Origin: Promethearchaeota archaeon
Lineage (GTDB): Archaea > Asgardarchaeota > Lokiarchaeia > Sigyniarchaeales > Promethearchaeaceae
Direction of reading: 5' to 3'
DNA length: 64,000 bases
Assembly (NCBI GenBank): GCA_016933055.1
Contig: JAFGBS010000014.1
Coordinates: forward strand, 1 to 64,000
The notes beneath the pieces were generated by a model, which saw only the letters and a list, made by a program, of their open reading frames with translations, was not told the origin of the DNA and ran no database searches. The translations under genes and the position numbers were made by a program. The first letter of the stretch is position 1. Every line of letters begins with the position of its first letter. This document shows, piece by piece, positions 1 through 64,000 of this stretch.

Positions 1-83
1 GAGGCTTCGAGAAATCAACTTCTTAGTATAGGCTGGAAAAAAGAAGCGGATAAGCTTTTATCAGCTATTAATATGTATGAAAA
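1..83 (+). repeat. 83-bp exact direct repeat, copy 1
   Basis: Bases 1-83 are identical to 775-857 and then diverge sharply. The two copies are exactly two repeat units (774 bp) apart in the giant helical repeat gene. Because the identity already holds at base 1, it may extend upstream. Confidence 0.95.
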
Positions 84-3000
84 TTTCTATCAAAAGGATG
101 TTCTAGATAGAAAGAAGCTCCAGCTAATAGAAAAAATGGATGAACAGGAGAAAAAACGATTGCAAGAAACTATTCGTCTGCAAAAAGAAGAAGACGAACT
201 AAAGGAAATGGAACGGCTAAAAAAATTAACAGAAATAGAAAAAAAGAAAGCTTTAGAGGAGGAAATCAGCAAACAAGTATTTAAACAGATAGAAGAAATT
301 GAAAAGGAAGTAAAAGAATATAATGAACACCCTATAAATGAGAAAATCACTAGTGCAAGCCCCTATTTGCGTGCAAAAAATATATATCAGTCCGCTCGAG
401 ATGAGTTACTGAAGATTGGGTGGAAAATTGAAGCAGACAAATTGCTAACACCCATTTCAATGTATGAAAATCTCCATCATAAAGATCAAATGGAACGAGA
501 AAAACTTCATTTGATAAAGAAAAAGCAGATGGAAGAACAAAAAAAACTAGAAGAATCAATACGATCACAAACAGAAGAAGTAGAACGAAGAGAACAGGAA
601 AAACGACAGAAGTTAGAAGAGATAAGCAAAAAGAAAGAACAAGAAGACCAAATAAGCAAAGTCACATTCCAAGCGATTGAAGATATTGAAAAAGAAGTTA
701 AATTCTATAAGGAACACGCACTTGCAGAGCATTACGCTTTGGACTGTCCGTATTTGAGAGCTAAGAATGTATATGAGGCTTCGAGAAATCAACTTCTTAG
801 TATAGGCTGGAAAAAAGAAGCGGATAAGCTTTTATCAGCTATTAATATGTATGAAAAATTGCTCTATACAGATGAAATAGAGCGAGGAAAATTCCTTGAA
901 AAACAAGAAAAAGAGAAAGAAGAGAAAAGAAAATTATACGAGTCTATTCAAATACAAAAAGAAGAACGAGAACGACAAGAACGAGAACGAATACGCGCAC
1001 TTAGGGAGCAAGAATTACAAAAACAACACGAAACAGACGTAAGTGAGAAAGCGTTTCAATTAATTGAAGATATTGAGAAAGACGTTACACATTATAGAGA
1101 GCGAGTGAAGATAGAAAACTATCATCTACCCTGCCCTTATGATCGAGCTATAGAAGTCTATAAAACTGCTCAGAAGATGCTCATGGAAATAGGCTGGAAA
1201 AAGGAAGCGGATAAACTCACCAATAGTATACGCGTATATGATAGATTATCTAATGAAGATTTGGAAATTCGGAACAAATTCAAAGCGAAATTAGAAAAAG
1301 AAAAAGAAGCAGAAAGAGAACTGCAGGAAACCATTCAAAGAGAAAAGGAACGTCTTTTATTGGAAGAAGAAAAAAGAAAAAGCGAATTGGAAAAATTTGA
1401 TAAGAAAAAAAGGGAAACCGAACAACTGCAGCAATCTGCATATGAAAAATTAGAAGCAGGAAACCGTTATATTCAAGAAAAAGAGTTTGACAAAGCTTCT
1501 GAAGAACTACAAGAAGCACTTAAACTCTTCAAGAAGATCAAATGGAAATCCGGTATTAAATTAACCGAAAATGCAATAAAATATAAGGAAAATGAACAAG
1601 AGAAATTTGAGCGTTTACTCCAGCACGAACGTCTCGCTTTGCAAGAAAAAGTGAAGAAAGAGCAAGAATTCCAAGAATTCTTAGAGGAACAAAGAAGAAT
1701 TAAAGATCAAGAAGAGCAGAATAGGAAATTGGAATTATTACGCATTGAAATGGCAAGTAAAAAAGTAAGTGAACAACAAGAAAGTGCATTCAATAAATTA
1801 GAAGAGGGAAATGATCTTGTTAAAATCCGTGAATTTGATAAAGCAAATAAACTCTACTTAGAAGCATTGAGCATTTTCCAAGATATTGGTTGGGTAGATG
1901 GTGTAGAGAAAACTAAACAATCTATTTCTCATAATCTAATTGAACAAGAACGCTATAAGCAACATCTGGAATTTCAGAAAAAGCAAGAACAAGAAAGACA
2001 AAAAGAAGAGCAAGAGTTAAACGAATTAATAAGAAAGAGGCAGGAATTAACACAATTGGAAGAACAAAAAAAGCGATTACAAATCGAACAGCAACATGAA
2101 CAAGCTGAGAAAATTAAACAAAGACAACAAGAAGCGCTTGAATTACTAGAACAAGGTAATGAAAAAACCACCCAAAATCTATTTGATGAAGCGGAAAAGG
2201 ACTTCAATCATGCGATGACAATATTCCAAGAAATAAAATGGAGTCATGGGATTAAGATCACCGAAGAAGTACTGAAACACAATGCTGAAGAAAGAAGTAG
2301 ATTCTTACAATTACAAAAGAGAGATGAAAAAGCACGCCTTGAGCAAATTAAGCAACAAAAAGAATTGGAACAGATGTTAGCTAAACAAAAATTAACGGCT
2401 CAACAGGAGGCACGACTAAAAGAGTTACAACAAGCTCAAGAAACGGAGAAAAAATTCCAAATTCAATCTATGCAAGAAGAAGCTATGCTATATTTAGAAA
2501 AAGGTAACGAAGCGATACAAATTAAGAAGTTCAATCAGGCTAATGCGCTTTTTGCTTCTGCTATGAAGATCTTCCAAGAAATGGGATGGCAAAAAGGAAT
2601 TGAAATGACGAATAGTGCCTTAGATTACAACCAAAAAGAATTGTTAAAATTCGAAAATGAAAGACTGCGAGAAGAGCAAAAGAAGCAAGAAGCTTTAAGA
2701 AGGCAAGAAGAAATTAACCAACTTATCAAGGAATCAAAAGCAGAAGAAATACAGAAGCAACTTGAATGGAAAAAGAAGTTGGAAGAGAAAACACAGCGTA
2801 TTGACGAAGAAAATAGCATAAAAGATCAAATTTTTGCACTACTTGAGAGAGGAAGTAAGCTTGCTGCGAAAAATGAATTTCTCTCTGCAATTGAGTTATA
2901 TAAAAAGACTATACCCCTATTTGAGAAAATCTCTTGGCCACTAAAACGGGATCAAGTAATTGATCTTATTGACTCTACTCAACAGGATTATGATAACTAT

Positions 3001-3939
3001 CGCAAGCATTTGGCAAAAGAGGAAGCAATACGGAAAAAACAGGCTGAAGAAGAAGAACAAATGAGATTGCTGATCCAAAGTGAACAAGAGAAGGAAAAAG
3101 CACGCCAGAAACTTATCCAACAGCAGCAATTTGAGCAGCAAGAACGTGATAAACGGAATGAAGAATTACGAAAAGAAGCGGCAGAAGAAATCAATAAGGC
3201 AAGCGTGATGCTAGAACGGCGAAAATTTGAAAACGCTATAGAAAGCTTGAATATTGCTCTTTCAAATTTCAAAAAACTCGGTTGGGATAAAGAGGCAAAA
3301 GTTACCGAAGAAAGAATTGCTGAAGTGAACAAGCAAAGACGAGAAACCTACAAACCCATTGATCGTGAAGAATCAGCGAGTGATATGGAAATTTCTGAAC
3401 AAGGGTATGGCCAAATAGAAGAGGCAGATAAATTCATACGACAAAAAAAATATCGAAAAGCACTTCCCTACTTAGAGGAGGCTGCACGATTGTTTGAAAA
3501 AATTCAGTGGACCAAAGCTATTAAGATGGTTGAACGTCGAATTCGTGAAACGGAAAAATTAATCACAGAAAAAGAGGAACTAATTGAAAAATTACGTTCT
3601 CGTCGCTCTCGAAAAACAGAAAAAGAAGCATACCAGCTTTTGGAAAAAGTAGATAAATTTCGACGAGAAAATCATTATGATTATGCATTAACTTCTGCAA
3701 AAGAAGCTCAAAGAATATTCCAGGATTTGAAATGGGAAAAAGAAGCAGCTGAATTAGATAAATTGATTCATACTATTGAAAAGGAGAATGAGGAACAGAA
3801 AGTAGTACGGACCCAGGAACAAAGCGAAAGAATGGAAAAAATTAAGGTAGAGGAAGAAGAAGAAAGAAAGATTCAAGAAATAATCGAGGAGAGACGAAGA
3901 AGGAGGAGAGAGACCCGCCAGAAACTCAAGGATGAATAA
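1..3939 (+). CDS. Giant charged helical repeat protein with 12 TPR-like W modules (5' end outside window)
   Basis: The frame is open from base 1, so the true start lies upstream; the first ATG at 73 is internal. The protein is almost entirely helical and rich in E, K, Q and R. Twelve modules, each ending in a conserved tryptophan (motif like IGWKKEADKL or IxWxxGI), are joined by long charged helices. Three kinds occur in order: units carrying PYLRAKNVY-type helices, units with a LExGN...FxxA...FxxI.W pattern, and shorter units at the C-end. The FDKA..Y..A pattern resembles a TPR hairpin. Tryptophan codons lie at 34, 421, 808, 1195, 1543, 1891, 2239, 2587, 2935, 3283, 3508 and 3733. No enzyme motif, signal peptide or membrane segment is visible. 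A smaller protein of the same kind is at 45071-46930. Function unknown; a cytoskeletal, scaffold or ruler role is inference. Confidence 0.85.
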   Translation, partial: EASRNQLLSIGWKKEADKLLSAINMYENFYQKDVLDRKKLQLIEKMDEQEKKRLQETIRLQKEEDELKEMERLKKLTEIEKKKALEEEISKQVFKQIEEIEKEVKEYNEHPINEKITSASPYLRAKNIYQSARDELLKIGWKIEADKLLTPISMYENLHHKDQMEREKLHLIKKKQMEEQKKLEESIRSQTEEVERREQEKRQKLEEISKKKEQEDQISKVTFQAIEDIEKEVKFYKEHALAEHYALDCPYLRAKNVYEASRNQLLSIGWKKEADKLLSAINMYEKLLYTDEIERGKFLEKQEKEKEEKRKLYESIQIQKEERERQERERIRALREQELQKQHETDVSEKAFQLIEDIEKDVTHYRERVKIENYHLPCPYDRAIEVYKTAQKMLMEIGWKKEADKLTNSIRVYDRLSNEDLEIRNKFKAKLEKEKEAERELQETIQREKERLLLEEEKRKSELEKFDKKKRETEQLQQSAYEKLEAGNRYIQEKEFDKASEELQEALKLFKKIKWKSGIKLTENAIKYKENEQEKFERLLQHERLALQEKVKKEQEFQEFLEEQRRIKDQEEQNRKLELLRIEMASKKVSEQQESAFNKLEEGNDLVKIREFDKANKLYLEALSIFQDIGWVDGVEKTKQSISHNLIEQERYKQHLEFQKKQEQERQKEEQELNELIRKRQELTQLEEQKKRLQIEQQHEQAEKIKQRQQEALELLEQGNEKTTQNLFDEAEKDFNHAMTIFQEIKWSHGIKITEEVLKHNAEERSRFLQLQKRDEKARLEQIKQQKELEQMLAKQKLTAQQEARLKELQQAQETEKKFQIQSMQEEAMLYLEKGNEAIQIKKFNQANALFASAMKIFQEMGWQKGIEMTNSALDYNQKELLKFENERLREEQKKQEALRRQEEINQLIKESKAEEIQKQLEWKKKLEEKTQRIDEENSIKDQIFALLERGSKLAAKNEFLSAIELYKKTIPLFEKISWPLKRDQVIDLIDSTQQDYDNYRKHLAKEEAIRKKQAEEEEQMRLLIQSEQEKEKARQKLIQQQQFEQQERDKRNEELRKEAAEEINKASVMLERRKFENAIESLNIALSNFKKLGWDKEAKVTEERIAEVNKQRRETYKPIDREESASDMEISEQGYGQIEEADKFIRQKKYRKALPYLEEAARLFEKIQWTKAIKMVERRIRETEKLITEKEELIEKLRSRRSRKTEKEAYQLLEKVDKFRRENHYDYALTSAKEAQRIFQDLKWEKEAAELDKLIHTIEKENEEQKVVRTQEQSERMEKIKVEEEEERKIQEIIEERRRRRRETRQKLKDE
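775..857 (+). repeat. 83-bp exact direct repeat, copy 2
   Basis: Second copy of the exact repeat found at bases 1-83. The intermediate unit at about 388-470 is clearly different in sequence, so the identity is not simply the general similarity between units. Confidence 0.95.
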
Positions 3940-4107
3940 TTAATTGTCCTTATTGCCTTTCTCTATTGGGATTACTAATTCATTTCGTATAAGATCTCGA
4001 ATAGCAACCCTTATAGCTTCAGATCTGCTGGGAAAGTGTCCATCATCAACTAATGATTCTAACGCCGTTAAATATCGTTCTGGTATATGAACAGTGATCA
4101 TTTTCAT
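3940..4107 (-). CDS. Ribbon-helix-helix (CopG/Arc-like) transcription regulator
   Basis: This 55-residue protein starts MKMITVHIPERYLTALESL and continues with PSRSEAIRVAIRDLI. That is the classic archaeal ribbon-helix-helix pattern: a short N-terminal strand (ITVHIP) that pairs in the dimer and reads DNA, then helix, a turn with PSRSEAIR, and a second helix. Its stop codon abuts the stop of the giant repeat gene tail to tail with no gap. It is divergent from the 4297 gene, and the intervening region holds a palindrome at 4203-4223 and several TATGTA-like words, so autoregulation or control of the divergent gene is plausible but inferred. A second in-frame ATG (third codon) could also be used. 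Confidence 0.85.
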   Translation of the reverse strand: MKMITVHIPERYLTALESLVDDGHFPSRSEAIRVAIRDLIRNELVIPIEKGNKDN

Positions 4108-4202
4108 TATAGATCATCCTCAAATAGACTTTTTTGTATGTAAATATGTATACCCACATATATACCTAAATACATATTGAGATAATACCACCGTCAATGC
4201 CG

Positions 4203-4223
4203 CTAGCCAATGCCATTGGCTAG
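4203..4223. promoter_or_regulatory. Perfect palindrome, candidate operator
   Basis: CTAGCCAATG at 4203-4212 and CATTGGCTAG at 4214-4223 are exact inverted arms around a single C. The site lies between the divergent RHH regulator gene and the 4297 gene. Its symmetry fits a dimeric DNA-binding protein. A short hairpin is the alternative, as a five-T run follows. Confidence 0.5.
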
Positions 4224-4296
4224 TAGTAAAATTTTTCAATTATTGATTATAATGGATGCACGGATATTTAGAAAACACACATAAAATGACGAAAAA

Positions 4297-4617
4297 ATGA
4301 AAGAACAACTTCAAAAACACCTTAAAGATGGTGAACCGTGGGAAAAAATGATTACGGATATTCCAGGGGTTTTTATTGTCCGAGTTCCTGGACCAAAAAC
4401 TAATCCCAAAAATGCACGATTAATGCTTGAGATCAATCCTGTGGATGAGGATGGAAAACCCAAAAAAAGAAAAGGATTATTTTTATCTGATCGAGAAACC
4501 TACATTCAGTATTTTGAATTACTTAGTGATGACCGAATCAATAAAATTCTACTGACTTTAGAAGAAGTAAATCCGAAAAATCAGTCCAAATCGATGAAGA
4601 AACTAAAAATTGAATAA
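4297..4617 (+). CDS. Conserved-looking hypothetical protein, 106 aa
   Basis: I do not recognise a characterised family. The protein is small, charged and cytosolic in appearance, with no membrane segment. It starts MKEQLQKHLKDGEPWEKM, has a strand-rich middle (GVFIVRVPGP, ARLMLEINPVDEDGKP, RKGLFLSDRETY) and a helical C-terminal third. The regular alternation and the lack of low-complexity sequence suggest a real folded protein. It sits alone between the RHH regulator, divergent, and the eL18 ribosomal operon 117 bp downstream. The upstream palindrome may regulate it. Confidence 0.7.
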   Translation: MKEQLQKHLKDGEPWEKMITDIPGVFIVRVPGPKTNPKNARLMLEINPVDEDGKPKKRKGLFLSDRETYIQYFELLSDDRINKILLTLEEVNPKNQSKSMKKLKIE

Positions 4618-4734
4618 GACATTTTCTATTGCATAAATTTTCAAAAAATTAAAATTCTATCTATTATTTGAGATCGACATATAATTTAGATTGAATAACT
4701 GAAGGAATCCAAATATTTGACGTAAGGTGGAAAA

Positions 4735-5088
4735 ATGCCAGCTCCAACAGGTCCAAGTAATAGCATTACAAGAAAACTCATCCGATCTTTATGGAAAACC
4801 AACACAGGAATTTGGAGAAGAATCTCTGAGATATTATCAAAGTCTTCTCGTGATCGACCAGAGATAAATTTGTACCGTTTGAACAAATTAACAAAAACCG
4901 ACGATATAGTAGTGGTACCTGGAAAAGTACTGGGTGCTGGTACTCTAGATCACCCCATTACAATTGGATCACTTATGATTTCTCAACTCGCATTAAAGAA
5001 GTTGACCGAGTCCAAAGGAAAATTCATGACAATCGAAGAAATGATGAAGAAATACAAAAAAGGGAGTAACATAAAAATACTGATTTAG
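4735..5088 (+). CDS. rpl18e: Large ribosomal subunit protein eL18
   Basis: eL18 is a structural protein of the 50S subunit in archaea and eukaryotes. At 117 aa it has the usual archaeal length. It carries the typical INLYRLNKLTKTDDIVVVPG and KVLGAGTLDHPITIG segments, followed by SQLALKKL. The ATG is preceded by a GGTGGA ribosome binding sequence. It heads the eL18-uL13-uS9 operon, a classic archaeal order; uL13 follows 10 bp downstream. The rpoN, rpoK and uS2 genes that often follow this trio are absent here. Confidence 0.96.
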   Translation: MPAPTGPSNSITRKLIRSLWKTNTGIWRRISEILSKSSRDRPEINLYRLNKLTKTDDIVVVPGKVLGAGTLDHPITIGSLMISQLALKKLTESKGKFMTIEEMMKKYKKGSNIKILI

Positions 5089-5098
5089 GTGACGATCT

Positions 5099-5560
5099 TT
5101 GACTAAATGGAAGAAATTGGATGCAACTGGCTTGATATTAGGAAGGTTATGTAGTATAATCGCAAAACGTGCTTTAATGGGTGAGAAAATAGTAATCACG
5201 AATGCAAAATTCGCCGAAATTTCTGGAAATCGAGGTCAAATTATTGAACGCTATCAGCATTATAAATCGATAAAAACTGCTTCTAATCCGAAAAAAGGAC
5301 CATTTCGCGTAGGTATCCGACCGGACATATTCGTTCGAAAAACTATTAGGGGAATGTTACCAAAAAATGATCGCGGTAAACAAGCATTAGGAAATATCCA
5401 TGTATATATTACCGGAATTCCCGAAGATAAAAATCAATATGGTGAATGCGAAGATTTTACTCTTGGAAAAAAATATCAAGCATTTAATCTTGGAAGGAAA
5501 TCAGTTTCCGTGGAAGATCTATGTAAAGTAATTGGTTGGAATCAAGGAGGGTTATCATAA
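5099..5560 (+). CDS. rpl13: Large ribosomal subunit protein uL13
   Basis: uL13 is a core 50S protein. The 153-aa product shows the family pattern: WKKLDATGLILGRLCSIIAK at the N-end, then VRKTIRGMLPKNDRGKQAL. The start is TTG at 5099, ten bases after eL18, preceded by a GGTGA motif; no ATG or GTG fits better. The stop codon shares one base with the uS9 start (TAATG), so translation of the two genes is probably coupled. Confidence 0.96.
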   Translation: MTKWKKLDATGLILGRLCSIIAKRALMGEKIVITNAKFAEISGNRGQIIERYQHYKSIKTASNPKKGPFRVGIRPDIFVRKTIRGMLPKNDRGKQALGNIHVYITGIPEDKNQYGECEDFTLGKKYQAFNLGRKSVSVEDLCKVIGWNQGGLS

Positions 5561-5961
5561 TGAAAGTAGTTCAAGAAACGGGGAAGCGAAAGAGAGCTGT
5601 TGCTCGGGCTACATTAAAGCCTGGAACGGGATTAGTCAGAATAAATAGTGTTCCAATAGAACGATATCAACCTGAAATCGCCCAAATGAAGTTAAAAGAG
5701 GTATTCCTTATAATTAAAGATCCCAAATTAAAAGATGTGGATATAAATGTGAGAGTATACGGTGGCGGTGTTATAGGAAGAGCAGATGCGGCTCGAATGG
5801 CGATTACACGAATTATAAACAAATATTTGGGTAAAAAAAGAGTTACAAAAGCCATTAGAGAATATGATAAGTCCATGCTTTCGGGTGACAAACGTAGAAT
5901 AGAACCCAAAAAGTGGGGTGGACCCAAAGCTCGGGCAAGAGTACAGAAATCCTACCGATAA
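5560..5961 (+). CDS. rps9: Small ribosomal subunit protein uS9
   Basis: uS9 sits at the 30S head, and its C-terminal tail (here VQKSYR) reaches toward the P-site tRNA. ATG 5560 is chosen over an in-frame ATG at 5536 because it follows a strong AAGGAGG at 5544-5550 and starts with the family's VVQETGKRKRAVARATL; this gives 133 aa. Conserved segments RVYGGGVIGRADAARMAI and KYLGKKRVTKAI are present. It is the last gene of the operon and converges with the minus-strand gene at 5987. Confidence 0.97.
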   Translation: MKVVQETGKRKRAVARATLKPGTGLVRINSVPIERYQPEIAQMKLKEVFLIIKDPKLKDVDINVRVYGGGVIGRADAARMAITRIINKYLGKKRVTKAIREYDKSMLSGDKRRIEPKKWGGPKARARVQKSYR

Positions 5962-5986
5962 TCTCATTGATTCATTTTCTTATATG

Positions 5987-7624
5987 TTATTTTAATATTC
6001 CTTCTTCAATTAAATCCAATACACGAGACAATACATCCGATTCTGATATATAACCATCCCAAGTTTTAGATAGTTGAACAAGAATTTGATCAATAGTCAT
6101 CATAGATTCTTTTCGTACGGTTTCGACTATTAAACTCTCCAGTGTAGTCAACAATGCCTTTTTCTGATTGTAAACTACATCAGATAATGTGAATATACGA
6201 TCATAAGGGATATTCTCCGGAAAAGGATTGAAATATTGATAGAATAATTTATCTATGTGTGGTTTTATTCCCATAAGATCGATAACTCGTTGTTCGAACA
6301 CATCCTTGAATTCATTTTCAATTACTTGGATGAATTCTTTGGTTTTTTGAAGGTAAATTTTTTCAGGATGCTTTTTGAACCGTAGTATTGTCTTGACACC
6401 TGAGTTACCAGTTCCAATAATCGCATGCAAATTCCCAAAATCTAAATAATCCACTTCTTGTATTTTCTTAAATCGTAAAAATCGATCACGTACTATTTCC
6501 ATAGTTTGCATTAAACCAGAGAAAATCGTTATTTCATTTGAATCGCTTTTTGTACGGGTATATAAATGCCTTCCTATATGAAGAATAATGAGATCTTGTA
6601 AATTATCATAAGTTATATATTCAGAATTAGGATTGTGATATGAAATACTTTCAATTTGATTATTTCGTTTCAATATTGCTAATATTTTCTTACTTTCAAC
6701 GATAGAATTGCCTAATGCTAAAAGATTAACCAGATTGGGTTCAAAATTCATTTGAAGGCATTTCTTTATTTGCTCATTGGATTCTTGAGTTAAAATATCT
6801 AATTCTTCCTTGGGGAGATCATCCAGATTAATACTTTGTTCCCAAAATTCCATTAAGGTTTTCGATTCAGAATTATTTAATCCCCAAATCAACTCCAACG
6901 AACGTCTTGTAATAGTGAATTTATTTAAATGTTCAAATTCAGTGAGGTAATATATTCCTAGTTCAATCGAATAATGTTCCTCTTTCATGTCGTTAAGATG
7001 ATGGTGTAATTTTGACAACATTCTATCGATTGTTAAAGGACTATATTCCTTAGGAACCCATTTTTTTGAGCATTCTAAAAGCTCCGGTAACCTCCGAAAA
7101 AAAATACTTTCATTTTCCGTCTCATTTATATCAAAATAAAAGGTGTTAATCCCAAACACTTTGTTAAAGAGTTTTTTTAGATGTAGGTTGTAAAAGAATT
7201 TACTAAGTTCCCTGCGAGGAGTATCACCATTATAATTCATCCCGATTAGAAGTAATGGTATATATGACCTTCGGATTTGGCTGATTTTCGAAAAAAATTC
7301 CTTGCATTCATCAGAAAGAGTGATATTTGTATTATCACACACCATAATGATAGCATCTGCTTCTCGAAATTCCTTTTTGGGAGTTATTATCGTAGAAAGA
7401 AGCAATGGTTGTATCAAATAAATTCGTAATTTATATTTGCACTGTCCAAGCAACTTCTTACGAGTAAATTTCTCATTGGGAAATTCGAAATATACTAAGG
7501 CAGTTTTCCCAGGTGTAGATTGGAATCCTAAATAGTTTCGAAACTTCGATACAGCTTCTTGATCCCCACACAGCAAGATATTATAGGAGTCCATTTTACT
7601 CATAGTACTTTCTAAATATCTCAT
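5987..7624 (-). CDS. Protein with degenerate small-GTPase-like domain and a longin/roadblock-like C-terminal part
   Basis: The N-terminal ~180 residues follow the layout of a small GTPase: a hydrophobic strand then LLCGDQEAVSKF where the P-loop should be, a strand ending IIMVCDN, and LLLIGMNYNGD where NKxD should be. The GK[ST] and NKxD residues are missing, so nucleotide binding is doubtful. A helical middle follows. From about residue 369 a segment (FSGLMQTMEIVRD, VDYLDFGNLHAII, TILRFKKHPEKIYLQ, then a long helix) has the alternating pattern of longin/roadblock-type sensor domains. The last ~40 residues look like a small winged-helix. A start at the eighth codon (MSKMDSYN) is possible. The overall assignment is inference; no catalytic role is visible. 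Confidence 0.6.
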   Translation of the reverse strand: MRYLESTMSKMDSYNILLCGDQEAVSKFRNYLGFQSTPGKTALVYFEFPNEKFTRKKLLGQCKYKLRIYLIQPLLLSTIITPKKEFREADAIIMVCDNTNITLSDECKEFFSKISQIRRSYIPLLLIGMNYNGDTPRRELSKFFYNLHLKKLFNKVFGINTFYFDINETENESIFFRRLPELLECSKKWVPKEYSPLTIDRMLSKLHHHLNDMKEEHYSIELGIYYLTEFEHLNKFTITRRSLELIWGLNNSESKTLMEFWEQSINLDDLPKEELDILTQESNEQIKKCLQMNFEPNLVNLLALGNSIVESKKILAILKRNNQIESISYHNPNSEYITYDNLQDLIILHIGRHLYTRTKSDSNEITIFSGLMQTMEIVRDRFLRFKKIQEVDYLDFGNLHAIIGTGNSGVKTILRFKKHPEKIYLQKTKEFIQVIENEFKDVFEQRVIDLMGIKPHIDKLFYQYFNPFPENIPYDRIFTLSDVVYNQKKALLTTLESLIVETVRKESMMTIDQILVQLSKTWDGYISESDVLSRVLDLIEEGILK

Positions 7625-7711
7625 AAAAATTCACTTAGTTAAGTCTTAGCTCCAAAAATATAGTCACAAAAATTCCAATAAATTTTGAATGGGAGTTATC
7701 GATTTTTATGT

Positions 7712-9799
7712 CTAATTAATAAATGATAGATTCTCGGATAGTTCAATCAAGTTACGCTTCATTAAATTAATGAAAGCTGACCAATCATCTGTTGGAGTAA
7801 AGCATTGGAAGTTTTTACAAAGATAAAGTGAATATTTATCGTTAAAAGAGAATTTTTCTAATAATGCCCGTAGTTCTGGTAGGACTTTCTCTTGATACCA
7901 TAAATGTAATCGTGGTGTATAAAACGTGTGAATAAATGTAATCATATGTTCTACGGATTTTGATTTATCGAGGATCACGATATCAATAGAGCCATATAAA
8001 TACCATTGAAGCGATAGAAGAACAGCCCCATATCCTGTAGGATGAGTATGAGCTTGATCTATAAACGAGAGTAATGCGAATTCCGCCTTATGTAATAATG
8101 TTTCTTCCCCCGTATAGTAATATAACTGAAGCAAATTTTCTGCCATTACCGCATTAGGGCTAGGAAGGGGCATATCTGAACCTAATTTCATACGTATAGA
8201 AACATCTGTATTTAGTTTACTGGAAAAAAAATACCCTTGATTCTCCCTATCTGCAAATTGTGTTTCTACTATCTCAATTAAATTTCTAATAAGTGAATAG
8301 GTTGCGCGGTTGGGATAATATTGAAAATCTACTAATAACGCTTGTATAAAATATGCATAATCATCCAAATGTCCTATTGTTTTTCGGATTCCTGATTCAG
8401 GGTCTAATACACGGTATAAGATCTGTTCTTTGGGAGAATAGAGTCGTTGAGATATCGATTCTACAATCATATGCGCAATTATTCGAATTTTAGGATCATT
8501 TAGAATCCGATATGCAGAATAAAAACTGCTTATCATTAAACTAGTCCATGCAGTGAGGATTTTTAGATCTAAACTAGGAGGAATACGTTTCTCTCGAATT
8601 GAATGTAAAGATTTTAGGATCTGAGTAAATTCATTTTTATATTTCTCTACCAACTCCTCATCGCTGATGTAGAGATGATTGGTGTTGTGCTCGAAATTGC
8701 CTATTTCCGTCACTCCGTAAGCTTGAAAAAATAGTTTTTGCATTTCTGTTGGTATGATTTTCTCAAGCTCAGTTTTTTTCCATACATAGTATTTTCCTTC
8801 TTCACCTTCACTATCTGCATCTAATGCAGAATAGAATCCATTTCCCTCGCTGTACATGTGATTAATTACCCAATTGATAGTTTCACGTACCACTTCCTTA
8901 TACCGAGCTTTTTGAAAAACATAATATGCTTCGGAATATACCTGTATAGCCAAAGCATTGTCATATAACATTTTTTCGAAATGAGGAATTATCCATTGTT
9001 GATCCACAGAATATCGCGCAAATCCTCCTTCCACATGATCATAAATACCCCCATTAGCGATGTGATCCAAAGTGTTTTCCAATTCTTCTTTGATAATCTC
9101 ATATTTATTGGGTTGAGTTTTTTCGAATTCTGCAATTTGACGAATAATAAATAAGAGGCTAGTAAAATTTGGAAATTTAGGAGCCGTCCCGAATCCCCCA
9201 AAGGTAGAATCAAAAGAAGATGCTAAACTTTCCATCGCTCTTTCTAAAATGTTATGCGTGATCTCGTCGTTATCTGGAGAAGTCGGTCTGGAAATTTTCG
9301 TTAAGGTATCTAAAACTTGATTTCCCGTATGTTCAATATCATGTCGACGTGTTTGATATAGTTTGACGATTTCTTGTAAAATTTCGGTGAAACTTCTCAT
9401 CCCAAATTTCCGTACGTTAGGAAAATAGGTTCCAGCAAAAAATGGCTTTTTCCCATGAGTCATAAAAATTGTTAATGGCCATCCCCCTCGTCCACCCATC
9501 ATTTGAATAACGTGTTGGTAGATTTGGTCAAGATCTGGTCGTTCTTCTCTATCTAACTTGATAGAGATAAAATAATCATTAAGATATTGAGCAGTTTTCT
9601 CGTCTTCAAAAGACTCATGAGCCATAACATGACACCAGTGACATGTAGAGTAACCAATTGAAAGAAATACGGGTTTATCCTCCTCCTTCGCTTTTAAAAA
9701 TGCTAGTTCTCCCCATGGATACCAATCCACAAGATTATACATGTGCTGTTTTAAGTAGGGGGAACTCTCCCCAGCTAAGTGATTTGCTGTTCGATTCAT
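7712..9799 (-). CDS. YyaL/SPATA20-family thioredoxin-like protein (DUF255)
   Basis: At 695 aa the protein has the family's usual length. It begins [14 protein letters not shown] and contains [18 protein letters not shown], the CxxC of the thioredoxin-fold N-terminal domain, then [18 protein letters not shown] and [12 protein letters not shown]. The remaining ~500 residues form the (alpha/alpha)6-barrel resembling N-acylglucosamine 2-epimerases, including [14 protein letters not shown]. The biochemical role is poorly defined in any organism; a redox or chaperone function is usually assumed. It is a single minus-strand gene flanked by non-coding DNA. Confidence 0.92.
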
Positions 9800-9939
9800 T
9801 ATATATTAGAAAAATAGTTCTTGACATTTGAAACTAGAGATTATAAATCAATAGAACTCATAAAAACAGGGATAAAAATGAAATGGAACTACAGAGAACT
9901 TTTGCATTTGATCACACAAATCCCCGAGGTAAATTTTTT

Positions 9940-10110
9940 TTATATGTATTTTTGGTATTTCAAATAGGAGATATCCGCCAATTCCCTTTTAAGGGGGGTT
10001 TCAATACTCCATTTCATTTTTAAATTCAAAGATATTAGTAGAATAGTTATAAGAATTCCTAAGATCAAGGAGATATAATTACTCGGTGTGGTTGTTGCAA
10101 CTTCTGTTTC
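9940..10110 (-). pseudogene. Possible remnant of a membrane-anchored protein C-terminus
   Basis: Within the otherwise gene-free 9800-10170 stretch, one minus-strand frame stays open for 56 codons between stops. It reads ETEVATTTPSNYIS, then a hydrophobic helix (LILGILITILLISL), then a basic charged tail. This resembles the end of a surface protein: Thr-rich stalk, transmembrane helix, cytosolic tail. There is no ATG or GTG, and only a TTG inside the helix, so it is more likely a gene remnant than a gene. I see nothing else convincing in this interval. Confidence 0.25.
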
Positions 10111-10170
10111 TTATGTAATCATGTAAAGGATTCTTCATGGGTTAAACTCTTGCTCATGAGTTATATTACG

Positions 10171-10965
10171 TTATCTTCCTATTCTTCGATTTCGTTTTAA
10201 ATAGGCTTTCAAATCTTCTAAGAGCATATCTTTATTGTAATCGGGCCATAAATCAGAACGGAATTTGAATTCTGCATAACTAGAGTCCCACAATAAAAAA
10301 CCTGACAACCTAGCCCCATCTTCCATTCCCGTCCGAATAATATAATCCAATTCAGGAAAATCATAGGTATACAAGTTTTGTTTGATTGTAGACCGATTTA
10401 TCTCTTCCATGGGAATCTTGGATCGAATAATTTTTTTAACAGCGTCTACAATTTCATCTTGTCCATCATAAAGTACACAAAAATTAATAAAATTATCATG
10501 GTATTTCTCGGTTGCTCGATTCATCTTTTCAATTTTTTCTTGAATTTCCTTGGGTAAATTATGTAATCTGCCAATTAGTCGCACGCGTACTCTTTTCTCT
10601 CGTATTAAAGGTTCAGAAAGCACGTCTTCTACTCCTTTGATTATGAGTTTAAATAGATATTTTACTTCCTTTTCGGTTCTATATTTGACATTTTCATTTG
10701 ATAAAGCATATACACTTAAATAAGGAATTCCTGCCTGGAAAATTGGATAAAGGATGGATTTCAACGTCTGGTATCCCGCTATATGTCCTTTTGTAACATC
10801 TTTGCTCCCTTTACGTGTGATCCACCGTCTATTTCCATCTAAAATTAAACCAAGATGAACCGGAAGCTTATCTTTATAATTAATATGTAACTCCTCCAGT
10901 GTAGAGATGTTATCTAAGTCGCTCATTTTTTTATTCCGCGGATTTTTTGTAATAAAAGAACTCAA
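10171..10965 (-). CDS. uppS: cis-Prenyltransferase (polyprenyl diphosphate synthase)
   Basis: The enzyme elongates an allylic diphosphate with isopentenyl diphosphate to make the long cis-polyprenyl lipid used as a glycan carrier (dolichol type in archaea). HLGLILDGNRRW holds the catalytic Asp of the family. GHIAGYQTL, LSVYALSNENVKYR, NFCVLYDGQDEIVDAVK, DYIIRTGMEDGARLSGFLLWDS and the C-terminal RRIGR follow in the right order. It is 264 aa, the usual length. It is divergent from the mevalonate operon (41 bp between starts), which supplies its substrates. The start could be the MSDLDN Met at codon 14. Confidence 0.93.
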   Translation of the reverse strand: MSSFITKNPRNKKMSDLDNISTLEELHINYKDKLPVHLGLILDGNRRWITRKGSKDVTKGHIAGYQTLKSILYPIFQAGIPYLSVYALSNENVKYRTEKEVKYLFKLIIKGVEDVLSEPLIREKRVRVRLIGRLHNLPKEIQEKIEKMNRATEKYHDNFINFCVLYDGQDEIVDAVKKIIRSKIPMEEINRSTIKQNLYTYDFPELDYIIRTGMEDGARLSGFLLWDSSYAEFKFRSDLWPDYNKDMLLEDLKAYLKRNRRIGR

Positions 10966-11006
10966 TTAATTTTTTATGAGGGGAAGTATTAATTGTTAAT
11001 CGTATT

Positions 11007-12593
11007 ATGCAAGACTTGCTAAACGTGGGAATCGATTCCATTGGATTTTATGCACCACGGTTCTATATCGAATTGGAGGAATTAGCAAAAGCACGCAAAG
11101 TATCCCCAAATAAATATAAAGAGGGATTACTCCTTAAAGAACTTCGATTTACGGATATAGGTGAGGACATAATATCTCTCGGATTCCATGCAGCAAGAAT
11201 TGCACTTCAAAGAGGAAATATTAACTCCCAAGAAATTGATGGTGTGTTTGTCGGAACAGAAACGGAAACTTATGCAGCGAAATCAATTTCCAATATATTT
11301 ACTGAACTATTGGATATTCCTCCTAATTGTTTAACCCAAGATATTATGAATACATGCGCATCAGGTACCTTAGCTATATTAGATGCAATCTCTCTCGTGG
11401 AATTAAGAATTGTAACTAAAGCCTTAGTCATAATTACGGATATATCGAATTATGAAAAACATAGTGCGGGAGAGCCAACACAAGGAGCTGGTGCGGTTGC
11501 ACTAGTTATTTCAAAGAATCCCCGGATTGCTTCCTTTTCCCGATCTTTCGGGAAAGTGTCTGGAAATGTGGATGATTTCTTTCGCCCAAAAGGTAATAAA
11601 AATGCTCAAGTATTTGGAAAATATTCTGTTCAATCCTATTTAAACCTCCAAATGAAAGCTTATGAGAATCTTGAAAATCAAATTGGTGACATCAATGCAG
11701 ATTACTTCATTTTTCATGGTCCTTATGCACGATTACCCTTAAAATTGATGTATAAACTAATTTCTAAAAATTGGCTTTATCGCATTGAAAAAAAGATAAG
11801 TAAATATACACCCTTTCCAAATTCGGATATATTAGATCGTATATTCAGCAATGTATCAATAGTACCTGATTTTATTGTGAACAAATTAGCGGAGATTACT
11901 GCAAATTCTGAGGAATTTGAATCAATTAAGATGCGACTGCGGGATGTGATCAAAAACACAGTTTTACCTCAACTACATATTCCTATGTATTTTGGTAATA
12001 TGTATTCAGCCTCATTATGGGCTCAGTTGCAATATTTGCTCGAAACGGCATTAAAACCAAATGATTATGTATATTTCGGATCCTATGGTTCTGGGGCAAC
12101 CTGTATATCGGGATTAATTAAAATAAATGAGAGATATTCTGAAGTAATTAGGAATCCCCCCACAGTTCGGGATATTATGACTAATAAAGTGAAGAAATCC
12201 ATTCCTGAATATGAAGAGATTAAATACAATCAACTTAAACCAGAATTAGTATGGGCGAAAATACAATCACTAGAGGATCATCCAGGCTATACTCTTCGGT
12301 ATTGCGATAAAGGTTGCTTGTTATCACCAATTCAAGGCATAGAATATTGTCCAAAAGGACATAGTGGAATCAATACATTATATTTTCCCATTTATGCAAC
12401 TTTAATAACTATTATAAAGCCTTTTGATCAAAATGATTTAAGTCCATTGAAGGATGGTCTTGTTCTACTGATTGGAAAACCCCATATAGGTTCTACCTTA
12501 GAATTTGAATTAAGACGTACCCAATCAAATGAAGAAGGTAGTGAAGCAAAAGGATTATTGAATTGGATACCGATTTATAATGCAAATATTTAG
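11007..12593 (+). CDS. mvaS: Hydroxymethylglutaryl-CoA synthase with C-terminal Cys/His-rich extension
   Basis: It condenses acetyl-CoA with acetoacetyl-CoA to HMG-CoA, the first committed step of the mevalonate route. The thiolase-fold core carries the catalytic Cys117 (NTCASGTLAI), Glu in FVGTETETYAAKS, His237 in FHGPYA, and the GNMYSAS and FGSYGSGAT segments. At 528 aa it is much longer than the ~350 aa archaeal enzyme. From about residue 410 an extra domain contains YCDKGC and CPKGH, spaced like a zinc ribbon, followed by a strand-rich part that could be an OB-fold, as in the separate DUF35 partner of other archaea. It is the first gene of an operon with overlapping reading frames. Confidence 0.93.
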   Translation: MQDLLNVGIDSIGFYAPRFYIELEELAKARKVSPNKYKEGLLLKELRFTDIGEDIISLGFHAARIALQRGNINSQEIDGVFVGTETETYAAKSISNIFTELLDIPPNCLTQDIMNTCASGTLAILDAISLVELRIVTKALVIITDISNYEKHSAGEPTQGAGAVALVISKNPRIASFSRSFGKVSGNVDDFFRPKGNKNAQVFGKYSVQSYLNLQMKAYENLENQIGDINADYFIFHGPYARLPLKLMYKLISKNWLYRIEKKISKYTPFPNSDILDRIFSNVSIVPDFIVNKLAEITANSEEFESIKMRLRDVIKNTVLPQLHIPMYFGNMYSASLWAQLQYLLETALKPNDYVYFGSYGSGATCISGLIKINERYSEVIRNPPTVRDIMTNKVKKSIPEYEEIKYNQLKPELVWAKIQSLEDHPGYTLRYCDKGCLLSPIQGIEYCPKGHSGINTLYFPIYATLITIIKPFDQNDLSPLKDGLVLLIGKPHIGSTLEFELRRTQSNEEGSEAKGLLNWIPIYNANI

Positions 12594-13779
12594 GCACTCT
12601 CCGATTTTTAATCAATTGAAGCAAGATTATCAAGATATAATACACTATTTGGAAGAAAATCACTATCACATAGAACCTGTCCCAACATATCAAACGGCTA
12701 ATTATGATTTCGGAGAAGAATGCGCTATTGCATTCCCAATTCAAGGTCTATTAAAATATCATGGAATGTTAGATTCCTATGAGAGAATTGCGCTGTTCCC
12801 CAGTATATCCCTTAATAATGATGCGTTCTATACCGTTACTTACCTCAAATTTGATCCTGATTTGATCGAGGACATATTTTATTTAAACGGTAAAGTACAA
12901 TCCCACAACAATGAATATGAACGAGTAAAATTCCAATTAAACAAGATTCGGAACCATGCTGGAGTTCAAAGTAAAGCATTTATTATATCAAGGAATTTTA
13001 CTAGAACTGATTCTGCACAATTATCAGGAAAAGGATTGGGAACATCAGCGGCTGGAGGTGCCGCAATAGCCCGAGCTGCGTTTTCGATTCTATATAAGGA
13101 TAAAATATATGCAAACAATTCTCGGTTACAAAGTGTTTTTTCTCGATATCTATCTGGTTCAGCTGCAAGAAGCAGCGTAGGTGGTTTTGCATTATGGATG
13201 AGTAAACCTGATAGAGAAACATGGAATAGTTATGCAATACGTTTAGATACTCCTGAATATGAGGATTTTATTAATACAATCTCACTTATTTCCATCCCTT
13301 TTAGTTCCTCCTTTAGTACTTCTTTAGCTCATAGACTTGCTCCAAGTTCTCCTTTTTACCAAAAATGGTGTTTATCACGTAAAGAAAAGATATTCAAATT
13401 TCTTCAAGCGTTTCAAGATCGGGATTTTAAGATTATAGGAGAATTAGCTGAAGAGGATTCCAGAATTTTACATCAAATTAGTAATACAGCAGATTTTGGA
13501 CTTACGTATTGGAACGATAAAACAAGAGAATTAATGAATTACGCTGATCAGATGAAAAAAAAAGGTATCCCTGTTTATTATACAATAGATACTGGCCCCT
13601 CCGTAGTATTTCTCACTCAAAAAAAATATGAAGATCAAATAATTCAAGACTTACATCTCCAATTTAAATTATCTTCAAAAATATTTAGGGGATCTGTAGC
13701 CGGACCAAGCAAATTAATTCCACCAAATTCTAATTTAATTCACCTATTGGATGATGACTTTGAAAAATTCAGCTCCTAG
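12580..13779 (+). CDS. Mevalonate (di)phosphate decarboxylase family protein, probably phosphomevalonate decarboxylase
   Basis: GHMP-fold decarboxylase. The Lys-Arg-Asp triad of the family is visible: Lys in GLLKYHGMLD, Arg in GSAARSSVGGF, Asp in YYTIDTGPSVVF. The phosphate loop is GKGLGTSAAGGAA. Retention of all three residues argues against mevalonate 3-kinase. The FPIQGLLKYHG and PSISL context resembles archaeal/Chloroflexi phosphomevalonate decarboxylases from memory, but sequence alone does not separate use of mevalonate 5-phosphate from use of the diphosphate. It overlaps HMG-CoA synthase by 14 bp and HMG-CoA reductase by 29 bp. If it makes isopentenyl phosphate, an isopentenyl phosphate kinase is needed, and the local copy is a pseudogene. 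Confidence 0.85.
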   Translation: MQIFRHSPIFNQLKQDYQDIIHYLEENHYHIEPVPTYQTANYDFGEECAIAFPIQGLLKYHGMLDSYERIALFPSISLNNDAFYTVTYLKFDPDLIEDIFYLNGKVQSHNNEYERVKFQLNKIRNHAGVQSKAFIISRNFTRTDSAQLSGKGLGTSAAGGAAIARAAFSILYKDKIYANNSRLQSVFSRYLSGSAARSSVGGFALWMSKPDRETWNSYAIRLDTPEYEDFINTISLISIPFSSSFSTSLAHRLAPSSPFYQKWCLSRKEKIFKFLQAFQDRDFKIIGELAEEDSRILHQISNTADFGLTYWNDKTRELMNYADQMKKKGIPVYYTIDTGPSVVFLTQKKYEDQIIQDLHLQFKLSSKIFRGSVAGPSKLIPPNSNLIHLLDDDFEKFSS

Positions 13780-14926
13780 TTCGCGACTACCTGGTTTTCA
13801 TAATCTTTCCATCAAGGAACGACAAGAAATTATAAAGAAATTATCAGGTTTAACTAATGAAGAAATAGATCAATTAAATAACTTCGGAAATCTGGGAATG
13901 GAGTTAGGAATTAAATTTTCAGAAAATGTTATTGGAGGATACACCTTACCAATTTCAATTGCTACTAATTTTCAAATTAATTCGAAGGATTACCTTGTTC
14001 CCATGGTCACGGAGGAATCCTCTGTTGTTGCAGCAGCATCTTATGGTGCTAAATTAGCTCGAAAATATGGAGGTTTTGTTTGTGATCCTTTAGAAAATCT
14101 AATGATCGGTCAACTGCAGATTTTACTGGAAAAACGAGATGACATCGAAAATTTTATCCGACCATTAAAATCAGAATTCCTAAGGAAAATCAACGAACAA
14201 CACTCTACTTTATCATCAGTGGGAGGGGGTGCGAAAGAACTAAGATTTAGAAAAATACAATCTAGCCGGGGTGGAATGGGTATTCTTGAATTGGAAGTTG
14301 ATGTGGTGGATGCAATGGGAGCAAATATTGTTAATTCTATGATGGAAACCCTTGGAAAACTACTACAAAGGAAATATCATGAAAAAATCCGTGCAAAAAT
14401 AGTTTCTAATCTCGCCATAGGTCGAATATGCAAATGTAAAGCAATTTTTGATACAGAAGAAATGGGAAGAGATGTAGCACATAAATTAGTAGATATCTAC
14501 GCATTTGCTGAAGCAGATCCATACCGTGCTGTGACCCACAATAAAGGTATAATGAATGGAATTATTGCATTAGCATTAGCAACAGGGAATGATACACGTG
14601 CTTTAGAAGCAGCTGCTCATGGATATGCTTCAATTGATGGAAAATATAGACCTTTAAGTCGATTTTATTTAAATGAAGAAGGAAATTTAGTTGGATCTAT
14701 ATCAGTTCCCTTACCTATGGGTATTATAGGTGGAATCACATCTATGAATCCCGTATCTAGAATTGCCTTAAAAATTTTGGGCATTTCCACCGCTACAGAA
14801 TTAATACAAATCGCAAGTGCGGTGGGTTTGGCTCAGAATATTTCCGCCCTTAGGGCACTTGCCGACGAAGGCATCCAAAAATCTCACATGCGATTGCATG
14901 CACGAAAATTTGAAAATAGAAGATGA
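13751..14926 (+). CDS. mvaA: Class II hydroxymethylglutaryl-CoA reductase
   Basis: Reduces HMG-CoA to mevalonate. The soluble 391-aa protein begins with the class II hallmark LPGFHNLSIKERQ, has ENVIGGYTLPISIATNF and MVTEESSVVAAAS (catalytic Glu region), MGANIVNSMMETL, AFAEADPYRAVTHNKGIMNG and the C-terminal GIQKSHMRLHAR with the catalytic His. Class II is the bacterial-type form, also found in Archaeoglobales and some other archaea, so lateral acquisition in the ancestry is likely. The first ATG overlaps the preceding gene by 29 bp; the adjacent second ATG is an equally possible start. Confidence 0.95.
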   Translation: MMTLKNSAPSSRLPGFHNLSIKERQEIIKKLSGLTNEEIDQLNNFGNLGMELGIKFSENVIGGYTLPISIATNFQINSKDYLVPMVTEESSVVAAASYGAKLARKYGGFVCDPLENLMIGQLQILLEKRDDIENFIRPLKSEFLRKINEQHSTLSSVGGGAKELRFRKIQSSRGGMGILELEVDVVDAMGANIVNSMMETLGKLLQRKYHEKIRAKIVSNLAIGRICKCKAIFDTEEMGRDVAHKLVDIYAFAEADPYRAVTHNKGIMNGIIALALATGNDTRALEAAAHGYASIDGKYRPLSRFYLNEEGNLVGSISVPLPMGIIGGITSMNPVSRIALKILGISTATELIQIASAVGLAQNISALRALADEGIQKSHMRLHARKFENRR

Positions 14927-14930
14927 GACG

Positions 14931-15875
14931 ATGATTATTGCATCAGCACCCGGAAAATGTATATTACTTGGAGAACATGCAGTGGTGTACGGATATCCAG
15001 CCGTTGCAGTTGCGTTAAACATTCGATCTTATTGCTCAATTCATAGAATCTCTGAAAAATACATTCATTTTAATTTACCAGACCAATCTTTTGACATAAT
15101 ATGTGAAAATTTAGAACAATTACTAAAATCAATCCCTCAAAAATACCTACAATTTCCTCAAGTACTAGTTAGTCTATCTAAGCGATTTAATTTCAAAGTT
15201 TCTAACATATCAATCCAAATTCAATCAAATTTATGGAGAGGAGCGGGATTAGGCTCATCAGCATCAACATCAATAGCTTTCTTATTTGCCATCTTTCATC
15301 TATACAGAGTGGATAAAAAATTCATACCTGAATTTGCATTCATGATGGAGAAATATGTCCATGGAACACCATCTGGAATTGATAATAGTGTTTGTTATTG
15401 GGGGGGTACCTTAGTTTTTCAAGAGAAAATAAGAGAGAAATTCACGATTCCTAAATTTCCTATGTTGATCACGCATTCAGGAACTACTCATAATACCGGA
15501 AATATTGTTAGAGAAATAAAAAATAGCTCTTCTTCTATGAAAAAATCATTCTCGGAAATTGGACAGATAGTTCAAGAAGGATTAAACGTGCTAAAACTGG
15601 CAGACCTTGTGCGTTTAGGTGAACTGTTTAATAAAAATCATGATATTTTGTCAACAATGGGAGTTTCAACAGAAGATATCGAAATTATTCGAACAATAGC
15701 CTTAACAAACGGTGCTTATGGCTCCAAAGTCACAGGAGCGGGAGGGGGAGGATGTGTGATTTCATTAGGGGAGTTGAATAATTTAAAAAAAATCAAATCC
15801 ATCCTTCATCTCAGAGGATATATCAGCAAAATATCTTACGTGGATTATAATGGTGGTAGAATTGAATCAGAATAG
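14931..15875 (+). CDS. mvk: Mevalonate kinase (GHMP family)
   Basis: Phosphorylates mevalonate at the 5-position. ATG 14931 is chosen because the next residues are the family start IIASAPGKCILLGEHAVVYG, and it lies four bases after the reductase stop. The frame is open upstream to 14817, but that part overlaps the reductase and lacks family similarity. Motifs: GAGLGSSASTS (ATP loop), VHGTPSGIDN (substrate and catalytic Asp) and KVTGAGGGGCVISL. It is 314 aa, the normal length. It is the last intact gene of the mevalonate operon. Confidence 0.95.
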   Translation: MIIASAPGKCILLGEHAVVYGYPAVAVALNIRSYCSIHRISEKYIHFNLPDQSFDIICENLEQLLKSIPQKYLQFPQVLVSLSKRFNFKVSNISIQIQSNLWRGAGLGSSASTSIAFLFAIFHLYRVDKKFIPEFAFMMEKYVHGTPSGIDNSVCYWGGTLVFQEKIREKFTIPKFPMLITHSGTTHNTGNIVREIKNSSSSMKKSFSEIGQIVQEGLNVLKLADLVRLGELFNKNHDILSTMGVSTEDIEIIRTIALTNGAYGSKVTGAGGGGCVISLGELNNLKKIKSILHLRGYISKISYVDYNGGRIESE

Positions 15876-16648
15876 ATCGGTAATTATCATAAAGATTGGA
15901 GGAAGTGTGTTAACATATAAAAAGATTCTAATGAGCCTAAGGAAAGTTATTATAGACTATATATTAGATCAATTATCAGAGATTTGATAAAGATTTATCA
16001 TTGTTCATGGGATGTGTTGTTTGGTCACACTGTTATAAATAAATGCACAATACATTAAGGTTCAAATAAGAAAAAATGAAATTATTCACTAAGATTAAGA
16101 AAAACTTGTATTCTCACGTTAGATTTAAATTTAACGTTCAATCAAAGCTTGATAGATCGAAATGTGGCAAGCATTCTTTTATATTCCTCCAGTGTATATG
16201 AATAAAAAAACGATCAAGTCTATTTTCAAAATACCATTTTGACCATTGAATCCTTGCAAAATTACGAGACTGTACCCGTTCTTATGGAGTAGTAATCTTT
16301 CAATCCCCCCCCATTTTCTAATGTGACGGGAGATCGGCTCGTACAGGAGATTTTTACTCATATTTAATCCTATATTGTCAAGAAAGTTATTTATGCATTT
16401 GGTCAATACGGAACAATCATAAATCATAAATCAATTGAATAAATTCATTGTTCCGGACCAAATTCCCTACCTATTAAAGGGAAAAGTGATGCTGTTCAAC
16501 GGGCAGGGGGACTTAAAGAAAAGTTATAAGAGATCCGCTGATATATCGGTTGATTATTACCGTTATGTTGATAAATGGACTTAAAAATAATCACATGACG
16601 CCTTCAACTCAATCCAATGGTATTCTTTGCTCGAAATTTGAAATTTGA
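15850..16648 (+). pseudogene. ipk: Decayed isopentenyl phosphate kinase gene
   Basis: An ATG overlapping the mevalonate kinase end opens MVVELNQNRSVIIIKIGGS and VLTYKK, the IPK N-terminus, but stops after 45 codons (15985-15987). The IPK order can then be followed across frames and stops: FIIVHGM, then a frameshift, then FGHTVINK (15994-16043); ILTIESLQNYETVPVLMG, then a shift, then VVIF (16233-16310); VTGDRLVQEIFTHI near 16322 (family: ISGDxL); KVIYAFGQYGT near 16385 (family: ATDVDG); DAVQRAGGLKEKL near 16488 (family: DVTGGM..K); LINGLKNN near 16568. The span of about 266 codons equals a normal IPK. Several independent stops and shifts argue for real decay rather than one sequencing error. 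Confidence 0.8.
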
Positions 16649-16779
16649 ATTGAATGTAAGACGTACAGCAAAATCTTCCGATAATTCAGAAAATATGATC
16701 TTTAAGAAATTCTACACACGAATTCTGATAATTATTATTAGGGCGATAGAGCTCAAATTCATAGATCTTGCGCAATAAC

Positions 16780-16789
16780 TTTATAAATT
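16780..16789 (+). promoter_or_regulatory. TATA box upstream of the 16840 gene
   Basis: TTTATAAATT lies about 50 bases before the ATG at 16840. An archaeal start site about 25 bases downstream would give a short leader. The 16649-16779 stretch before it shows no gene. Confidence 0.45.
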
Positions 16790-16839
16790 CGCTCTACAAT
16801 TGTTTCATAGATATTTAACGAATAACGGAATGAAAAAAA

Positions 16840-17973
16840 ATGTTTGATTTTGAAGAAGAAGAAGAATATCGGGATGAAACGGATACAGGAGATGAAGCAG
16901 AGCAATACGATGCATTTCGAGAGGAAGACATCGCCGCCGAAAAAGAAATTGTAGCAGAGGGAAAAGATTACACCTTAATTGAAGTTGATTTGTGGGCAAC
17001 CTCCCTCCATGATGCAAAAATAGGTATTCGTCAAGATGCACAGTACCAATCAAAATCTCGACAGTTCACAAAAACATCAGAAGTTATTGGAAATGTTGTG
17101 TTTCACACTGGATGGGATGAAAATCGTCAAAAAGAGAATTATGAGGAAGTTATAACTATAGATCAAGAGTTTTGGGATATTGGAAAAAAATCCAAAATTA
17201 TGCAAATAGTCCAAGATCGGTATTCTGATTATGATCCCAAAAAATTTGCCCGTATGATGCGAAAATTAGTTATTAAGACTTTTGTAGATTTGGGTCGTAA
17301 ACAAGAAGAACGGATGCGAGGAAGATGGACTGGTAGTTTTGAAGAATCCCAAGTAATGTCGTTAGTTATGACATTCGGAGATCGAAGAAGGCGTAATCCC
17401 CTACCGTTCTTTTATGTAGATATTCCAGGTTTTAAATATCGAGTGCCAGTGACACGGGTTCACACAATAATTGGAGATCGATATGTATTTCCAATGATTG
17501 ATGATGAAACCAACTCAGTAGTACCTTATTTAATAGAAGAAAGACGATTTACTTTCGGTCAAGACTATCAGCTATTTGATGGAAGGACAATGAAAAAAAT
17601 TGCCGTAATTAATGATGTTGCGATAAATATTGGAGGCAAAGTTAATATCAAATTCAAAAAGCCAAAGATTGATAAAAATGGGGAATTAATTGATCCTTGG
17701 GAACATTTAAGGAGAAATTATGTATTTCAACGTATAATTATTTTGTTTGCTGCAAGTTTAAACTATTTTCATTCAATTTATCGGCAATACCGACGAGTCC
17801 ATCGTGCAATGAAGACTTTACGGAGTTATCAGAAAGACAAGGGAAAGCTTTCTCTTATGGAACAAGAAGAAAAGTACCGACAAGCCAAAAAGAAGATGAG
17901 AATCCTGAAGTGGTACCCTGTATGGGCAAAAGAGTTATCACTTCATTATAATCCACGCAGAGTTAGAACATAA
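16840..17973 (+). CDS. Hypothetical protein, 377 aa, acidic start and basic end
   Basis: I do not recognise the family. Residues 1-40 are very acidic (FDFEEEEEYRDETDTGDEAE). The centre is mixed alpha/beta with strands such as PFFYVDIPGFKYRVPVTRV and KKIAVINDVAINIGGKVNI. The C-terminal ~80 residues are strongly basic and aromatic (FHSIYRQYRRVHRAMKTLR, KWYPVWAKEL). There is no signal peptide and no convincing membrane helix. The acidic head and basic tail suggest nucleic-acid or ribosome contact, which is inference only. It has its own TATA box at 16780 and a nine-T run just after the stop, so it is probably transcribed alone, ahead of CTP synthase. Confidence 0.75.
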   Translation: MFDFEEEEEYRDETDTGDEAEQYDAFREEDIAAEKEIVAEGKDYTLIEVDLWATSLHDAKIGIRQDAQYQSKSRQFTKTSEVIGNVVFHTGWDENRQKENYEEVITIDQEFWDIGKKSKIMQIVQDRYSDYDPKKFARMMRKLVIKTFVDLGRKQEERMRGRWTGSFEESQVMSLVMTFGDRRRRNPLPFFYVDIPGFKYRVPVTRVHTIIGDRYVFPMIDDETNSVVPYLIEERRFTFGQDYQLFDGRTMKKIAVINDVAINIGGKVNIKFKKPKIDKNGELIDPWEHLRRNYVFQRIIILFAASLNYFHSIYRQYRRVHRAMKTLRSYQKDKGKLSLMEQEEKYRQAKKKMRILKWYPVWAKELSLHYNPRRVRT

Positions 17974-17977
17974 ACTC

Positions 17978-17986
17978 TTTTTTTTT
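17978..17986 (+). terminator. Oligo-T terminator after the 16840 gene
   Basis: Nine consecutive T residues start five bases after the stop codon at 17971-17973. Archaeal RNA polymerase terminates at such runs without a hairpin. Confidence 0.5.
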
Positions 17987-18082
17987 ATTGAATAAGGGTA
18001 TATGATTTCGAGAGATTAACTTTTTTAATTACCTTTGAATAACATATATTTTTGGTATTGGATAATTAAGTAGCGATACGGT

Positions 18083-19762
18083 ATGACGACAAAATACATA
18101 TTTGTGACTGGTGGTGTGATGAGTGGTATTGGAAAGGGTGTCACCACTGCATCTATCGCAAAACTACTACAATTTAGAGATTTTAATGTGTCTATTATGA
18201 AAATTGATCCCTACCTAAATATTGATCCTGGCACATTAAATCCGGTTGAACATGGGGAGTGTTTTATCACCGAGGAAGTATGGACTTTTGATCCATTACA
18301 TGGTGACCAACACAAAATCATGCAACCTGTAAAAATTGCGGAATTAGATCAAGATTTTGGAACTTATGAAAGGTTTCTTGGTCAATTTATTAATCCTTCT
18401 CACAATATAACTTCTGGTCAAATTTACTTCAGTGTGATTTATAAAGAACGTGCAGGGAAATTTCTAGGAAAAACCGTTCAACTAATTCCTCATTGTACTG
18501 ATGAAGTAATCCATCGTATGGTTGATACCGCCACTAATGAGAATTTAGATGTATTATTAATCGAATGTGGCGGAACTGTAGGAGATTTAGAATCTACCAT
18601 GTTTCTTGAAGCATTTCGACAATTTCGATTACAATTACCAAAAAAAGACACCCTGTTGGTACATGTTACCCTTGTTCCTTACTTAAAAACAGTAGGACAA
18701 CTCAAATCTAAACCGACACAACATTCAGTGCGTGCCTTACAAAGTATGGGTCTGCAACCGGATGTAATGGTATGTAGATCAGAAATTCCATTAACGAGTA
18801 GTGTGCGACAGAAAATATCATTATTTTCAAATGTTCCCGAAAATGCAGTGATAAGTTCTCCCGATCTTCCAACTATCTATAGACTACCCTTGAAATTTGA
18901 AGAACAAAAACTGGGAGACTATATCTGTGATTTATTAGATGTAAAGCCTAAACTCGTCAAATATGATCCCATCCGTAATTATTCCGAATGGAAAAAAATG
19001 GTAGAACTGTACACATCCGCAAAAGATTCTATAACAATCGCCATGCCAGGGAAATATATTGAAATTCCAGATAGTTATGTTTCCATAAATGAAGCTTTAA
19101 CTCATGCTTGTGCCCATGAGCGCGTGAAATTAAATATAAATTGGGTAGACACAGAAAAAGAAGCAAAAGTAGAACTCAAAGGATGCGATGGCATTCTATT
19201 AACTCCCGGTTTTGGAAGTAGAGGAGTAGAGGGTATGATTGAGTGCGCTGAATATGCATTAGAGCATAAAATCCCTTACTTAGGTATTTGTTTTGGCGCT
19301 CAATTATTTTACATTGCATTTTGTCGAAAAATTCTCGGATTAAAAGGAGCGCATACCACAGAGATAGATCCTAATACACCTTATCCTGTAGTAGACTTCT
19401 TAGAGGGTCAGAAATCACTAATGGAAACTGGAGGAACCATGCGCTTAGGTGCATATGATATTTATGTGGATCCATCGACCAAATTATTCCAAGCATACAA
19501 AAAAGAAATAATACGTGAAAGGTTTCGTCATCGATTCCATATAATGGAGAAATTTCTAAATGATAATCCTAAATCAAAGGAACTGAAAATTTCTGGAAGG
19601 GATGAAACCGGAAAAATTGTTAATGCAATAGAGTTGGTTGACGAAGATCACTGGATGATTGGTACACAATTTCATGCTGAATTTAAAAGTCGACCTTATG
19701 CACCGTCTCCATTATATCACGCTTTTATCAAAGCTGTTAAGAAGAATCGAAGTATCCAATAA
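18083..19762 (+). CDS. pyrG: CTP synthase
   Basis: Converts UTP to CTP using glutamine. The N-terminal synthase domain starts with TKYIFVTGGVMSGIGKGVTT and contains KIDPYLNIDPGTLNPVEHGE. The class I glutamine amidotransferase domain has GFGSRG, YLGICFGAQ (nucleophile Cys), and FHAEFKSRPYAPSPLY (catalytic His and Glu). It is 559 aa, the usual full length (about 535-560). Transcription is probably independent of the 16840 gene because of the T run between them. PyrB of the same pyrimidine pathway lies 16 kb away on the other strand. Confidence 0.97.
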   Translation: MTTKYIFVTGGVMSGIGKGVTTASIAKLLQFRDFNVSIMKIDPYLNIDPGTLNPVEHGECFITEEVWTFDPLHGDQHKIMQPVKIAELDQDFGTYERFLGQFINPSHNITSGQIYFSVIYKERAGKFLGKTVQLIPHCTDEVIHRMVDTATNENLDVLLIECGGTVGDLESTMFLEAFRQFRLQLPKKDTLLVHVTLVPYLKTVGQLKSKPTQHSVRALQSMGLQPDVMVCRSEIPLTSSVRQKISLFSNVPENAVISSPDLPTIYRLPLKFEEQKLGDYICDLLDVKPKLVKYDPIRNYSEWKKMVELYTSAKDSITIAMPGKYIEIPDSYVSINEALTHACAHERVKLNINWVDTEKEAKVELKGCDGILLTPGFGSRGVEGMIECAEYALEHKIPYLGICFGAQLFYIAFCRKILGLKGAHTTEIDPNTPYPVVDFLEGQKSLMETGGTMRLGAYDIYVDPSTKLFQAYKKEIIRERFRHRFHIMEKFLNDNPKSKELKISGRDETGKIVNAIELVDEDHWMIGTQFHAEFKSRPYAPSPLYHAFIKAVKKNRSIQ

Positions 19763-19927
19763 TTTTCTATTTTTAATAGAGATTTATCTTACATATACCT
19801 TGTTAACTGTTTAATTAATTGGGTGTTAATAATGGTGGTAAGGTATTTTGGCTAATTGTAAACCAAATAAAATGTATATCACAACAAGACTCTGAGTAAT
19901 CATATTTGGGAGTCTAGGTCTTTACAT

Positions 19928-21361
19928 ATGGAAAAATTAGAGGAATTGAATCAACTAAATATTACAGACCTCCCTGATTTCGCTCAAAACCTCTCCCAAA
20001 GCCTAAAAAAAAAATATGAAGCTTATCATCAGATCGATGTCCTTAAATCACCCCATTCTCTTGATGGAATATTTTCCTATGTCATTCCCGAATATGCAAG
20101 AGATATTATAGATTTAGAAATCAAGAAAGTCCATTTTGTTAATATTTTTCGACAATTTCAGACGTTTATAGAGATGGAATCCCAATTATCTAGTTATTTT
20201 ACCCAAGAGGAGGTTCCGGAATCAAAAATCATTTTTCCAGTTGAGAATAAATCCCTAGAAAATTTTAACATTGCAGCCGTAGACGGGAGTTTTGTCCGAA
20301 AATGCTATACAAATTTCGAATTTGCTTTATTTCGAGCAATATCAGTAATATACTCGATTAAATCCGAAAATGTAGATATAAAGTATTATCCCGAGATAGA
20401 TGGTTTCCAGAATTATCGAATGAGCCGAATTATGGATAATGTTACTGAACAAGTCACCAATTCGCAAGTATCAATTGATCTGGCACTCATGGAAATCCGT
20501 TTAGTAAATGATTTACTAACTAAATATCCAGATAAATTGGACATGATCATTTTGGATGGATCTATCCTTGCAGAACCATTAAATTTACTATCCTATTCCT
20601 CGCAAAATACGGAATTAATGACTTCTTATTCATATTTGGTCAACGAATATAGAAAATTATATGACCTCTGTGACTTGCGAAAAGTGGATCTTGTAGGAAT
20701 AATAAAGGACACAAGGTCTTCTACGTTTCGGAAACTGATATCCCGTAGAATCCCCCAAATATTAGCTAAATTAAATAATCTTAAACTCACTCAGATTGAT
20801 TATAGGAAATTATTGCCACATTTTTCTGACTTGGATCTATTCCATCGGATTTTAGAAACTGGTGATAGATCTTGTGTATTTTCTATCAACTCTGCAGGTA
20901 CCTCGTGGATACCCCGCCAATTGGAGATCTTAAAGTCAGAAATTAAACCACACCATACATTTCTTAAAGAGTACTTGTTTTATGCATGCTACATGAAACC
21001 GGTTCAATATGATTTCCCCATTCGAATAGAAATTCATCAAAATAGGAAGAATGGTAAACCTGAGATCATTCAATCAAAAATCCATAGGATTTGTGAGAAT
21101 CTATATCCGTTATGTTCTAAATTTGAGAATTTTGCAATACCTATTCCGCAAATTGAAGCACATCTACGTGCTAAATTGACACATAATGACTTACAAATTG
21201 TAATCAATTCTCTTACACGCCAGATCAGTGAAGAAGTTAAAAATTATGCAAAAAAAATGATATTTAACCATTTAGATAATGAGATCTCTAGAAATTTTGA
21301 TGAATTCTTGTTAAGTAATAATTTTTTAGTACCAAAACGACGAGAAAGAATGCCCTTATAA
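19928..21361 (+). CDS. NurA-domain nuclease-like protein
   Basis: NurA is a 5'-3' nuclease that works with the HerA translocase in archaeal DNA-end processing. The expected order is visible: NIAAVDGSF with the metal-binding Asp (about residue 118), DMIILDGSIL with a second Asp (about residue 210), VGIIKDTRSS, and the C-terminal YPLCSKFENFAIPIPQIEAH typical of NurA folds. It is 477 aa, longer than the ~330-400 of classical NurA, with an extra helical N-terminus. HerA, Mre11 and Rad50 are not adjacent, so it could be one of the NurA paralogues acting outside that operon. Confidence 0.75.
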   Translation: MEKLEELNQLNITDLPDFAQNLSQSLKKKYEAYHQIDVLKSPHSLDGIFSYVIPEYARDIIDLEIKKVHFVNIFRQFQTFIEMESQLSSYFTQEEVPESKIIFPVENKSLENFNIAAVDGSFVRKCYTNFEFALFRAISVIYSIKSENVDIKYYPEIDGFQNYRMSRIMDNVTEQVTNSQVSIDLALMEIRLVNDLLTKYPDKLDMIILDGSILAEPLNLLSYSSQNTELMTSYSYLVNEYRKLYDLCDLRKVDLVGIIKDTRSSTFRKLISRRIPQILAKLNNLKLTQIDYRKLLPHFSDLDLFHRILETGDRSCVFSINSAGTSWIPRQLEILKSEIKPHHTFLKEYLFYACYMKPVQYDFPIRIEIHQNRKNGKPEIIQSKIHRICENLYPLCSKFENFAIPIPQIEAHLRAKLTHNDLQIVINSLTRQISEEVKNYAKKMIFNHLDNEISRNFDEFLLSNNFLVPKRRERMPL

Positions 21362-21364
21362 ATT

Positions 21365-21913
21365 TTACATAGGTTTAGAGCATTTATAACAAATTTTAGG
21401 ATTGGATTGATATTCGGTACCACAATGAGGACATTTTGAAATTAAATGAAGTTCTTGTGTTATTAATTGCTTTTTATGCTTTTTTTTTCTAAATAAAATT
21501 CGAAGAGAAACTGGAATATATAGTAGCAAAAGAATTGCACAAGTTAAACCAAATCCTCCAAGTAAATTCATTTTTAGAAGATTATAGGAATTGGGGGAGT
21601 TCTTGTTCATTAACATAATGGCAAATAAATAAATGAAAAGTTCCGTTCCTATGGTATAGAGGGGAATTTTCCAATCAGGTTTTACAATAATGCTAAAAAA
21701 TCCCATAGAGACCAACCAACATATACTATATACCCAAGGATCTATCTGACCCCCGAATATGTTAAAATTCATTGTAAAAAATGAGATGATAGATTGCTGG
21801 GAGGGACTAACCCCAATATCAACAAGAATGAGAGGGATACCTAAACACCCGACTAGAATCATCATCCAATTAATTAATATCAAATAAATGGGGTTTTTTA
21901 TAGCAATTATCAT
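21365..21913 (-). CDS. Small membrane protein with C-terminal zinc ribbon
   Basis: 182 aa with about four hydrophobic segments (LILINWMMILVGCLGIPLIL, a stretch around WVYSICWLVSMGFFSIIV, LFIYLFAIML, and LLGGFGLTCAILLLLYIPVS). A basic stretch and CPHCGTEYQSNPKICYKCSKPM-like CxxC...CxxC zinc ribbon end the protein. Such membrane-plus-ribbon proteins are common in archaea and have no defined function. It converges with the NurA-like gene, leaving only three bases between stops, and is divergent from rpoA1. Confidence 0.75.
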   Translation of the reverse strand: MIIAIKNPIYLILINWMMILVGCLGIPLILVDIGVSPSQQSIISFFTMNFNIFGGQIDPWVYSICWLVSMGFFSIIVKPDWKIPLYTIGTELFIYLFAIMLMNKNSPNSYNLLKMNLLGGFGLTCAILLLLYIPVSLRILFRKKKHKKQLITQELHLISKCPHCGTEYQSNPKICYKCSKPM

Positions 21914-22082
21914 GATGGGATACCATTTTCATGAGATTTCGAAAATTTTTTTAGTTAGGATTTATATACGACATTACTGCTTTGATTCTACTCGCTATTT
22001 GTCTTAATATCATGCATGAATTTAAGATGTTACCTTCCATCACTAGACTAAGAAAGAACGCAAAAGGGTGTTAAAATAGTAA

Positions 22083-25000
22083 ATGGCTTTATCCGGAATT
22101 TCTCGTGTAATTGACAAAATTAAATTTGGGCTGCTTTCACCAGACGAAATTCGTAAAATGTCTGCAACCCGCATTATTACTGCAGATACTTATGATGATG
22201 ATGGTCTACCACTAGCTTCAGGATTGATGGACCAAAAACTTGGGACTATTGAACCCGGACAGAAATGTACCACTTGTGGTAACCGCGTTGGACAATGTCT
22301 CGGTCATTTCGGGCATATCGAATTGGCACGACCCGTAGTGCATGTTGGTTTTGCAAAGCTTCTGCTTAAATTGTTGCGAAGCATTTGTCCGGAATGTTCT
22401 CGGTTATTACTCTCCGAAGATCAATTTGAGGATTTTAAAAAGCGAAAAGAGCAACAAGTAAGGGTTTTCGAAAATGTAAGTGATGTACTCATTCAAAATA
22501 TATTTAAAACCGCCCGGAAAACCAAACAATGCCCCTATTGTGGAGCAGAACGTAAAAAAATTACGATTGAAAAACCCACAACCTATTATGAAGAAGTAGG
22601 ATTAGATCAACCAAGACGTTTGTATCCCGATGATATCCGAGAAAGACTCGAAAAAATGAATGATGCGGATTGTCGATTATTAGAAATTAATCCAGAAGCC
22701 ACACGACCTGAATGGATGATTTTAACAGTATTACCTATTCCACCCGTCTGTGTACGCCCTTCTATTACCCTTGATAGTGGAATTCGATCAGAAGATGACT
22801 TAACTCACAAATTAGTAGATGTAATTCGAATCAATGCTCGATTACGGGAAAACATAGAAGCAGGCGCACCTCAACTTATCGTTGAGGATTTATGGGAGTT
22901 ATTGCAATATCATATTACGACCTTTTTCAATAACGAGGTAAGTGGAATCCCCCCCGCACGGCATCGTTCTGGACGAGCATTACGCACATTAACACAACGA
23001 TTAAAGGGAAAAGAGGGACGTTTCCGAAGTAATCTCAGTGGAAAACGTGTAGATTTTTCAGCACGTACAGTAATATCACCAAATCCTCATATTTCCATAA
23101 ACGAAGTTGGAGTACCCGAAATTATAGCAAAAATTCTTACTGTGCCAAACCATGTTACTGAATGGAATATCGAGGACATGAAACAACTTATTATTAATGG
23201 TCCAGATAAACATCCTGGAGCAAATTACATCATTCGAACCGATAGTCGCAGAATTGATTTACGATATGTGAAAGATAGGAGTATTATCGCTGACACCGTT
23301 GAACCGGGATATATTGTTGAGCGGCATCTTAAAAATAAGGATCTTGTATTATTTAATCGACAACCTTCTCTACATCGAATGTCTATCATGGCACATGAAG
23401 TACGAATAATGACGGGGAAAACCTTCCAGCTTGCATTGCTTGTTTGTACACCTTATAATGCAGATTTTGACGGGGATGAAATGAATCTTCACGTCCCTCA
23501 AAGTGAGGAAGCAAGAGCAGAAGCTCAATTTCTGCTTAAAGTTCAAGAACATATTTTATCTCCACGATATGGGGGACCCATCATTGGTGGAGTTCATGAT
23601 TTTATTTCGCTCGCTTATATTTTTACGCGTAAATCGTCATTATTCGATAAAAATACTACGTATCAATTATTAGAATGGGGAAATGTTTTTCAACGCAATC
23701 CTGAATTCAAATTATCAGATTTGAAACCCGAAACCACCGATCCAGAACCTTTATACTCGGGAAAAGCGATTTTTAGTACAATTTTACCCAAAGATTTGAA
23801 TATGCAATTAAAATCCAACTTTTGTCAAAAATGCAAAGATGGATGCAAAGAAGAAGACTGTGAATTCGATGCGTATGTAAATATTGTTAATGGAGAACTA
23901 ATTTCGGGAGTTTTAGATGAAAAAACTTATGGAGCGGGAAAACCTACAACCATTTTACTTCGAATCACTAAAGACTATGGACCAGATGCAGCGAGAAAGT
24001 TTTTGGATGATTCAGCTAGTATGCTGTTGTACTTTATTATGCATCATGCATTGACGATGGGATTAGATGAAGTTGATATTACTTCAATTATGCCAAAGAT
24101 TAACGAAGTGATGGCTAAAGCTAACCAACAATGTGATACTTACATAAAGGCATTTTATGAAAACGATGAAGAAACAATGCCTTGCGCACCAGGACGTACT
24201 TACAAAGAAACTTTAGAACTGCGTATACGCGAGGTATTGAATAAAGCACGTGATGAGGCCGGAAAGATCGGAGCAATTCAATTAGGGGATTCAGCTCACT
24301 CAGTCATAATGACCAAAAGCGGAGCTCGAGGGAATCCACTCAATCTAACCCAAATGGCTGCATGTGTAGGACAACAAGCCGTCCGAGGAGATCGAATTCA
24401 TCGAGGATTTTCAGATCGGACTCTACCTCATTTTAAAGTCCATGATCTTACTGCAAGAGCTCGTGGTTTTGTCGAATCCTCTTATCGCAAAGGTTTGGAT
24501 CCTATAGAATTTTTCTTCCATGCTATGGGGGGGCGAGAAGGTCTTGTAGACACCGCTGTGCGAACTTCTTCATCTGGTTATATGCAGAGACGATTGGTTA
24601 ATGCTTTACAAGATATGGTTGTACAAAATGATGGGACAGTAAGAACTTCTACCGATAACATAATCCAATTTGTCTATGGTGATGATCGCGTAGATCCAGC
24701 CAAATCCGACCATGGAGAAGCTGTAAACGTTAAAAATATTTTTCTGAAAGCGAAAAACATGTATGAATATTTTCATTACGAAAAGGAAGTACAAGAAAGA
24801 AAATTTCAACGATTAGAAGAAGAGGGAAAGCTCACTAAAGAAATCAAAAAACAACAGGATTTAATTGAAAATTATGAACCAGTATTTGATGCCGAAGTAA
24901 AATTTCCTAAAAAAACCGAACCTAAGAGCAGTAAAAAGAAAACAGAGAAAAAGAAAACTGTTTCTAAAAAAGCCTCTGAAAAAGCCAAAAAGATGACATC

Positions 25001-25178
25001 TACAAAAAAAGAATCAGAAAGATTAGAGAAAGAAGAAACAGAATCCAAATATACCGATGAATATTTTCATAAATTATACAATGAAGAAACAGGAAAAACC
25101 GCAATTTGGCGTGGTTCTCTCACTCAGATATTTCTCAAATGGCTTGAGAAGAAAAAGGAAGAATTAGGGGTGAAATAA
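22083..25178 (+). CDS. rpoA1: DNA-directed RNA polymerase subunit A'
   Basis: Largest catalytic subunit, N-terminal part. Zinc-binding [20 protein letters not shown] is near residue 60 and a second Cys cluster (CPECS, CPYCGAE) follows. The active-site [15 protein letters not shown] with three Mg-binding Asp is near residue 460. [20 protein letters not shown] marks the bridge-helix region. At 1031 aa it exceeds the usual ~880-900. From about residue 930 a Lys/Glu-rich low-complexity segment precedes a final [20 protein letters not shown] and [13 protein letters not shown] block. rpoA2 begins one base after the stop. The upstream rpoH-rpoB genes seen in most archaea are missing; a divergent membrane protein takes their place. 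Confidence 0.97.
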
Positions 25179-25179
25179 A

Positions 25180-26388
25180 ATGACAGAAGTAGCTTCAAAA
25201 GAATTCAAAACTAAAACATTGGAATATTTAGAGAGTAGAGGAATTCCTCATAGTATCATTGGAGAAATGGACAGTTTTATGAAAGATATAGAATTTTCTA
25301 AAGAACAAGTCCAATATTTTGCTGACCAAGTATATCTAAGTTACCTTAAAGCTATGATTGTCCCAATGGAACCGATCGGAACAGTAGCAGCCCAATCTAT
25401 TGGGGAACCAGGTACTCAAATGACCTTGCGAACTTTTCACTTTGCGGGAGTATCTGAATTCTCGGTCACCCAAGGACTCCCAAGGTTAATTGAGATAGTG
25501 GATGCTCGTCGTAATCCATCAACTCCCATCATGTACGTGTTTTTAACAGAGGAATATTCGAAAAATCAGAAGAAAGCACGAGAGATTCACCAAAAAATTG
25601 AACAAATTCGTGTTGACAGTATAGCTTATGATGTGGAGATTGATTTAGCTGATTATTCAATCGTAGTATATTTGGATGAGGAATTATTAGAAGACAAAGG
25701 ACTTGAAATCGAGGATATCAATAAGAAACTAAAGAAATATGGAAAAAAAGGTACTATCGAAACAGATCTTGAGAATAATTGCATTATCATTAACCCTGAG
25801 TTAGAAGATATTCAAAAATTACAAAAACGTCGGGAAAAAATCTTAAAGACCTTGATATCAGGTATAAAAGGAGTTAAACGGGGAATAATTTATAAAGAAG
25901 ACTCAAATGAATGGGTTATCCAAACTGAGGGGACAAATCTCGCAGAAGTACTTAAAATAAAAGGTGTAGATAGTACACGAACTATTTCAAACCATATTCA
26001 TGAAATTGAGAAAATTTTTGGAATTGAGGCAGCACGGGAGATAATTATCAGAGAATCCAAGCAAGTGTTGCGTGATCAAGGATTGGATGTGGATCAAAGG
26101 CATCTTCTTGCTATGGCAGATTTAATGTGTTTCACGGGTCGGATACTGCAAATTGGTCGACACGGTATTTCAGGAGTAAAGGAGAGTATCCTTGCAAGAG
26201 CTGCTTTTGAAGTTACGATCAAACAACTGATCAATGCTAGTGTATCTGGTGAGGAAGAGAAATTGAAGGGAATTCCTGAAAACGTAATAATTGGTCAATT
26301 GGTTCCAACAATTGGTACAGGAGCCATCAAATTGCAAGCTGATCTTCAAAAATATCGAGAAATTTTACAAGATATGTCTGAAGATTAA
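25180..26388 (+). CDS. rpoA2: DNA-directed RNA polymerase subunit A''
   Basis: C-terminal part of the largest subunit, encoded separately as in most archaea. It contains the trigger-loop region [20 protein letters not shown] and LRTFHFAG, then [18 protein letters not shown], and ends with the conserved [28 protein letters not shown] block. It is 402 aa, normal. It is coupled to rpoA1 with a one-base gap. eL30 and NusA, which usually follow, are instead near 42 kb. Its stop codon overlaps the stop of the convergent nop10, and the T-rich sequence after the stop (26391-26408) may terminate transcription. Confidence 0.97.
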
Positions 26389-26564
26389 TCTTTTTGTATT
26401 TTTTCTTTAAAAAGAGGAATTCGGTACTTTTGGTACTTATCTTGTGGAGAAAACTTGGGAGGATGAGGATTCTTCACTTTGGATCCGCATCTTGAACAAA
26501 TATTTATCGATAAAGTATACTCTTCACATTTCGGACAGTAATGAAGCATTTTGGGCATGATCAT
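26385..26564 (-). CDS. nop10: Ribosome biogenesis protein Nop10
   Basis: Nop10 is a small zinc-ribbon subunit of the H/ACA pseudouridylation complex with Cbf5, Gar1 and L7Ae. The pattern [12 protein letters not shown]...[18 protein letters not shown] and DKYQKYR matches the family closely, with four zinc-ligand Cys. The start is uncertain: TTG 26567, ATG 26564, 26558 and 26549 are all in frame; the shortest gives MLHYCPKC. It follows aIF2-alpha directly, the standard archaeal pair. Its last four bases overlap the stop of rpoA2 tail to tail. Confidence 0.93.
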
Positions 26565-26569
26565 CAAGA

Positions 26570-27388
26570 TTAATCTGTTCGTTCAAATAAGAATTCCCCA
26601 TTATTCGATTCAATATATTTCTGTATAGTATCCGTGATTTTTTTCAGATATCCTTCTGCTTTACGATAATCACTTGCTATTACCCGCAACGAATAAACAG
26701 GTGCTCCAATATAATGGATATGTAATTCAGTTAACTTATCTTTCTTAATTTTTTCTGAAGCTTTAAATGCGTCTTTAATGATCTCTATCCCATTTTCATC
26801 ATATACAACTAATTCTAACTTTCCTTCGATTTCGACTTGGGACAACTGGATATTACTATCAATCATTTCAAAAAGTTCGGTTAAAAGATCCTCTGATATG
26901 TTTAAATCTAATTTTTTTAATTCCTCAATTCCTTCTTCTTTAATGCCATCAAAAGCATCATGAAGAGTACCATAAACATCCAGCATAGGAAAGCCTATTT
27001 TCTCGTATACTTGCTCTAAATTCATCTTATGATGGTTTCCAAATAATCGAAAGAGATTTTCACACTTCCGCTCGAACTTCCAATCACTCATTACATTCGA
27101 TTGTTGTTCGTTATTTACTCTTCGTAATGATAAGTCAATATGACCTTTTTCTGGATTGACTCGCAAGACTTTGAGGACGATACGTTGATTAAGCTTTACA
27201 TAGTTGGTAATATTACGAATCCAGCGATTCGCTAATTCAGATATATGTACCATTCCACGAGCACGTCCTCCTCTAGTATTACCCTCGTAATCCTCTAATT
27301 CCACGTAGATGGCCATACGTTCGATATCCACAACTTGTACAACAACAAGTTCATCCTCAACAGGAAAAGGCTGTCTTTTTTTAACCAT
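26570..27388 (-). CDS. eif2a: Translation initiation factor aIF2 alpha subunit
   Basis: Part of the heterotrimer that delivers initiator tRNA to the small subunit. The N-terminal S1-type OB domain contains [35 protein letters not shown] and [18 protein letters not shown]; a helical domain and the C-terminal alpha/beta domain ([20 protein letters not shown]) follow. It is 272 aa, normal. In the canonical archaeal cluster eL42 and eS27 precede it; here those two lie 9 kb away on the opposite strand, while the aIF2-alpha/nop10 half remains together. Confidence 0.95.
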
Positions 27389-27464
27389 AACGCATCCTCG
27401 AATTCAAAAATATTGATTCTTACCATTAAACACATTATATTTATTTTGTGGTTAGAATACGAAA

Positions 27465-28142
27465 ATGACCGTCATTCAAATATCTTTTCCTTGTATTGAA
27501 AATTGCTCAAAATGTGAATTATGTAAACAGATTGAACAGTTACAAAATTCTAAAATTAAAACTTATGTCGATGACAGGATAGCGGAATTCAAAAACATCT
27601 GTTTATCAGATAAGAAAGAACTATTCCTTGAGATGTGTTTTTGTATCTTAACAGCAAATTTCAATGCAATGAGAGCAATTCAAATTCAAGAACAAATAGG
27701 AATCGATTTCATTATCCTTTCCCAAGAGGATCTTGCTAGAAAATTAAAGGACGTGGGCTATCGGTTTCCAAATATAAGAGCCCAGTATATTTGTGAATCT
27801 AGAAAACATTATCATACTCTTAGAGAGAAAATATTATCATTTAGTTATACTGAGCAAAAACTATTGCGTACCTGGCTGGTAAAAAATATAAAGGGATTAG
27901 GTTTAAAGGAAGCAAGTCATTTTTTGCGCAATATTGGGTATGAACATTGTGCAATTATTGATTTTCATATTATAGACCTTCTCGTATCGTATGGCATAAT
28001 TGAACGTCCGAAAAATCTTACTAAAAAAAGGTATGAAGAAGTAGAACTAATATTGGAAAAAATTGCACATATTCAAGGAGTAAATTTAGCAGAACTTGAC
28101 TTATATCTATGGTATTTGGAGACGGGAAAAATTTTAAAGTGA
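27465..28142 (+). CDS. Ogg2-type 8-oxoguanine DNA glycosylase/AP lyase
   Basis: Base-excision repair enzyme of the HhH superfamily. The core motif NIKGLGLKEASHFLRNIGY contains the catalytic Lys, followed by CAIIDFHIIDLL with the catalytic Asp. The usual archaeal form has a D-R-H pattern after the Asp; here it is D-F-H. It is 225 aa with a Cys-rich N-terminus (CIENCSKCELC), slightly longer than typical Ogg2. That N-terminal cluster is unusual and could bind a metal. It is divergent from aIF2-alpha and convergent with UppP, one base between stops. Confidence 0.88.
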   Translation: MTVIQISFPCIENCSKCELCKQIEQLQNSKIKTYVDDRIAEFKNICLSDKKELFLEMCFCILTANFNAMRAIQIQEQIGIDFIILSQEDLARKLKDVGYRFPNIRAQYICESRKHYHTLREKILSFSYTEQKLLRTWLVKNIKGLGLKEASHFLRNIGYEHCAIIDFHIIDLLVSYGIIERPKNLTKKRYEEVELILEKIAHIQGVNLAELDLYLWYLETGKILK

Positions 28143-28143
28143 A

Positions 28144-28953
28144 TTAGTATACGGCAAATAAAATTAGAACCAATAATATTGTTAGGCTGCCCAATAAAAA
28201 ACAAACATAATGAAAAGGGATTTTCCGAGCAATTAATAGTAAAGCATCCATCATAAAATACCCAACGATAGCGACAAGTGCCATTAAGAAAAAGTAATCC
28301 CATGAAAAACCCAAGGATTGTCCGCCAATAATAATGTCAAATAGCAGATCGAAAACAATCCCTGCTAGGACTGCTGGGAGAGAAATAAGGAAACTCATCT
28401 TGAAAGCGTCTTCTTTTTTAAAACCACGAGTAATCAAATAGGTATAGGTAACACCTGAACGACTGATTCCGGGTAAAATTGCAAATCCCTGAACAGCACC
28501 AAGCCCAATTTCATCCCATAATTTTCTATCATTCATAGAAAGGTTAGTTTGGGTTCGTCTGATCCCATATTGCAAAAAAGAACCTGTAACAAGTAATGCA
28601 ACTCCTGTGAGTAAAGTAACGATCCACCCTGCCGCTTCTGTAAAAAATTCTTCCATAAATAATTTAAGAGGGATGGCGATCATTGCTGTACTTCCAACTG
28701 ACACAACCAACAATCTCAGTAAATTTTTATCTCTTAGTAACACTGCATCGATGTATTGCTTTCGATACTTAAAGAATACTGCAATTGCGGTGCCAAGATG
28801 AAAATATAATGCGATTCTAATCGCGGTAGATGCATCTAAGTGAAATCCATTCACTGTTGTTATAACGATAAAACCTTCACTACTAACTGGAAACCATTCT
28901 AGGATAGATTGAATGAGGGCAAGAATAAGACGCTGCCAGAATTTAAGTTCCAT
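28144..28953 (-). CDS. uppP: Undecaprenyl-diphosphatase (UppP/BacA family)
   Basis: Integral membrane phosphatase that recycles the polyprenyl diphosphate carrier to the monophosphate. The two signature loops are present: ILEWFPVSSEGFIVI (family: EGxTEFLPVSSTGH) and ILPGISRSGVTYTYLI. About eight hydrophobic helices are visible. The frame extends upstream to 29070, but MELKFWQRLILALIQS at 28953 gives 269 aa, the usual length. Together with the cis-prenyltransferase at 10171 it supports a polyprenyl-phosphate glycan carrier cycle. The second Glu of the first motif is kept although the first is lost. Confidence 0.9.
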   Translation of the reverse strand: MELKFWQRLILALIQSILEWFPVSSEGFIVITTVNGFHLDASTAIRIALYFHLGTAIAVFFKYRKQYIDAVLLRDKNLLRLLVVSVGSTAMIAIPLKLFMEEFFTEAAGWIVTLLTGVALLVTGSFLQYGIRRTQTNLSMNDRKLWDEIGLGAVQGFAILPGISRSGVTYTYLITRGFKKEDAFKMSFLISLPAVLAGIVFDLLFDIIIGGQSLGFSWDYFFLMALVAIVGYFMMDALLLIARKIPFHYVCFLLGSLTILLVLILFAVY

Positions 28954-29099
28954 AAAGGGGGAAATGTTTAACCAGATATAAACAAATGGAATGATGAATG
29001 ATTCTAAATATGAATCTGTCGAAACGTTTAAAAGGACAAACTTACTTTCCCTAGACAATTGCCTAACCAAAGTCTCTTTTTTAAAAAAGACTTATAAGG

Positions 29100-29381
29100 A
29101 TGAAAAAAATGAAGATGCATGCAATAGTATCGGGTAAAGTTCAAGGAGTCTTCTTTCGAGCGAATACTGCTGATGTAGCCAATCGTCTTGGAGTAACGGG
29201 ATATGTGAGAAATTTAAGTGATGGAAAAGTAGAGGTTGTTGCCGAGGGATCGCATGATAAGTTATTAGAATTACTCAAATGGCTTCATAGAGGGTCTATA
29301 TGGGCTCAAGTAGACGCTGTACAGCATGAGTTTTCAGAAAATGAGGAAGAAGACTTTATGAACTTTACGATACATTATTAA
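29100..29381 (+). CDS. acyP: Acylphosphatase
   Basis: Hydrolyses acyl phosphates. HAIVSGKVQGVFFRANTA holds the catalytic Arg, and GYVRNLSDGKVEVVAEG the catalytic Asn of the family. At 93 aa it has the standard length. It starts at ATG 29100 (MKKMKMHAIVSG; a second Met two codons later is possible). A TATA-like TTTTTTAAAAAAG is about 20 bases upstream. It is convergent with korB, six bases between stops. Confidence 0.96.
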   Translation: MKKMKMHAIVSGKVQGVFFRANTADVANRLGVTGYVRNLSDGKVEVVAEGSHDKLLELLKWLHRGSIWAQVDAVQHEFSENEEEDFMNFTIHY

Positions 29382-29387
29382 TAAAAA

Positions 29388-30257
29388 TCAAAGCTCTTTT
29401 TTTGATTCAATAAATTGTTTTAATGCATCCATATTGAGTTTACGCTTGTATAACGGACTTTTATTGGTTTCATAGATCATAGTAGCTTCCCAAAAGGTTC
29501 TTTTGCTCGAATTACGATAAATAATGCCTAAAGGATATTTCTTGGTTTCGATTGCTTTTTGGAAAGCCTGCATTCTATCTGTGGGATCGTGTGAATCGTC
29601 TAAGATGTAGGTATTTTCTTTATACCACTTGAAAGTATTTAATTTATTAAAAGAAACACAAGGACTGAAAGCATCTACCAATGAAAAACCTTTATTTTTT
29701 ATTGCAGCTTTAAATATGTCTTTAGTTTTTTCCTGATCTCCCACAAATACTCGAGATACAAAGGATGCGTCTAATGCGACTGCGGCAGCAATAGGATTGA
29801 ACGGTTCATTGCTCACCCCATATATTTGAACTGGAGTTTCCATGCCTTTATCACTAGTTGGAGAAGCTTGCCCTTTAGTCAATCCATATACTTGATTATT
29901 ATGAGTAATCACAGTGATATCGGGGTTACGCAGTATTTGCTGATTAAAATGGTTACCCCCTTCCCCATATATACAACCATCACCCGAATTCACAATCACG
30001 GTCAATTCTGGGTTAGTGGCTTTAATTGCCATGGCAACAGCTAAGGGGCGACCATGTAATCCATTAAACATATGTCCTTTCATATATTGAGGTAGTTTAG
30101 CAGCTTGTCCGATTCCCGATACAAAAACTGTTTCTTCTGGAGTTATTCCCAGTTCTGTTAAGGCTTCTTTCAATGTTTTATGCAAAGTGAAGTTACCACA
30201 ACCTGGACACCAAGCGATCTCTTCGGTGTTGTAATCAAAAGGATTTCCCATTATCAT
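29388..30257 (-). CDS. korB: 2-oxoacid:ferredoxin oxidoreductase, beta subunit
   Basis: Thiamine-diphosphate subunit of the enzyme that converts a 2-oxoacid and CoA to acyl-CoA and CO2 with ferredoxin reduction. Evidence is [16 protein letters not shown] (Fe-S ligand Cys), [16 protein letters not shown], and the TPP motif [15 protein letters not shown] with [14 protein letters not shown]. It is 289 aa, matching KorB. It overlaps the end of the alpha subunit gene by four bases (ATGA), so the pair is translationally coupled. 2-Oxoglutarate is the likely substrate but 2-oxoacid specificity cannot be fixed from sequence by eye. Confidence 0.94.
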
Positions 30258-31975
30258 TTTCCTCCTTTTATTTTAGATCGAATAAAGGATATGACTTCTT
30301 CCACGGAAAAAGGTTCTCCATTGGATTTCAAGTAGACTCGATTTTTTTTAATATCAATGTCTGTATATAATTTTAGGAGTTTAAGGAATTGTCCCGTTGC
30401 ATTTCCCTCAATCAATAGTAAATTTTTGGCTTCATGAAGAACTGATTTTGTATTTTTGGGCACAGGAAATACTTGAGAAAAATGAACTCCTGCGATTTGG
30501 GAATCATTCAACTCTTCCAACGCCTCTTTTACAATTAAGTAACTCGATCCCCAACAGATTACTAAGGTATCAAATTCTTCACTTCCAAAAGGTTCCAATG
30601 GAATTGGAGGTTCTATTTGCGAAATGGTTAACCCTTTCTTATAAATACGTTTATCGATCATTTTCTCCCGTACACCTCGTAAGTCTTCGGTAATATGCCC
30701 CCATTCATCGTGTTCATCACTATCTATTCTCACAAAACCTTCTCCAAATCCAGGAACTCCACGAGGAGATATGCCATTTTTTGTATATACATACCTTTTA
30801 TACTCCGAATCCGTCTCTATAAAAGCATGTCTAATCCCAATAATGTTCATATCTTCCGGAGGGACATTATAATACGAATCTACCAGATATTGATCCGTTA
30901 GGATGAACACAGGAATTTGTAATGCATCTGCAAGATTAAATGCATGTTGGGTGAGAAAAAATGCTTGTTCTATTGATCCGGGAGCAAAAATGATGCGGTG
31001 AAATTCTCCATGACCTGCATTCAATGCTAGATTTAGATCTCCTTGAGCGGTTCTTGTAGGTAATCCCGTTGCTGGTCCCGGTCTTTGCGCTAAATGAATT
31101 ACTAAGGGAGATTCGATCATTCCTGTCAAAGATAACCCCTCACTCATTAGTGAAAATCCCCCACCTGAAGTAGATGCTATTCCTCTCGCTCCTGTATACC
31201 ATGCTCCGATTGCTTTATTAATCGCTGCGATTTCATCTTCGGCTTGATCAACAACGATATCAAATTTTCTGGAATGTTGGGCAAGAAATACCAGTGTTCC
31301 AGTCGATGGGCTCATGGGATAAGCGGAAATAAAATTGCATCCACCCGCAATTGCACCTAATCCTACTGATTGATTCCCGTCTAATAGAATCTCATTTATG
31401 ACATTTGGTTCCTTTTCCATCTCGGGTATTATATCTTTAAGTGTTTCACCCTTTTTATGACCTCTATTAAAGGAATTAATATTTTTATTTAAGATCAACT
31501 CTCCTTTTGTTTCAAACCGTTGTTTGATAAACTGCAGTGCACTTTTTTCAGGAATTCTGAAAATTCCAGATAGGACACCTACTGCAAATACATTCATAAA
31601 TTTTGAACCAATTTCCTTTTTAATTTTCGTAAAAGGAACCGCAATGCATTGGTAATCAGGGTATTCTCTCTGGTTAATTAAATCGGGATCTGTGAGAATT
31701 ATTGTAGATTTAGATAAACGATGTTGTACATGCTCAATTGCATTTTTATGTAAAGGGATAAGTAAATCAATCCGGTCAACATAAGCTCGTACCCTCTTCT
31801 TTCCCGATCCAATGCGCAATTCTGTCGAATTCATACCACCTCTCACTCGACTCATATACTCTTTCGTAGCGTAGACATTATATCCCGTCATTTTAAAGAG
31901 ATTTACCATGAATTGTTCCACAGTTTGAATGCCTTGTCCTGCTGCGCCGACAAGTACAATAGATAAATCATCCAT
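30254..31975 (-). CDS. korA: 2-oxoacid:ferredoxin oxidoreductase, fused gamma-alpha subunit
   Basis: 573 aa. The N-terminal ~190 residues are the gamma domain ([34 protein letters not shown]). The rest is the alpha domain ([71 protein letters not shown]). The gamma-alpha fusion order is typical of KorA-type enzymes in archaea and bacteria. It is the first gene of the korA-korB pair. It supplies reduced ferredoxin and acyl-CoA to central metabolism, or runs in reverse for carboxylation. Confidence 0.95.
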
Positions 31976-32041
31976 TTGGGTTTCACATCATAGTTTTGAT
32001 ATGTGGTACATTTATTTCGAATCAATTTAAAGATAAGACTA

Positions 32042-33223
32042 ATGAAATTAAATTTTAGTGTGCCCAACTATGCAAATGGAAGTCTAGTAAATCTAATGAG
32101 TACAATTATGCATCATTTCGGCGGGAAATCGTTATACAGTCCACTCAAATCACTGCCAGTGTCCCAATTGAATGAAATGGATAATATTGTCCTGATTACG
32201 ATAGATGGATTAGGGTATAATTATTTTACTCAAAATGCATCTTCCTTGAAGTTTCCCATAACAAATTATCTTCACGCAAAAATCACATCAGTTTTTCCCT
32301 CTACTACCGCTGCTGCGATGACCACCATTTATACAGGAGTTGCCCCTAAAAATCATGGATGTCTTGCATGGTTTACTTATCTAAAGGAACTCGGTGTAAT
32401 TTCTACTATTCCTCCCCTTAAGAGAAGGCACTATGATGATCTAGTTACCACTAAATATATTAAAGCAACGGATATCTTGCAGTTCCAATCAATATTCACA
32501 AAACTTCCAAACATTGAGGGATATTTTGTAATATCCGAGAAATTGAAAGATACACCCTATGATAGTGTAGTATCTCAAGGGGCTAGATCAATAGGTTTTA
32601 CCAATTTCTCTGATTCCATAAATCAGATTTATAAAATTCTGCAAACTGATAATGCCAAAAAAAAATTCATTTTGCATTATTGGGATGGTTTCGATGCAAA
32701 GTGTCACACCGATGGAATCTCAAACTCAGTCCCTCATTTTGTTGATTTATTTACAGAAATTCACTTTTTATTTAAGAAGATAACTCAATTAAAGAAGAAA
32801 ACAGCTGTAATCGTCACTGCAGACCATGGGATGGTTGATGTTCCAGAAAACAAAGTCATCTATTTAAAAGATCATGATAAACTAGAAGAAACCTTAACTC
32901 TGCCTTTATGTGGTGAGGGACGAGTTCCCTTCTGCTATGTCCGTGCACCTTATAAGAAGCAGTTCGAATCTTATATAAATAAAGAATTTCAGGAGTATTG
33001 TGATCTACTAACTATGGAGGACCTATTAAATATGGAATTGTTTGGATTAAGTGAATCACATCCGCGTTTTAAGTACAGAATTCCAGATTATTGTTTATTA
33101 ATGAAGGAGAATTATATACTTGTTGACAATATGCTAAAAGAAAACAGATTTCAGTTAAAAGCAGTGCATGGTGGCTTATCAGACGAGGAATTATACGTTC
33201 CTCTTATAGTGTTTAAGAATTAA
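32042..33223 (+). CDS. Alkaline-phosphatase-superfamily phosphodiesterase/pyrophosphatase
   Basis: The metal sites of type I nucleotide pyrophosphatase/phosphodiesterases are recognisable: NIVLITIDGLGYNYF (first Asp), SVFPSTTAAAMTTIYTGV with the nucleophile Thr, HYWDGFDAKCHTDG (Asp and His), VIVTADHGM (Asp-His), and the final KAVHGGLSDEEL His. No signal peptide is evident, so it may act in the cytosol. ATG 32042 is preferred (MKLNFSVPNYANGSL); an upstream in-frame start at 32003 adds 13 residues of basic sequence. Substrate unknown. It converges and overlaps by four bases with the membrane protein gene at 33220. Confidence 0.85.
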   Translation: MKLNFSVPNYANGSLVNLMSTIMHHFGGKSLYSPLKSLPVSQLNEMDNIVLITIDGLGYNYFTQNASSLKFPITNYLHAKITSVFPSTTAAAMTTIYTGVAPKNHGCLAWFTYLKELGVISTIPPLKRRHYDDLVTTKYIKATDILQFQSIFTKLPNIEGYFVISEKLKDTPYDSVVSQGARSIGFTNFSDSINQIYKILQTDNAKKKFILHYWDGFDAKCHTDGISNSVPHFVDLFTEIHFLFKKITQLKKKTAVIVTADHGMVDVPENKVIYLKDHDKLEETLTLPLCGEGRVPFCYVRAPYKKQFESYINKEFQEYCDLLTMEDLLNMELFGLSESHPRFKYRIPDYCLLMKENYILVDNMLKENRFQLKAVHGGLSDEELYVPLIVFKN

Positions 33224-34032
33224 AGGGTGCGAGTCCAGAAAACTAAACCAAGTTCTAAAAGTAATCTCTGAACTCCAAATATTACTGCAACTGTCACTGT
33301 GTATGCCCCAAGAATCAATAATACCGATTTCCATAGAATTAGTTCCCGATTTTTTGGAACCTTCCCCATTCGAGGGAAAAAAAACCCTGTTGTTGATCGA
33401 TATTCGAGATAATCTTCTCCTATTTTTGTAATTAATATTTTTTCTTCTATTAGAGAGGATATCGACATGAGTGCTACGATTAGAATCCAAGATAAAATCT
33501 CTCCTAAGCGAATTCCGGGGTCAATGTGAAATGGAAATGCAAGTGGAATAGGTACATAGAGAGTAAAGGGAAAAATCATTAGTAAAATCCCAAGATTTTG
33601 GGGGTGACGTATATATCGATATATTCCGTCTTTGACCAGTTTTTCTTTTTTAATTCTTCCTTTTACCATGTATATAAGCCCCAGAATGAAGATGATAAAC
33701 CCACTAACAAAAAAAATAGCTTCAATAATATAAAGAGGAATATACACGTTGGGTTCACTATAATTTATCATAAGATAACTATTTGCCCAGGTATTATGTC
33801 CCCAAGAGGCAAAAAGAAGCCAAGATGAAAAAACTAATGGCGCGATATAGATCATTGGGAGAAGAATACCCGCAATCAATCCGATAAAACTCCATACCAT
33901 TCCAAATACTGTGGATATTTGCTCAATAATAAGCTTTCGTTTCTCCTTATTCATGTGTATGAGATTCAAAATCAATTTATAAATTCTTAGGACCAGTTTT
34001 TGAACAGAATTGTGATAGTGTTTTTCAAACAT
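33220..34032 (-). CDS. Membrane protein with ICMT/PEMT-like methyltransferase signature
   Basis: 270 aa with about five membrane segments. The C-terminal half has KDGIYRYIRHPQNLGILLM, followed by EEKILITKIGEDYLEYRST and FFFPRMG. This is the pattern of the isoprenylcysteine carboxyl methyltransferase / phospholipid N-methyltransferase fold (RHP ... EExxL...G..Y..Y). The substrate cannot be told; a lipid or a small thiol is possible. The Ras-like GTPases of this window show no prenylation cysteine, so protein isoprenylcysteine as substrate is not supported here. Confidence 0.75.
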   Translation of the reverse strand: MFEKHYHNSVQKLVLRIYKLILNLIHMNKEKRKLIIEQISTVFGMVWSFIGLIAGILLPMIYIAPLVFSSWLLFASWGHNTWANSYLMINYSEPNVYIPLYIIEAIFFVSGFIIFILGLIYMVKGRIKKEKLVKDGIYRYIRHPQNLGILLMIFPFTLYVPIPLAFPFHIDPGIRLGEILSWILIVALMSISSLIEEKILITKIGEDYLEYRSTTGFFFPRMGKVPKNRELILWKSVLLILGAYTVTVAVIFGVQRLLLELGLVFWTRTL

Positions 34033-34055
34033 GAGAGAATAACACTAGGTATTCT

Positions 34056-35486
34056 ATGGATACCTTTACTTCATCCCAAAATACTTTAAAATCCTCCGGA
34101 ATTGCCTCCACTTGGCCCCTATTATTAACTACTGCAATAGTGTCAACCAATTTCTCCATTATCGTTGTAAATATGCCATTTTTATCTACTTTGATCTGGC
34201 CCGGAGATCCATTTCACGCGGTGGAAATGGGGGGAGTGATTGCTATAAAAACTTGGATATTAGCTTTGTCAGGAATACTCTTTGGAACCTTTGCGGATAG
34301 ATTTTCTCGAAAACATCAATTTTTTTTTAGTACGGTATTATTAGGACTGAGTTATGTAGGAAATGGCTTCATTCCAGAAGGACAAGGTAATGTTAGCTAT
34401 CTTTTGTTGATGATATGCCAAGGAGTCGCGGGATTCGCCGTTGGAGCACGAAACCCTCTTATGCAGAGTTACATTAATGATAAGGTAGAAGTTTCTCACC
34501 GATCTCAGTTTTTTGGAATTGATATGGCTTTGCAGCAATTTTTTATGGTGTTAGGAATGATTCTATCTACATTTATATTCCAATGGGGGTATTGGAGGTG
34601 GCTCTTTTGGGGAATTGGTTTCTTGATAATTATTGGAGGAATTTTTATTTATTTCTTTATTGAGGAGCCAAAACGAGGAAGTAAAATGAAGCACTTGAAG
34701 GGTGTTTTAACTCAAGGAACCACACAATATAATTACAGAATTAACAAACAGACTTTAAAATCAACAATGCTATCCCGTACGAATATAATTGCATTGGTCG
34801 AGGGAATTTCCACGCGAATGGCAATTGGAATGACCTTATTTCTCATTATTAACTATATGCAATTAGAAAAAAATATTGCAGCTTCTTCAACCGGAATTTT
34901 TATGAGTCTTTTTGGATTACCGGGTGCTTTAGTTGGAAATTTAGCATTTGCACGGTTATCCGATCGGTTAGGGCGAAAAGATTTAAGATATCGAACTTAT
35001 CTTATCGCATTCTCTATTCTATTCTTGGAGGGATGTTTCGCTTTAATCTTTTTTCTCCCTTTACCTGTATTAACCATAGATCAAGGATTAAATTTTAGAT
35101 TTCTTATGTCAAATACCATCTTTTGGATTTTAGGAATTTTATTATTTGGACAAAGGATGGTTCAAGGTATTTATTGGATTAATCAATCCCCTATTCTACA
35201 AAAGATCAATCTACCAGAAGCGCAAGGAAAAATCACAGCATGGAACCAATTTCTAGAGAGAATAGGGAATGGAATCGGACCTTTATTTGCTGGTGCATTA
35301 TTGATGTGGACAGCAAATAATTTTCAAATTACTGCACTGGTCTGTATACTCGTTGGATTACCCGGTACTATTGTTTGGTTGATTGCGAACAAGACAATAA
35401 CCCAAGATGTTCAAACGATAGAAGATATATTGGAATCTCGCGCAAGCGAATTGGTTAGTAAGGAGAATGAGGATAGAATTATTTAA
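34056..35486 (+). CDS. Major facilitator superfamily transporter
   Basis: 476 aa with about 12 hydrophobic helices. The loop between helices 2 and 3 carries GTFADRFSRKHQFF (MFS signature GxxxDRxxRK), and the second half repeats it as ARLSDRLGRKDLRY. The N-terminal ~15 residues are polar, and the last 30 are cytosolic and acidic. Substrate unknown; there is no neighbour that suggests one. It is divergent from the ICMT-like gene and overlaps pyrB by eight bases at the 3' end, tail to tail. Confidence 0.9.
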   Translation: MDTFTSSQNTLKSSGIASTWPLLLTTAIVSTNFSIIVVNMPFLSTLIWPGDPFHAVEMGGVIAIKTWILALSGILFGTFADRFSRKHQFFFSTVLLGLSYVGNGFIPEGQGNVSYLLLMICQGVAGFAVGARNPLMQSYINDKVEVSHRSQFFGIDMALQQFFMVLGMILSTFIFQWGYWRWLFWGIGFLIIIGGIFIYFFIEEPKRGSKMKHLKGVLTQGTTQYNYRINKQTLKSTMLSRTNIIALVEGISTRMAIGMTLFLIINYMQLEKNIAASSTGIFMSLFGLPGALVGNLAFARLSDRLGRKDLRYRTYLIAFSILFLEGCFALIFFLPLPVLTIDQGLNFRFLMSNTIFWILGILLFGQRMVQGIYWINQSPILQKINLPEAQGKITAWNQFLERIGNGIGPLFAGALLMWTANNFQITALVCILVGLPGTIVWLIANKTITQDVQTIEDILESRASELVSKENEDRII

Positions 35487-36405
35487 AGACGCCCATAACT
35501 AGCCCAATAATGGCTTTACGCATCATTAATCCATAATAAGTTTGTTTAAAATAAATTGCATGAGGACTATCATCGACTTGCGAACTAATTTCATTAACAC
35601 GTGGAAGGGGATGCATAATTTTCGCATTTGGTTTTAGAAGATCTAAGTACTCCTTTTCGAACTTGAAAGTATCCTTAACTGACTCATATTCTTCAGGATC
35701 GGGAAAGCGTTCTTTTTGGATCCGTGTCATGTATATCACATCCAATTTTGGTAAAGCTTCTATAAAATTGGTGGTTTCCTTAATTTTAACATTCCCTTTT
35801 CCTTGGATATAATCCATGACTCTATTTTGCATTTTTAAACTATGAGGACTTATGAGAAAGAGATTGATATCATAATTCGCTAAAAGATATGTCAAAGAAT
35901 GCACAGTCCTTCCAAACTTGAGGTCACCTATCAAACCGATATTCAAACCGTCAATTTTACCACACTCTTGCTGAATTGTCAATAAATCTAGTAAGGATTG
36001 GGTAGGATGCTCCCCGCTTCCACTTCCTGCATTTATAACGGGAATTTCAGTACATCTCGCTGCGAAGGTTGCAGCTCCATCATTATTATGACGTAAAACT
36101 ATCAAATCAGAATAATGAGCGACTGTCCGAATAGTATCTGCAAGAGTTTCCCCTTTTTTGACTGATGACACACTGGATGAGGAGAATCCAATTACGGTAC
36201 CCCCTAAACGATGCATTGCACTTTCAAAGGACAGACGTGTACGTGTGGAAGGTTCATAAAAAAGAGTAGCCATGATGGTCCCTTGCATAGATTTAGCATA
36301 GTTTCCCTTGTCATTCTCTATTTTTATTGCCCAATTTAAGATATACTCAAGTTCTTCTCGTGAGAACTGTTTTGCACTGATTATATCTTTCCTTTCTAGT
36401 GACAT
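35479..36405 (-). CDS. pyrB: Aspartate carbamoyltransferase catalytic subunit
   Basis: Catalyses the first committed step of pyrimidine synthesis from carbamoyl phosphate and aspartate. The carbamoyl-phosphate site FYEPSTRTRLSFESAMHRLG is intact, as are SVKKGETLADT, SGEHPTQSLLDLLTI, IGLIGDLKFGRTVHSL and the aspartate loop MHPLPRVNEI. It is 308 aa, normal. The regulatory subunit PyrI is not adjacent, unlike in many archaea. It ends overlapping the MFS gene. Confidence 0.97.
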   Translation of the reverse strand: MSLERKDIISAKQFSREELEYILNWAIKIENDKGNYAKSMQGTIMATLFYEPSTRTRLSFESAMHRLGGTVIGFSSSSVSSVKKGETLADTIRTVAHYSDLIVLRHNNDGAATFAARCTEIPVINAGSGSGEHPTQSLLDLLTIQQECGKIDGLNIGLIGDLKFGRTVHSLTYLLANYDINLFLISPHSLKMQNRVMDYIQGKGNVKIKETTNFIEALPKLDVIYMTRIQKERFPDPEEYESVKDTFKFEKEYLDLLKPNAKIMHPLPRVNEISSQVDDSPHAIYFKQTYYGLMMRKAIIGLVMGVFK

Positions 36406-36580
36406 TATGTTCTTATCATCTATCTTTATATGAAAACTTTCACTACCTAGTTTATTCGGGTGTTATTAATAAAAGCCTGAGAAAAAGGATCTAACGAATC
36501 AAACGAAAAAATTTTTAATTTATGCAGAGTACCACATTTTATTCGCGAAACAGATCACTGTAGGAATAGTGCCGCTTGAA

Positions 36581-36862
36581 ATGAAAGTACCGAAAAAAAC
36601 TATGTCTTTATGTCCTCGTTGTAAGAAACATACGGAATTCACGATTTCCATCTACAAAAAGGGAAAGAAAAGAACGTTAGCAGAGGGTCAAAGACGTTAT
36701 GAACGAAAGAAAAGGGGATATGGAAGCCAACCAAAAGAAGTATTCCGAAAAAATGCAAAAGTAAACAAGAAAACTACCCCTCTTTTAACATGTAGTGAAT
36801 GTGGGTATAAAAAGTATGGAAGACCACAGAAAGTTAAGAAATATGAAATAATCACAAATTAG
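36581..36862 (+). CDS. rpl44e: Large ribosomal subunit protein eL42 (L44e)
   Basis: Zinc-ribbon ribosomal protein near the E site. MKVPKKTMSLCPRCKKHTEF at the start and LTCSECGYKKYGRPQKVKKY at the end give four Cys ligands and the family's conserved tail. ATG 36581 is preferred over the upstream GTG 36569 because family members start MKxPK. The product is 93 aa. It begins an information-processing run with eS27, TFS, OB-fold protein and PCNA. Confidence 0.96.
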   Translation: MKVPKKTMSLCPRCKKHTEFTISIYKKGKKRTLAEGQRRYERKKRGYGSQPKEVFRKNAKVNKKTTPLLTCSECGYKKYGRPQKVKKYEIITN

Positions 36863-36870
36863 TGAACCTT

Positions 36871-37065
36871 ATGAGCCAAAAAGAACTCGTACCTAAACCT
36901 AAAAGTCGTTTTTTAAAAATTGTGTGTCTTAATTGTGGATCTACGCAAATTGTTTTTGGATGTTCCTCTACCGAAGTTAAATGTCAGACTTGTCAAAAAG
37001 TGCTTGTACAACCTACTGGTGGTAAAAGTAGAATTTTAACTAAAATCTCTGACGTGTTAACCTAA
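36871..37065 (+). CDS. rps27e: Small ribosomal subunit protein eS27
   Basis: Zinc-finger ribosomal protein. KSRFLKIVCLNCGSTQIVFG and CSSTEVKCQTC with PTGGKSRI match the family; the four Cys are spaced CxxC-n-CxxC. The ATG 36871 gives 64 aa; an in-frame GTG at 36862 overlaps the eL42 stop by one base and would add three residues. eL42-eS27 is a conserved archaeal pair, usually followed by aIF2-alpha, which here is elsewhere. Confidence 0.95.
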   Translation: MSQKELVPKPKSRFLKIVCLNCGSTQIVFGCSSTEVKCQTCQKVLVQPTGGKSRILTKISDVLT

Positions 37066-37083
37066 TTTTTCTTTGTGAGGATT

Positions 37084-37422
37084 ATGGTACAATTCTGTCC
37101 AAATTGCGAAAATATGCTTAGAAACCGCAAGGAGGAGGATGGTAAAATTTTTCTTATCTGTCCTTCTTGTGGATATAAGCTAGAGGTTTCCAGAGAAAGA
37201 GAGACGAAAAAACCATTACCTTATCAAAAAAGAAATCTTATCAAGAAGACTGTTATTCTAGAAGACATTAATATCGTTGAAAATCCTACCACCGAAGTGT
37301 TATGCCCAAAATGTGGTTATACCAAAGCTGAATATTTTCAACAGCAAACTAGGTCAGCAGATGAACCACCAACAACTTTTTTCCGTTGTTTGAAATGTGA
37401 TCACCGTTGGCGAGAATATTAA
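37084..37422 (+). CDS. tfs: Transcription factor S (TFIIS-like RNA cleavage factor)
   Basis: TFS stimulates cleavage of backtracked RNA by RNA polymerase. It has an N-terminal zinc ribbon (VQFCPNCENMLR ... FLICPSCGY) and a C-terminal one (LCPKCGYTKAEYFQQQTRSA ... FFRCLKCDHRW). The catalytic acidic pair of the C-ribbon loop is present in TRSADEPPTT. At 112 aa it has the normal length. ATG 37084 is preferred, with a GTGAGG just upstream; an in-frame GTG at 37075 is the alternative. Confidence 0.95.
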   Translation: MVQFCPNCENMLRNRKEEDGKIFLICPSCGYKLEVSRERETKKPLPYQKRNLIKKTVILEDINIVENPTTEVLCPKCGYTKAEYFQQQTRSADEPPTTFFRCLKCDHRWREY

Positions 37423-37509
37423 TTGTAGGAATTTATTTTTACCAACCGAGGATTACACTCAAGATATTTCTAGAATATATTTAAACAAGAAAGATGTGGT
37501 ACTGATAAC

Positions 37510-37839
37510 ATGGAGTTCAATGATACTACCTATAAAGCACAAGTGATTGCAGATCTATCCAACCAAGATCACTTTATCCAATTGATTGGGGTAGTGCAAG
37601 ATTGGAAAAATGGCTCAAAATTTACCTTAAAAGATGAATCGGGAGAGATATCTATTGAAGTCCCAACTGACGAACCAATCTTCCTGATTTTAAAAGATGA
37701 GATGATCGTCAAGGTATTCGGTATTGTTTCTGAAACCCTTGAGTCTGTTAAGGCTGAAATCATTTCAGATTATTCGGGGATGGATCTGGAGATTTTAAAA
37801 AAAACACGAAAATTGCGTAAACAATTTCTGCAAGATTAA
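37510..37839 (+). CDS. Small OB-fold nucleic-acid-binding protein
   Basis: 109 aa. The middle shows the five-strand pattern of an OB fold: FIQLIGVVQDWKNGSKFTLK, SGEISIEVPTDEP, EMIVKVFGIV, VKAEIISDY. This resembles small RPA-like or tRNA_anti-type domains. A short basic helical tail ends the protein. Its position between TFS and PCNA points to replication or transcription, perhaps single-stranded DNA binding. The exact family is not recognised. A TATA-like GAATATATTTAAAC lies about 35 bases upstream, so it may have its own promoter. Confidence 0.7.
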   Translation: MEFNDTTYKAQVIADLSNQDHFIQLIGVVQDWKNGSKFTLKDESGEISIEVPTDEPIFLILKDEMIVKVFGIVSETLESVKAEIISDYSGMDLEILKKTRKLRKQFLQD

Positions 37840-37970
37840 AACTCAATATTTTTGTAAACTCTCACTATTTTTATGGAAAAAATACAAGATACCAACACAT
37901 TAACAAGGTAATTTTTAAAATCACGCATTATTCATAGTCTATACTATAAGACTAAAACTTGGAGATAATT

Positions 37971-38759
37971 ATGTTCGAATTAACTATGAATGATTCACGA
38001 GCAATACAAGGTGTATTTGATGCTGTTGCAGCTATCATTGATGAGACCGAGATTAATTTCAATCCCAATGGCATAAGCCTAACGTCAATTGATGCAGGAC
38101 GAGTATGTTTAATCAGTTTGAATTTGGATAAGGAAGATTTTGATGCCTATAAGTGCGATAAAGAGGAAAAAATCGGGTTAAATATTGAAGATCTGGTTAA
38201 GATATTAAAACGAAGTTCAGTGAATGACAGCATCGTATTCCAATATGCAGATACTTCGAATAAATTGGTTATTTTAATGCAAAGTAGTGAGGGAAAGAAA
38301 ATCAGGAAATTCTCCATTACTTTAAAGGATATCAGTATGCCCCCTATTAAACCCGAATCTCTGGAGAAAATATCCTATAATAACAGCGTATCTCTCCCTA
38401 TCGGATATTTACAAGAAGCGATTAAAGATGCAGACATATATAATGATACTGTAATTATCCGTATGAATGATCAAAGTCTCGTGTTTCGATCCGAAGGCAA
38501 TGTTGGGGATACGGAATGTATTATGGATAAAGAAGATACTATGTTAACGAACTTCGTTGCATCCGATGATGCTGAGGGTACTTTTGCATTAAAATTTCTC
38601 AATCATATGTTAAAAGTTAGCTCAGTACCTAATGTAACTCAAGTAGAAGTATCTGTGAGTACGGATCAACCATTAAAAGCTTCATTCAATATTATGGGAG
38701 CAAGTTCGATAAAATATTATCTTGCTCCAAGAATTGAAGATGAGGATGAAGAATATTAG
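37971..38759 (+). CDS. pcn: DNA polymerase sliding clamp (PCNA)
   Basis: The trimeric clamp tethers DNA polymerase and other enzymes to DNA. MFELTMNDSRAIQGVFDAV, then SLTSIDAGRVCLISLNL (family: sMDpsHValv), the interdomain connector, and the C-terminal IKYYLAPRIEDEDEEY are recognisable. ATG 37971 follows GGAGA at 37961; an upstream TTG at 37959 is in frame. It is 262 aa, slightly longer than the usual ~250 because of an acidic tail. It heads the PCNA-PriL-PriS-GINS replication cluster. Confidence 0.96.
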   Translation: MFELTMNDSRAIQGVFDAVAAIIDETEINFNPNGISLTSIDAGRVCLISLNLDKEDFDAYKCDKEEKIGLNIEDLVKILKRSSVNDSIVFQYADTSNKLVILMQSSEGKKIRKFSITLKDISMPPIKPESLEKISYNNSVSLPIGYLQEAIKDADIYNDTVIIRMNDQSLVFRSEGNVGDTECIMDKEDTMLTNFVASDDAEGTFALKFLNHMLKVSSVPNVTQVEVSVSTDQPLKASFNIMGASSIKYYLAPRIEDEDEEY

Positions 38760-38837
38760 ATCTTAGAATCTATTATTCTCCCATTCTTTTTCAATTCCAT
38801 TTCGTAAGAAACATCATCATTGTAATTAGCTGAGTCT

Positions 38838-40019
38838 ATGTCATATTATAATGCATATGGTCTAGTGTACAAATATCCTTGGCTGGAAGGGGGCCGGGAG
38901 ATGTTTGATCCCATTGTAGAGAGCGAATCTGCAGAACCACTTGTAGATTACTATAACCGGTTATTCTCGGATTATTTTTCTATATACCCTGAATTGTATC
39001 AAAAATTATTAGATGTTTTTATTTTCGCATTAGATAAAAAAGAATCTGGCATAGTTCTCACTGATGATAAATTAAATATTATCCTATTTTACACGGTCAA
39101 AACCTTATTGACTGCATTTGACAACCGCATTTTAGACAATCATGTTGCCAATTTATTATCAAAATTATATCATAAACGTTTATTGCAAGAGAATCCCCAA
39201 GATCTTGTCATAATTAGTAAAAAAATGGGACTCCCTTGTCATTTTGATCGGAAGGGAAAGGATTTTGGTGGTGTGATACATCACTTTTGGGTAGAAATAC
39301 ACCAATATGTTCCTATTGCTGCATTATTACGTGATTCTAATTATCAACTTATTAACAGAATGGTCCAGAATGGAAAAGTATTCCTGATCAAGGATCATAT
39401 GGCACGTTTATTACAAGAAGTTGCACGTCGTGAGATCATCCCTGATCATCAAGGAATTAGTGGGGAATTATTAACATTATTAAAAAAAATCAATCCCATA
39501 TCAGCAATTATTAATGAAATAGCGATAATTATCGAAGAAAAGAAATATTCTCAAAGTCCGTATGAGAAAACTAATGTATACGAAAATATGGTATATGTAT
39601 TATATCCTCCTTGTATTAAATTCATTCTCAATAAAGCAACTAATGGTGTAAATTTAACACATAGCGAACGACTTCATATTGCATTCTTCTATGCAAATAC
39701 TAATCATACAGTTGAAGAAACTGTAGATGTATTTCGTACACTACCAGATTTTGATGAAAAAATCGCTCGGTATAATATAGAATTTTCTAGGGGAATTGGA
39801 GGAAAAGGGAAAAAATATTCCGTGTATAGTTGTGCAAAATTAAAAAGCATTAAGTTGTGTAAAGCAACAGATAAAGAATATGGCGATCCCATATGTGCAG
39901 AAGGAGTGTATAGAAAGGGGCACGGAGATACCAAAGTTCCAATAAAGAATCCGAAGGATTTCGTGTTTTGGAAAAACGTAGAGATTCAAAGAAAATTACA
40001 AAACATACCAAAGAAGTGA
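38838..40019 (+). CDS. priL: DNA primase large subunit
   Basis: Regulatory primase subunit carrying a [4Fe-4S] cluster. Four Cys in the C-terminal domain are visible: LYPPCIKFIL, then YSCAKL, IKLCKATD and DPICAEG. The segment SERLHIAFFY and FSRGIGGKGKKYSVYSC are typical of PriL. It is 393 aa, normal. It lies 79 bp after PCNA and overlaps PriS by four bases if PriS starts at GTG 40016. Confidence 0.95.
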   Translation: MSYYNAYGLVYKYPWLEGGREMFDPIVESESAEPLVDYYNRLFSDYFSIYPELYQKLLDVFIFALDKKESGIVLTDDKLNIILFYTVKTLLTAFDNRILDNHVANLLSKLYHKRLLQENPQDLVIISKKMGLPCHFDRKGKDFGGVIHHFWVEIHQYVPIAALLRDSNYQLINRMVQNGKVFLIKDHMARLLQEVARREIIPDHQGISGELLTLLKKINPISAIINEIAIIIEEKKYSQSPYEKTNVYENMVYVLYPPCIKFILNKATNGVNLTHSERLHIAFFYANTNHTVEETVDVFRTLPDFDEKIARYNIEFSRGIGGKGKKYSVYSCAKLKSIKLCKATDKEYGDPICAEGVYRKGHGDTKVPIKNPKDFVFWKNVEIQRKLQNIPKK

Positions 40020-41299
40020 CAAGTTTGGAAGATACAACACTCGAATTGAGAAAAAAATTCACACTGAAATATGCAGAACTTGTCAAATATTTTCCGAAAA
40101 TTCCTGAAATAGCATCTCGTGAGTTCGCATTTTTATTTTGGGATAGAAATTACATGATACGGCATCGAGGGTTTACTAATCCCCAGCACTTACTCTCAGA
40201 ATTGAAAAATATTAATCCAAAACATGTATATCATAGTGCAGCGTTGTATAAAGATCCTGCAAATAAAATCATGAGTGAAAAGGGATGGATGGGTTGTGAT
40301 TTTGTGGTAGACATCGATGCGGATCATATGGAACTTTCATGTCAAGAAAATCATGATTACTACATCTGCATGAAATGCGACTATGTACACCGAGAAAAAG
40401 TCACCAAATGTCAGAAATGTGAAGGTCCCATACGAAAACAGATATGGCTTTGTGATAAGTGCTTGGAAGCTAGTAAATATGAAGTAATAAAACTTGTAGA
40501 TGATTTTCTTCCAGATTTTGGGTTTACTAAAAATGATATTGACCTAAACTTTTCGGGCCATCGAGGGTATCATGTTCATTTGCGGGACAAATTTATTCGT
40601 ACTTTAAGTTCTGAGGAACGTCGGCAGATGGTGGATTATATTACAGGAACAAATTTTGATCCCACTGATTATCTAATATATAAATCGAGTAATGGTTATT
40701 TCATCGGCACCACGATTGATGATGCCGGATGGAAGGGGAGAATTGCTCGGAATTTCCTAAAAATTTTAACAACCCACGATTCCATCGATTCATTCAATAA
40801 GGAATATTCAAAATACAATTTGGATACTAAAATTAAGCAGATTTTATTGAATCCAGATAATCGGAATCAATTAATACACCAATTAACAATTAAAAACCAG
40901 TATTGGACCATAAAAGAGTTAGCAAAAGGAAGCTGGAAAAAAATCAAGGAGTTTCTTATCCAAGTAAGTATGTGCGATATTGACGTTCCAGTATCGATTG
41001 ACACCCATAGGTTGATCCGAGTTCAAGGTTCTATACATGGAAAAACAGGATTTTTGGTGAAACCATTAAATTACTATGATATGGTAAATTTTGAACCGTT
41101 TAGTGATCCAATAATATTTTCAACAGAAAAAGAAGCTTGTATGAAACTGGAGATAAATACTCCTATCTGCCCAGAAATTAGGATTAAGGATATAATTTAT
41201 GGACCGTATAAAAAGCATGAACAAATTGAGGTGCCAGAAGCGGTAGCAATATTTTTAACCTGTAAAGGAGTAGCAGATTTACTATCAAGGGGAAATTGA
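40016..41299 (+). CDS. priS: DNA primase catalytic (small) subunit
   Basis: Synthesises RNA/DNA primers. The catalytic DFVVDIDADHME holds the metal-binding Asp pair. A zinc cluster (ICMKCDYVHREKVTKCQKC and WLCDKCLE) follows, then FSGHRGYHVHLRD and SIDTHRLIRVQGSIHGKTG, which bind the nucleotide. GTG 40016 is preferred as it forms a GTGA overlap with the PriL stop; an ATG at 39968 would overlap by 52 bases and add 16 basic residues. The GINS gene starts at the next base after the stop. Confidence 0.95.
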   Translation: MTSLEDTTLELRKKFTLKYAELVKYFPKIPEIASREFAFLFWDRNYMIRHRGFTNPQHLLSELKNINPKHVYHSAALYKDPANKIMSEKGWMGCDFVVDIDADHMELSCQENHDYYICMKCDYVHREKVTKCQKCEGPIRKQIWLCDKCLEASKYEVIKLVDDFLPDFGFTKNDIDLNFSGHRGYHVHLRDKFIRTLSSEERRQMVDYITGTNFDPTDYLIYKSSNGYFIGTTIDDAGWKGRIARNFLKILTTHDSIDSFNKEYSKYNLDTKIKQILLNPDNRNQLIHQLTIKNQYWTIKELAKGSWKKIKEFLIQVSMCDIDVPVSIDTHRLIRVQGSIHGKTGFLVKPLNYYDMVNFEPFSDPIIFSTEKEACMKLEINTPICPEIRIKDIIYGPYKKHEQIEVPEAVAIFLTCKGVADLLSRGN

Positions 41300-41938
41300 A
41301 TGGATAAACGAGAATTTAAGACAATATACGAGGAATTGTTATTCAATTGGGAATTAGAATGCAGTTCGGAAGAAATTACGACATTTCCAGAAATGAAATT
41401 AAAGAAATTCCAAAATTTCCAAAAGGAAATTCATCAACTTGAGCATCATGCCCCCCCAACAGATGCCACGGAACAAGATAAAGCAATATTATGGGAACTA
41501 AAAAGAGAAAGTAGTAAGAATATTGATTATATCTTAAACGATCTACTCGCTATTCGTCAGGAGAAAATTATTCGAATGTGTATTGATTTGGAAGTAATCG
41601 ATCTAAAGAACTTAACTTTGTCAGAACAAGATTTTTATCGTAATTTACTATCAGCTTTTAAAGGTTACAAAAAAACTAAACAGTATTACAATGCGATCGC
41701 AGATACATGCTCTGAAGAGGAGAGCCTTATCCCTCCAGAAGAAACATGTGAACCTATGGATGCATCAACTCCCTCAAAAATTGAATATTGTGACGTTCGG
41801 ATTTTAAAAAATTGGTCAGCCTTGGTAGGACCAGATTTGGTAACCTATGGGCCATTTCAAAAAGAGGACATCGTGAGACTACCTAAAAAATCGGCACGTA
41901 TAATGGAAAAGGAGAAAATTGCTGAACTACTTGAATAA
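41300..41938 (+). CDS. GINS complex subunit (Gins15/51 type)
   Basis: GINS links MCM helicase and primase/polymerase at the archaeal replication fork. The N-terminal ~140 residues are the helical A domain. The C-terminal B domain reads VRILKNWSALVGPDLVTYGP and FQKEDIVRLPKKSARIM, the archaeal GINS signature. The A-then-B order identifies it as the Gins15 (Sld5/Psf1-like) type. It is 212 aa. It starts directly at the PriS stop (TGAATG), so the two are coupled. The PriS-GINS pairing is conserved in archaea. Confidence 0.92.
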   Translation: MDKREFKTIYEELLFNWELECSSEEITTFPEMKLKKFQNFQKEIHQLEHHAPPTDATEQDKAILWELKRESSKNIDYILNDLLAIRQEKIIRMCIDLEVIDLKNLTLSEQDFYRNLLSAFKGYKKTKQYYNAIADTCSEEESLIPPEETCEPMDASTPSKIEYCDVRILKNWSALVGPDLVTYGPFQKEDIVRLPKKSARIMEKEKIAELLE

Positions 41939-42142
41939 AATACTATCATTACAAAATGATATACACTAGAATGATAGGACAAGAATAACAAATTCTTATG
42001 AATTTTTTAGTAATTTGAAGCACCGTTACTTTGATATCTTAGAATTTCTATATGGGTGGGTTTAAAAAAAGTTAAAAAGTCATGAAGGCTTTACCCAGAT
42101 ATAAATCTTTGATTAAAAATAGATATTTAGCGTGAAATATAC

Positions 42143-42529
42143 ATGGCAAAGCGTGGACGCACCGATGCGGATATGAAAATGAAGCGTCGAAAAAGGACAT
42201 CAAGAAAAAAAGAAGCAGATATCAATAAATTGATAAATGTTTGTGTAAAAACAGGAAAAACTGTCATTGGTACACAAAGTGTACTTAACTATATTAATAC
42301 GGATAGTTTTAGAGTGATAATACTTGCTCAGAATTGCCCGGCAAACATTCAATCACAAATTGAAGCTATGATCAATGCTAAACATGAAAACAGGATACCT
42401 GTGTATGAATATCCTAATTCTAGCTGGGAATTAGGAACAGCTGCTGGTAAACCACACATGATCGCTGTAATGGGAATCATCAACCCTGGTGACTCTTCAA
42501 TTTTAGATGTGATTTCACAACAAAAATAA
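42143..42529 (+). CDS. rpl30e: Large ribosomal subunit protein eL30
   Basis: L7Ae-fold ribosomal protein. KTGKTVIGTQSVLNYI, VIILAQNCPANIQSQIE, and IPVYEYPNSSWELGTAAGKP match eL30. At 128 aa it is longer than the usual ~100 because of about 28 extra basic residues at the N-terminus (MAKRGRTDADMKMKRRKRTS). It opens the eL30-NusA-uS12-uS7 operon. In most archaea this operon continues directly from rpoA2, which here is 16 kb away. Confidence 0.95.
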   Translation: MAKRGRTDADMKMKRRKRTSRKKEADINKLINVCVKTGKTVIGTQSVLNYINTDSFRVIILAQNCPANIQSQIEAMINAKHENRIPVYEYPNSSWELGTAAGKPHMIAVMGIINPGDSSILDVISQQK

Positions 42530-42572
42530 ATTTTTATAATTCATGGATTTTATTTATGGAAATTGAGGGAAT

Positions 42573-43028
42573 ATGGGATCTGGGAAATCTATAAAATTCC
42601 AACGAGAAGAAATGGAATTAATTCGACTTTTTGATACAATAACGGGTGCAGTAACCTTAGATTGTGTAATTTTACCTGATGGTGAGGATAGTGAACGCGT
42701 CATCTTTATGGTGAATCGACAGGATTTACGAAGAGCTGTGGGTAAAAACGGAATTAATGTTAAAAAATTAAAAGAAAGACTATCGAAAACTATAGAAATT
42801 ATTGCCTACTCTGATGATTTGAACCGTTTTATAGGTTATTTGCTTTATCCGGCAAAGATCACTCAGATCACTGAACAACCAAGGAATGATAATAAAAAAG
42901 TCCTAATAGTGTCTGTAAGGCAAGAAGATAAAGGTTTGGCAATTGGTAAGAATGGACGTAATATCGAAAAAGCTAATACGTTACTACGAAGACATTATCC
43001 AGACATAGAAAGTATCATTGTAAATTAA
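42573..43028 (+). CDS. nusA: NusA-like KH-domain transcription factor
   Basis: Archaeal NusA consists of two KH domains without the S1 domain of bacteria and binds RNA. The KH signatures are RRAVGKNGINVKKLKERLS (first) and GLAIGKNGRNIEKANTLLRR (second), each with the GxxG loop. It is 151 aa, the usual length. It sits 43 bp after eL30 and before uS12, the canonical archaeal order. Confidence 0.95.
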   Translation: MGSGKSIKFQREEMELIRLFDTITGAVTLDCVILPDGEDSERVIFMVNRQDLRRAVGKNGINVKKLKERLSKTIEIIAYSDDLNRFIGYLLYPAKITQITEQPRNDNKKVLIVSVRQEDKGLAIGKNGRNIEKANTLLRRHYPDIESIIVN

Positions 43029-43204
43029 TCCCCTAATTGCATGAAATCAATGATTCTATAAAACTACACTCTGAGAAGCTTTTATATTACCACCGTTAAG
43101 ATCCGAAAAAAATAAATTCAATCTATTATTAGCACAATTCATTCTGAGTTAATAAAATTAAGAAATAGGTGTAAAATATTCCAGGTTCAAAATCTCCAAG
43201 AGGT

Positions 43205-43621
43205 ATGTATAGCGCCCGAACATTAGTTAGAAAACGTAAGAAACTTCGATGGAAAGACAGGGCATGGAAACGCTCATTCCTCCAGTTGGACAAAAAAACA
43301 GATCCCCTACAAAAGGCTCCTGCCGCGAGGGGTATTGTACTAGAAAAGGTGGGAAGAGAGTCTAAACAACCAAATAGTGCAATTCGAAAGTGTGTTCGAG
43401 TACAATTACGTAAAAATGGAAAAGTAATAACAGCCTTTTTGCCAGGTGATGGAGCTTTAACTTATATTGAAGAACATGATAGTGTTGTAGTTGAAGGAAT
43501 TGGGGGAGCAAAGGGGAGAGCAATTGGAGATCTTCCTGGAGTGCGATGGAAGGTCATTAAAGTGAACGGAGTTTCTCTGAAAGAACTCATCTACAAACGA
43601 AAAGAAAAACCGATGCGATAG
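43205..43621 (+). CDS. rps12: Small ribosomal subunit protein uS12
   Basis: uS12 lies at the decoding centre. The conserved loops [20 protein letters not shown] and [12 protein letters not shown], and the second loop [20 protein letters not shown] and [13 protein letters not shown], are intact. It is 138 aa, slightly shorter than the ~145 typical of archaea. A TATA-like TTTTATATTACC lies in the 43029-43204 gap, so uS12-uS7 may also be transcribed separately. uS7 follows 10 bp downstream. Confidence 0.97.
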
Positions 43622-43631
43622 AGGCAGAAAT

Positions 43632-44426
43632 ATGGCGAAGAAGAAATCCTCCACGGAAATGGACACGAAAAAAGAAACTATGGAAGAAAAACAAGTAGAT
43701 TCTGAAATACAAGAAAAAGAAGAGGAATTAAAACCTGAGAAACTTGACGAAGCGTTAGATGCAAGTGAACCCGAAGAAGAAGAAGATGGAACATCAAGGG
43801 ATGAAAAATCCAAAAAGAAGAGCACAGAAATTAAACTGTTCAACCGTTGGAGTTTTGAATCATTAGAAGTTCCAGATCCAAGTTTAGAGAGGTATATTAA
43901 TCTTAACCCCGTTATTATTCCTCATTCTGGAGGAAAACACGAACATAAGAGATTTTGGAAAACCCTTCATGTATCTTTTGTAGAACGATTCATTAATAAA
44001 ATTCTTGCACCTGGTCTTGTTCGACGACGCATCAAAGGAAGAGGATCAGCATGGAATGCAGGAAAGAAACAGAAAATCTTAGGAATTATTCAGAATGCAT
44101 TTACAATTATTGAACAAAAAACCGGAGATAATCCCCTCCAAGTACTCATTGATGCAATTGTTAATGCAGCGCCTCGAGAGGAGACGACAAAGATATCTTT
44201 AGGTGGAATATCCTACCAAACAGCAGTTGATATCGCACCACAACGACGAGTAGATCTAGCAATTCGTTTATTAGTCCAAGGAGCTGTGGGACAAACATAT
44301 AATTCCCTCAAAACAATCGATGAATGCATAGCAAACGAAATTATATATGCTGCACGTAATGATCAAAACTCTCGAGCGATTAAACGAAAGGACGAAATGG
44401 AAAGAATAGCCATTTCTGCAAGATAG
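43632..44426 (+). CDS. rps7: Small ribosomal subunit protein uS7 with acidic N-terminal extension
   Basis: uS7 organises the 30S head. The C-terminal ~195 residues are the normal protein (LFNRWSFESLEVPDPSLERY, NPLQVLIDAIVNAAPREETT, AVDIAPQRRVDLAIRLL, SRAIKRKDEMERIA). The first ~65 residues form a low-complexity extension very rich in E, K and D. The ATG follows a GAGGCAGAAAT stretch ten bases after uS12. The length of 264 aa exceeds the usual ~200. EF-1-alpha, which often follows in archaea, is absent; a T-rich terminator and a minus-strand GTPase follow. Confidence 0.96.
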   Translation: MAKKKSSTEMDTKKETMEEKQVDSEIQEKEEELKPEKLDEALDASEPEEEEDGTSRDEKSKKKSTEIKLFNRWSFESLEVPDPSLERYINLNPVIIPHSGGKHEHKRFWKTLHVSFVERFINKILAPGLVRRRIKGRGSAWNAGKKQKILGIIQNAFTIIEQKTGDNPLQVLIDAIVNAAPREETTKISLGGISYQTAVDIAPQRRVDLAIRLLVQGAVGQTYNSLKTIDECIANEIIYAARNDQNSRAIKRKDEMERIAISAR

Positions 44427-44435
44427 AAAGAAAAT

Positions 44436-44450
44436 TTTTTATTTCTTTTA
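44436..44450 (+). terminator. T-rich terminator after uS7
   Basis: TTTTTTATTTCTTTT starts ten bases after the uS7 stop and ends just before the convergent Arf-like GTPase gene. Confidence 0.45.
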
Positions 44451-44451
44451 T

Positions 44452-45006
44452 TTATTGGGCTGTTACAATCCCAGAACTGGTTAGAATTAATTCCTTTTTT
44501 GTTTGAGATAATATAATATCCCGCATTGCTTCCATATTAGACCTTTTAATCGCTATCATACCATAAGTCTTTACGCCTAAACGTTTAGAGACCTCTTCCG
44601 GAGTGAGACTACCGACCAAATCTTGCTTATTTGCAATAGCGATGATCTCGCTACCCAATTTTTTTCCGTATTTCTCTAGCATGGTTTTGGTTTCATTAAC
44701 ATTTTTTTCCGATGAATCTGTCACAACAACTGTTAGTCCAGAACCTTTGATCCATTCATCCCACAAAAACTGGAAACGTTTTTGACCCCCAAAATCCCAG
44801 ACCATCACTGATATGGTATTATTTTCGCATTCTTCGAAGTCAATTTTTTCAACATCTACGCCAATAGTTGGGATCCGCTGAATTTGTATTTCCTTTCCTT
44901 GAAGAAGGCGTAGTAATGATGTTTTCCCGACTCCCCCTTCACCGATAAAAATACATTTTGAACCGTTATCGATCATCGTTGACCACAATGTCTTGTAGTG
45001 AGTCAA
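44452..45006 (-). CDS. Arf/Arl-like small GTPase
   Basis: All nucleotide motifs are present: P-loop GEGGVGKTS, switch I PTIG, switch II WDFGGQ, and NKQD, the form typical of Arf/Arl rather than Ras/Rab (NKxD). There is no N-terminal glycine for myristoylation after the start and no C-terminal prenylation Cys. The product is 184 aa; an internal ATG (MIDNGSKCIFIG) would shorten it by ten. It is on the same strand as, and 64 bp downstream of, the helical repeat protein at 45071-46930, so the two may be co-transcribed. Asgard genomes are known for many such GTPases. Confidence 0.9.
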   Translation of the reverse strand: MTHYKTLWSTMIDNGSKCIFIGEGGVGKTSLLRLLQGKEIQIQRIPTIGVDVEKIDFEECENNTISVMVWDFGGQKRFQFLWDEWIKGSGLTVVVTDSSEKNVNETKTMLEKYGKKLGSEIIAIANKQDLVGSLTPEEVSKRLGVKTYGMIAIKRSNMEAMRDIILSQTKKELILTSSGIVTAQ

Positions 45007-45070
45007 GGGAAAAATAGACGTAAATGGATTTATTTGAGGGTATTATCTAAATAATACAGCACAATATCAC

Positions 45071-46930
45071 TCATTTGTTTTTTTTTTTACTTGCTTTGCG
45101 TATTAATTCTTTAAATACCTGTATTTGTTTTTCTTCCTCGGGTATTTCTACATTTGTCCTATATTCCTCTTCAGTTAGGTGTTGTTCACGTTTTTGTTCC
45201 TCTTTTTGTTTTACCACTCCTGAAATCATCTTAGATATATTCTGGAGCTCTTGAAGTTCTTGTTGCTTACGGAAATCTTCAGCTTGTTTCTGCGCTTTTT
45301 GTTGCTGCTTTTCTTGCTGTTGGACTAGTTGCTTTAATTGCAAATCAGAAAGTTGTTGGTTTTTCAACTTAAGAATTTTCTCAATTTCTTCTTCCATATA
45401 CGGAATCTGTTCAAACCATTTTAGAGTTTTAAATTTTTCAATAGCTTCCTCGTAGGCACGAATAGCACTGTCAAATTCTAAATTCTTTTCATATTTTTTG
45501 GCTTCATCTAAATATTTAAATGCTGTATTCTCAATTGATTGAATAGATTGTTGCTGTTCTTGGAATTTAAGGAGACTGGCTTTTTGAGACTCCTTTTCAA
45601 TATCAAATTCTTTCATGTAATTTATAATTCGGGATAAAAAATCCTCCAATAATGAAATAGCATGATTTTTAATATGTTCTAAAGTTTCGATTCTTTGTTT
45701 ACGTATGTCTAAATTTTTATACAAAATGTCTATGATAGATTGTACTTTCGATTTTTCCTCCGACCATTGCGATTTTTCTATCAAATGATGGGCAACTTTA
45801 TACAACTCAATTTTTCGTTTGGATGACGGTTCATCTGTACCTTCGATTTGGGAAGCATCAGTTATAGTTTCAAATACTTGTTGTTCGTAAGATTTCGTTT
45901 TAGGTTGCAGAGAAGAAGATTCTGTTGAATGGAAGGGTTTACCTTTCTCATTTTCTTTCTCCAATATTTTTTCCTTAAAATATTTACGGATGTCATCACT
46001 AAGACGAATTTTTTCGATATACGCAAGATGCTCTTGCTGTTCCATTAATTCATGCTGAAATTGATTTTCCCTAACCGTAGAAATTATTTCGGTTAATCGA
46101 GATACTCCATCCTGCCATCCTACATTGATAAGATTTTGTGCAGCTTGTTGCAAAATTTGGTAGATAGAGGCATAATTGAGATTATCAATTGCTACTTCAC
46201 ATTCTCGAATAAGCTGGGATCCCCTAATTAAATAGTTATATTGGTTTTTTTTACGCTCATCGAACTCCTTAATACTAATCTTCCGAGACTCAATTTCTTT
46301 TTGGAGAGTTTCTCGACTTTTTCGAAACACATCAAAATCCTCTAATTCTGGTTGAACTATCTGCTTTTGGAGAGATATGTTATAATTCTTTAAGTCTTGA
46401 ACCCATTGATCTATCTGTTCTCGTATTCGTGGAGTATATGATTGCCATCCAATAGAATTCAGCAAAATTATCGCTTGATTATAATTTTTTATTGCTTGTT
46501 CAAAGTTTTTTTGGTTGGCAAGAGTAACTCCCGCATCCATTAAATCAAAGGCTTCTCTCTGGATATTTTCTTCATGCTGTTTGTGCAATTCAAATTCTTT
46601 GAGACTTTGATTTTGGGTGCGATATAACCTTCGGGGGGTTTCTAACTGGGATTTTTCTTCAACAACCGTTGTATCTTCACTTTTTATTGGGATACTTATC
46701 TCTTCAGTGATCGATTCCCGTAATTCTTGGATTACTTCCTGAATTTTTTTAGTGATATTTGTCCATCGCAATTCATTTAAAATATCAATTAATTCCAAAT
46801 ATATCGTAATTGCTTCCTCTTTCTTATCTTCGTTAACAAGAGATTCGGCTTGTTGCAACATCAAAAATGCTTTGTCTTGCAGTTCCCGTACATCACTTTT
46901 ACGTTTTTGTACATCGTCCTTAAATTCCAT
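45071..46930 (-). CDS. Helical repeat protein with five W-ended TPR-like modules
   Basis: 619 aa from ATG 46930; a TTG at 46948 adds six residues. Modules such as EAFDLMDAGVTLANQKNFEQ, AIKNYNQAIILLNSIGW and FDSAIRAYEEAIEKFKTLKW repeat the pattern of the giant protein at the window start. Conserved tryptophans are at about residues 62, 168, 278, 395 and 511 when numbered from the TTG; spacing here varies (106, 110, 117, 116). Between modules lie charged Q/E/K-rich helices; the C-end is poly-basic (KASKKKNK). No catalytic motif. It lies between an Arf-like GTPase gene and a divergent roadblock/longin-like gene. A scaffold or GTPase-effector role is inference. Confidence 0.85.
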   Translation of the reverse strand: MEFKDDVQKRKSDVRELQDKAFLMLQQAESLVNEDKKEEAITIYLELIDILNELRWTNITKKIQEVIQELRESITEEISIPIKSEDTTVVEEKSQLETPRRLYRTQNQSLKEFELHKQHEENIQREAFDLMDAGVTLANQKNFEQAIKNYNQAIILLNSIGWQSYTPRIREQIDQWVQDLKNYNISLQKQIVQPELEDFDVFRKSRETLQKEIESRKISIKEFDERKKNQYNYLIRGSQLIRECEVAIDNLNYASIYQILQQAAQNLINVGWQDGVSRLTEIISTVRENQFQHELMEQQEHLAYIEKIRLSDDIRKYFKEKILEKENEKGKPFHSTESSSLQPKTKSYEQQVFETITDASQIEGTDEPSSKRKIELYKVAHHLIEKSQWSEEKSKVQSIIDILYKNLDIRKQRIETLEHIKNHAISLLEDFLSRIINYMKEFDIEKESQKASLLKFQEQQQSIQSIENTAFKYLDEAKKYEKNLEFDSAIRAYEEAIEKFKTLKWFEQIPYMEEEIEKILKLKNQQLSDLQLKQLVQQQEKQQQKAQKQAEDFRKQQELQELQNISKMISGVVKQKEEQKREQHLTEEEYRTNVEIPEEEKQIQVFKELIRKASKKKNK

Positions 46931-47026
46931 GGAATTCACTTCTATCAAGAGTATTAATGAGTAAGAAATTTAACACATAAAAATATCAAATTGGTATTGT
47001 TACAACTCATTTCGTAAATCAATTAA

Positions 47027-47920
47027 ATGTTGGTTTTTGAGATAATGCACACCATAGATTCTCTTTCGAGTTTTCTGGAAAATCAGACACAGAAAAATGC
47101 TAAATATGCATTTCTATTAGATACAGGTTTAATCATAAAAAGTACTATATCCGAAGAGAATCTTATGCAACTAGTGAAGTTCATCCCTCGTATATGTAAA
47201 GAAGTGAAACCTGGGACTTATTTACATAAATCTAAATTATATATCTATCGATTAACATCCCAATTTATTATTTTTTTGCTAACCAACAAAGAACACCAAG
47301 ATGTCGATGCGATTTTAGAAGAAGTTGCTGATCGTTATTCACTAAAAATCTCTCGAGAGTTCAACCTTCAATCTCAAGGCACTATAGGACACATAATTAA
47401 AACCATTGTGTTTTCAGTAACAACAGAAAGAGGACCCGAGTTGATGGATTGGATGGTAAATGACCACGCTGTTGGAGATAAGGATGCTTATAAAATTGCC
47501 ATGAAAACTATGCTAAATCTAACTGATGAAATTGAAGGGGCAAAAAATCGTGTACTGTTTTTTCAACCATTTCTAAGTTATAATTCCTTAGGTATCTCCT
47601 ATTTATTTCAGATCCCCTATCCTGGAGCACGAGGGGGGGCTTTTGATAGCGCTATCACAATTCTCGTCGATTTTCAGCATCGTCCTATAATATACTCTTC
47701 ATATAAAGAATTAGAAGATATTTTACAAAAATTCGAACCATTAATTGCTAAGAAATTTCAAGAGACCTATATAGAAGACGCTTGTGTGAAAAGTGATGAT
47801 TTTAATGGTATCTTAATTGACTTACACAATCGAATTAATACGATTCAGATGAAAATGGTTGATTCTGAGATATTAATGGATGAAATGTTGGACGCTATTC
47901 GAGCTTTAAACGAATTATAG
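47027..47920 (+). CDS. Putative roadblock/longin-type two-domain protein
   Basis: 297 aa (a start at the seventh codon, MHTIDSL, is also possible). Residues ~20-110 (KYAFLLDTGLIIKSTI, ... KLYIYRLTSQFIIFLLTN) have the strand-helix-strand order of roadblock/longin folds. A second module (GPELMDWMVNDHAVGDKDAY, LGISYLFQIPYPGARGGAFD, AITILVDFQHRPIIYSSYKE) repeats an alpha/beta sensor-like pattern. A C-terminal helix follows. Such domains regulate small GTPases in eukaryotes and Asgard archaea. Its gene is divergent from the helical repeat gene by about 100 bp and is followed 14 bp later by the RACE-like gene. Assignment is by pattern only. Confidence 0.5.
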   Translation: MLVFEIMHTIDSLSSFLENQTQKNAKYAFLLDTGLIIKSTISEENLMQLVKFIPRICKEVKPGTYLHKSKLYIYRLTSQFIIFLLTNKEHQDVDAILEEVADRYSLKISREFNLQSQGTIGHIIKTIVFSVTTERGPELMDWMVNDHAVGDKDAYKIAMKTMLNLTDEIEGAKNRVLFFQPFLSYNSLGISYLFQIPYPGARGGAFDSAITILVDFQHRPIIYSSYKELEDILQKFEPLIAKKFQETYIEDACVKSDDFNGILIDLHNRINTIQMKMVDSEILMDEMLDAIRALNEL

Positions 47921-47934
47921 GACTGAGGTAAAAA

Positions 47935-49893
47935 GTGAAACATATCTTAATTGTGGAACCAATATCAAAACGCATTGAGGTTAAAAGTGGTGCTAGCATT
48001 TATGATGCACTAATTGCTTTAAATTATCCGATTGGCGCGTTGTGTGGTGGAAAGGGAACTTGTGGAAAATGTAAAATCTTATGTGTTAAAAATCAAGAAA
48101 ATTTGTCCCCCCTAAACGTAATTGAGAAAAATTTATTGACTCCCGAGGAACAAAAAAATAATATACGACTAGCATGTCAATCTTTCATTTTTGGGGATAC
48201 TCGCATCTCTTTATTAGAAGGATTAATCTCTCATGGGAATAAAATTCTGATTGATAGCGATTTGCTTGCAGTTAGAGGTAATATCCAAGAGAAATTTGAT
48301 CCATTCATCAAATTAATGCATCTAAAAATTCCTCTTCCTACTTTGCATAACAATGGGGATGATTTATACCGTATGACCTCAATTATTCGAAAATCTTTTC
48401 CTGAACGGGTTTTGCATTTGTCCCCAATTATGATAGATAATGATCTTTATACGATCACAAGATCGATGTCCACTAAAATTCGATCTAAGGAAGGCAAAAT
48501 TACATTATATTATTGGTTAAAGGATGAAACTCTCGAAATCCTTGATGTTGAAGAAGGTTATAATAAGAAATTATATGGTATTGCAATTGATTTGGGTACC
48601 ACTACTATTGTAGGATATTTAATAAATTTACTTTCAGGGGATATTGTATCAATATCCTCGATGTTAAACCCTCAAGTAAGTATTGGAGAAGATTTGATAA
48701 CCAGAATAAGTTATATTTGTCAAAATGAAGCCAAACATACAGCACAAACATTACTGATTTCTGCGTTAAATCAGATCCTTACAGATACCTGTGAGAAAGC
48801 AAAAGTTTCCAAACTAGATGTAAAGGAATTAGTTGTTGTAGGCAACACGGGCATGCATCACATGTTATATGGTCTCAATTCAGAACAATTGGCTCGTACA
48901 CCCTTTGTCCCTGTATTTAAAGCCCCAATTTATATCAATTCAGCACAATTGGGGATTCAAGCTTCTCCACAAGGGCGTTTATATAGCCCCCCAGTTGTTG
49001 CTGGATTTGTAGGTACAGACACGATTGGGTGTATAGTATCATCCCGAATTGATACCTACGAAAAATTTAGCTTGTTAATTGATATTGGTACAAACGGAGA
49101 ATTAGTTATGGGAAATCGAAAGGGGCTGATTACGGGTTCATGCGCTGCAGGATCTGCTTTAGAGGGAGCTCACATTTCATTAGGAATGCGAGCAGCAGAA
49201 GGTGCTATTGAATCTCTTACAATTGATCCAAAATCTTTTCACTGCACTATTAATACTATCGGAAATCTCAAACCAATTGGTATGTGCGGCTCAGGGTTGA
49301 TTGATTTAATTGCCGAAATGATAAAATGCAAAATAATAACTCGAAACGGAAATTTTAACGTCCATAATCTTCCAGAACGAGTATTATATTCTTCAAATGG
49401 AGATTTAAATTATATCATTTATGATTCTGAAAAAGACGGAATCTATTTTGAGGATGACCGAAAAAAATTCACTATTGGGATATCTCAAAAAGACATCCGA
49501 CAACTACAATTAGCGAAAGGTGCATTTCTCTCAGGTGCTTATTTACTCAATAAACAGTATCCTTCCGAAAATTTAGAACAGATTTTACTTGCAGGAGCAT
49601 TTGGAAGTTATATTGATAAAGAAAATGCAAGGATTATCGGATTATTTCCAGAAATAACACCCACCAAAATTTATCAAATCGGAAACGCTGCTGGATTAGG
49701 AGCACAAATTTGCTTGAAAGATCAAAATATGAGAAAATTTGCTAATGAGATTGCCAATAAAGTGGAATATTTCGAAATTGCTTCATCCAAAGATTTTCAG
49801 AAGGAATTTGCATTAAGTATGTATTTTCCCCATTATGAATTACACCGATTCCCATCATTAAGAACTATTTATCAAGACCTCCCAATCCGATAA
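47935..49893 (+). CDS. RACE-type ASKHA protein with N-terminal [2Fe-2S] ferredoxin domain (corrinoid activation)
   Basis: These proteins use ATP to reduce Co(II) corrinoid proteins back to Co(I). The plant-type ferredoxin domain has Cys37, Cys43 and Cys46 (CGGKGTCGKC) and a fourth in IRLACQSF near residue 80. The ASKHA ATPase domain shows GIAIDLGTTTIVGYL (phosphate 1), VVVGNTGMHHMLYG, LLIDIGTNGELVMG (phosphate 2) and QILLAGAFGSYID (adenosine). It is 652 aa, the usual length. The start is GTG 47935 behind a GAGGT. A likely partner, the corrinoid protein at 60117, is in this window, but no methyltransferase is. Confidence 0.9.
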   Translation: MKHILIVEPISKRIEVKSGASIYDALIALNYPIGALCGGKGTCGKCKILCVKNQENLSPLNVIEKNLLTPEEQKNNIRLACQSFIFGDTRISLLEGLISHGNKILIDSDLLAVRGNIQEKFDPFIKLMHLKIPLPTLHNNGDDLYRMTSIIRKSFPERVLHLSPIMIDNDLYTITRSMSTKIRSKEGKITLYYWLKDETLEILDVEEGYNKKLYGIAIDLGTTTIVGYLINLLSGDIVSISSMLNPQVSIGEDLITRISYICQNEAKHTAQTLLISALNQILTDTCEKAKVSKLDVKELVVVGNTGMHHMLYGLNSEQLARTPFVPVFKAPIYINSAQLGIQASPQGRLYSPPVVAGFVGTDTIGCIVSSRIDTYEKFSLLIDIGTNGELVMGNRKGLITGSCAAGSALEGAHISLGMRAAEGAIESLTIDPKSFHCTINTIGNLKPIGMCGSGLIDLIAEMIKCKIITRNGNFNVHNLPERVLYSSNGDLNYIIYDSEKDGIYFEDDRKKFTIGISQKDIRQLQLAKGAFLSGAYLLNKQYPSENLEQILLAGAFGSYIDKENARIIGLFPEITPTKIYQIGNAAGLGAQICLKDQNMRKFANEIANKVEYFEIASSKDFQKEFALSMYFPHYELHRFPSLRTIYQDLPIR

Positions 49894-49929
49894 AAAAACA
49901 TTAAAAGCAAATACGAATAGCTCTTAAAA

Positions 49930-51120
49930 ATGGACAAAGTAGGATTCATTTATACTGAAGATTATTATAAATATAATTTCGGGAAACATCATCCTTTACA
50001 ACCAGTTCGTTTAGAATTAACTTATAAATTAATGGAATCCTATGGACTTTTGAATAATTCGCGATTAGAAATAAGGAAACCCAAAATAGCAACACGAGAA
50101 GAACTATATTTAATCCACGATAAGGAATACGTGGATGCAGTAAAAAAATATAGTGATAATCCCCAACAAATAGTTGGAGAACGACCTAATAGCACTTTTG
50201 GGATGGGGTCTATGGATAATCCGGTTTTCCCCGGTATGTTTGAAGCCTCCTCTATGGCAGTAGGAGCAAGTATTACTGCAGCAGAAATAGTCATGGAAGA
50301 AGAAAATGAAATTAGTACCGCTTTCAATATTGCGGGTGGATTACATCATGCAATGCGTAATTTAGCCCATGGTTTTTGTATTTTTAATGATGTCTCCATT
50401 GCCATACAGAAAATACGTGTAAAATATCCCGATCTTAAAGTGATGTATTTGGACGTAGACGCTCATCATGGGGATGGGGTGCAAGCGGCTTTTTATGATG
50501 ATCCTGAAGTATTGACACTTTCAATTCACCAAGATGGACATACTTTATTCCCTGGGACAGGATTTATGGAAGAAAGAGGAAGAAATCGAGGAAAGGGATA
50601 CTCGATAAATTTTCCCTTATATCCAGGAACTTACGATAGTGCATACATCGATTTATTTCGAACTCAAGTTCCTTCTATTATGAAAAGATTCCAACCAGAT
50701 GTTCTATTTACTCAATTAGGTGTGGATACATATTTTGCAGATCCCCTCACTCAATTAGGATTATCGACTTCGGGACATTATAAAATTTTCAATCTACTGA
50801 AGGAGTATTCCCAGAATTATGCCAAAGGGAGATGGATTGCAATGGGTGGAGGCGGTTATTTAATGGGCGCTGTACCACGCAGCTGGACTCTTGCATTGTC
50901 CGTAATGCTGGAAGAGGAACTTCCAAATGCTATTCCATTAGAATGGATTACTTTTTTTGAACAAAAACACATTGATGAGCCCACTCCTTACGAATTAAGA
51001 GACATGAATTATCGTGTCGAGGAACAGATTCTTAAAAACCCCATGTTCTCAGTTCGAATCGAAGAACGCATAGATGCAATTGAAAAATATGTAGTAGACG
51101 AAGTTTTACCAAATCTTTAG
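49930..51120 (+). CDS. HDAC-like (AcuC/class I type) deacetylase
   Basis: Zinc-dependent deacetylase. Zinc ligands are visible in LDVDAHHGDGVQ (Asp and His) and LGVDTYFADPLTQLGLS (Asp). The tunnel His pair is in NIAGGLHHAMRN, and AHGFCIFNDVSIAI, LSIHQDGHTLFPGTG and GGGGYLMGAVPRSW match the class. It is 396 aa, within AcuC/HDAC range. Substrate could be acetylated histone or chromatin protein, acetyl-CoA synthetase, or polyamine; the sequence cannot decide. Its position 36 bp after the RACE gene and just before a Rab-like GTPase does not identify a partner. Confidence 0.92.
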   Translation: MDKVGFIYTEDYYKYNFGKHHPLQPVRLELTYKLMESYGLLNNSRLEIRKPKIATREELYLIHDKEYVDAVKKYSDNPQQIVGERPNSTFGMGSMDNPVFPGMFEASSMAVGASITAAEIVMEEENEISTAFNIAGGLHHAMRNLAHGFCIFNDVSIAIQKIRVKYPDLKVMYLDVDAHHGDGVQAAFYDDPEVLTLSIHQDGHTLFPGTGFMEERGRNRGKGYSINFPLYPGTYDSAYIDLFRTQVPSIMKRFQPDVLFTQLGVDTYFADPLTQLGLSTSGHYKIFNLLKEYSQNYAKGRWIAMGGGGYLMGAVPRSWTLALSVMLEEELPNAIPLEWITFFEQKHIDEPTPYELRDMNYRVEEQILKNPMFSVRIEERIDAIEKYVVDEVLPNL

Positions 51121-51266
51121 GATAAACAATTTAGGAATAGCAATCAAAATTAAAATAAGAAGCAATTATAACTAAACAAATAAATTTAACCAACTATCAA
51201 CATAAATATATTAAATAAAAAAGACTAACCAAATATTAAGCAGAGTTCAACTGGTGTAAAAAAAGT

Positions 51267-51785
51267 ATGACAAGTAGTTACAAGCTTAAAGTGCTCCTTT
51301 GCGGTCCAGCTGGAGTTGGCAAGACGAGTCTAATCATGCGATTCATCAAATCAAAATTCCAAACCGATTACAAACTCACTGTGGGAGTCGATATCTTGAC
51401 AAAAGACGTTGAATTACCAAATGATCAGATATGTACACTCAGTATTTGGGACATCGGAGGGCAAGAGCGTTTCTCATTTATCCGAAGTACTTTTTATAAG
51501 GGCGCAGCAGGGGCATTACTGGTGTTTGATTTGAGTCGTGCAGCTACTTGGGATGAAATAAAAAATTGGAGAGCAGAAGTTAAACAATTTGCGGGTGATA
51601 TTCCTTTCGTACTAATTGGAAACAAATTAGATCTATTAGCGGATGTAGGTGAGGTAATCGATCGAGATGAAGCTCGTGCGTATGCGGAAAGTCAAGGCTC
51701 AGTTTATATTGAAACCTCCGCAAAAGATAATACTAATGTAGATGAGGCATTCCTTACCTTAACTAAGAGAATTGTAATTGGTTAG
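51267..51785 (+). CDS. Ras/Rab-like small GTPase
   Basis: 172 aa with the complete motif set: P-loop GPAGVGKTSL, switch I Thr in KLTVGVD, switch II WDIGGQERFSFI, NKLD, and ETSAK (G5). The G3 motif has GGQ as in Arf/Rag, while NKLD and ETSAK are Ras/Rab-like, the mix seen in Asgard GTPases. There is no C-terminal Cys, so no prenyl anchor. The 146 bp upstream are very AT-rich, with a TATA-like ATAAATATATTAAAT near 51205-51219. A highly eukaryote-like protein family that supports an Asgard source. Confidence 0.95.
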   Translation: MTSSYKLKVLLCGPAGVGKTSLIMRFIKSKFQTDYKLTVGVDILTKDVELPNDQICTLSIWDIGGQERFSFIRSTFYKGAAGALLVFDLSRAATWDEIKNWRAEVKQFAGDIPFVLIGNKLDLLADVGEVIDRDEARAYAESQGSVYIETSAKDNTNVDEAFLTLTKRIVIG

Positions 51786-51866
51786 ATAAATTTAAGGATT
51801 CTTTTTGGTTTTCACCACTTTCTTGGCAAACCCCGATTTTTTATTTTGGGATTCTCTATTCTTTGT

Positions 51867-52643
51867 ATGAAGATTATTTCATGGAATGTCAATGGGATCA
51901 ATTCGATTGCCGGAAAAGATCCAGGACTAATTCAATTTATGTATAAGGAACAAGCAGATGTGTATTGTTTCCAAGAAGTAAAAGTATCGGAAAAAACAAT
52001 TCGAAAAGAATTATTGCATATAAAAGGATACGAAAAATATTATTGGAATTCATCTGAAATTAAGAAAGGGCATGCTGGAGTCATAACTTATGTAAAAAAC
52101 GGATTGAAACCCATAAATGATTATATCAATATTGGTATTAACAAGATAGATAGACAAGGACGGGTAGTTACCCTAGAATTTGACAATTATTTTGTTGTAA
52201 ATTGTTATTACACCAATGCTGGTCGAGAATTAGTTAATATAGATGAGAAGATGCAATTTGATGACGACCTACTTTCCTATTTTGACCAGTTGCGTAAGAA
52301 AAAACCAGTTGTCATTTGCGGAGATTTTAATGTCGCCCATAAGGAAATTGATATTGCAAATCCCTCAGCTAACCGTAGAAATGCAGGATTCACGGATGAG
52401 GAGAGAGAAAAATTCACAGAACTCTTAGAACATGGTTACATTGACAGTTTTCGCGAATTTATCAAGGAAGGAGGGCATTATACATGGTGGAGTTACCGAA
52501 CTCGAGCACGTGAGCGTAATGTGGGATGGAGATTAGATTATTTCGTCATTTCCAAGGAACTTCTGCCAGAATTAGTAGATAGTTCCATCTTAAGTGAGGT
52601 ATATGGATCAGATCATTGCCCCATTCGATTAGTACTTCAGTAA
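51867..52643 (+). CDS. xth: Exodeoxyribonuclease III / AP endonuclease
   Basis: Base-excision repair enzyme that cuts 5' of abasic sites. MKIISWNVNGINSIAGK at the start, CFQEVKVSEKT (metal-binding Glu), VICGDFNVAHKEID (Asp and Asn), and YGSDHCPIRLVL with the catalytic Asp-His give the complete active site. ATG 51867 is chosen since the family begins MKIxSWNVNG; an upstream TTG at 51846 is in frame. It is 258 aa, normal. It may cooperate with the Ogg2-type glycosylase at 27465. Confidence 0.95.
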   Translation: MKIISWNVNGINSIAGKDPGLIQFMYKEQADVYCFQEVKVSEKTIRKELLHIKGYEKYYWNSSEIKKGHAGVITYVKNGLKPINDYINIGINKIDRQGRVVTLEFDNYFVVNCYYTNAGRELVNIDEKMQFDDDLLSYFDQLRKKKPVVICGDFNVAHKEIDIANPSANRRNAGFTDEEREKFTELLEHGYIDSFREFIKEGGHYTWWSYRTRARERNVGWRLDYFVISKELLPELVDSSILSEVYGSDHCPIRLVLQ

Positions 52644-52724
52644 TTGCATTTAGGTGTGGATTCATTGAATTAGGTAATCTGAAAATCTTCTAAATTACCG
52701 ATATCAATAAGAACAGTGATTCAA

Positions 52725-53288
52725 ATGTCATCTCGATTCGAGCATTTTGTGACGCGTGTGGCACGACGTAGTGATTTTCTCCCCATTCGTAACCAACTTC
52801 TTATCACAATGAAACGAGATGCGGAAGCTAAATACAAAAACTACCCCCGGACTGTTGAACGGATGAAAAAAACATGGGAAGAAGAAAGTTATATGCGTAA
52901 TAACGATATTTCAGGTTTGATTGCTAATAATATTGAAGAATTTTTAGTATCATATCTCATTATGTTGTTTCCCTTTCGAAAAAGGGGAATAACGCTTGAG
53001 AAAGTCTCTACGCCTTCACGATTGGATGTTGTTATAGGTATAAGTTACGATTTTTCTGAAAAAGAGTTAAAAATTATCCAAAATACGTTGGAAACCAGAG
53101 AATTTCCCAAAGATCCGACAACAGAAAAAATTTGTAAATTTTTATTTTTATATTGCATCAATTCCTTTGCGTATCCCATAGAAGAAGTGTTCCAACGACC
53201 GTTCGCATTTATGCCCCAATCTGTAAAAGCAGAATGGATTGATGAACGCCTTAAAGTGATAGTATCCGTGCAAGGTCGCGAACAATAA
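52725..53288 (+). CDS. Hypothetical protein, 187 aa
   Basis: Not recognised. From ATG 52725 (an in-frame GTG at 52716 adds three residues) the protein starts with basic helices (SSRFEHFVTRVARRSDFLPI and a KYKNYPRTVERMKKTW stretch), then a mixed central part with YLIMLFPFRKRGITLEKV, and ends with WIDERLKVIVSVQGREQ. No zinc-binding or membrane pattern. The composition suggests a soluble protein that may touch nucleic acid. It is followed by the convergent PDCD5 gene 30 bp away. Confidence 0.7.
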   Translation: MSSRFEHFVTRVARRSDFLPIRNQLLITMKRDAEAKYKNYPRTVERMKKTWEEESYMRNNDISGLIANNIEEFLVSYLIMLFPFRKRGITLEKVSTPSRLDVVIGISYDFSEKELKIIQNTLETREFPKDPTTEKICKFLFLYCINSFAYPIEEVFQRPFAFMPQSVKAEWIDERLKVIVSVQGREQ

Positions 53289-53318
53289 ATCAAAATAGAT
53301 AAGAAAATCTGATTTTAG

Positions 53319-53804
53319 TTATTTATTATTTTTTAGAAAGGAATTAAGGTCCGTGGAATCCCCATCGCGCTTTTTCACCGTAATTTTTGGACCAATCCCT
53401 AAAATTTTACGTTCTAATTGTTGAATTTGAATTAAATCTAATATATTTGCACGTAACATCCCTTGAGCTCGATAGGTCAATAATACATCAATCTGCTGCA
53501 AAATATCTGGAGGAAGAATAAACTGAAGAATTCGGTGATATAATGCCTTATCCTTGGTTTGAATTTCTTTATAATATCGGAATGCATCAGGTGTCATGAT
53601 AGTTTCTAAAATTACGTCTATTTTATCTTGTAACGAGGGGACGGCGGAAGCACGTTGAGAATTTTGCTGCTGACGTAAAAGGGATTCCATTCTTTTCAAA
53701 CGCAGTTTTTCTAATTCATGATCAACTTCTATATTTTCTTTGTTATTAAATTGGTTTTGATCAGGTTTCTTGGAATTACCAGAATCGTCTTCAGAATCAG
53801 TCAT
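53319..53804 (-). CDS. PDCD5-family DNA-binding protein
   Basis: PDCD5 is a small helical DNA-binding protein shared by archaea and eukaryotes. HELEKLRLKRMESLLRQQ at the N-end, ILETIMTPDAFRYYKEIQTK, a helix ending RAQGMLRANILDLIQIQQLE and the C-terminal ITVKKRD follow the family plan. ATG 53804 (MTDSEDDSG) gives 161 aa; the open frame extends further upstream without similarity. It is longer than the usual ~115 because of an acidic N-terminus and an insertion before the core. Confidence 0.8.
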   Translation of the reverse strand: MTDSEDDSGNSKKPDQNQFNNKENIEVDHELEKLRLKRMESLLRQQQNSQRASAVPSLQDKIDVILETIMTPDAFRYYKEIQTKDKALYHRILQFILPPDILQQIDVLLTYRAQGMLRANILDLIQIQQLERKILGIGPKITVKKRDGDSTDLNSFLKNNK

Positions 53805-53980
53805 TTGATTGAGAATATGGAGCATCCTTATAAATTGTTTGCAACTTTGAGTAAAAAAAGTGTGACAAAATGCCAATACTTAATTATAGGTTGATAAGGA
53901 TATTTTGAGAAGGTGCAACAGAATTAATCTATAAACCATATTTTTATAAATTTCAATTACCACTGTTTACTTGGAATAAC

Positions 53981-54120
53981 GGTGGGGTGCGGGTATCGTT
54001 TTTGTAACTTGACACAATAAGTCAAGTAATAATAAAGTTTCGCCCTAAAATTTTTCTCCCTCAAATAAACCCCCCAACATTATGTCGGGGCCCTCTTTTT
54101 ATTTTTTACCCACCCCCGCC
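53981..54120 (+). ncRNA. Candidate structured RNA 1
   Basis: This GC-rich patch lies in a gene-free interval (53877-54317). GGTGGGGTGCGGGT (53981-53994) can pair with ACCCACCCCCGCC (54108-54120) through about 12 pairs with two bulges. Inside are a perfect hairpin ACTTGAC/GTCAAGT (54007-54027) and a CCCC-AACATTATGTC-GGGG hairpin (54072-54090), then GCCCTCTTTTTATTTTTT. A TATA box TTTATAAA lies at 53943-53950, about 30 bases before the closing arm, which favours the plus strand. The T-rich tract inside is a concern for that strand. The element at 59639-59748 has the same plan. I see nothing else in 53877-53940 or 54121-54317 beyond AT-rich leader sequence. Confidence 0.4.
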
Positions 54121-54317
54121 TTATTCCCCCGAATTCTATGAAAAATATTTTCATATTCTTATGCAAGCAATTTTGACTCTCTTAAAGAAAACTTTGTTTT
54201 ATTGCTATATCTCTCATCAATGAATAAAATATAATTTCATGGAGAAGGATCTTCCCCACACTGTTTTGGTATTTGATAAATCCGAACATATAATAATTAA
54301 TTCCCGCACAATTACAT

Positions 54318-55541
54318 ATGCGAACAAAAGTGCTGTTAGATGGGATCTGGTATTTCCATGCAGACCCCGACGACATCGGACGAGATCAACAATGGTATTT
54401 GGAAGAAAATTTCCAATACCTCGAACGACTCTTTACCGCAATAGTACCGGGTTGCTGGAATCAATATGATGAAATATTGAAAGATTATTGTGGGATTGGA
54501 TGGTATTTTAAGAATTTCGAGATCCCCCGCGACTTAGTAAGCAAGAAGATATTCTTACACTTTGAGGGAGTAAATGGTACTGGATCAACCGAGATATTTT
54601 TAGATGGAAAAAAAATTAGCACTCAAAAAGGTGCATATTCCCCTTTCAAAATCGAATTGACCGGTATCATTTCTGAGCAATCGCATTTCCTTGGAATCCG
54701 AATGCAAAGTTCACCTGATGAGAAAAAAAATAGGGGAATTGATCGTAGTGTGTACCTTGAATATAGCGACTGGATCTATATTGATGATAATCATATTTTA
54801 CAAAAAATCGAATGGACACCTCAAAAACATCCTAAATCGGTTGAATTGACAATTAAGTCGTTTTTGCGAAATGATTCGATTCAGGAATGGGTAGGATCCA
54901 TCGAATATAATATCACACATCAAAAAGCAATTATTTCAACCACCAAACGAAATTTTAATATCCAAAACAAAAATTCACGATTATTAACCACCGTAATTAT
55001 TATTGAGTCTCCAGAATTGTGGTCTCCATCGTCACCCAATCCCTTTTTGTATGAAATCCATGTAAAGGTGCAAGATTCTGAATACCATCTAGTGGATGAA
55101 CATTACACACATATAGGCATTCGAGAAATTGATTCTAGAGAAGGAAAATTATACATTAACCAACAAGAATTACCCATGCATGGTATAAAGATGGAATATT
55201 CCTCCAAATTATTTTGTTCTGCAATACCAACTATCTATCTTCTGAACAAACTAATGGAATTGAGGAAAGAGGGAGTCAACCTCATCTTCTTAGAACATCT
55301 TCCTGATAAACGATTCTTAGATATTACTGACAGGTTAGGATTTACTGTAATAGAAAACGCAGATCGATTTGAAATTATTGATGACCATGCAGAAACACTG
55401 ATTAAAACCATGATATTCCGGGATAGAAATCATGCTTCAGTAATTAGCTGGAAATATACACGAGAGATGGATTCCAGTCGATCCATAAATTCCGAACTGG
55501 TGACAAGATGGATTCGTTCCTTCGAGAAATATACTTTATAG
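54318..55541 (+). CDS. Truncated glycoside hydrolase family 2-like protein
   Basis: 407 aa. The N-terminal jelly-roll sugar-binding domain of GH2 enzymes is clear (LLDGIWYFHADPDDIG, VPGCWNQYDEI, GIGWYFKNFEIP, HFEGVNGTGSTEIFLDGKKI, GAYSPFKIELTG). An immunoglobulin-like domain follows (LWSPSSPNPFLYEIHVKVQD). Then comes a stunted barrel: the KLYINQQELPMHGIKME strand, LMELRKEGVNLIFLEHLPDK, FLDITDRLGFTVIEN, and RDRNHASVISWKYTREMD, where family members have SVIxWSxxNE. The acid/base Glu aligns, but the Asn is Arg. The protein ends there, before the nucleophile Glu half of the barrel. It is probably inactive as a glycosidase or acts as a binding protein. No signal peptide. Confidence 0.75.
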   Translation: MRTKVLLDGIWYFHADPDDIGRDQQWYLEENFQYLERLFTAIVPGCWNQYDEILKDYCGIGWYFKNFEIPRDLVSKKIFLHFEGVNGTGSTEIFLDGKKISTQKGAYSPFKIELTGIISEQSHFLGIRMQSSPDEKKNRGIDRSVYLEYSDWIYIDDNHILQKIEWTPQKHPKSVELTIKSFLRNDSIQEWVGSIEYNITHQKAIISTTKRNFNIQNKNSRLLTTVIIIESPELWSPSSPNPFLYEIHVKVQDSEYHLVDEHYTHIGIREIDSREGKLYINQQELPMHGIKMEYSSKLFCSAIPTIYLLNKLMELRKEGVNLIFLEHLPDKRFLDITDRLGFTVIENADRFEIIDDHAETLIKTMIFRDRNHASVISWKYTREMDSSRSINSELVTRWIRSFEKYTL

Positions 55542-55624
55542 GATTGGTTAAGAAATCTTAGTATAAAAACTGGTCTCTATAATCGCTAAATATAACATTT
55601 CTTTTTCATACTTAGTGGGAAAAA

Positions 55625-55786
55625 ATGAAACAATCCCGAAATAAACAATCTAAAAGATCCGGTTCGTTATCTTCTAAATTACAGTATGATTTTAGTAAAT
55701 TTATAAAAGATGAAAAGATGCTGAAAAGAGTCCTAGAGATTGAACCTAAAAAGCAGAAATTACTAGATCTACCTTATTATATCTGA
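55625..55786 (+). CDS. Small basic protein, 53 aa
   Basis: An ATG-to-TGA frame encodes MKQSRNKQSKRSGSLSSKLQ followed by YDFSKFIKDEKMLKRVLEIE and PKKQKLLDLPYYI. The first 18 residues are Lys/Arg/Ser-rich, and the rest is probably one or two helices. No family recognised. It lies between the GH2-like gene and the ABC transporter operon, with its stop 74 bp before the chosen ATPase start. Even use of all residue types and the clear basic-then-helical build favour a real gene, but short length leaves doubt. Confidence 0.45.
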   Translation: MKQSRNKQSKRSGSLSSKLQYDFSKFIKDEKMLKRVLEIEPKKQKLLDLPYYI

Positions 55787-55860
55787 TTATGATCAAGAAT
55801 ACATTTCATTCAGATTTTTTAATTACTTCAATCACACGTAAAATGTACACCTTTCATAAG

Positions 55861-56844
55861 ATGAAAAAAATGGCTGGTAAAAATTCAATTGCTATGGAGA
55901 TAAACCACCTAACCAAGATTTATTCGGAGGGGAATGTTTTAGCCGTGGACAATATTTCCTTTAAAGTGAAAAAGGGGGAAATTTTTTCATTTCTTGGTCC
56001 TAATGGAGCGGGAAAAACTACGACAATACAGATGGCAGCGACAGCCCTGAAAATCACCGATGGTACAATAAAAATATATGGATATGATGTTGAAAAGGAA
56101 CGGGAAGAAGTACGTAAACATATAGGTATATGTCCTCAGGATCTGGTTTTTTACGATAAATTGACCGTGTTAGAGAATGCGATGTTTTTCGGGAAGATGT
56201 ATAATATTCCAACGGAAAAATTAAAGACGTATGCGAATGAGTTAATTGATAAGCTTGGGTTGTCTGATAAACGCAAAACTCTAGCTTCAAAACTTAGCGG
56301 TGGAATGAAAAGACGTTTAAATCTTATAATCGCATTGGTGAATAATCCAGAATTCCTATTTTTAGACGAACCAACATCAGGATTAGATCCGCAGACCCGT
56401 CATGTTGTGTGGAATTTCATAAAGGAGTTAAAGAAACAAGGAAAAACCATTTTTTTGACTACCCATTACATGGATGAAGCAGATACCTTGAGTGATACGG
56501 TAGCGATTATCGATCATGGTAAAATTATAGCTTTGGACTCACCTTTTAACTTAAAACAGCAATATTCTACGGGAGATTTAGTGGAATTAAAATTTGATGT
56601 ATCTAGGGCTATGTTGGAAGAAAAATTACAGATTTTACAGCAAAATTCAGAATACCAAGAATCCTATATAGTAGAAGATGAAGAGATTTTGCGTATTTCT
56701 ATTCGAAACGGCTTGAAGAATATTGCTAAGTTGATTGATGCATTAGAGAAACAGGAATTGAATATCATCGATATGGGAATCCGTTCCAACAGTTTAGAAA
56801 ATGTATTTATTACACTTACAGGGAGAACCTTACGAGATACGTAG
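55861..56844 (+). CDS. ABC-2 type transporter ATP-binding protein
   Basis: The ATPase of an export system of the DrrA/Nod/CcmA group. Motifs in order: Walker A FLGPNGAGKTTTIQ, Q-loop GICPQDLVFYDKLTV, signature KLSGGMKRRLN, Walker B LFLDEPTSGLDPQ, and H-loop TTHYMDEAD. The C-terminal ~100 residues form the extra domain usual in this group. ATG 55861 (MKKMAGKN) is a likely start; the frame is open to 55789. The permease gene follows 12 bp downstream. Substrate unknown. Confidence 0.92.
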   Translation: MKKMAGKNSIAMEINHLTKIYSEGNVLAVDNISFKVKKGEIFSFLGPNGAGKTTTIQMAATALKITDGTIKIYGYDVEKEREEVRKHIGICPQDLVFYDKLTVLENAMFFGKMYNIPTEKLKTYANELIDKLGLSDKRKTLASKLSGGMKRRLNLIIALVNNPEFLFLDEPTSGLDPQTRHVVWNFIKELKKQGKTIFLTTHYMDEADTLSDTVAIIDHGKIIALDSPFNLKQQYSTGDLVELKFDVSRAMLEEKLQILQQNSEYQESYIVEDEEILRISIRNGLKNIAKLIDALEKQELNIIDMGIRSNSLENVFITLTGRTLRDT

Positions 56845-56856
56845 GAGGAAAATATC

Positions 56857-58404
56857 ATGTCACGATTTTGGAGCATTGCTGTAAAAAACTTGAAATCAAT
56901 TTATCGAGATAAAAAATCTTGGTTGTTTATTTTACTGATTCCCATTTTTTATTACACTCTTATGGGATTATTGTTTGGGGGGAGGGTTGGTTCAGATTTC
57001 TATATATATTCTGTTGGTTTCGTGAATCTTGATACTAATACGATGTATTCCAACCAAGCAAATTATAATTTAGCTGAAATTTATGCAATCATTGAGGAAA
57101 CAGAAGCATTTAATATGGGCTATTATAGTGACACTGAATCAGCATTGACAGATTTGGAAAATGAAGATATAGACGCAATTGTACAGTTTCAAGAGAGATT
57201 TCAGGAATATTTAAACACCAGTTCTCAGAAAAAATATGCATTCTATGATAATGATAGCACAACTGCGCATATATCGAATGTAACTCATTCCATAGATTAT
57301 TTCATCAATGTAGCTTCATCCTACTTGAACATAACTAATATTACATCTTATGATTTCGCTTCTTATCTGGCGAATTTCTCAAATTCCGAATTTCAAATAG
57401 ATTTTGTTATCCTATTTGAGCAGGGATTTGAGCAAAATCTTGATCTCATCCAAAATGCCAGCTATACTCTCTATTATAGGAATGGAACTTCTAAAGAGAC
57501 TTTAGAGATCCAAAATGCTATCCTCACTGACACCATCAAATCAATTATGCTGTTTGAGCACACTCCTAAGCAATCGAGTAATATCATATCGACTACACAG
57601 ATGATTATTCCCAGTGAAGCAAAATTTCAGATAGCAATACAATTTTATTTTCGGGATTCCACCGATATTACTGTAAAGCAGATCATTAAAGGCACTATGG
57701 CTGCACTACTAAATGGAATCATAAATTATGACCCCACTTCAATTGATATAACGTATGAAGATATTCCCATTAGTGGCAAGGTTGTGTCATGGCTTACCCA
57801 AGGGACACCAGGTTATTTAATGTATGGTATGTTATCCCTTTTGTCGATGGCTACTATTTTGATAACAGATGAGAAGAAATCGGGAACTTTAAAGCGATTA
57901 GAATCCTCTCAAATGCGTCCTATCGATATGTTATTTGGTCATATTATTTCCAATACTGCTATTGTTATTACACAATTTCTCATCGGGTTGGGTGTTCTTG
58001 CAATTTTTGGATTCCGACCCGTATTCGCGAACCTGTGGTCATTAATTTTAGGGACTTTAATCACCGTATTGCTTGCATCGTTCTTTTTGAATGCATTAAG
58101 TTTAGTAGCTGCAGCAATTTTTAAAACTCCCGATGCCTCCGCAGGTGGAGTCTGGTTGATATTGATTCCCTTGATGACTTTCTCAGGTGCATTCTTCCCA
58201 TTGGAAGCTGTTGCACCAGTATTAGTTCCCTATACATCTTGGATTCCAACTCGGATTGTTGTCCTACTGTTGCAAGATCTAATGGTTGATGGCATTGGAC
58301 TTTCAGATCCCAGTATATGGATTAACTATAGTTGGTTGATGTTATGGGGAGGAGCAATGTTTACGCTTGGTGCGATCTTGTATCGAAGATTTGCACAATC
58401 TTAA
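56857..58404 (+). CDS. ABC-2 type transporter permease
   Basis: 515 aa with one N-terminal membrane helix (SWLFILLIPIFYYTLMGLLF), a large extracytoplasmic domain of about 280 residues rich in Asn/Ser/Thr, then five helices (LMYGMLSLLSMATILI, IVITQFLIGLGVLAIFGF, LGTLITVLLASFFLNALS, WLILIPLMTFSGAFFPLE, LMLWGGAMFTLGAILYRRF). This is the MacB-like/YhgE-type ABC-2 permease layout. The ATG follows TAGGAGGAAAATATC, a very strong ribosome binding site. It forms a pair with the preceding ATPase. The big external domain suggests it handles a peptide, lipid or toxin. Confidence 0.9.
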   Translation: MSRFWSIAVKNLKSIYRDKKSWLFILLIPIFYYTLMGLLFGGRVGSDFYIYSVGFVNLDTNTMYSNQANYNLAEIYAIIEETEAFNMGYYSDTESALTDLENEDIDAIVQFQERFQEYLNTSSQKKYAFYDNDSTTAHISNVTHSIDYFINVASSYLNITNITSYDFASYLANFSNSEFQIDFVILFEQGFEQNLDLIQNASYTLYYRNGTSKETLEIQNAILTDTIKSIMLFEHTPKQSSNIISTTQMIIPSEAKFQIAIQFYFRDSTDITVKQIIKGTMAALLNGIINYDPTSIDITYEDIPISGKVVSWLTQGTPGYLMYGMLSLLSMATILITDEKKSGTLKRLESSQMRPIDMLFGHIISNTAIVITQFLIGLGVLAIFGFRPVFANLWSLILGTLITVLLASFFLNALSLVAAAIFKTPDASAGGVWLILIPLMTFSGAFFPLEAVAPVLVPYTSWIPTRIVVLLLQDLMVDGIGLSDPSIWINYSWLMLWGGAMFTLGAILYRRFAQS

Positions 58405-58439
58405 TTTCCTTTTTTTCTTTACCCTATTTGAATCCCGAA

Positions 58440-59420
58440 ATGCATCGAAAACTCGAATTTTGGATAATTACCAGCACTGAAGATGTCGCTTCTATGAATA
58501 TTCGTACTCATTTATTGGAAAACTATTCGTTTCACCCAGTTATTGGTAATTCGGATGAATGGAGCAGATGGGAAGGACATCCAACGCATATATTAGAAGA
58601 AACAAAATTTGATTATGCAACAATTCGATTAGTTTTAACTGATACTGCTATGGTGTTATTAGGTGATAAAATTTCGAAAAAAGATAGAGTAAATTTCACT
58701 GGTGCAGATTTCGCAATATTTGCCAGTCGTCATTCTGCAAAAAGCTCAATTCCCGCTTTACTTATCCATTCCACAGGAAATTGGTCAGAAGATACTGCAT
58801 TTGGAGGAGAGCCGCATTCGTTATGTAGGACCAGTGCAAAATTAGTCCAGATTGGTTATCAGAATTTAGAACAACAGAAATTTATACATAATTTAGATTG
58901 GCCAGTAGATTTGGAAGTAAACCACCATGGGCCTACACAATTTTCATTCCCTTTGGTATTTATGGAACTGGGGAGCTCAGAGGAGAATTGGAAAAACAAA
59001 ATCGGAGGTAGAGCTGTCGCTGATGCAATAATTAAGACGATACTCAATTATTTGGCAGGAATTTCATTGGATCTAGCTCATTTACGTGAAAATTTCACTC
59101 GAATGGAATTATACGCGCATATCAAAGAAAATGAACAGCCAAAGGAAGAGCATGCAATTGGATTTGGCGGAGTGCATTATGCAAGGAACTTCTCAAAACT
59201 ATTAGATAGAATACCTATCAGCTTTATAGTTCCAAAATATTTTGTCCCATATTTAACTGAAGGTCTCATTCAACAGATGGTAGATAATACCTTGGAAATT
59301 GTAAATTACGCGATTATTGATTGGAGTAGCATGAAATCAGCGGTTCGGACTGAATTGACACAAAAATTAGATAAGTTGTCTATTTCATGGAAAAAACGCA
59401 AGGATGTCAGCGTGAAATAA
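58440..59420 (+). CDS. dtd2: D-aminoacyl-tRNA deacylase (DTD2 family)
   Basis: Removes D-amino acids from tRNA; DTD2 is the form found in archaea and plants. Evidence is ADFAIFASRHSAKSSIPALL and IHSTGNW, the FGGEPHSLCRTSAKLV block, LEVNHHGPTQFSFPLVFMEL and GSSEENWKN, and GFGGVHYARNF near the C-end. ATG 58440 (MHRKLEFWIITSTED) is chosen because the frame upstream overlaps the permease gene; this gives 326 aa. The normal length is ~275-380. Confidence 0.9.
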   Translation: MHRKLEFWIITSTEDVASMNIRTHLLENYSFHPVIGNSDEWSRWEGHPTHILEETKFDYATIRLVLTDTAMVLLGDKISKKDRVNFTGADFAIFASRHSAKSSIPALLIHSTGNWSEDTAFGGEPHSLCRTSAKLVQIGYQNLEQQKFIHNLDWPVDLEVNHHGPTQFSFPLVFMELGSSEENWKNKIGGRAVADAIIKTILNYLAGISLDLAHLRENFTRMELYAHIKENEQPKEEHAIGFGGVHYARNFSKLLDRIPISFIVPKYFVPYLTEGLIQQMVDNTLEIVNYAIIDWSSMKSAVRTELTQKLDKLSISWKKRKDVSVK

Positions 59421-59606
59421 TTGAATATTTTTTAAACTAAATGAATTTGTGAGAGGATACGAGCTATGTGGATCTATAGATGGATCCAATACGAAAACAT
59501 GCAAAATATTATCAATTTATTGCGATTTCTGAAAATACCATTCTAACTGAGTTTCTACAAGCTGTTCATGATAGTTTTTCCAGTATTCCTCGGAAAAAAG
59601 GGAATA

Positions 59607-59614
59607 TTTATATA
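59607..59614 (+). promoter_or_regulatory. TATA box before candidate RNA 2
   Basis: TTTATATA preceded by a purine-rich GGAAAAAAGGGAA that could serve as BRE. It lies about 28 bases before the closing arm of the structured element at 59639. The interval 59421-59606 otherwise holds no gene that I can support. Confidence 0.45.
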
Positions 59615-59638
59615 CTTCTTTTTCGCATTGGTATAGTA

Positions 59639-59748
59639 TAGGATAGGGGATCAGAAGTTATTCTATTTTTGTTTGTAAGTTTATTCAAGGCGATCAAATT
59701 CGGTCGCCAGCCCTTCTTTTTTGTTTGTTTTTGTGAGCCCCTATCCTA
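59639..59748 (+). ncRNA. Candidate structured RNA 2
   Basis: TAGGATAGGGG (59639-59649) and CCCCTATCCTA (59738-59748) are perfect 11-bp arms that close a 110-base element. Inside, GGCGATC (59689-59695) pairs with GGTCGCC (59702-59708) over a six-base loop, with one wobble. The hairpin is followed by GCCCTTCTTTTTTG. Shared with candidate RNA 1: ATC just inside the 5' arm, TTTTTGT, a GTCG hairpin, and GCCCT(T)CTTTTT. The TATA box at 59607 favours the plus strand, but the U tract would terminate transcription there, so the minus strand remains possible. Confidence 0.4.
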
Positions 59749-59858
59749 AACCCTATTAATTCCCAGTGAAAATTAATTTCTTTTGTTTTAATTAATTTTA
59801 GAATCTAAATACACGACTTATTTAGGTAGATATTGGAAATTGTGGATCTTCCAAATGT

Positions 59859-59926
59859 AATGTTTCCAATTTTCATTCAAATAGATCTAATCGAGATCCT
59901 TTTTTTGTGTGTCTATTTGAAACATT
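59859..59926 (+). other. Imperfect stem with terminator-like hairpin
   Basis: AATGTTTC (59859-59866) and CAAATAGA (59878-59885) together can pair with TCTATTTGAAACATT (59912-59926), leaving an 11-base bulge. Within it GATCT (59884-59888) and AGATC (59894-59898) form a small hairpin followed by C and seven T (59900-59906), like an intrinsic terminator on the plus strand. It could end transcripts that begin at the TATA box at 59607. From 59927 to 60116 I see nothing but AT-rich sequence. Confidence 0.3.
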
Positions 59927-60116
59927 CCCACCTAACAATTCCACATTCTATTTTCAATAACTCTTAGAAATTCTTAGCTAAAATCTAATAAAATTAAGTT
60001 TATCTGCAATAAGCTTCAATCTAAAAAATAAAAATGTGTATCAAATCAAATCTGAATTATAAAATTTTTACTCAGTTTTCGGTTTTTAAGGGAAAAGAGG
60101 AAATTATTTTTTTCCA

Positions 60117-60746
60117 TCAATGAAATAATGCTTTAATATGACGCACACCCTCAACAGCATCATCAGCATAATCGTCCGCACCTAATTTCTTTGCTAATTC
60201 CATATTTAAAGGGGCTCCACCAGCGATTATTTTTACTTTATCCCGTAACCCCTCCTTTTTCAAAACTTGATCAACCGTGGATATTTCTTCAACTGTCATA
60301 GTAAGTAAAGAAGACATCGCTATTACTTTCGCTCCTGTCTCTTTCACCGTTTGTACAACTTTATCTTCATGTACATCCATGCCAAGATCGATAACTTCAA
60401 ATCCTGCACTTAATAATAATGAAGCTAATATGTTCTTACCAATATCGTGATTATCTCCCTTTACGGTGAGAGTAATTACCTTATTCTTATTTCCTTGATC
60501 TCCAGCTTTCAAATGGGGTTGAAGGATTGCAAAGGCTTCTTTCATAGTCTCACCAGCAAGAACTAACTCTGTCAGATAATACTCTTGTGTTTCATATAGA
60601 CGACCTACTTCATCCATACCTTCTGTAAGCGCACTTAAGACTTCTTGAGCTTTTAGACCAGAATCTAATGCAGCTTGCACTTTCCCAGCAATCTCATCGA
60701 TGTCCAATTCGATAAGAGTTTGTTTTAACTCTTCTGTTATCGACAT
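60117..60746 (-). CDS. Methyltransferase cognate corrinoid protein (MttC/MtbC family)
   Basis: It carries the methyl group on a cobalamin in methylamine-, betaine- or methoxy-type methyltransferase systems. The N-terminal helical cap (residues 1-85) is followed by the B12-binding Rossmann domain with GDNHDIGKNI: Asp98, the cobalt-ligand His100 and Gly103 of the DxHxxG motif. VIAMSSLLTMT and IIAGGAPLNMELAKKLGADD complete the site. It is 209 aa, the normal length. No methyltransferase is adjacent. Its activator could be the RACE protein at 47935. A BRE/TATA-like CGAAAAACCTTTTTAACTAA is upstream (about 60761-60781) on the minus strand. Confidence 0.95.
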   Translation of the reverse strand: MSITEELKQTLIELDIDEIAGKVQAALDSGLKAQEVLSALTEGMDEVGRLYETQEYYLTELVLAGETMKEAFAILQPHLKAGDQGNKNKVITLTVKGDNHDIGKNILASLLLSAGFEVIDLGMDVHEDKVVQTVKETGAKVIAMSSLLTMTVEEISTVDQVLKKEGLRDKVKIIAGGAPLNMELAKKLGADDYADDAVEGVRHIKALFH

Positions 60747-60901
60747 AAATCTATTTTGATTCTGTTAGTTAAAAAGGTTTTTCGATCCGGGATTTAGAGA
60801 GTTACTTAGCTGAAGATAATTTCCCGAAAATTCTCCTCAATTTTGAATCCCAATTAGTAAAACAAGATATCCATAATAATGGAGATTACCCAATTAATTA
60901 T

Positions 60902-61519
60902 ATGAAACGAAAGAGAAAAGTGGGTTTGATTATCGGAATTGTTCTTTTAATTATAATTCCAGGAATGGGGGGATACGTAATGTGGAAAATCACCCCTTAC
61001 CACTGGTCTAATGAAAGAGTTCAGATCTGTTTTCCAATTTCCGAGATCATTTGCATTCAGAACATTCAAGGATATGGGGAAACTTATTGTAATGATTTCC
61101 ACAATGGGATTGACTTAGGCACTAATCAAAGTGTCGAATTAATTGCATGGTGTGATATGCGCATTACGTACTTAAAAACTTGGTACAACGAAAAAGGGGG
61201 TCATTGGCAAACCAATATCCTTGGGAAATATAATTGGAAATACACTTTTGATGTAGCAGTTGAATCGTGGGCTTTAAATGAAACTTATGCTTACATTCAA
61301 AGGAATGCACTTGATCTGAAAGTGGGCCAAATAATTAAGCAAGGGGAGTCAATAGGAATGTTACTATATCATGGAGAGGGAACCCACATTCATTTTGGAA
61401 TGAAGGAAAGCGGTAAAAATGTTTGTCCCTACCTTTTTATGACTCCATTTGCTCAATCAGTCGTGGACCAACTTTGGTTTCTATATGGTGAATCAGGAGA
61501 AGACATATGTGATCAATAA
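60902..61519 (+). CDS. Membrane-anchored M23 (LytM-like) peptidase-fold protein
   Basis: 205 aa. A basic start KRKRK is followed by a hydrophobic anchor (VGLIIGIVLLIIIPGMGGYV), which places the rest outside the cell. The M23 zinc motif is CNDFHNGIDLGT (His and Asp) and the catalytic HxH is THIHFGM near residue 162; VGQIIKQGESIGMLLYHG is the usual preceding hairpin. Four or more Cys suggest disulfides. M23 peptidases cut peptidoglycan in bacteria; archaea lack murein, so the substrate must be something else, or the fold is used for binding. The gene lies 56 bp before the ABC exporter pair in the same direction. Confidence 0.8.
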   Translation: MKRKRKVGLIIGIVLLIIIPGMGGYVMWKITPYHWSNERVQICFPISEIICIQNIQGYGETYCNDFHNGIDLGTNQSVELIAWCDMRITYLKTWYNEKGGHWQTNILGKYNWKYTFDVAVESWALNETYAYIQRNALDLKVGQIIKQGESIGMLLYHGEGTHIHFGMKESGKNVCPYLFMTPFAQSVVDQLWFLYGESGEDICDQ

Positions 61520-61575
61520 TGGTCACTTAAGAAACCGAAAACCTCATAATTTATTTTTTTTTACCTTTAAACAAA

Positions 61576-63375
61576 ATGAAGCCGAAAAATGGATTACATT
61601 GGATAATAAAATATCATTTAAAATTTCCATTGAAGACATTTTATACTTATTTTACTGCAATTCTTGAAGTCGTTCTATTCACCTTTCCCATACGAATTAG
61701 TGCAAGGGTAATTAACCAAGTGATTGAGGGGGGAGGATTTACCATAGAGATCCGACAAGACATCTTTTTTCTCCTTGGACTTGCGTTCATTCAAGCAATT
61801 ATTTTCTTCTCGATATCTTTTATAAACGAGATTCTTGCTCATAGAATAACTACAGATATGACTCAAGAGTTTTTTGAGACACTCCAATACCGCAGTCTGA
61901 CCTACCATGATAAACAAGATGTAGGAAATATCATGGCAATAGCAACGGGAGATACCAGAACAATTAATATTGCCCTCAGTCCAGCCACCCGATTTGTATT
62001 TTCAGTCATTTCAGTCTGGGTTCTTAATTTAATCAACGCTTTTCGGGTTCATTGGTCATTAGGTATCATCGGTGTTGTAATTTGTATTCTATTTTACTAT
62101 TCTAGCATAATTTATGCAAAAAAATTAGCCCCCTATGCTAGCAACACAAGGCAACAATTCAGCAATGTCTCCCAAATGACATCCAGTTCACTAGAAGGGA
62201 TACGAGAAATCAAAGGATTTCGATCTGAACTTTGGGCTAAAAGAAGGTTTATAAAAACAAGTAATGCATTACAAGACGCTGAAATTAGAGAGGGAAAAAA
62301 GGCAGCATGGTTTTATCCCCATTTATTTGTTACGCTATATACTGCCTCTGTTATTGCGCTTTCTCTGTTCTTTGCTTCCCAGAGCAATCCAGTATTACCC
62401 ACCGTGAATCTAGAACAAATTATGGTTATTTCTGGTTACATCTTAATGTTGACAGGAATCTGTGGGGAGTTTGATTGGGCTATGTCTTTTATCGTTAGAG
62501 CAAAAGCTGCTGCGGATCGGCTATATAATATCATATATGATTCAGATCTTGGAGAATTTCAAGAAGGCGAAAAATCCCTTGATACGACTTCCACCGATTT
62601 AGAGTTTCGAAATGTGAGTTTTAAGTACTCACCACATGAGCCATTTGTTTTGAAAGACATTTCTTTTAAAATTCGGGAGAATCAAACTGTAGCAATAGTG
62701 GGGGGACCTGGTTCTGGAAAATCTACGTTAACAAAACTCATTCAACGCTTATATTTACCAACGGAGGGAGAGATCCTTATTGGTAATACTTCAATTACTG
62801 ATTTCACAAACCAATCATTACGCAAAGCAATAAGCACAGTTGAGCAAGATATTTTCCTATTTAACTTACCAGTTAAGGATAACATCCGCTTCGGCAAACC
62901 TGAAGCTTCTGATAAGATGGTTATTGATGCTGCAAAACTTGCAGAAGCACACGAATTTATCATGGAAATGCCAGAACAATATGACACATTAATTGGAGAA
63001 AGGGGAGTGCGTCTATCGGGAGGACAAGCTCAACGAATTTCAATTGCTCGAGCTCTGCTAATCAATCCAAAAATACTGATAATGGATGACGCAGCAGCCG
63101 CATTGGATGCAAAAACCGAAATAAAGATACAAAAGGCTATTACAACAATTCTGAAAACAAGAACGACAATCATTACCACTCATCGTCTTGCAATAATTAG
63201 CAAAGCTGATAAGGTAATTATACTAGATAAGGGCAAAATCGTTGGAATGGGAAGCCATGAAGAACTGATAAGAAGAAATCACTTTTACCGCCGACTTTTT
63301 GAACAACATTATGAATTACCATCATTAGAAGCAGCTCATGAAGAACTTCTGGAGCAAGGGGGGAGGATATTCTGA
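61576..63375 (+). CDS. ABC exporter half-transporter (TMD-NBD), degenerate Walker B
   Basis: 599 aa: six membrane helices in residues ~15-315, then the ATPase domain from ~340. Walker A is GGPGSGKST near residue 376, the signature RLSGGQAQRISIAR is near 480, Walker B reads ILIMDDAAAALD, and the H-loop is TTHRLA. Walker B ends D-D instead of D-E, which is usual for one half of heterodimeric exporters such as TM287/288 or BmrCD, whose partner provides the catalytic Glu. The partner gene follows at once with a four-base overlap. Substrate unknown. Confidence 0.92.
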   Translation: MKPKNGLHWIIKYHLKFPLKTFYTYFTAILEVVLFTFPIRISARVINQVIEGGGFTIEIRQDIFFLLGLAFIQAIIFFSISFINEILAHRITTDMTQEFFETLQYRSLTYHDKQDVGNIMAIATGDTRTINIALSPATRFVFSVISVWVLNLINAFRVHWSLGIIGVVICILFYYSSIIYAKKLAPYASNTRQQFSNVSQMTSSSLEGIREIKGFRSELWAKRRFIKTSNALQDAEIREGKKAAWFYPHLFVTLYTASVIALSLFFASQSNPVLPTVNLEQIMVISGYILMLTGICGEFDWAMSFIVRAKAAADRLYNIIYDSDLGEFQEGEKSLDTTSTDLEFRNVSFKYSPHEPFVLKDISFKIRENQTVAIVGGPGSGKSTLTKLIQRLYLPTEGEILIGNTSITDFTNQSLRKAISTVEQDIFLFNLPVKDNIRFGKPEASDKMVIDAAKLAEAHEFIMEMPEQYDTLIGERGVRLSGGQAQRISIARALLINPKILIMDDAAAALDAKTEIKIQKAITTILKTRTTIITTHRLAIISKADKVIILDKGKIVGMGSHEELIRRNHFYRRLFEQHYELPSLEAAHEELLEQGGRIF

Positions 63376-64000
63376 ATAAGAAAAACCAGAAAAAGAAAGA
63401 AGAAGAAAGAACTCATACGGACAAGGAACTTCTCCAGATGTTATGGAGATATGTAAAACCGTATAATAGTATGTTCAATAAACTGGTGATCTTAGTTCTT
63501 GTTAATGTAAGTTTTGGAGTTATCGCACCAATTCTATTTAAACAAGCAATGGAACTTGTAGAACAATCAGAAACAGTCGCAATACGCTATATTCTTCCTT
63601 TTCTAATCGCATATTTTATAATTCGTGTATCCGAATGGTTCTCTCGGGTATTGCAGAGGTATTTTAGCTATCAATTCAATTCAAGGATAACTAACAGTAT
63701 ACGAAAGCATGTGTTTGGAGACATATTATCTAATAAGCTGGATTTTTTTCATAAAACCGAATCAGGAAGATTAACCAGCACGATAACGAATGACGTTCAG
63801 GAATTGTACGACACAGGCGATAGATTCGTATATATTGCCACAAATCTGATTCGATTATTTGTGATTCTGGGAATACTGTTTTATTTTTCCCGTTGGCTTA
63901 CATTTGCATCTCTTTTGTTTCTTCCTTTGGTATTTATTATCGTGTTCATCATGAGGAAATATACCCGTAGAGTGAGTAGAAAATGGCGGAAAAATTTTGC
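63372..64000 (+). CDS. ABC exporter half-transporter, partner (3' end outside window; CTG start)
   Basis: The frame opens at CTG 63372, forming a CTGA overlap with the stop of the previous gene, five bases after GGGAGG (63361-63366). There is no ATG, GTG or TTG between the upstream in-frame stop (63339) and this CTG; the first ATG, around 63438, would remove the basic N-terminus (NKKNQKKKEEERTHTDKELL). The protein then shows the ABC exporter TMD: LLQMLWRYVKPYNSMFNKLV, GVIAPILFKQAMELVE, FFHKTESGRLTSTITNDVQE. It is cut at the window edge before the ATPase domain. Confidence 0.85.
   Translation, partial: MNKKNQKKKEEERTHTDKELLQMLWRYVKPYNSMFNKLVILVLVNVSFGVIAPILFKQAMELVEQSETVAIRYILPFLIAYFIIRVSEWFSRVLQRYFSYQFNSRITNSIRKHVFGDILSNKLDFFHKTESGRLTSTITNDVQELYDTGDRFVYIATNLIRLFVILGILFYFSRWLTFASLLFLPLVFIIVFIMRKYTRRVSRKWRKNF

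Follow-up and report, generated by a model that had tools for sequence, protein, structure and literature searches.

Giant proteins that act as periodic scaffolds, such as spectrin and nebulin, are regarded as eukaryotic. Spectrin-type rods consist of abutting three-helix units of ~106 residues, constant in length, in which a helix passes on into the next unit; nebulin and tropomyosin are rod-like proteins that keep a residue-exact repeat length despite sequence change, with periods that match actin. At the level of single units, the closest described folds are the MIT domain (PF04212: Vps4, katanin p60, MITD1), a three-helix bundle of ~75 residues that occurs once or twice in known MIT proteins, and the TPR, a helix-turn-helix with an A-x-x-x-Y-x-x-A core that repeats without gaps every 34 residues to build a superhelix. 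For helical spacers, the K/E/R-rich single alpha helix of CAF-1 KER, 128 Å long, has been reported to act as such (PMC10335832).

Lokiarchaeia of one order encode two giant paralogues (A and B), and the locus analysed here carries the larger part of one of them, which each of the above comparisons fits in part. As in spectrin, three-helix units of constant length recur and AlphaFold2 predicts a helix that continues into the next unit, but here long single helices would part the bundles. The predicted rod shares residue-exact spacing under sequence change with nebulin and tropomyosin, whereas a filament that it might match is hypothetical. The units resemble MIT domains in size, in their three helices and in the sequence of helices 1-2, but at least 15 of them are strung on long helices and those of the window fall below the family cut-off. 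With the TPR they share the helix pair, its core motif and a close local shape (LGN, FLU), whereas only one helix pair occurs per 75-129 residues, isolated by 71-residue linkers. The linkers, like CAF-1 KER, are K/E/R-rich putative helices, but KER is one unrepeated DNA-binding helix of a eukaryotic chaperone.

The window, i.e., the whole stretch of DNA analysed, comprises 64,000 nucleotides (Table 1). Its giant reading frame is open at the 5' end because the window starts exactly where the contig (C22) starts, base 1 being common to both. The missing gene start very probably lies on the minus strand of a second contig (C16, 2-1483; locus L010:2-1483), which would supply 494 aa from an ATG. 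The terminal 38 nt of C16 recur within the window, and the first bases of the window are nearly identical to a stretch further inside, which indicates that the assembly broke within repeats; gene order in a relative with the locus on one contig (G005) also backs the join. Of the full gene, whose recovery the first-pass annotation had proposed, the 494-codon start is thus probably placed, the C16-C22 join being supported by synteny and repeat identity.

Table 1. Features of the giant-protein locus and its surroundings (window coordinates).
Position	Strand	Feature	Remarks
1..3939	+	Giant family-B gene, 3' part, 1312 codons	5' end lost at contig end
1..86	+	Matches 775-860 at 99% identity	
582..619	+	Exact 38-nt match with the terminal bases of contig C16	
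34..1194	+	Three 129-codon intervals; type-II units (longer helix 1-helix 2 hairpin, ..CPY..A motif)	Helix 3-to-helix 1 linker 71 residues each
1195..3282	+	Six 116-codon intervals	Helix 3-to-helix 1 linker 71 residues each; inter-linker amino acid identity 10-30%
1408..2700	+	Segment aa 470-900; AlphaFold2 model with four bundles and three 93-residue helices	Mean pLDDT 85.6
1417..1650	+	One MIT/TPR-like unit modelled in isolation, three predicted helices	AlphaFold2 pLDDT 98
3283..3732	+	Two 75-codon intervals	Linkers of 30 residues, with the bundles almost side by side
3733..3939	+	Helix 3 of the final unit and charged C-terminal tail	Ends in the basic stretch ERRRRRRETRQKLKDE
4297..4617	+	106-aa protein	Downstream neighbour of the giant gene, conserved in relatives
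4735..5961	+	Putative L18e, L13 and S9 ribosomal protein genes (names from sequence)	Downstream synteny anchor with relatives G005 and G003
45071..46948	-	Paralogue of family A with five units (625 aa)	Linkers 61, 65, 72, 71

The twelve TGG codons singled out in the first-pass annotation are all in frame, exactly where it had placed them, with intervals of 387 (three), 348 (six) and 225 (two) bases, or 129, 116 and 75 codons, and a profile HMM aligns every tryptophan to one shared column of the homologous units (L..IgW, at the end of helix 2). The looser spacing noted for the paralogue at 45071 was likewise borne out (tryptophan-to-tryptophan distances of 106, 110, 117 and 116). Among homologues this distance is exactly 116 in 163 of 481 unit pairs, which is beyond chance. 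The real invariant, sharper than the tryptophan spacing first reported, is the distance from helix 3 to the next helix 1: 277 of the 481 unit pairs (39 ORFs) show exactly 71 residues between the anchors, and this spacing unites the tryptophan classes of 114, 116, 117, 127, 129 and 130 and is used by both paralogue families. In the window, the tryptophan stands equally far from the phenylalanine of the following helix 1 in the 129 and 116 classes, the 13 extra residues of the former sitting in the helix 1-helix 2 hairpin. Since these two classes share their linker and differ in the hairpin alone, the window holds two pitches, and the earlier picture of three blocks with different pitch had to be abandoned. 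The value of 71 does not hold everywhere: exceptions include one interval that always measures 68, the type-II linkers of Lokiarchaeota family B, with 60-68 residues, and the linkers of 61, 65 and 72 in the A paralogue of this genome. Apparent 68-residue linkers at interval 16 of the 18-unit class and interval 12 of the 14-unit class were discarded as anchor slip, the tryptophan distance there still being 117.

For a single unit, AlphaFold2 predicts a three-helix bundle of ~75 residues (helices 2-20, 24-40 and 44-77), and for the multi-unit segment, in line with the long helical linkers suspected at first, helices of ~93 residues running from bundle to bundle. Such helices would make the protein a rod with a pitch of ~11 nm (~111 Å), helix length and pitch both being predictions and the mid-portion of one linker being modelled at low confidence. 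AlphaFold2 is inclined to render long charged segments as helices. The linkers are typically charged, K/E/R-rich and proline-free, with i,i+3/i+4 salt bridges, which is the sequence pattern of a single alpha helix; their heptad signal would also be compatible with coiled-coil pairing.

As a query for related loci the window protein returned nothing; the family-A alignment returned 41 Lokiarchaeota/Lokiarchaeia loci. Almost all members of this Lokiarchaeia order have the family, with conserved neighbours, and it was not found in the other Asgard genomes sampled. None of the titles and abstracts listed for Asgard or Lokiarchaeal coiled-coil, giant, tandem-MIT and spectrin-like proteins describes it, preprints and most subscription journals lying outside the scope of that search. 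Complete ORFs contain 9 to 25 units, whole units having been gained or lost with unit length unchanged; thus the period is retained and the total length is not, and this range of unit numbers rules out an end-to-end tape measure.

The first-pass annotation had also held that length was retained under deep divergence, and this view gained support. The identity among 116-class linkers in the window compares with a composition expectation of 11%, their third codon positions are near saturation, and median identity is 18% among 172 non-redundant linkers of the family. In family-A Loki orthologues the core linkers stay at 71 with no true length change, freely varying core lengths being absent, and two N-terminal linkers of these proteins (intervals 2-3) drift in length. 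These drifting controls mostly contain proline and are therefore unmatched for helicity with the core linkers. Rad50 arms were set aside as a helical-linker control, zinc-hook matches being too few (11 of 59 genomes). There is good support for selection against indels in the linkers.

The best explanation, which we favour only tentatively, would be a giant rod with fixed-length helical linkers held by selection and, by inference, a periodic partner. A and B would each form a rod, probably cytosolic, with MIT/TPR-like three-helix bundles spaced along long helices, in which helix 3 of one bundle, the charged linker and the next helix 1 may constitute one helix of ~93 residues and present a bundle every ~11 nm. 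Purifying selection would remove linker indels, each bundle presumably needing a fixed distance and rotation. Besides the constant spacing, several traits speak for this: 240 of 330 proline-free linkers have 71 residues vs 5 of 98 with proline, the 172 non-redundant linkers contain no proline and keep hydrophobic mid-linker positions at +31, +35 and +53, and salt-bridge and heptad signals occur. The exceptions to 71 weigh against it. The rod would most likely pack against something periodic, be it its own copies, the paralogue or a filament that docks the bundles, and it would most likely serve a cytoskeletal or membrane-remodelling polymer as a periodic scaffold or cross-linker. Lokiarchaea are related to the ancestor from which complex cells arose, and the constant helix lengths suggest a molecular spacer for which the physical period is important. 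An order-wide pair of giant rods with residue-fixed linkers would be a prokaryotic counterpart of spectrin/nebulin-type scaffolds, as well as a clean natural example of selection on length with sequence nearly free, and the predicted ~11 nm pitch could be searched for in tomograms.

A plain helix constraint, which we consider somewhat unlikely, would explain the constancy from within: every residue added or lost would turn the following bundle by ~100 degrees or upset a hydrophobic stripe, and the length would be inherited from one ancestral unit, with nothing external being measured. The salt-bridge and weak heptad patterns of the linkers accord with this. The varying linkers mostly contain proline or glycine, so that they are probably not continuous helices. 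However, some proline-free type-II linkers also vary, from 62 to 68, and the helical variants of 30, 68 and 108 residues (-41, -3 and +37 relative to 71) are not whole helical turns apart; therefore phase alone is not conserved across classes. A common helix-phase or length quantum fits none of these three differences.

Rather unlikely is a coiled-coil register, in which the linkers would associate with a second chain (self, staggered, or A with B), the 71 residues keeping the pairing in step. The hydrophobic period of the linkers (3.45-3.5, z 5.4), conserved hydrophobic sites at +31, +35, +46 and +53 and the use of 71 by both paralogues point in this direction, but strongly hydrophobic sites number only about one per heptad, and the A paralogue in this genome is short of units, with linkers that mostly differ from 71 in length.

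The nature of the bundles bears on a further possibility, unlikely in our view, that they are working MIT domains binding ESCRT-III tails and arrayed by the rod along an ESCRT-III polymer. MIT is the commonest Pfam match among single units (17 of 58 at E<=0.01, best 6e-7), the whole family-A paralogue passes the PF04212 cut-off (36.8 vs 30 bits), and the source genome encodes an MIT-containing Vps4 along with two ESCRT-III proteins. The window protein, in contrast, has no MIT match in Pfam at E<=0.1 and only sub-threshold TPR matches (best TPR_14, 19.1 vs a cut-off of 23.5 bits), and the comparison of the units with the Loki Vps4 MIT spans helices 1-2 only. Spectrin families are absent from its Pfam matches, the repeat being 116/129/75, and searches of PHROGs, NCBIfam and PDB sequences were negative. 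In a PDB profile search the top E-values were inflated by repeated designed TPRs, the single-domain matches including the MIT domains of Vps4 and MITD1. Foldseek aligned the single unit with solved MIT domains at TM ~0.6, with no E below 0.001, and for the four-unit model gave TM <=0.15 by query, again with no E<0.001. In shape the single unit resembles the MIT domains of Sulfolobus Vps4, MITD1 and katanin, which would suit an ESCRT adaptor, and it matches the TPRs of LGN and FLU locally. Against such an adaptor, the rod family is confined to one order although ESCRT is widespread across Asgard archaea (PMC10936438).

Lokiarchaea possess an actin cytoskeleton and thin protrusions, and the subunit rise of Lokiactin is 27.9 Å (PMC9834061). 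By analogy with nebulin, the rods might be periodic side-binders of this filament, their linker length kept by the actin lattice, a reading that we consider improbable. The estimated pitch of ~111 Å agrees with the 111.6 Å spanned by four subunits of Lokiactin at that rise, a numerical hint from a loose estimate that may be a chance match. The 37 residues added to the linker in relatives would contribute 55.5 Å, or about two subunits, but the short class (-41 residues, ~61 Å) does not fit the lattice.

Recent tandem duplication or gene conversion without selection is very improbable as the source of equal lengths: the near-identical 86-nt stretch, the 45-54% amino acid identity among 129-class linkers and certain nearly identical 127-class units in G005 speak for it, but the divergence and third-position saturation of the 116 class rule it out there, and equal lengths extend across genera and two paralogue families. 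The concern raised in the first-pass annotation that all units might be recent copies thus held for parts of the 127/129 class, whose high identity marks younger units, and failed for the 116 class. Similarity between units also recurs at periods of 6 and 4 units; these periods differ between genera and therefore reflect duplication of whole units, not a conserved super-repeat.

In 277 of 481 unit pairs the linker is 71 residues long, counted from an anchor in helix 3 (usually W+11) up to the phenylalanine in helix 1 of the next unit, and this length unites the W–W classes of 114, 116, 117, 127, 129 and 130. In the 127, 129 and 130 classes the whole surplus falls in the stretch from the helix-1 anchor to W (45, 47 or 48 residues versus 34), and in the 114 and 117 variants it is the distance from W to helix 3 that differs. 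Each of the window's nine long linkers measures 71 residues and both short ones 30. The twelve TGG codons of the first-pass annotation sit where it placed them, spaced by 129 (three times), 116 (six) and 75 (two) codons, and a unit-derived profile finds every one of them, with each W in a single column at the end of helix 2. Its proposal of three pitches was wrong, as the 129 and 116 classes both have the 71-residue linker. The fixed length is strong, short of universal: one orthologous interval is constantly 68, Lokiarchaeota family-B linkers of type II (units with a longer helix 1–helix 2 hairpin) are mostly 60–68, a 108-residue linker occurs in the related genomes G003, G004 and G005, and linkers of the source genome's family-A paralogue measure 61, 65, 72 and 71. 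The 71-residue length is found in 240/330 proline-free versus 5/98 proline-containing linkers of the non-redundant set (Fisher p ~1e-35, indicative at most, the sequences being related).

Selection on length, the core of the earlier reading, is well supported over recent duplication by core intervals that stay fixed despite deep divergence. Within the window, amino acid identity is 45–54% among 129-class linkers and 10–30% among 116-class linkers versus 11% expected from composition, with third codon positions of the latter at 0.34–0.51 versus 0.37 expected; median identity over 172 non-redundant linkers is 18%. Core intervals showed no true length change among non-redundant Loki family-A orthologues (12 with 18 units and 10 with 14); occasional values of 68 at one core position were rejected as anchor slips, W–W staying at 117. 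Lengths of intervals 2 and 3 differ in 11/66 and 47/66 pairs of 18-unit orthologues and in 34/45 and 38/45 pairs of 14-unit ones, a drift which shows that indels occur at the family-A locus, these intervals being mostly proline-containing and unmatched for helicity. Gain and loss affect units as a whole, complete ORFs holding 9 to 25. Since divergent linkers stay constant, core intervals are stable and units come and go, what is kept is the period, rather than total length. The one-contig genome G005 has a run of 12 successive 127-residue intervals, several near-identical, which suggests that type-II units were recently duplicated or homogenised there.

Fold prediction for window protein residues 470–900 with 34 related rows gave three long helices (mean pLDDT 85.6) separated by reverse helices of 17–18 residues; as the long helices span 93 residues each, the model predicts a single continuous helix from helix 3 through the linker into helix 1. 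The second linker has a low-confidence middle, its helix broken by DSSP near 205–214. At 1.5 Å per residue less the reverse helix, rod pitch is estimated at ~110–115 Å. K, E, Q and R make up ~61% of linker residues, the proline fraction is 0.000 across the 172 non-redundant linkers, and opposite-charge pairs at i,i+3 and i,i+4 are enriched (z 7–18). Linker hydrophobics show a period of 3.45–3.5 residues (z 5.4) and, counting on from the anchor in helix 3, are conserved at +31 (93%), +35 (84%) and +53 (79%).

Pfam MIT was the most frequent match among 58 units (17 members, best 6.4e-7), TPR families coming next, and the whole family-A paralogue exceeds the MIT cut-off; the giant window protein gave no MIT match and only sub-threshold TPR matches in Pfam. 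A lone unit is predicted as three helices at pLDDT 98. In PDB shape comparisons it reached TM ~0.7 over 57 residues with the TPR of LGN and ~0.6 with the MIT of Sulfolobus Vps4, MITD1 and katanin, with zero matches at E below 0.001. Compared as profiles with MIT domains from the order's own Vps4 proteins, the units reached probability 90, limited to helices 1–2. The units are named MIT/TPR-like and deliberately kept out of the MIT domain class. Small proteins (211–410 aa) carrying the unit in three genomes are possible single-unit partners. Flexible counterparts to the giant rods are proteins at loci L139 and L141 (G006, G004), in which the long linkers that space MIT-like units are rich in proline and probably disordered.

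Over such divergence, a helix standing alone, or a homodimer in register, would be free to change length in step. That linker length is the same in all units of two paralogues suggests that units have to be exchangeable with respect to a partner that has a period of its own, candidates being a lattice of staggered copies, the paralogue or a filament; a ruler role is putative. Units may dock to ESCRT, the source genome encoding an MIT-bearing Vps4 and two ESCRT-III proteins. A match to the Lokiactin filament seems decidedly improbable: with an in situ rise of 27.9 Å (PMC9834061), four subunits give 111.6 Å, near the estimated pitch, and a 37-residue addition in relatives would be 55.5 Å, but the pitch estimate is loose enough for chance agreement to be quite possible, and the 75-codon class falls outside the scheme.

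The giant ORF has no 5' start and is open at that end, base 1 of the window being base 1 of contig C22. C16, a second contig of the source genome, ends within a 494-aa ORF that has a start codon and contains four further units. The final 38 nt of this ORF are identical to window 582–619, and window 775–860 is 99% identical to 1–86, so assembly broke off in repeats. The giant gene of G005, a genome of the same family, encodes 2417 aa within the order UPF0182 membrane protein (divergent), 136-aa-like protein, giant gene, 106-aa protein, L18e, L13, S9; the left half of this order lies on C16 and the right half on C22. Around the giant gene, the same left-hand neighbours and the 106-aa protein also recur in G004, G014, G023, G012 and others. 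If a single unit was interrupted, 52 codons would be missing and the protein would have ~1860 residues and 16 units; the loss may be larger. The UPF0182 protein, divergent neighbour of family B in many relatives, is a possible functional partner. C-termini of family-B proteins share a similar basic tail (e.g. IIEERRRRRRETRQKL, IIEERKRRRREARKKL), perhaps a binding site.

Coordinates of the giant genes, their neighbours and related features
Feature	Location	Strand	Remark
Giant family-B gene	window 1-3939		
C-terminal segment with basic tail	window 3733-3939		also L042, L045, others
106-aa protein	window 4297-4617	+	unknown family; accompanies giant gene in relatives
Arf/Ras-like small GTPase gene	window 44452-45006	-	
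Family-A paralogue	window 45071-46948	-	
297-aa protein	window 47027-47920	+	no Pfam match
RACo-like corrinoid-activation protein	window 47935-49893	+	
UPF0182 membrane protein	L010:2152-5358 (C16)	+	1068 aa
Run of 127-residue intervals	L040:3434-10684 (G005)		
Small unit-bearing protein	G023:C7:33326-33550		
Small unit-bearing protein	G054:C21:166123-166347		
Small unit-bearing protein	G028:C161:19770-20003		

A four-unit model matches 53/53 listed genomes of the order, with no match outside it among 196 genomes drawn from the phylum, including four of the same class; a one-unit model matched 56/56 within the order and 0/4 in the remainder of the class. The single window protein as query matched 55/59 order members; three of the four missed match the four-unit model, and G017 remains. 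Among named genomes, those carrying family A are Candidatus Lokiarchaeota / Lokiarchaeia MAGs. The RACo-like protein flanks both Lokiarchaeota family A and the window paralogue, and this common neighbour supports the paralogue's putative assignment to family A. In Lokiarchaeota, family A has this RACo-like protein as a conserved neighbour (~42% identity), and a functional link is not obvious. The 297-aa protein adjoins family A here and at loci L057 and L061. The paralogue is followed 65 nt downstream, on its own strand, by the Arf/Ras-like GTPase gene, and the two possibly form an operon.
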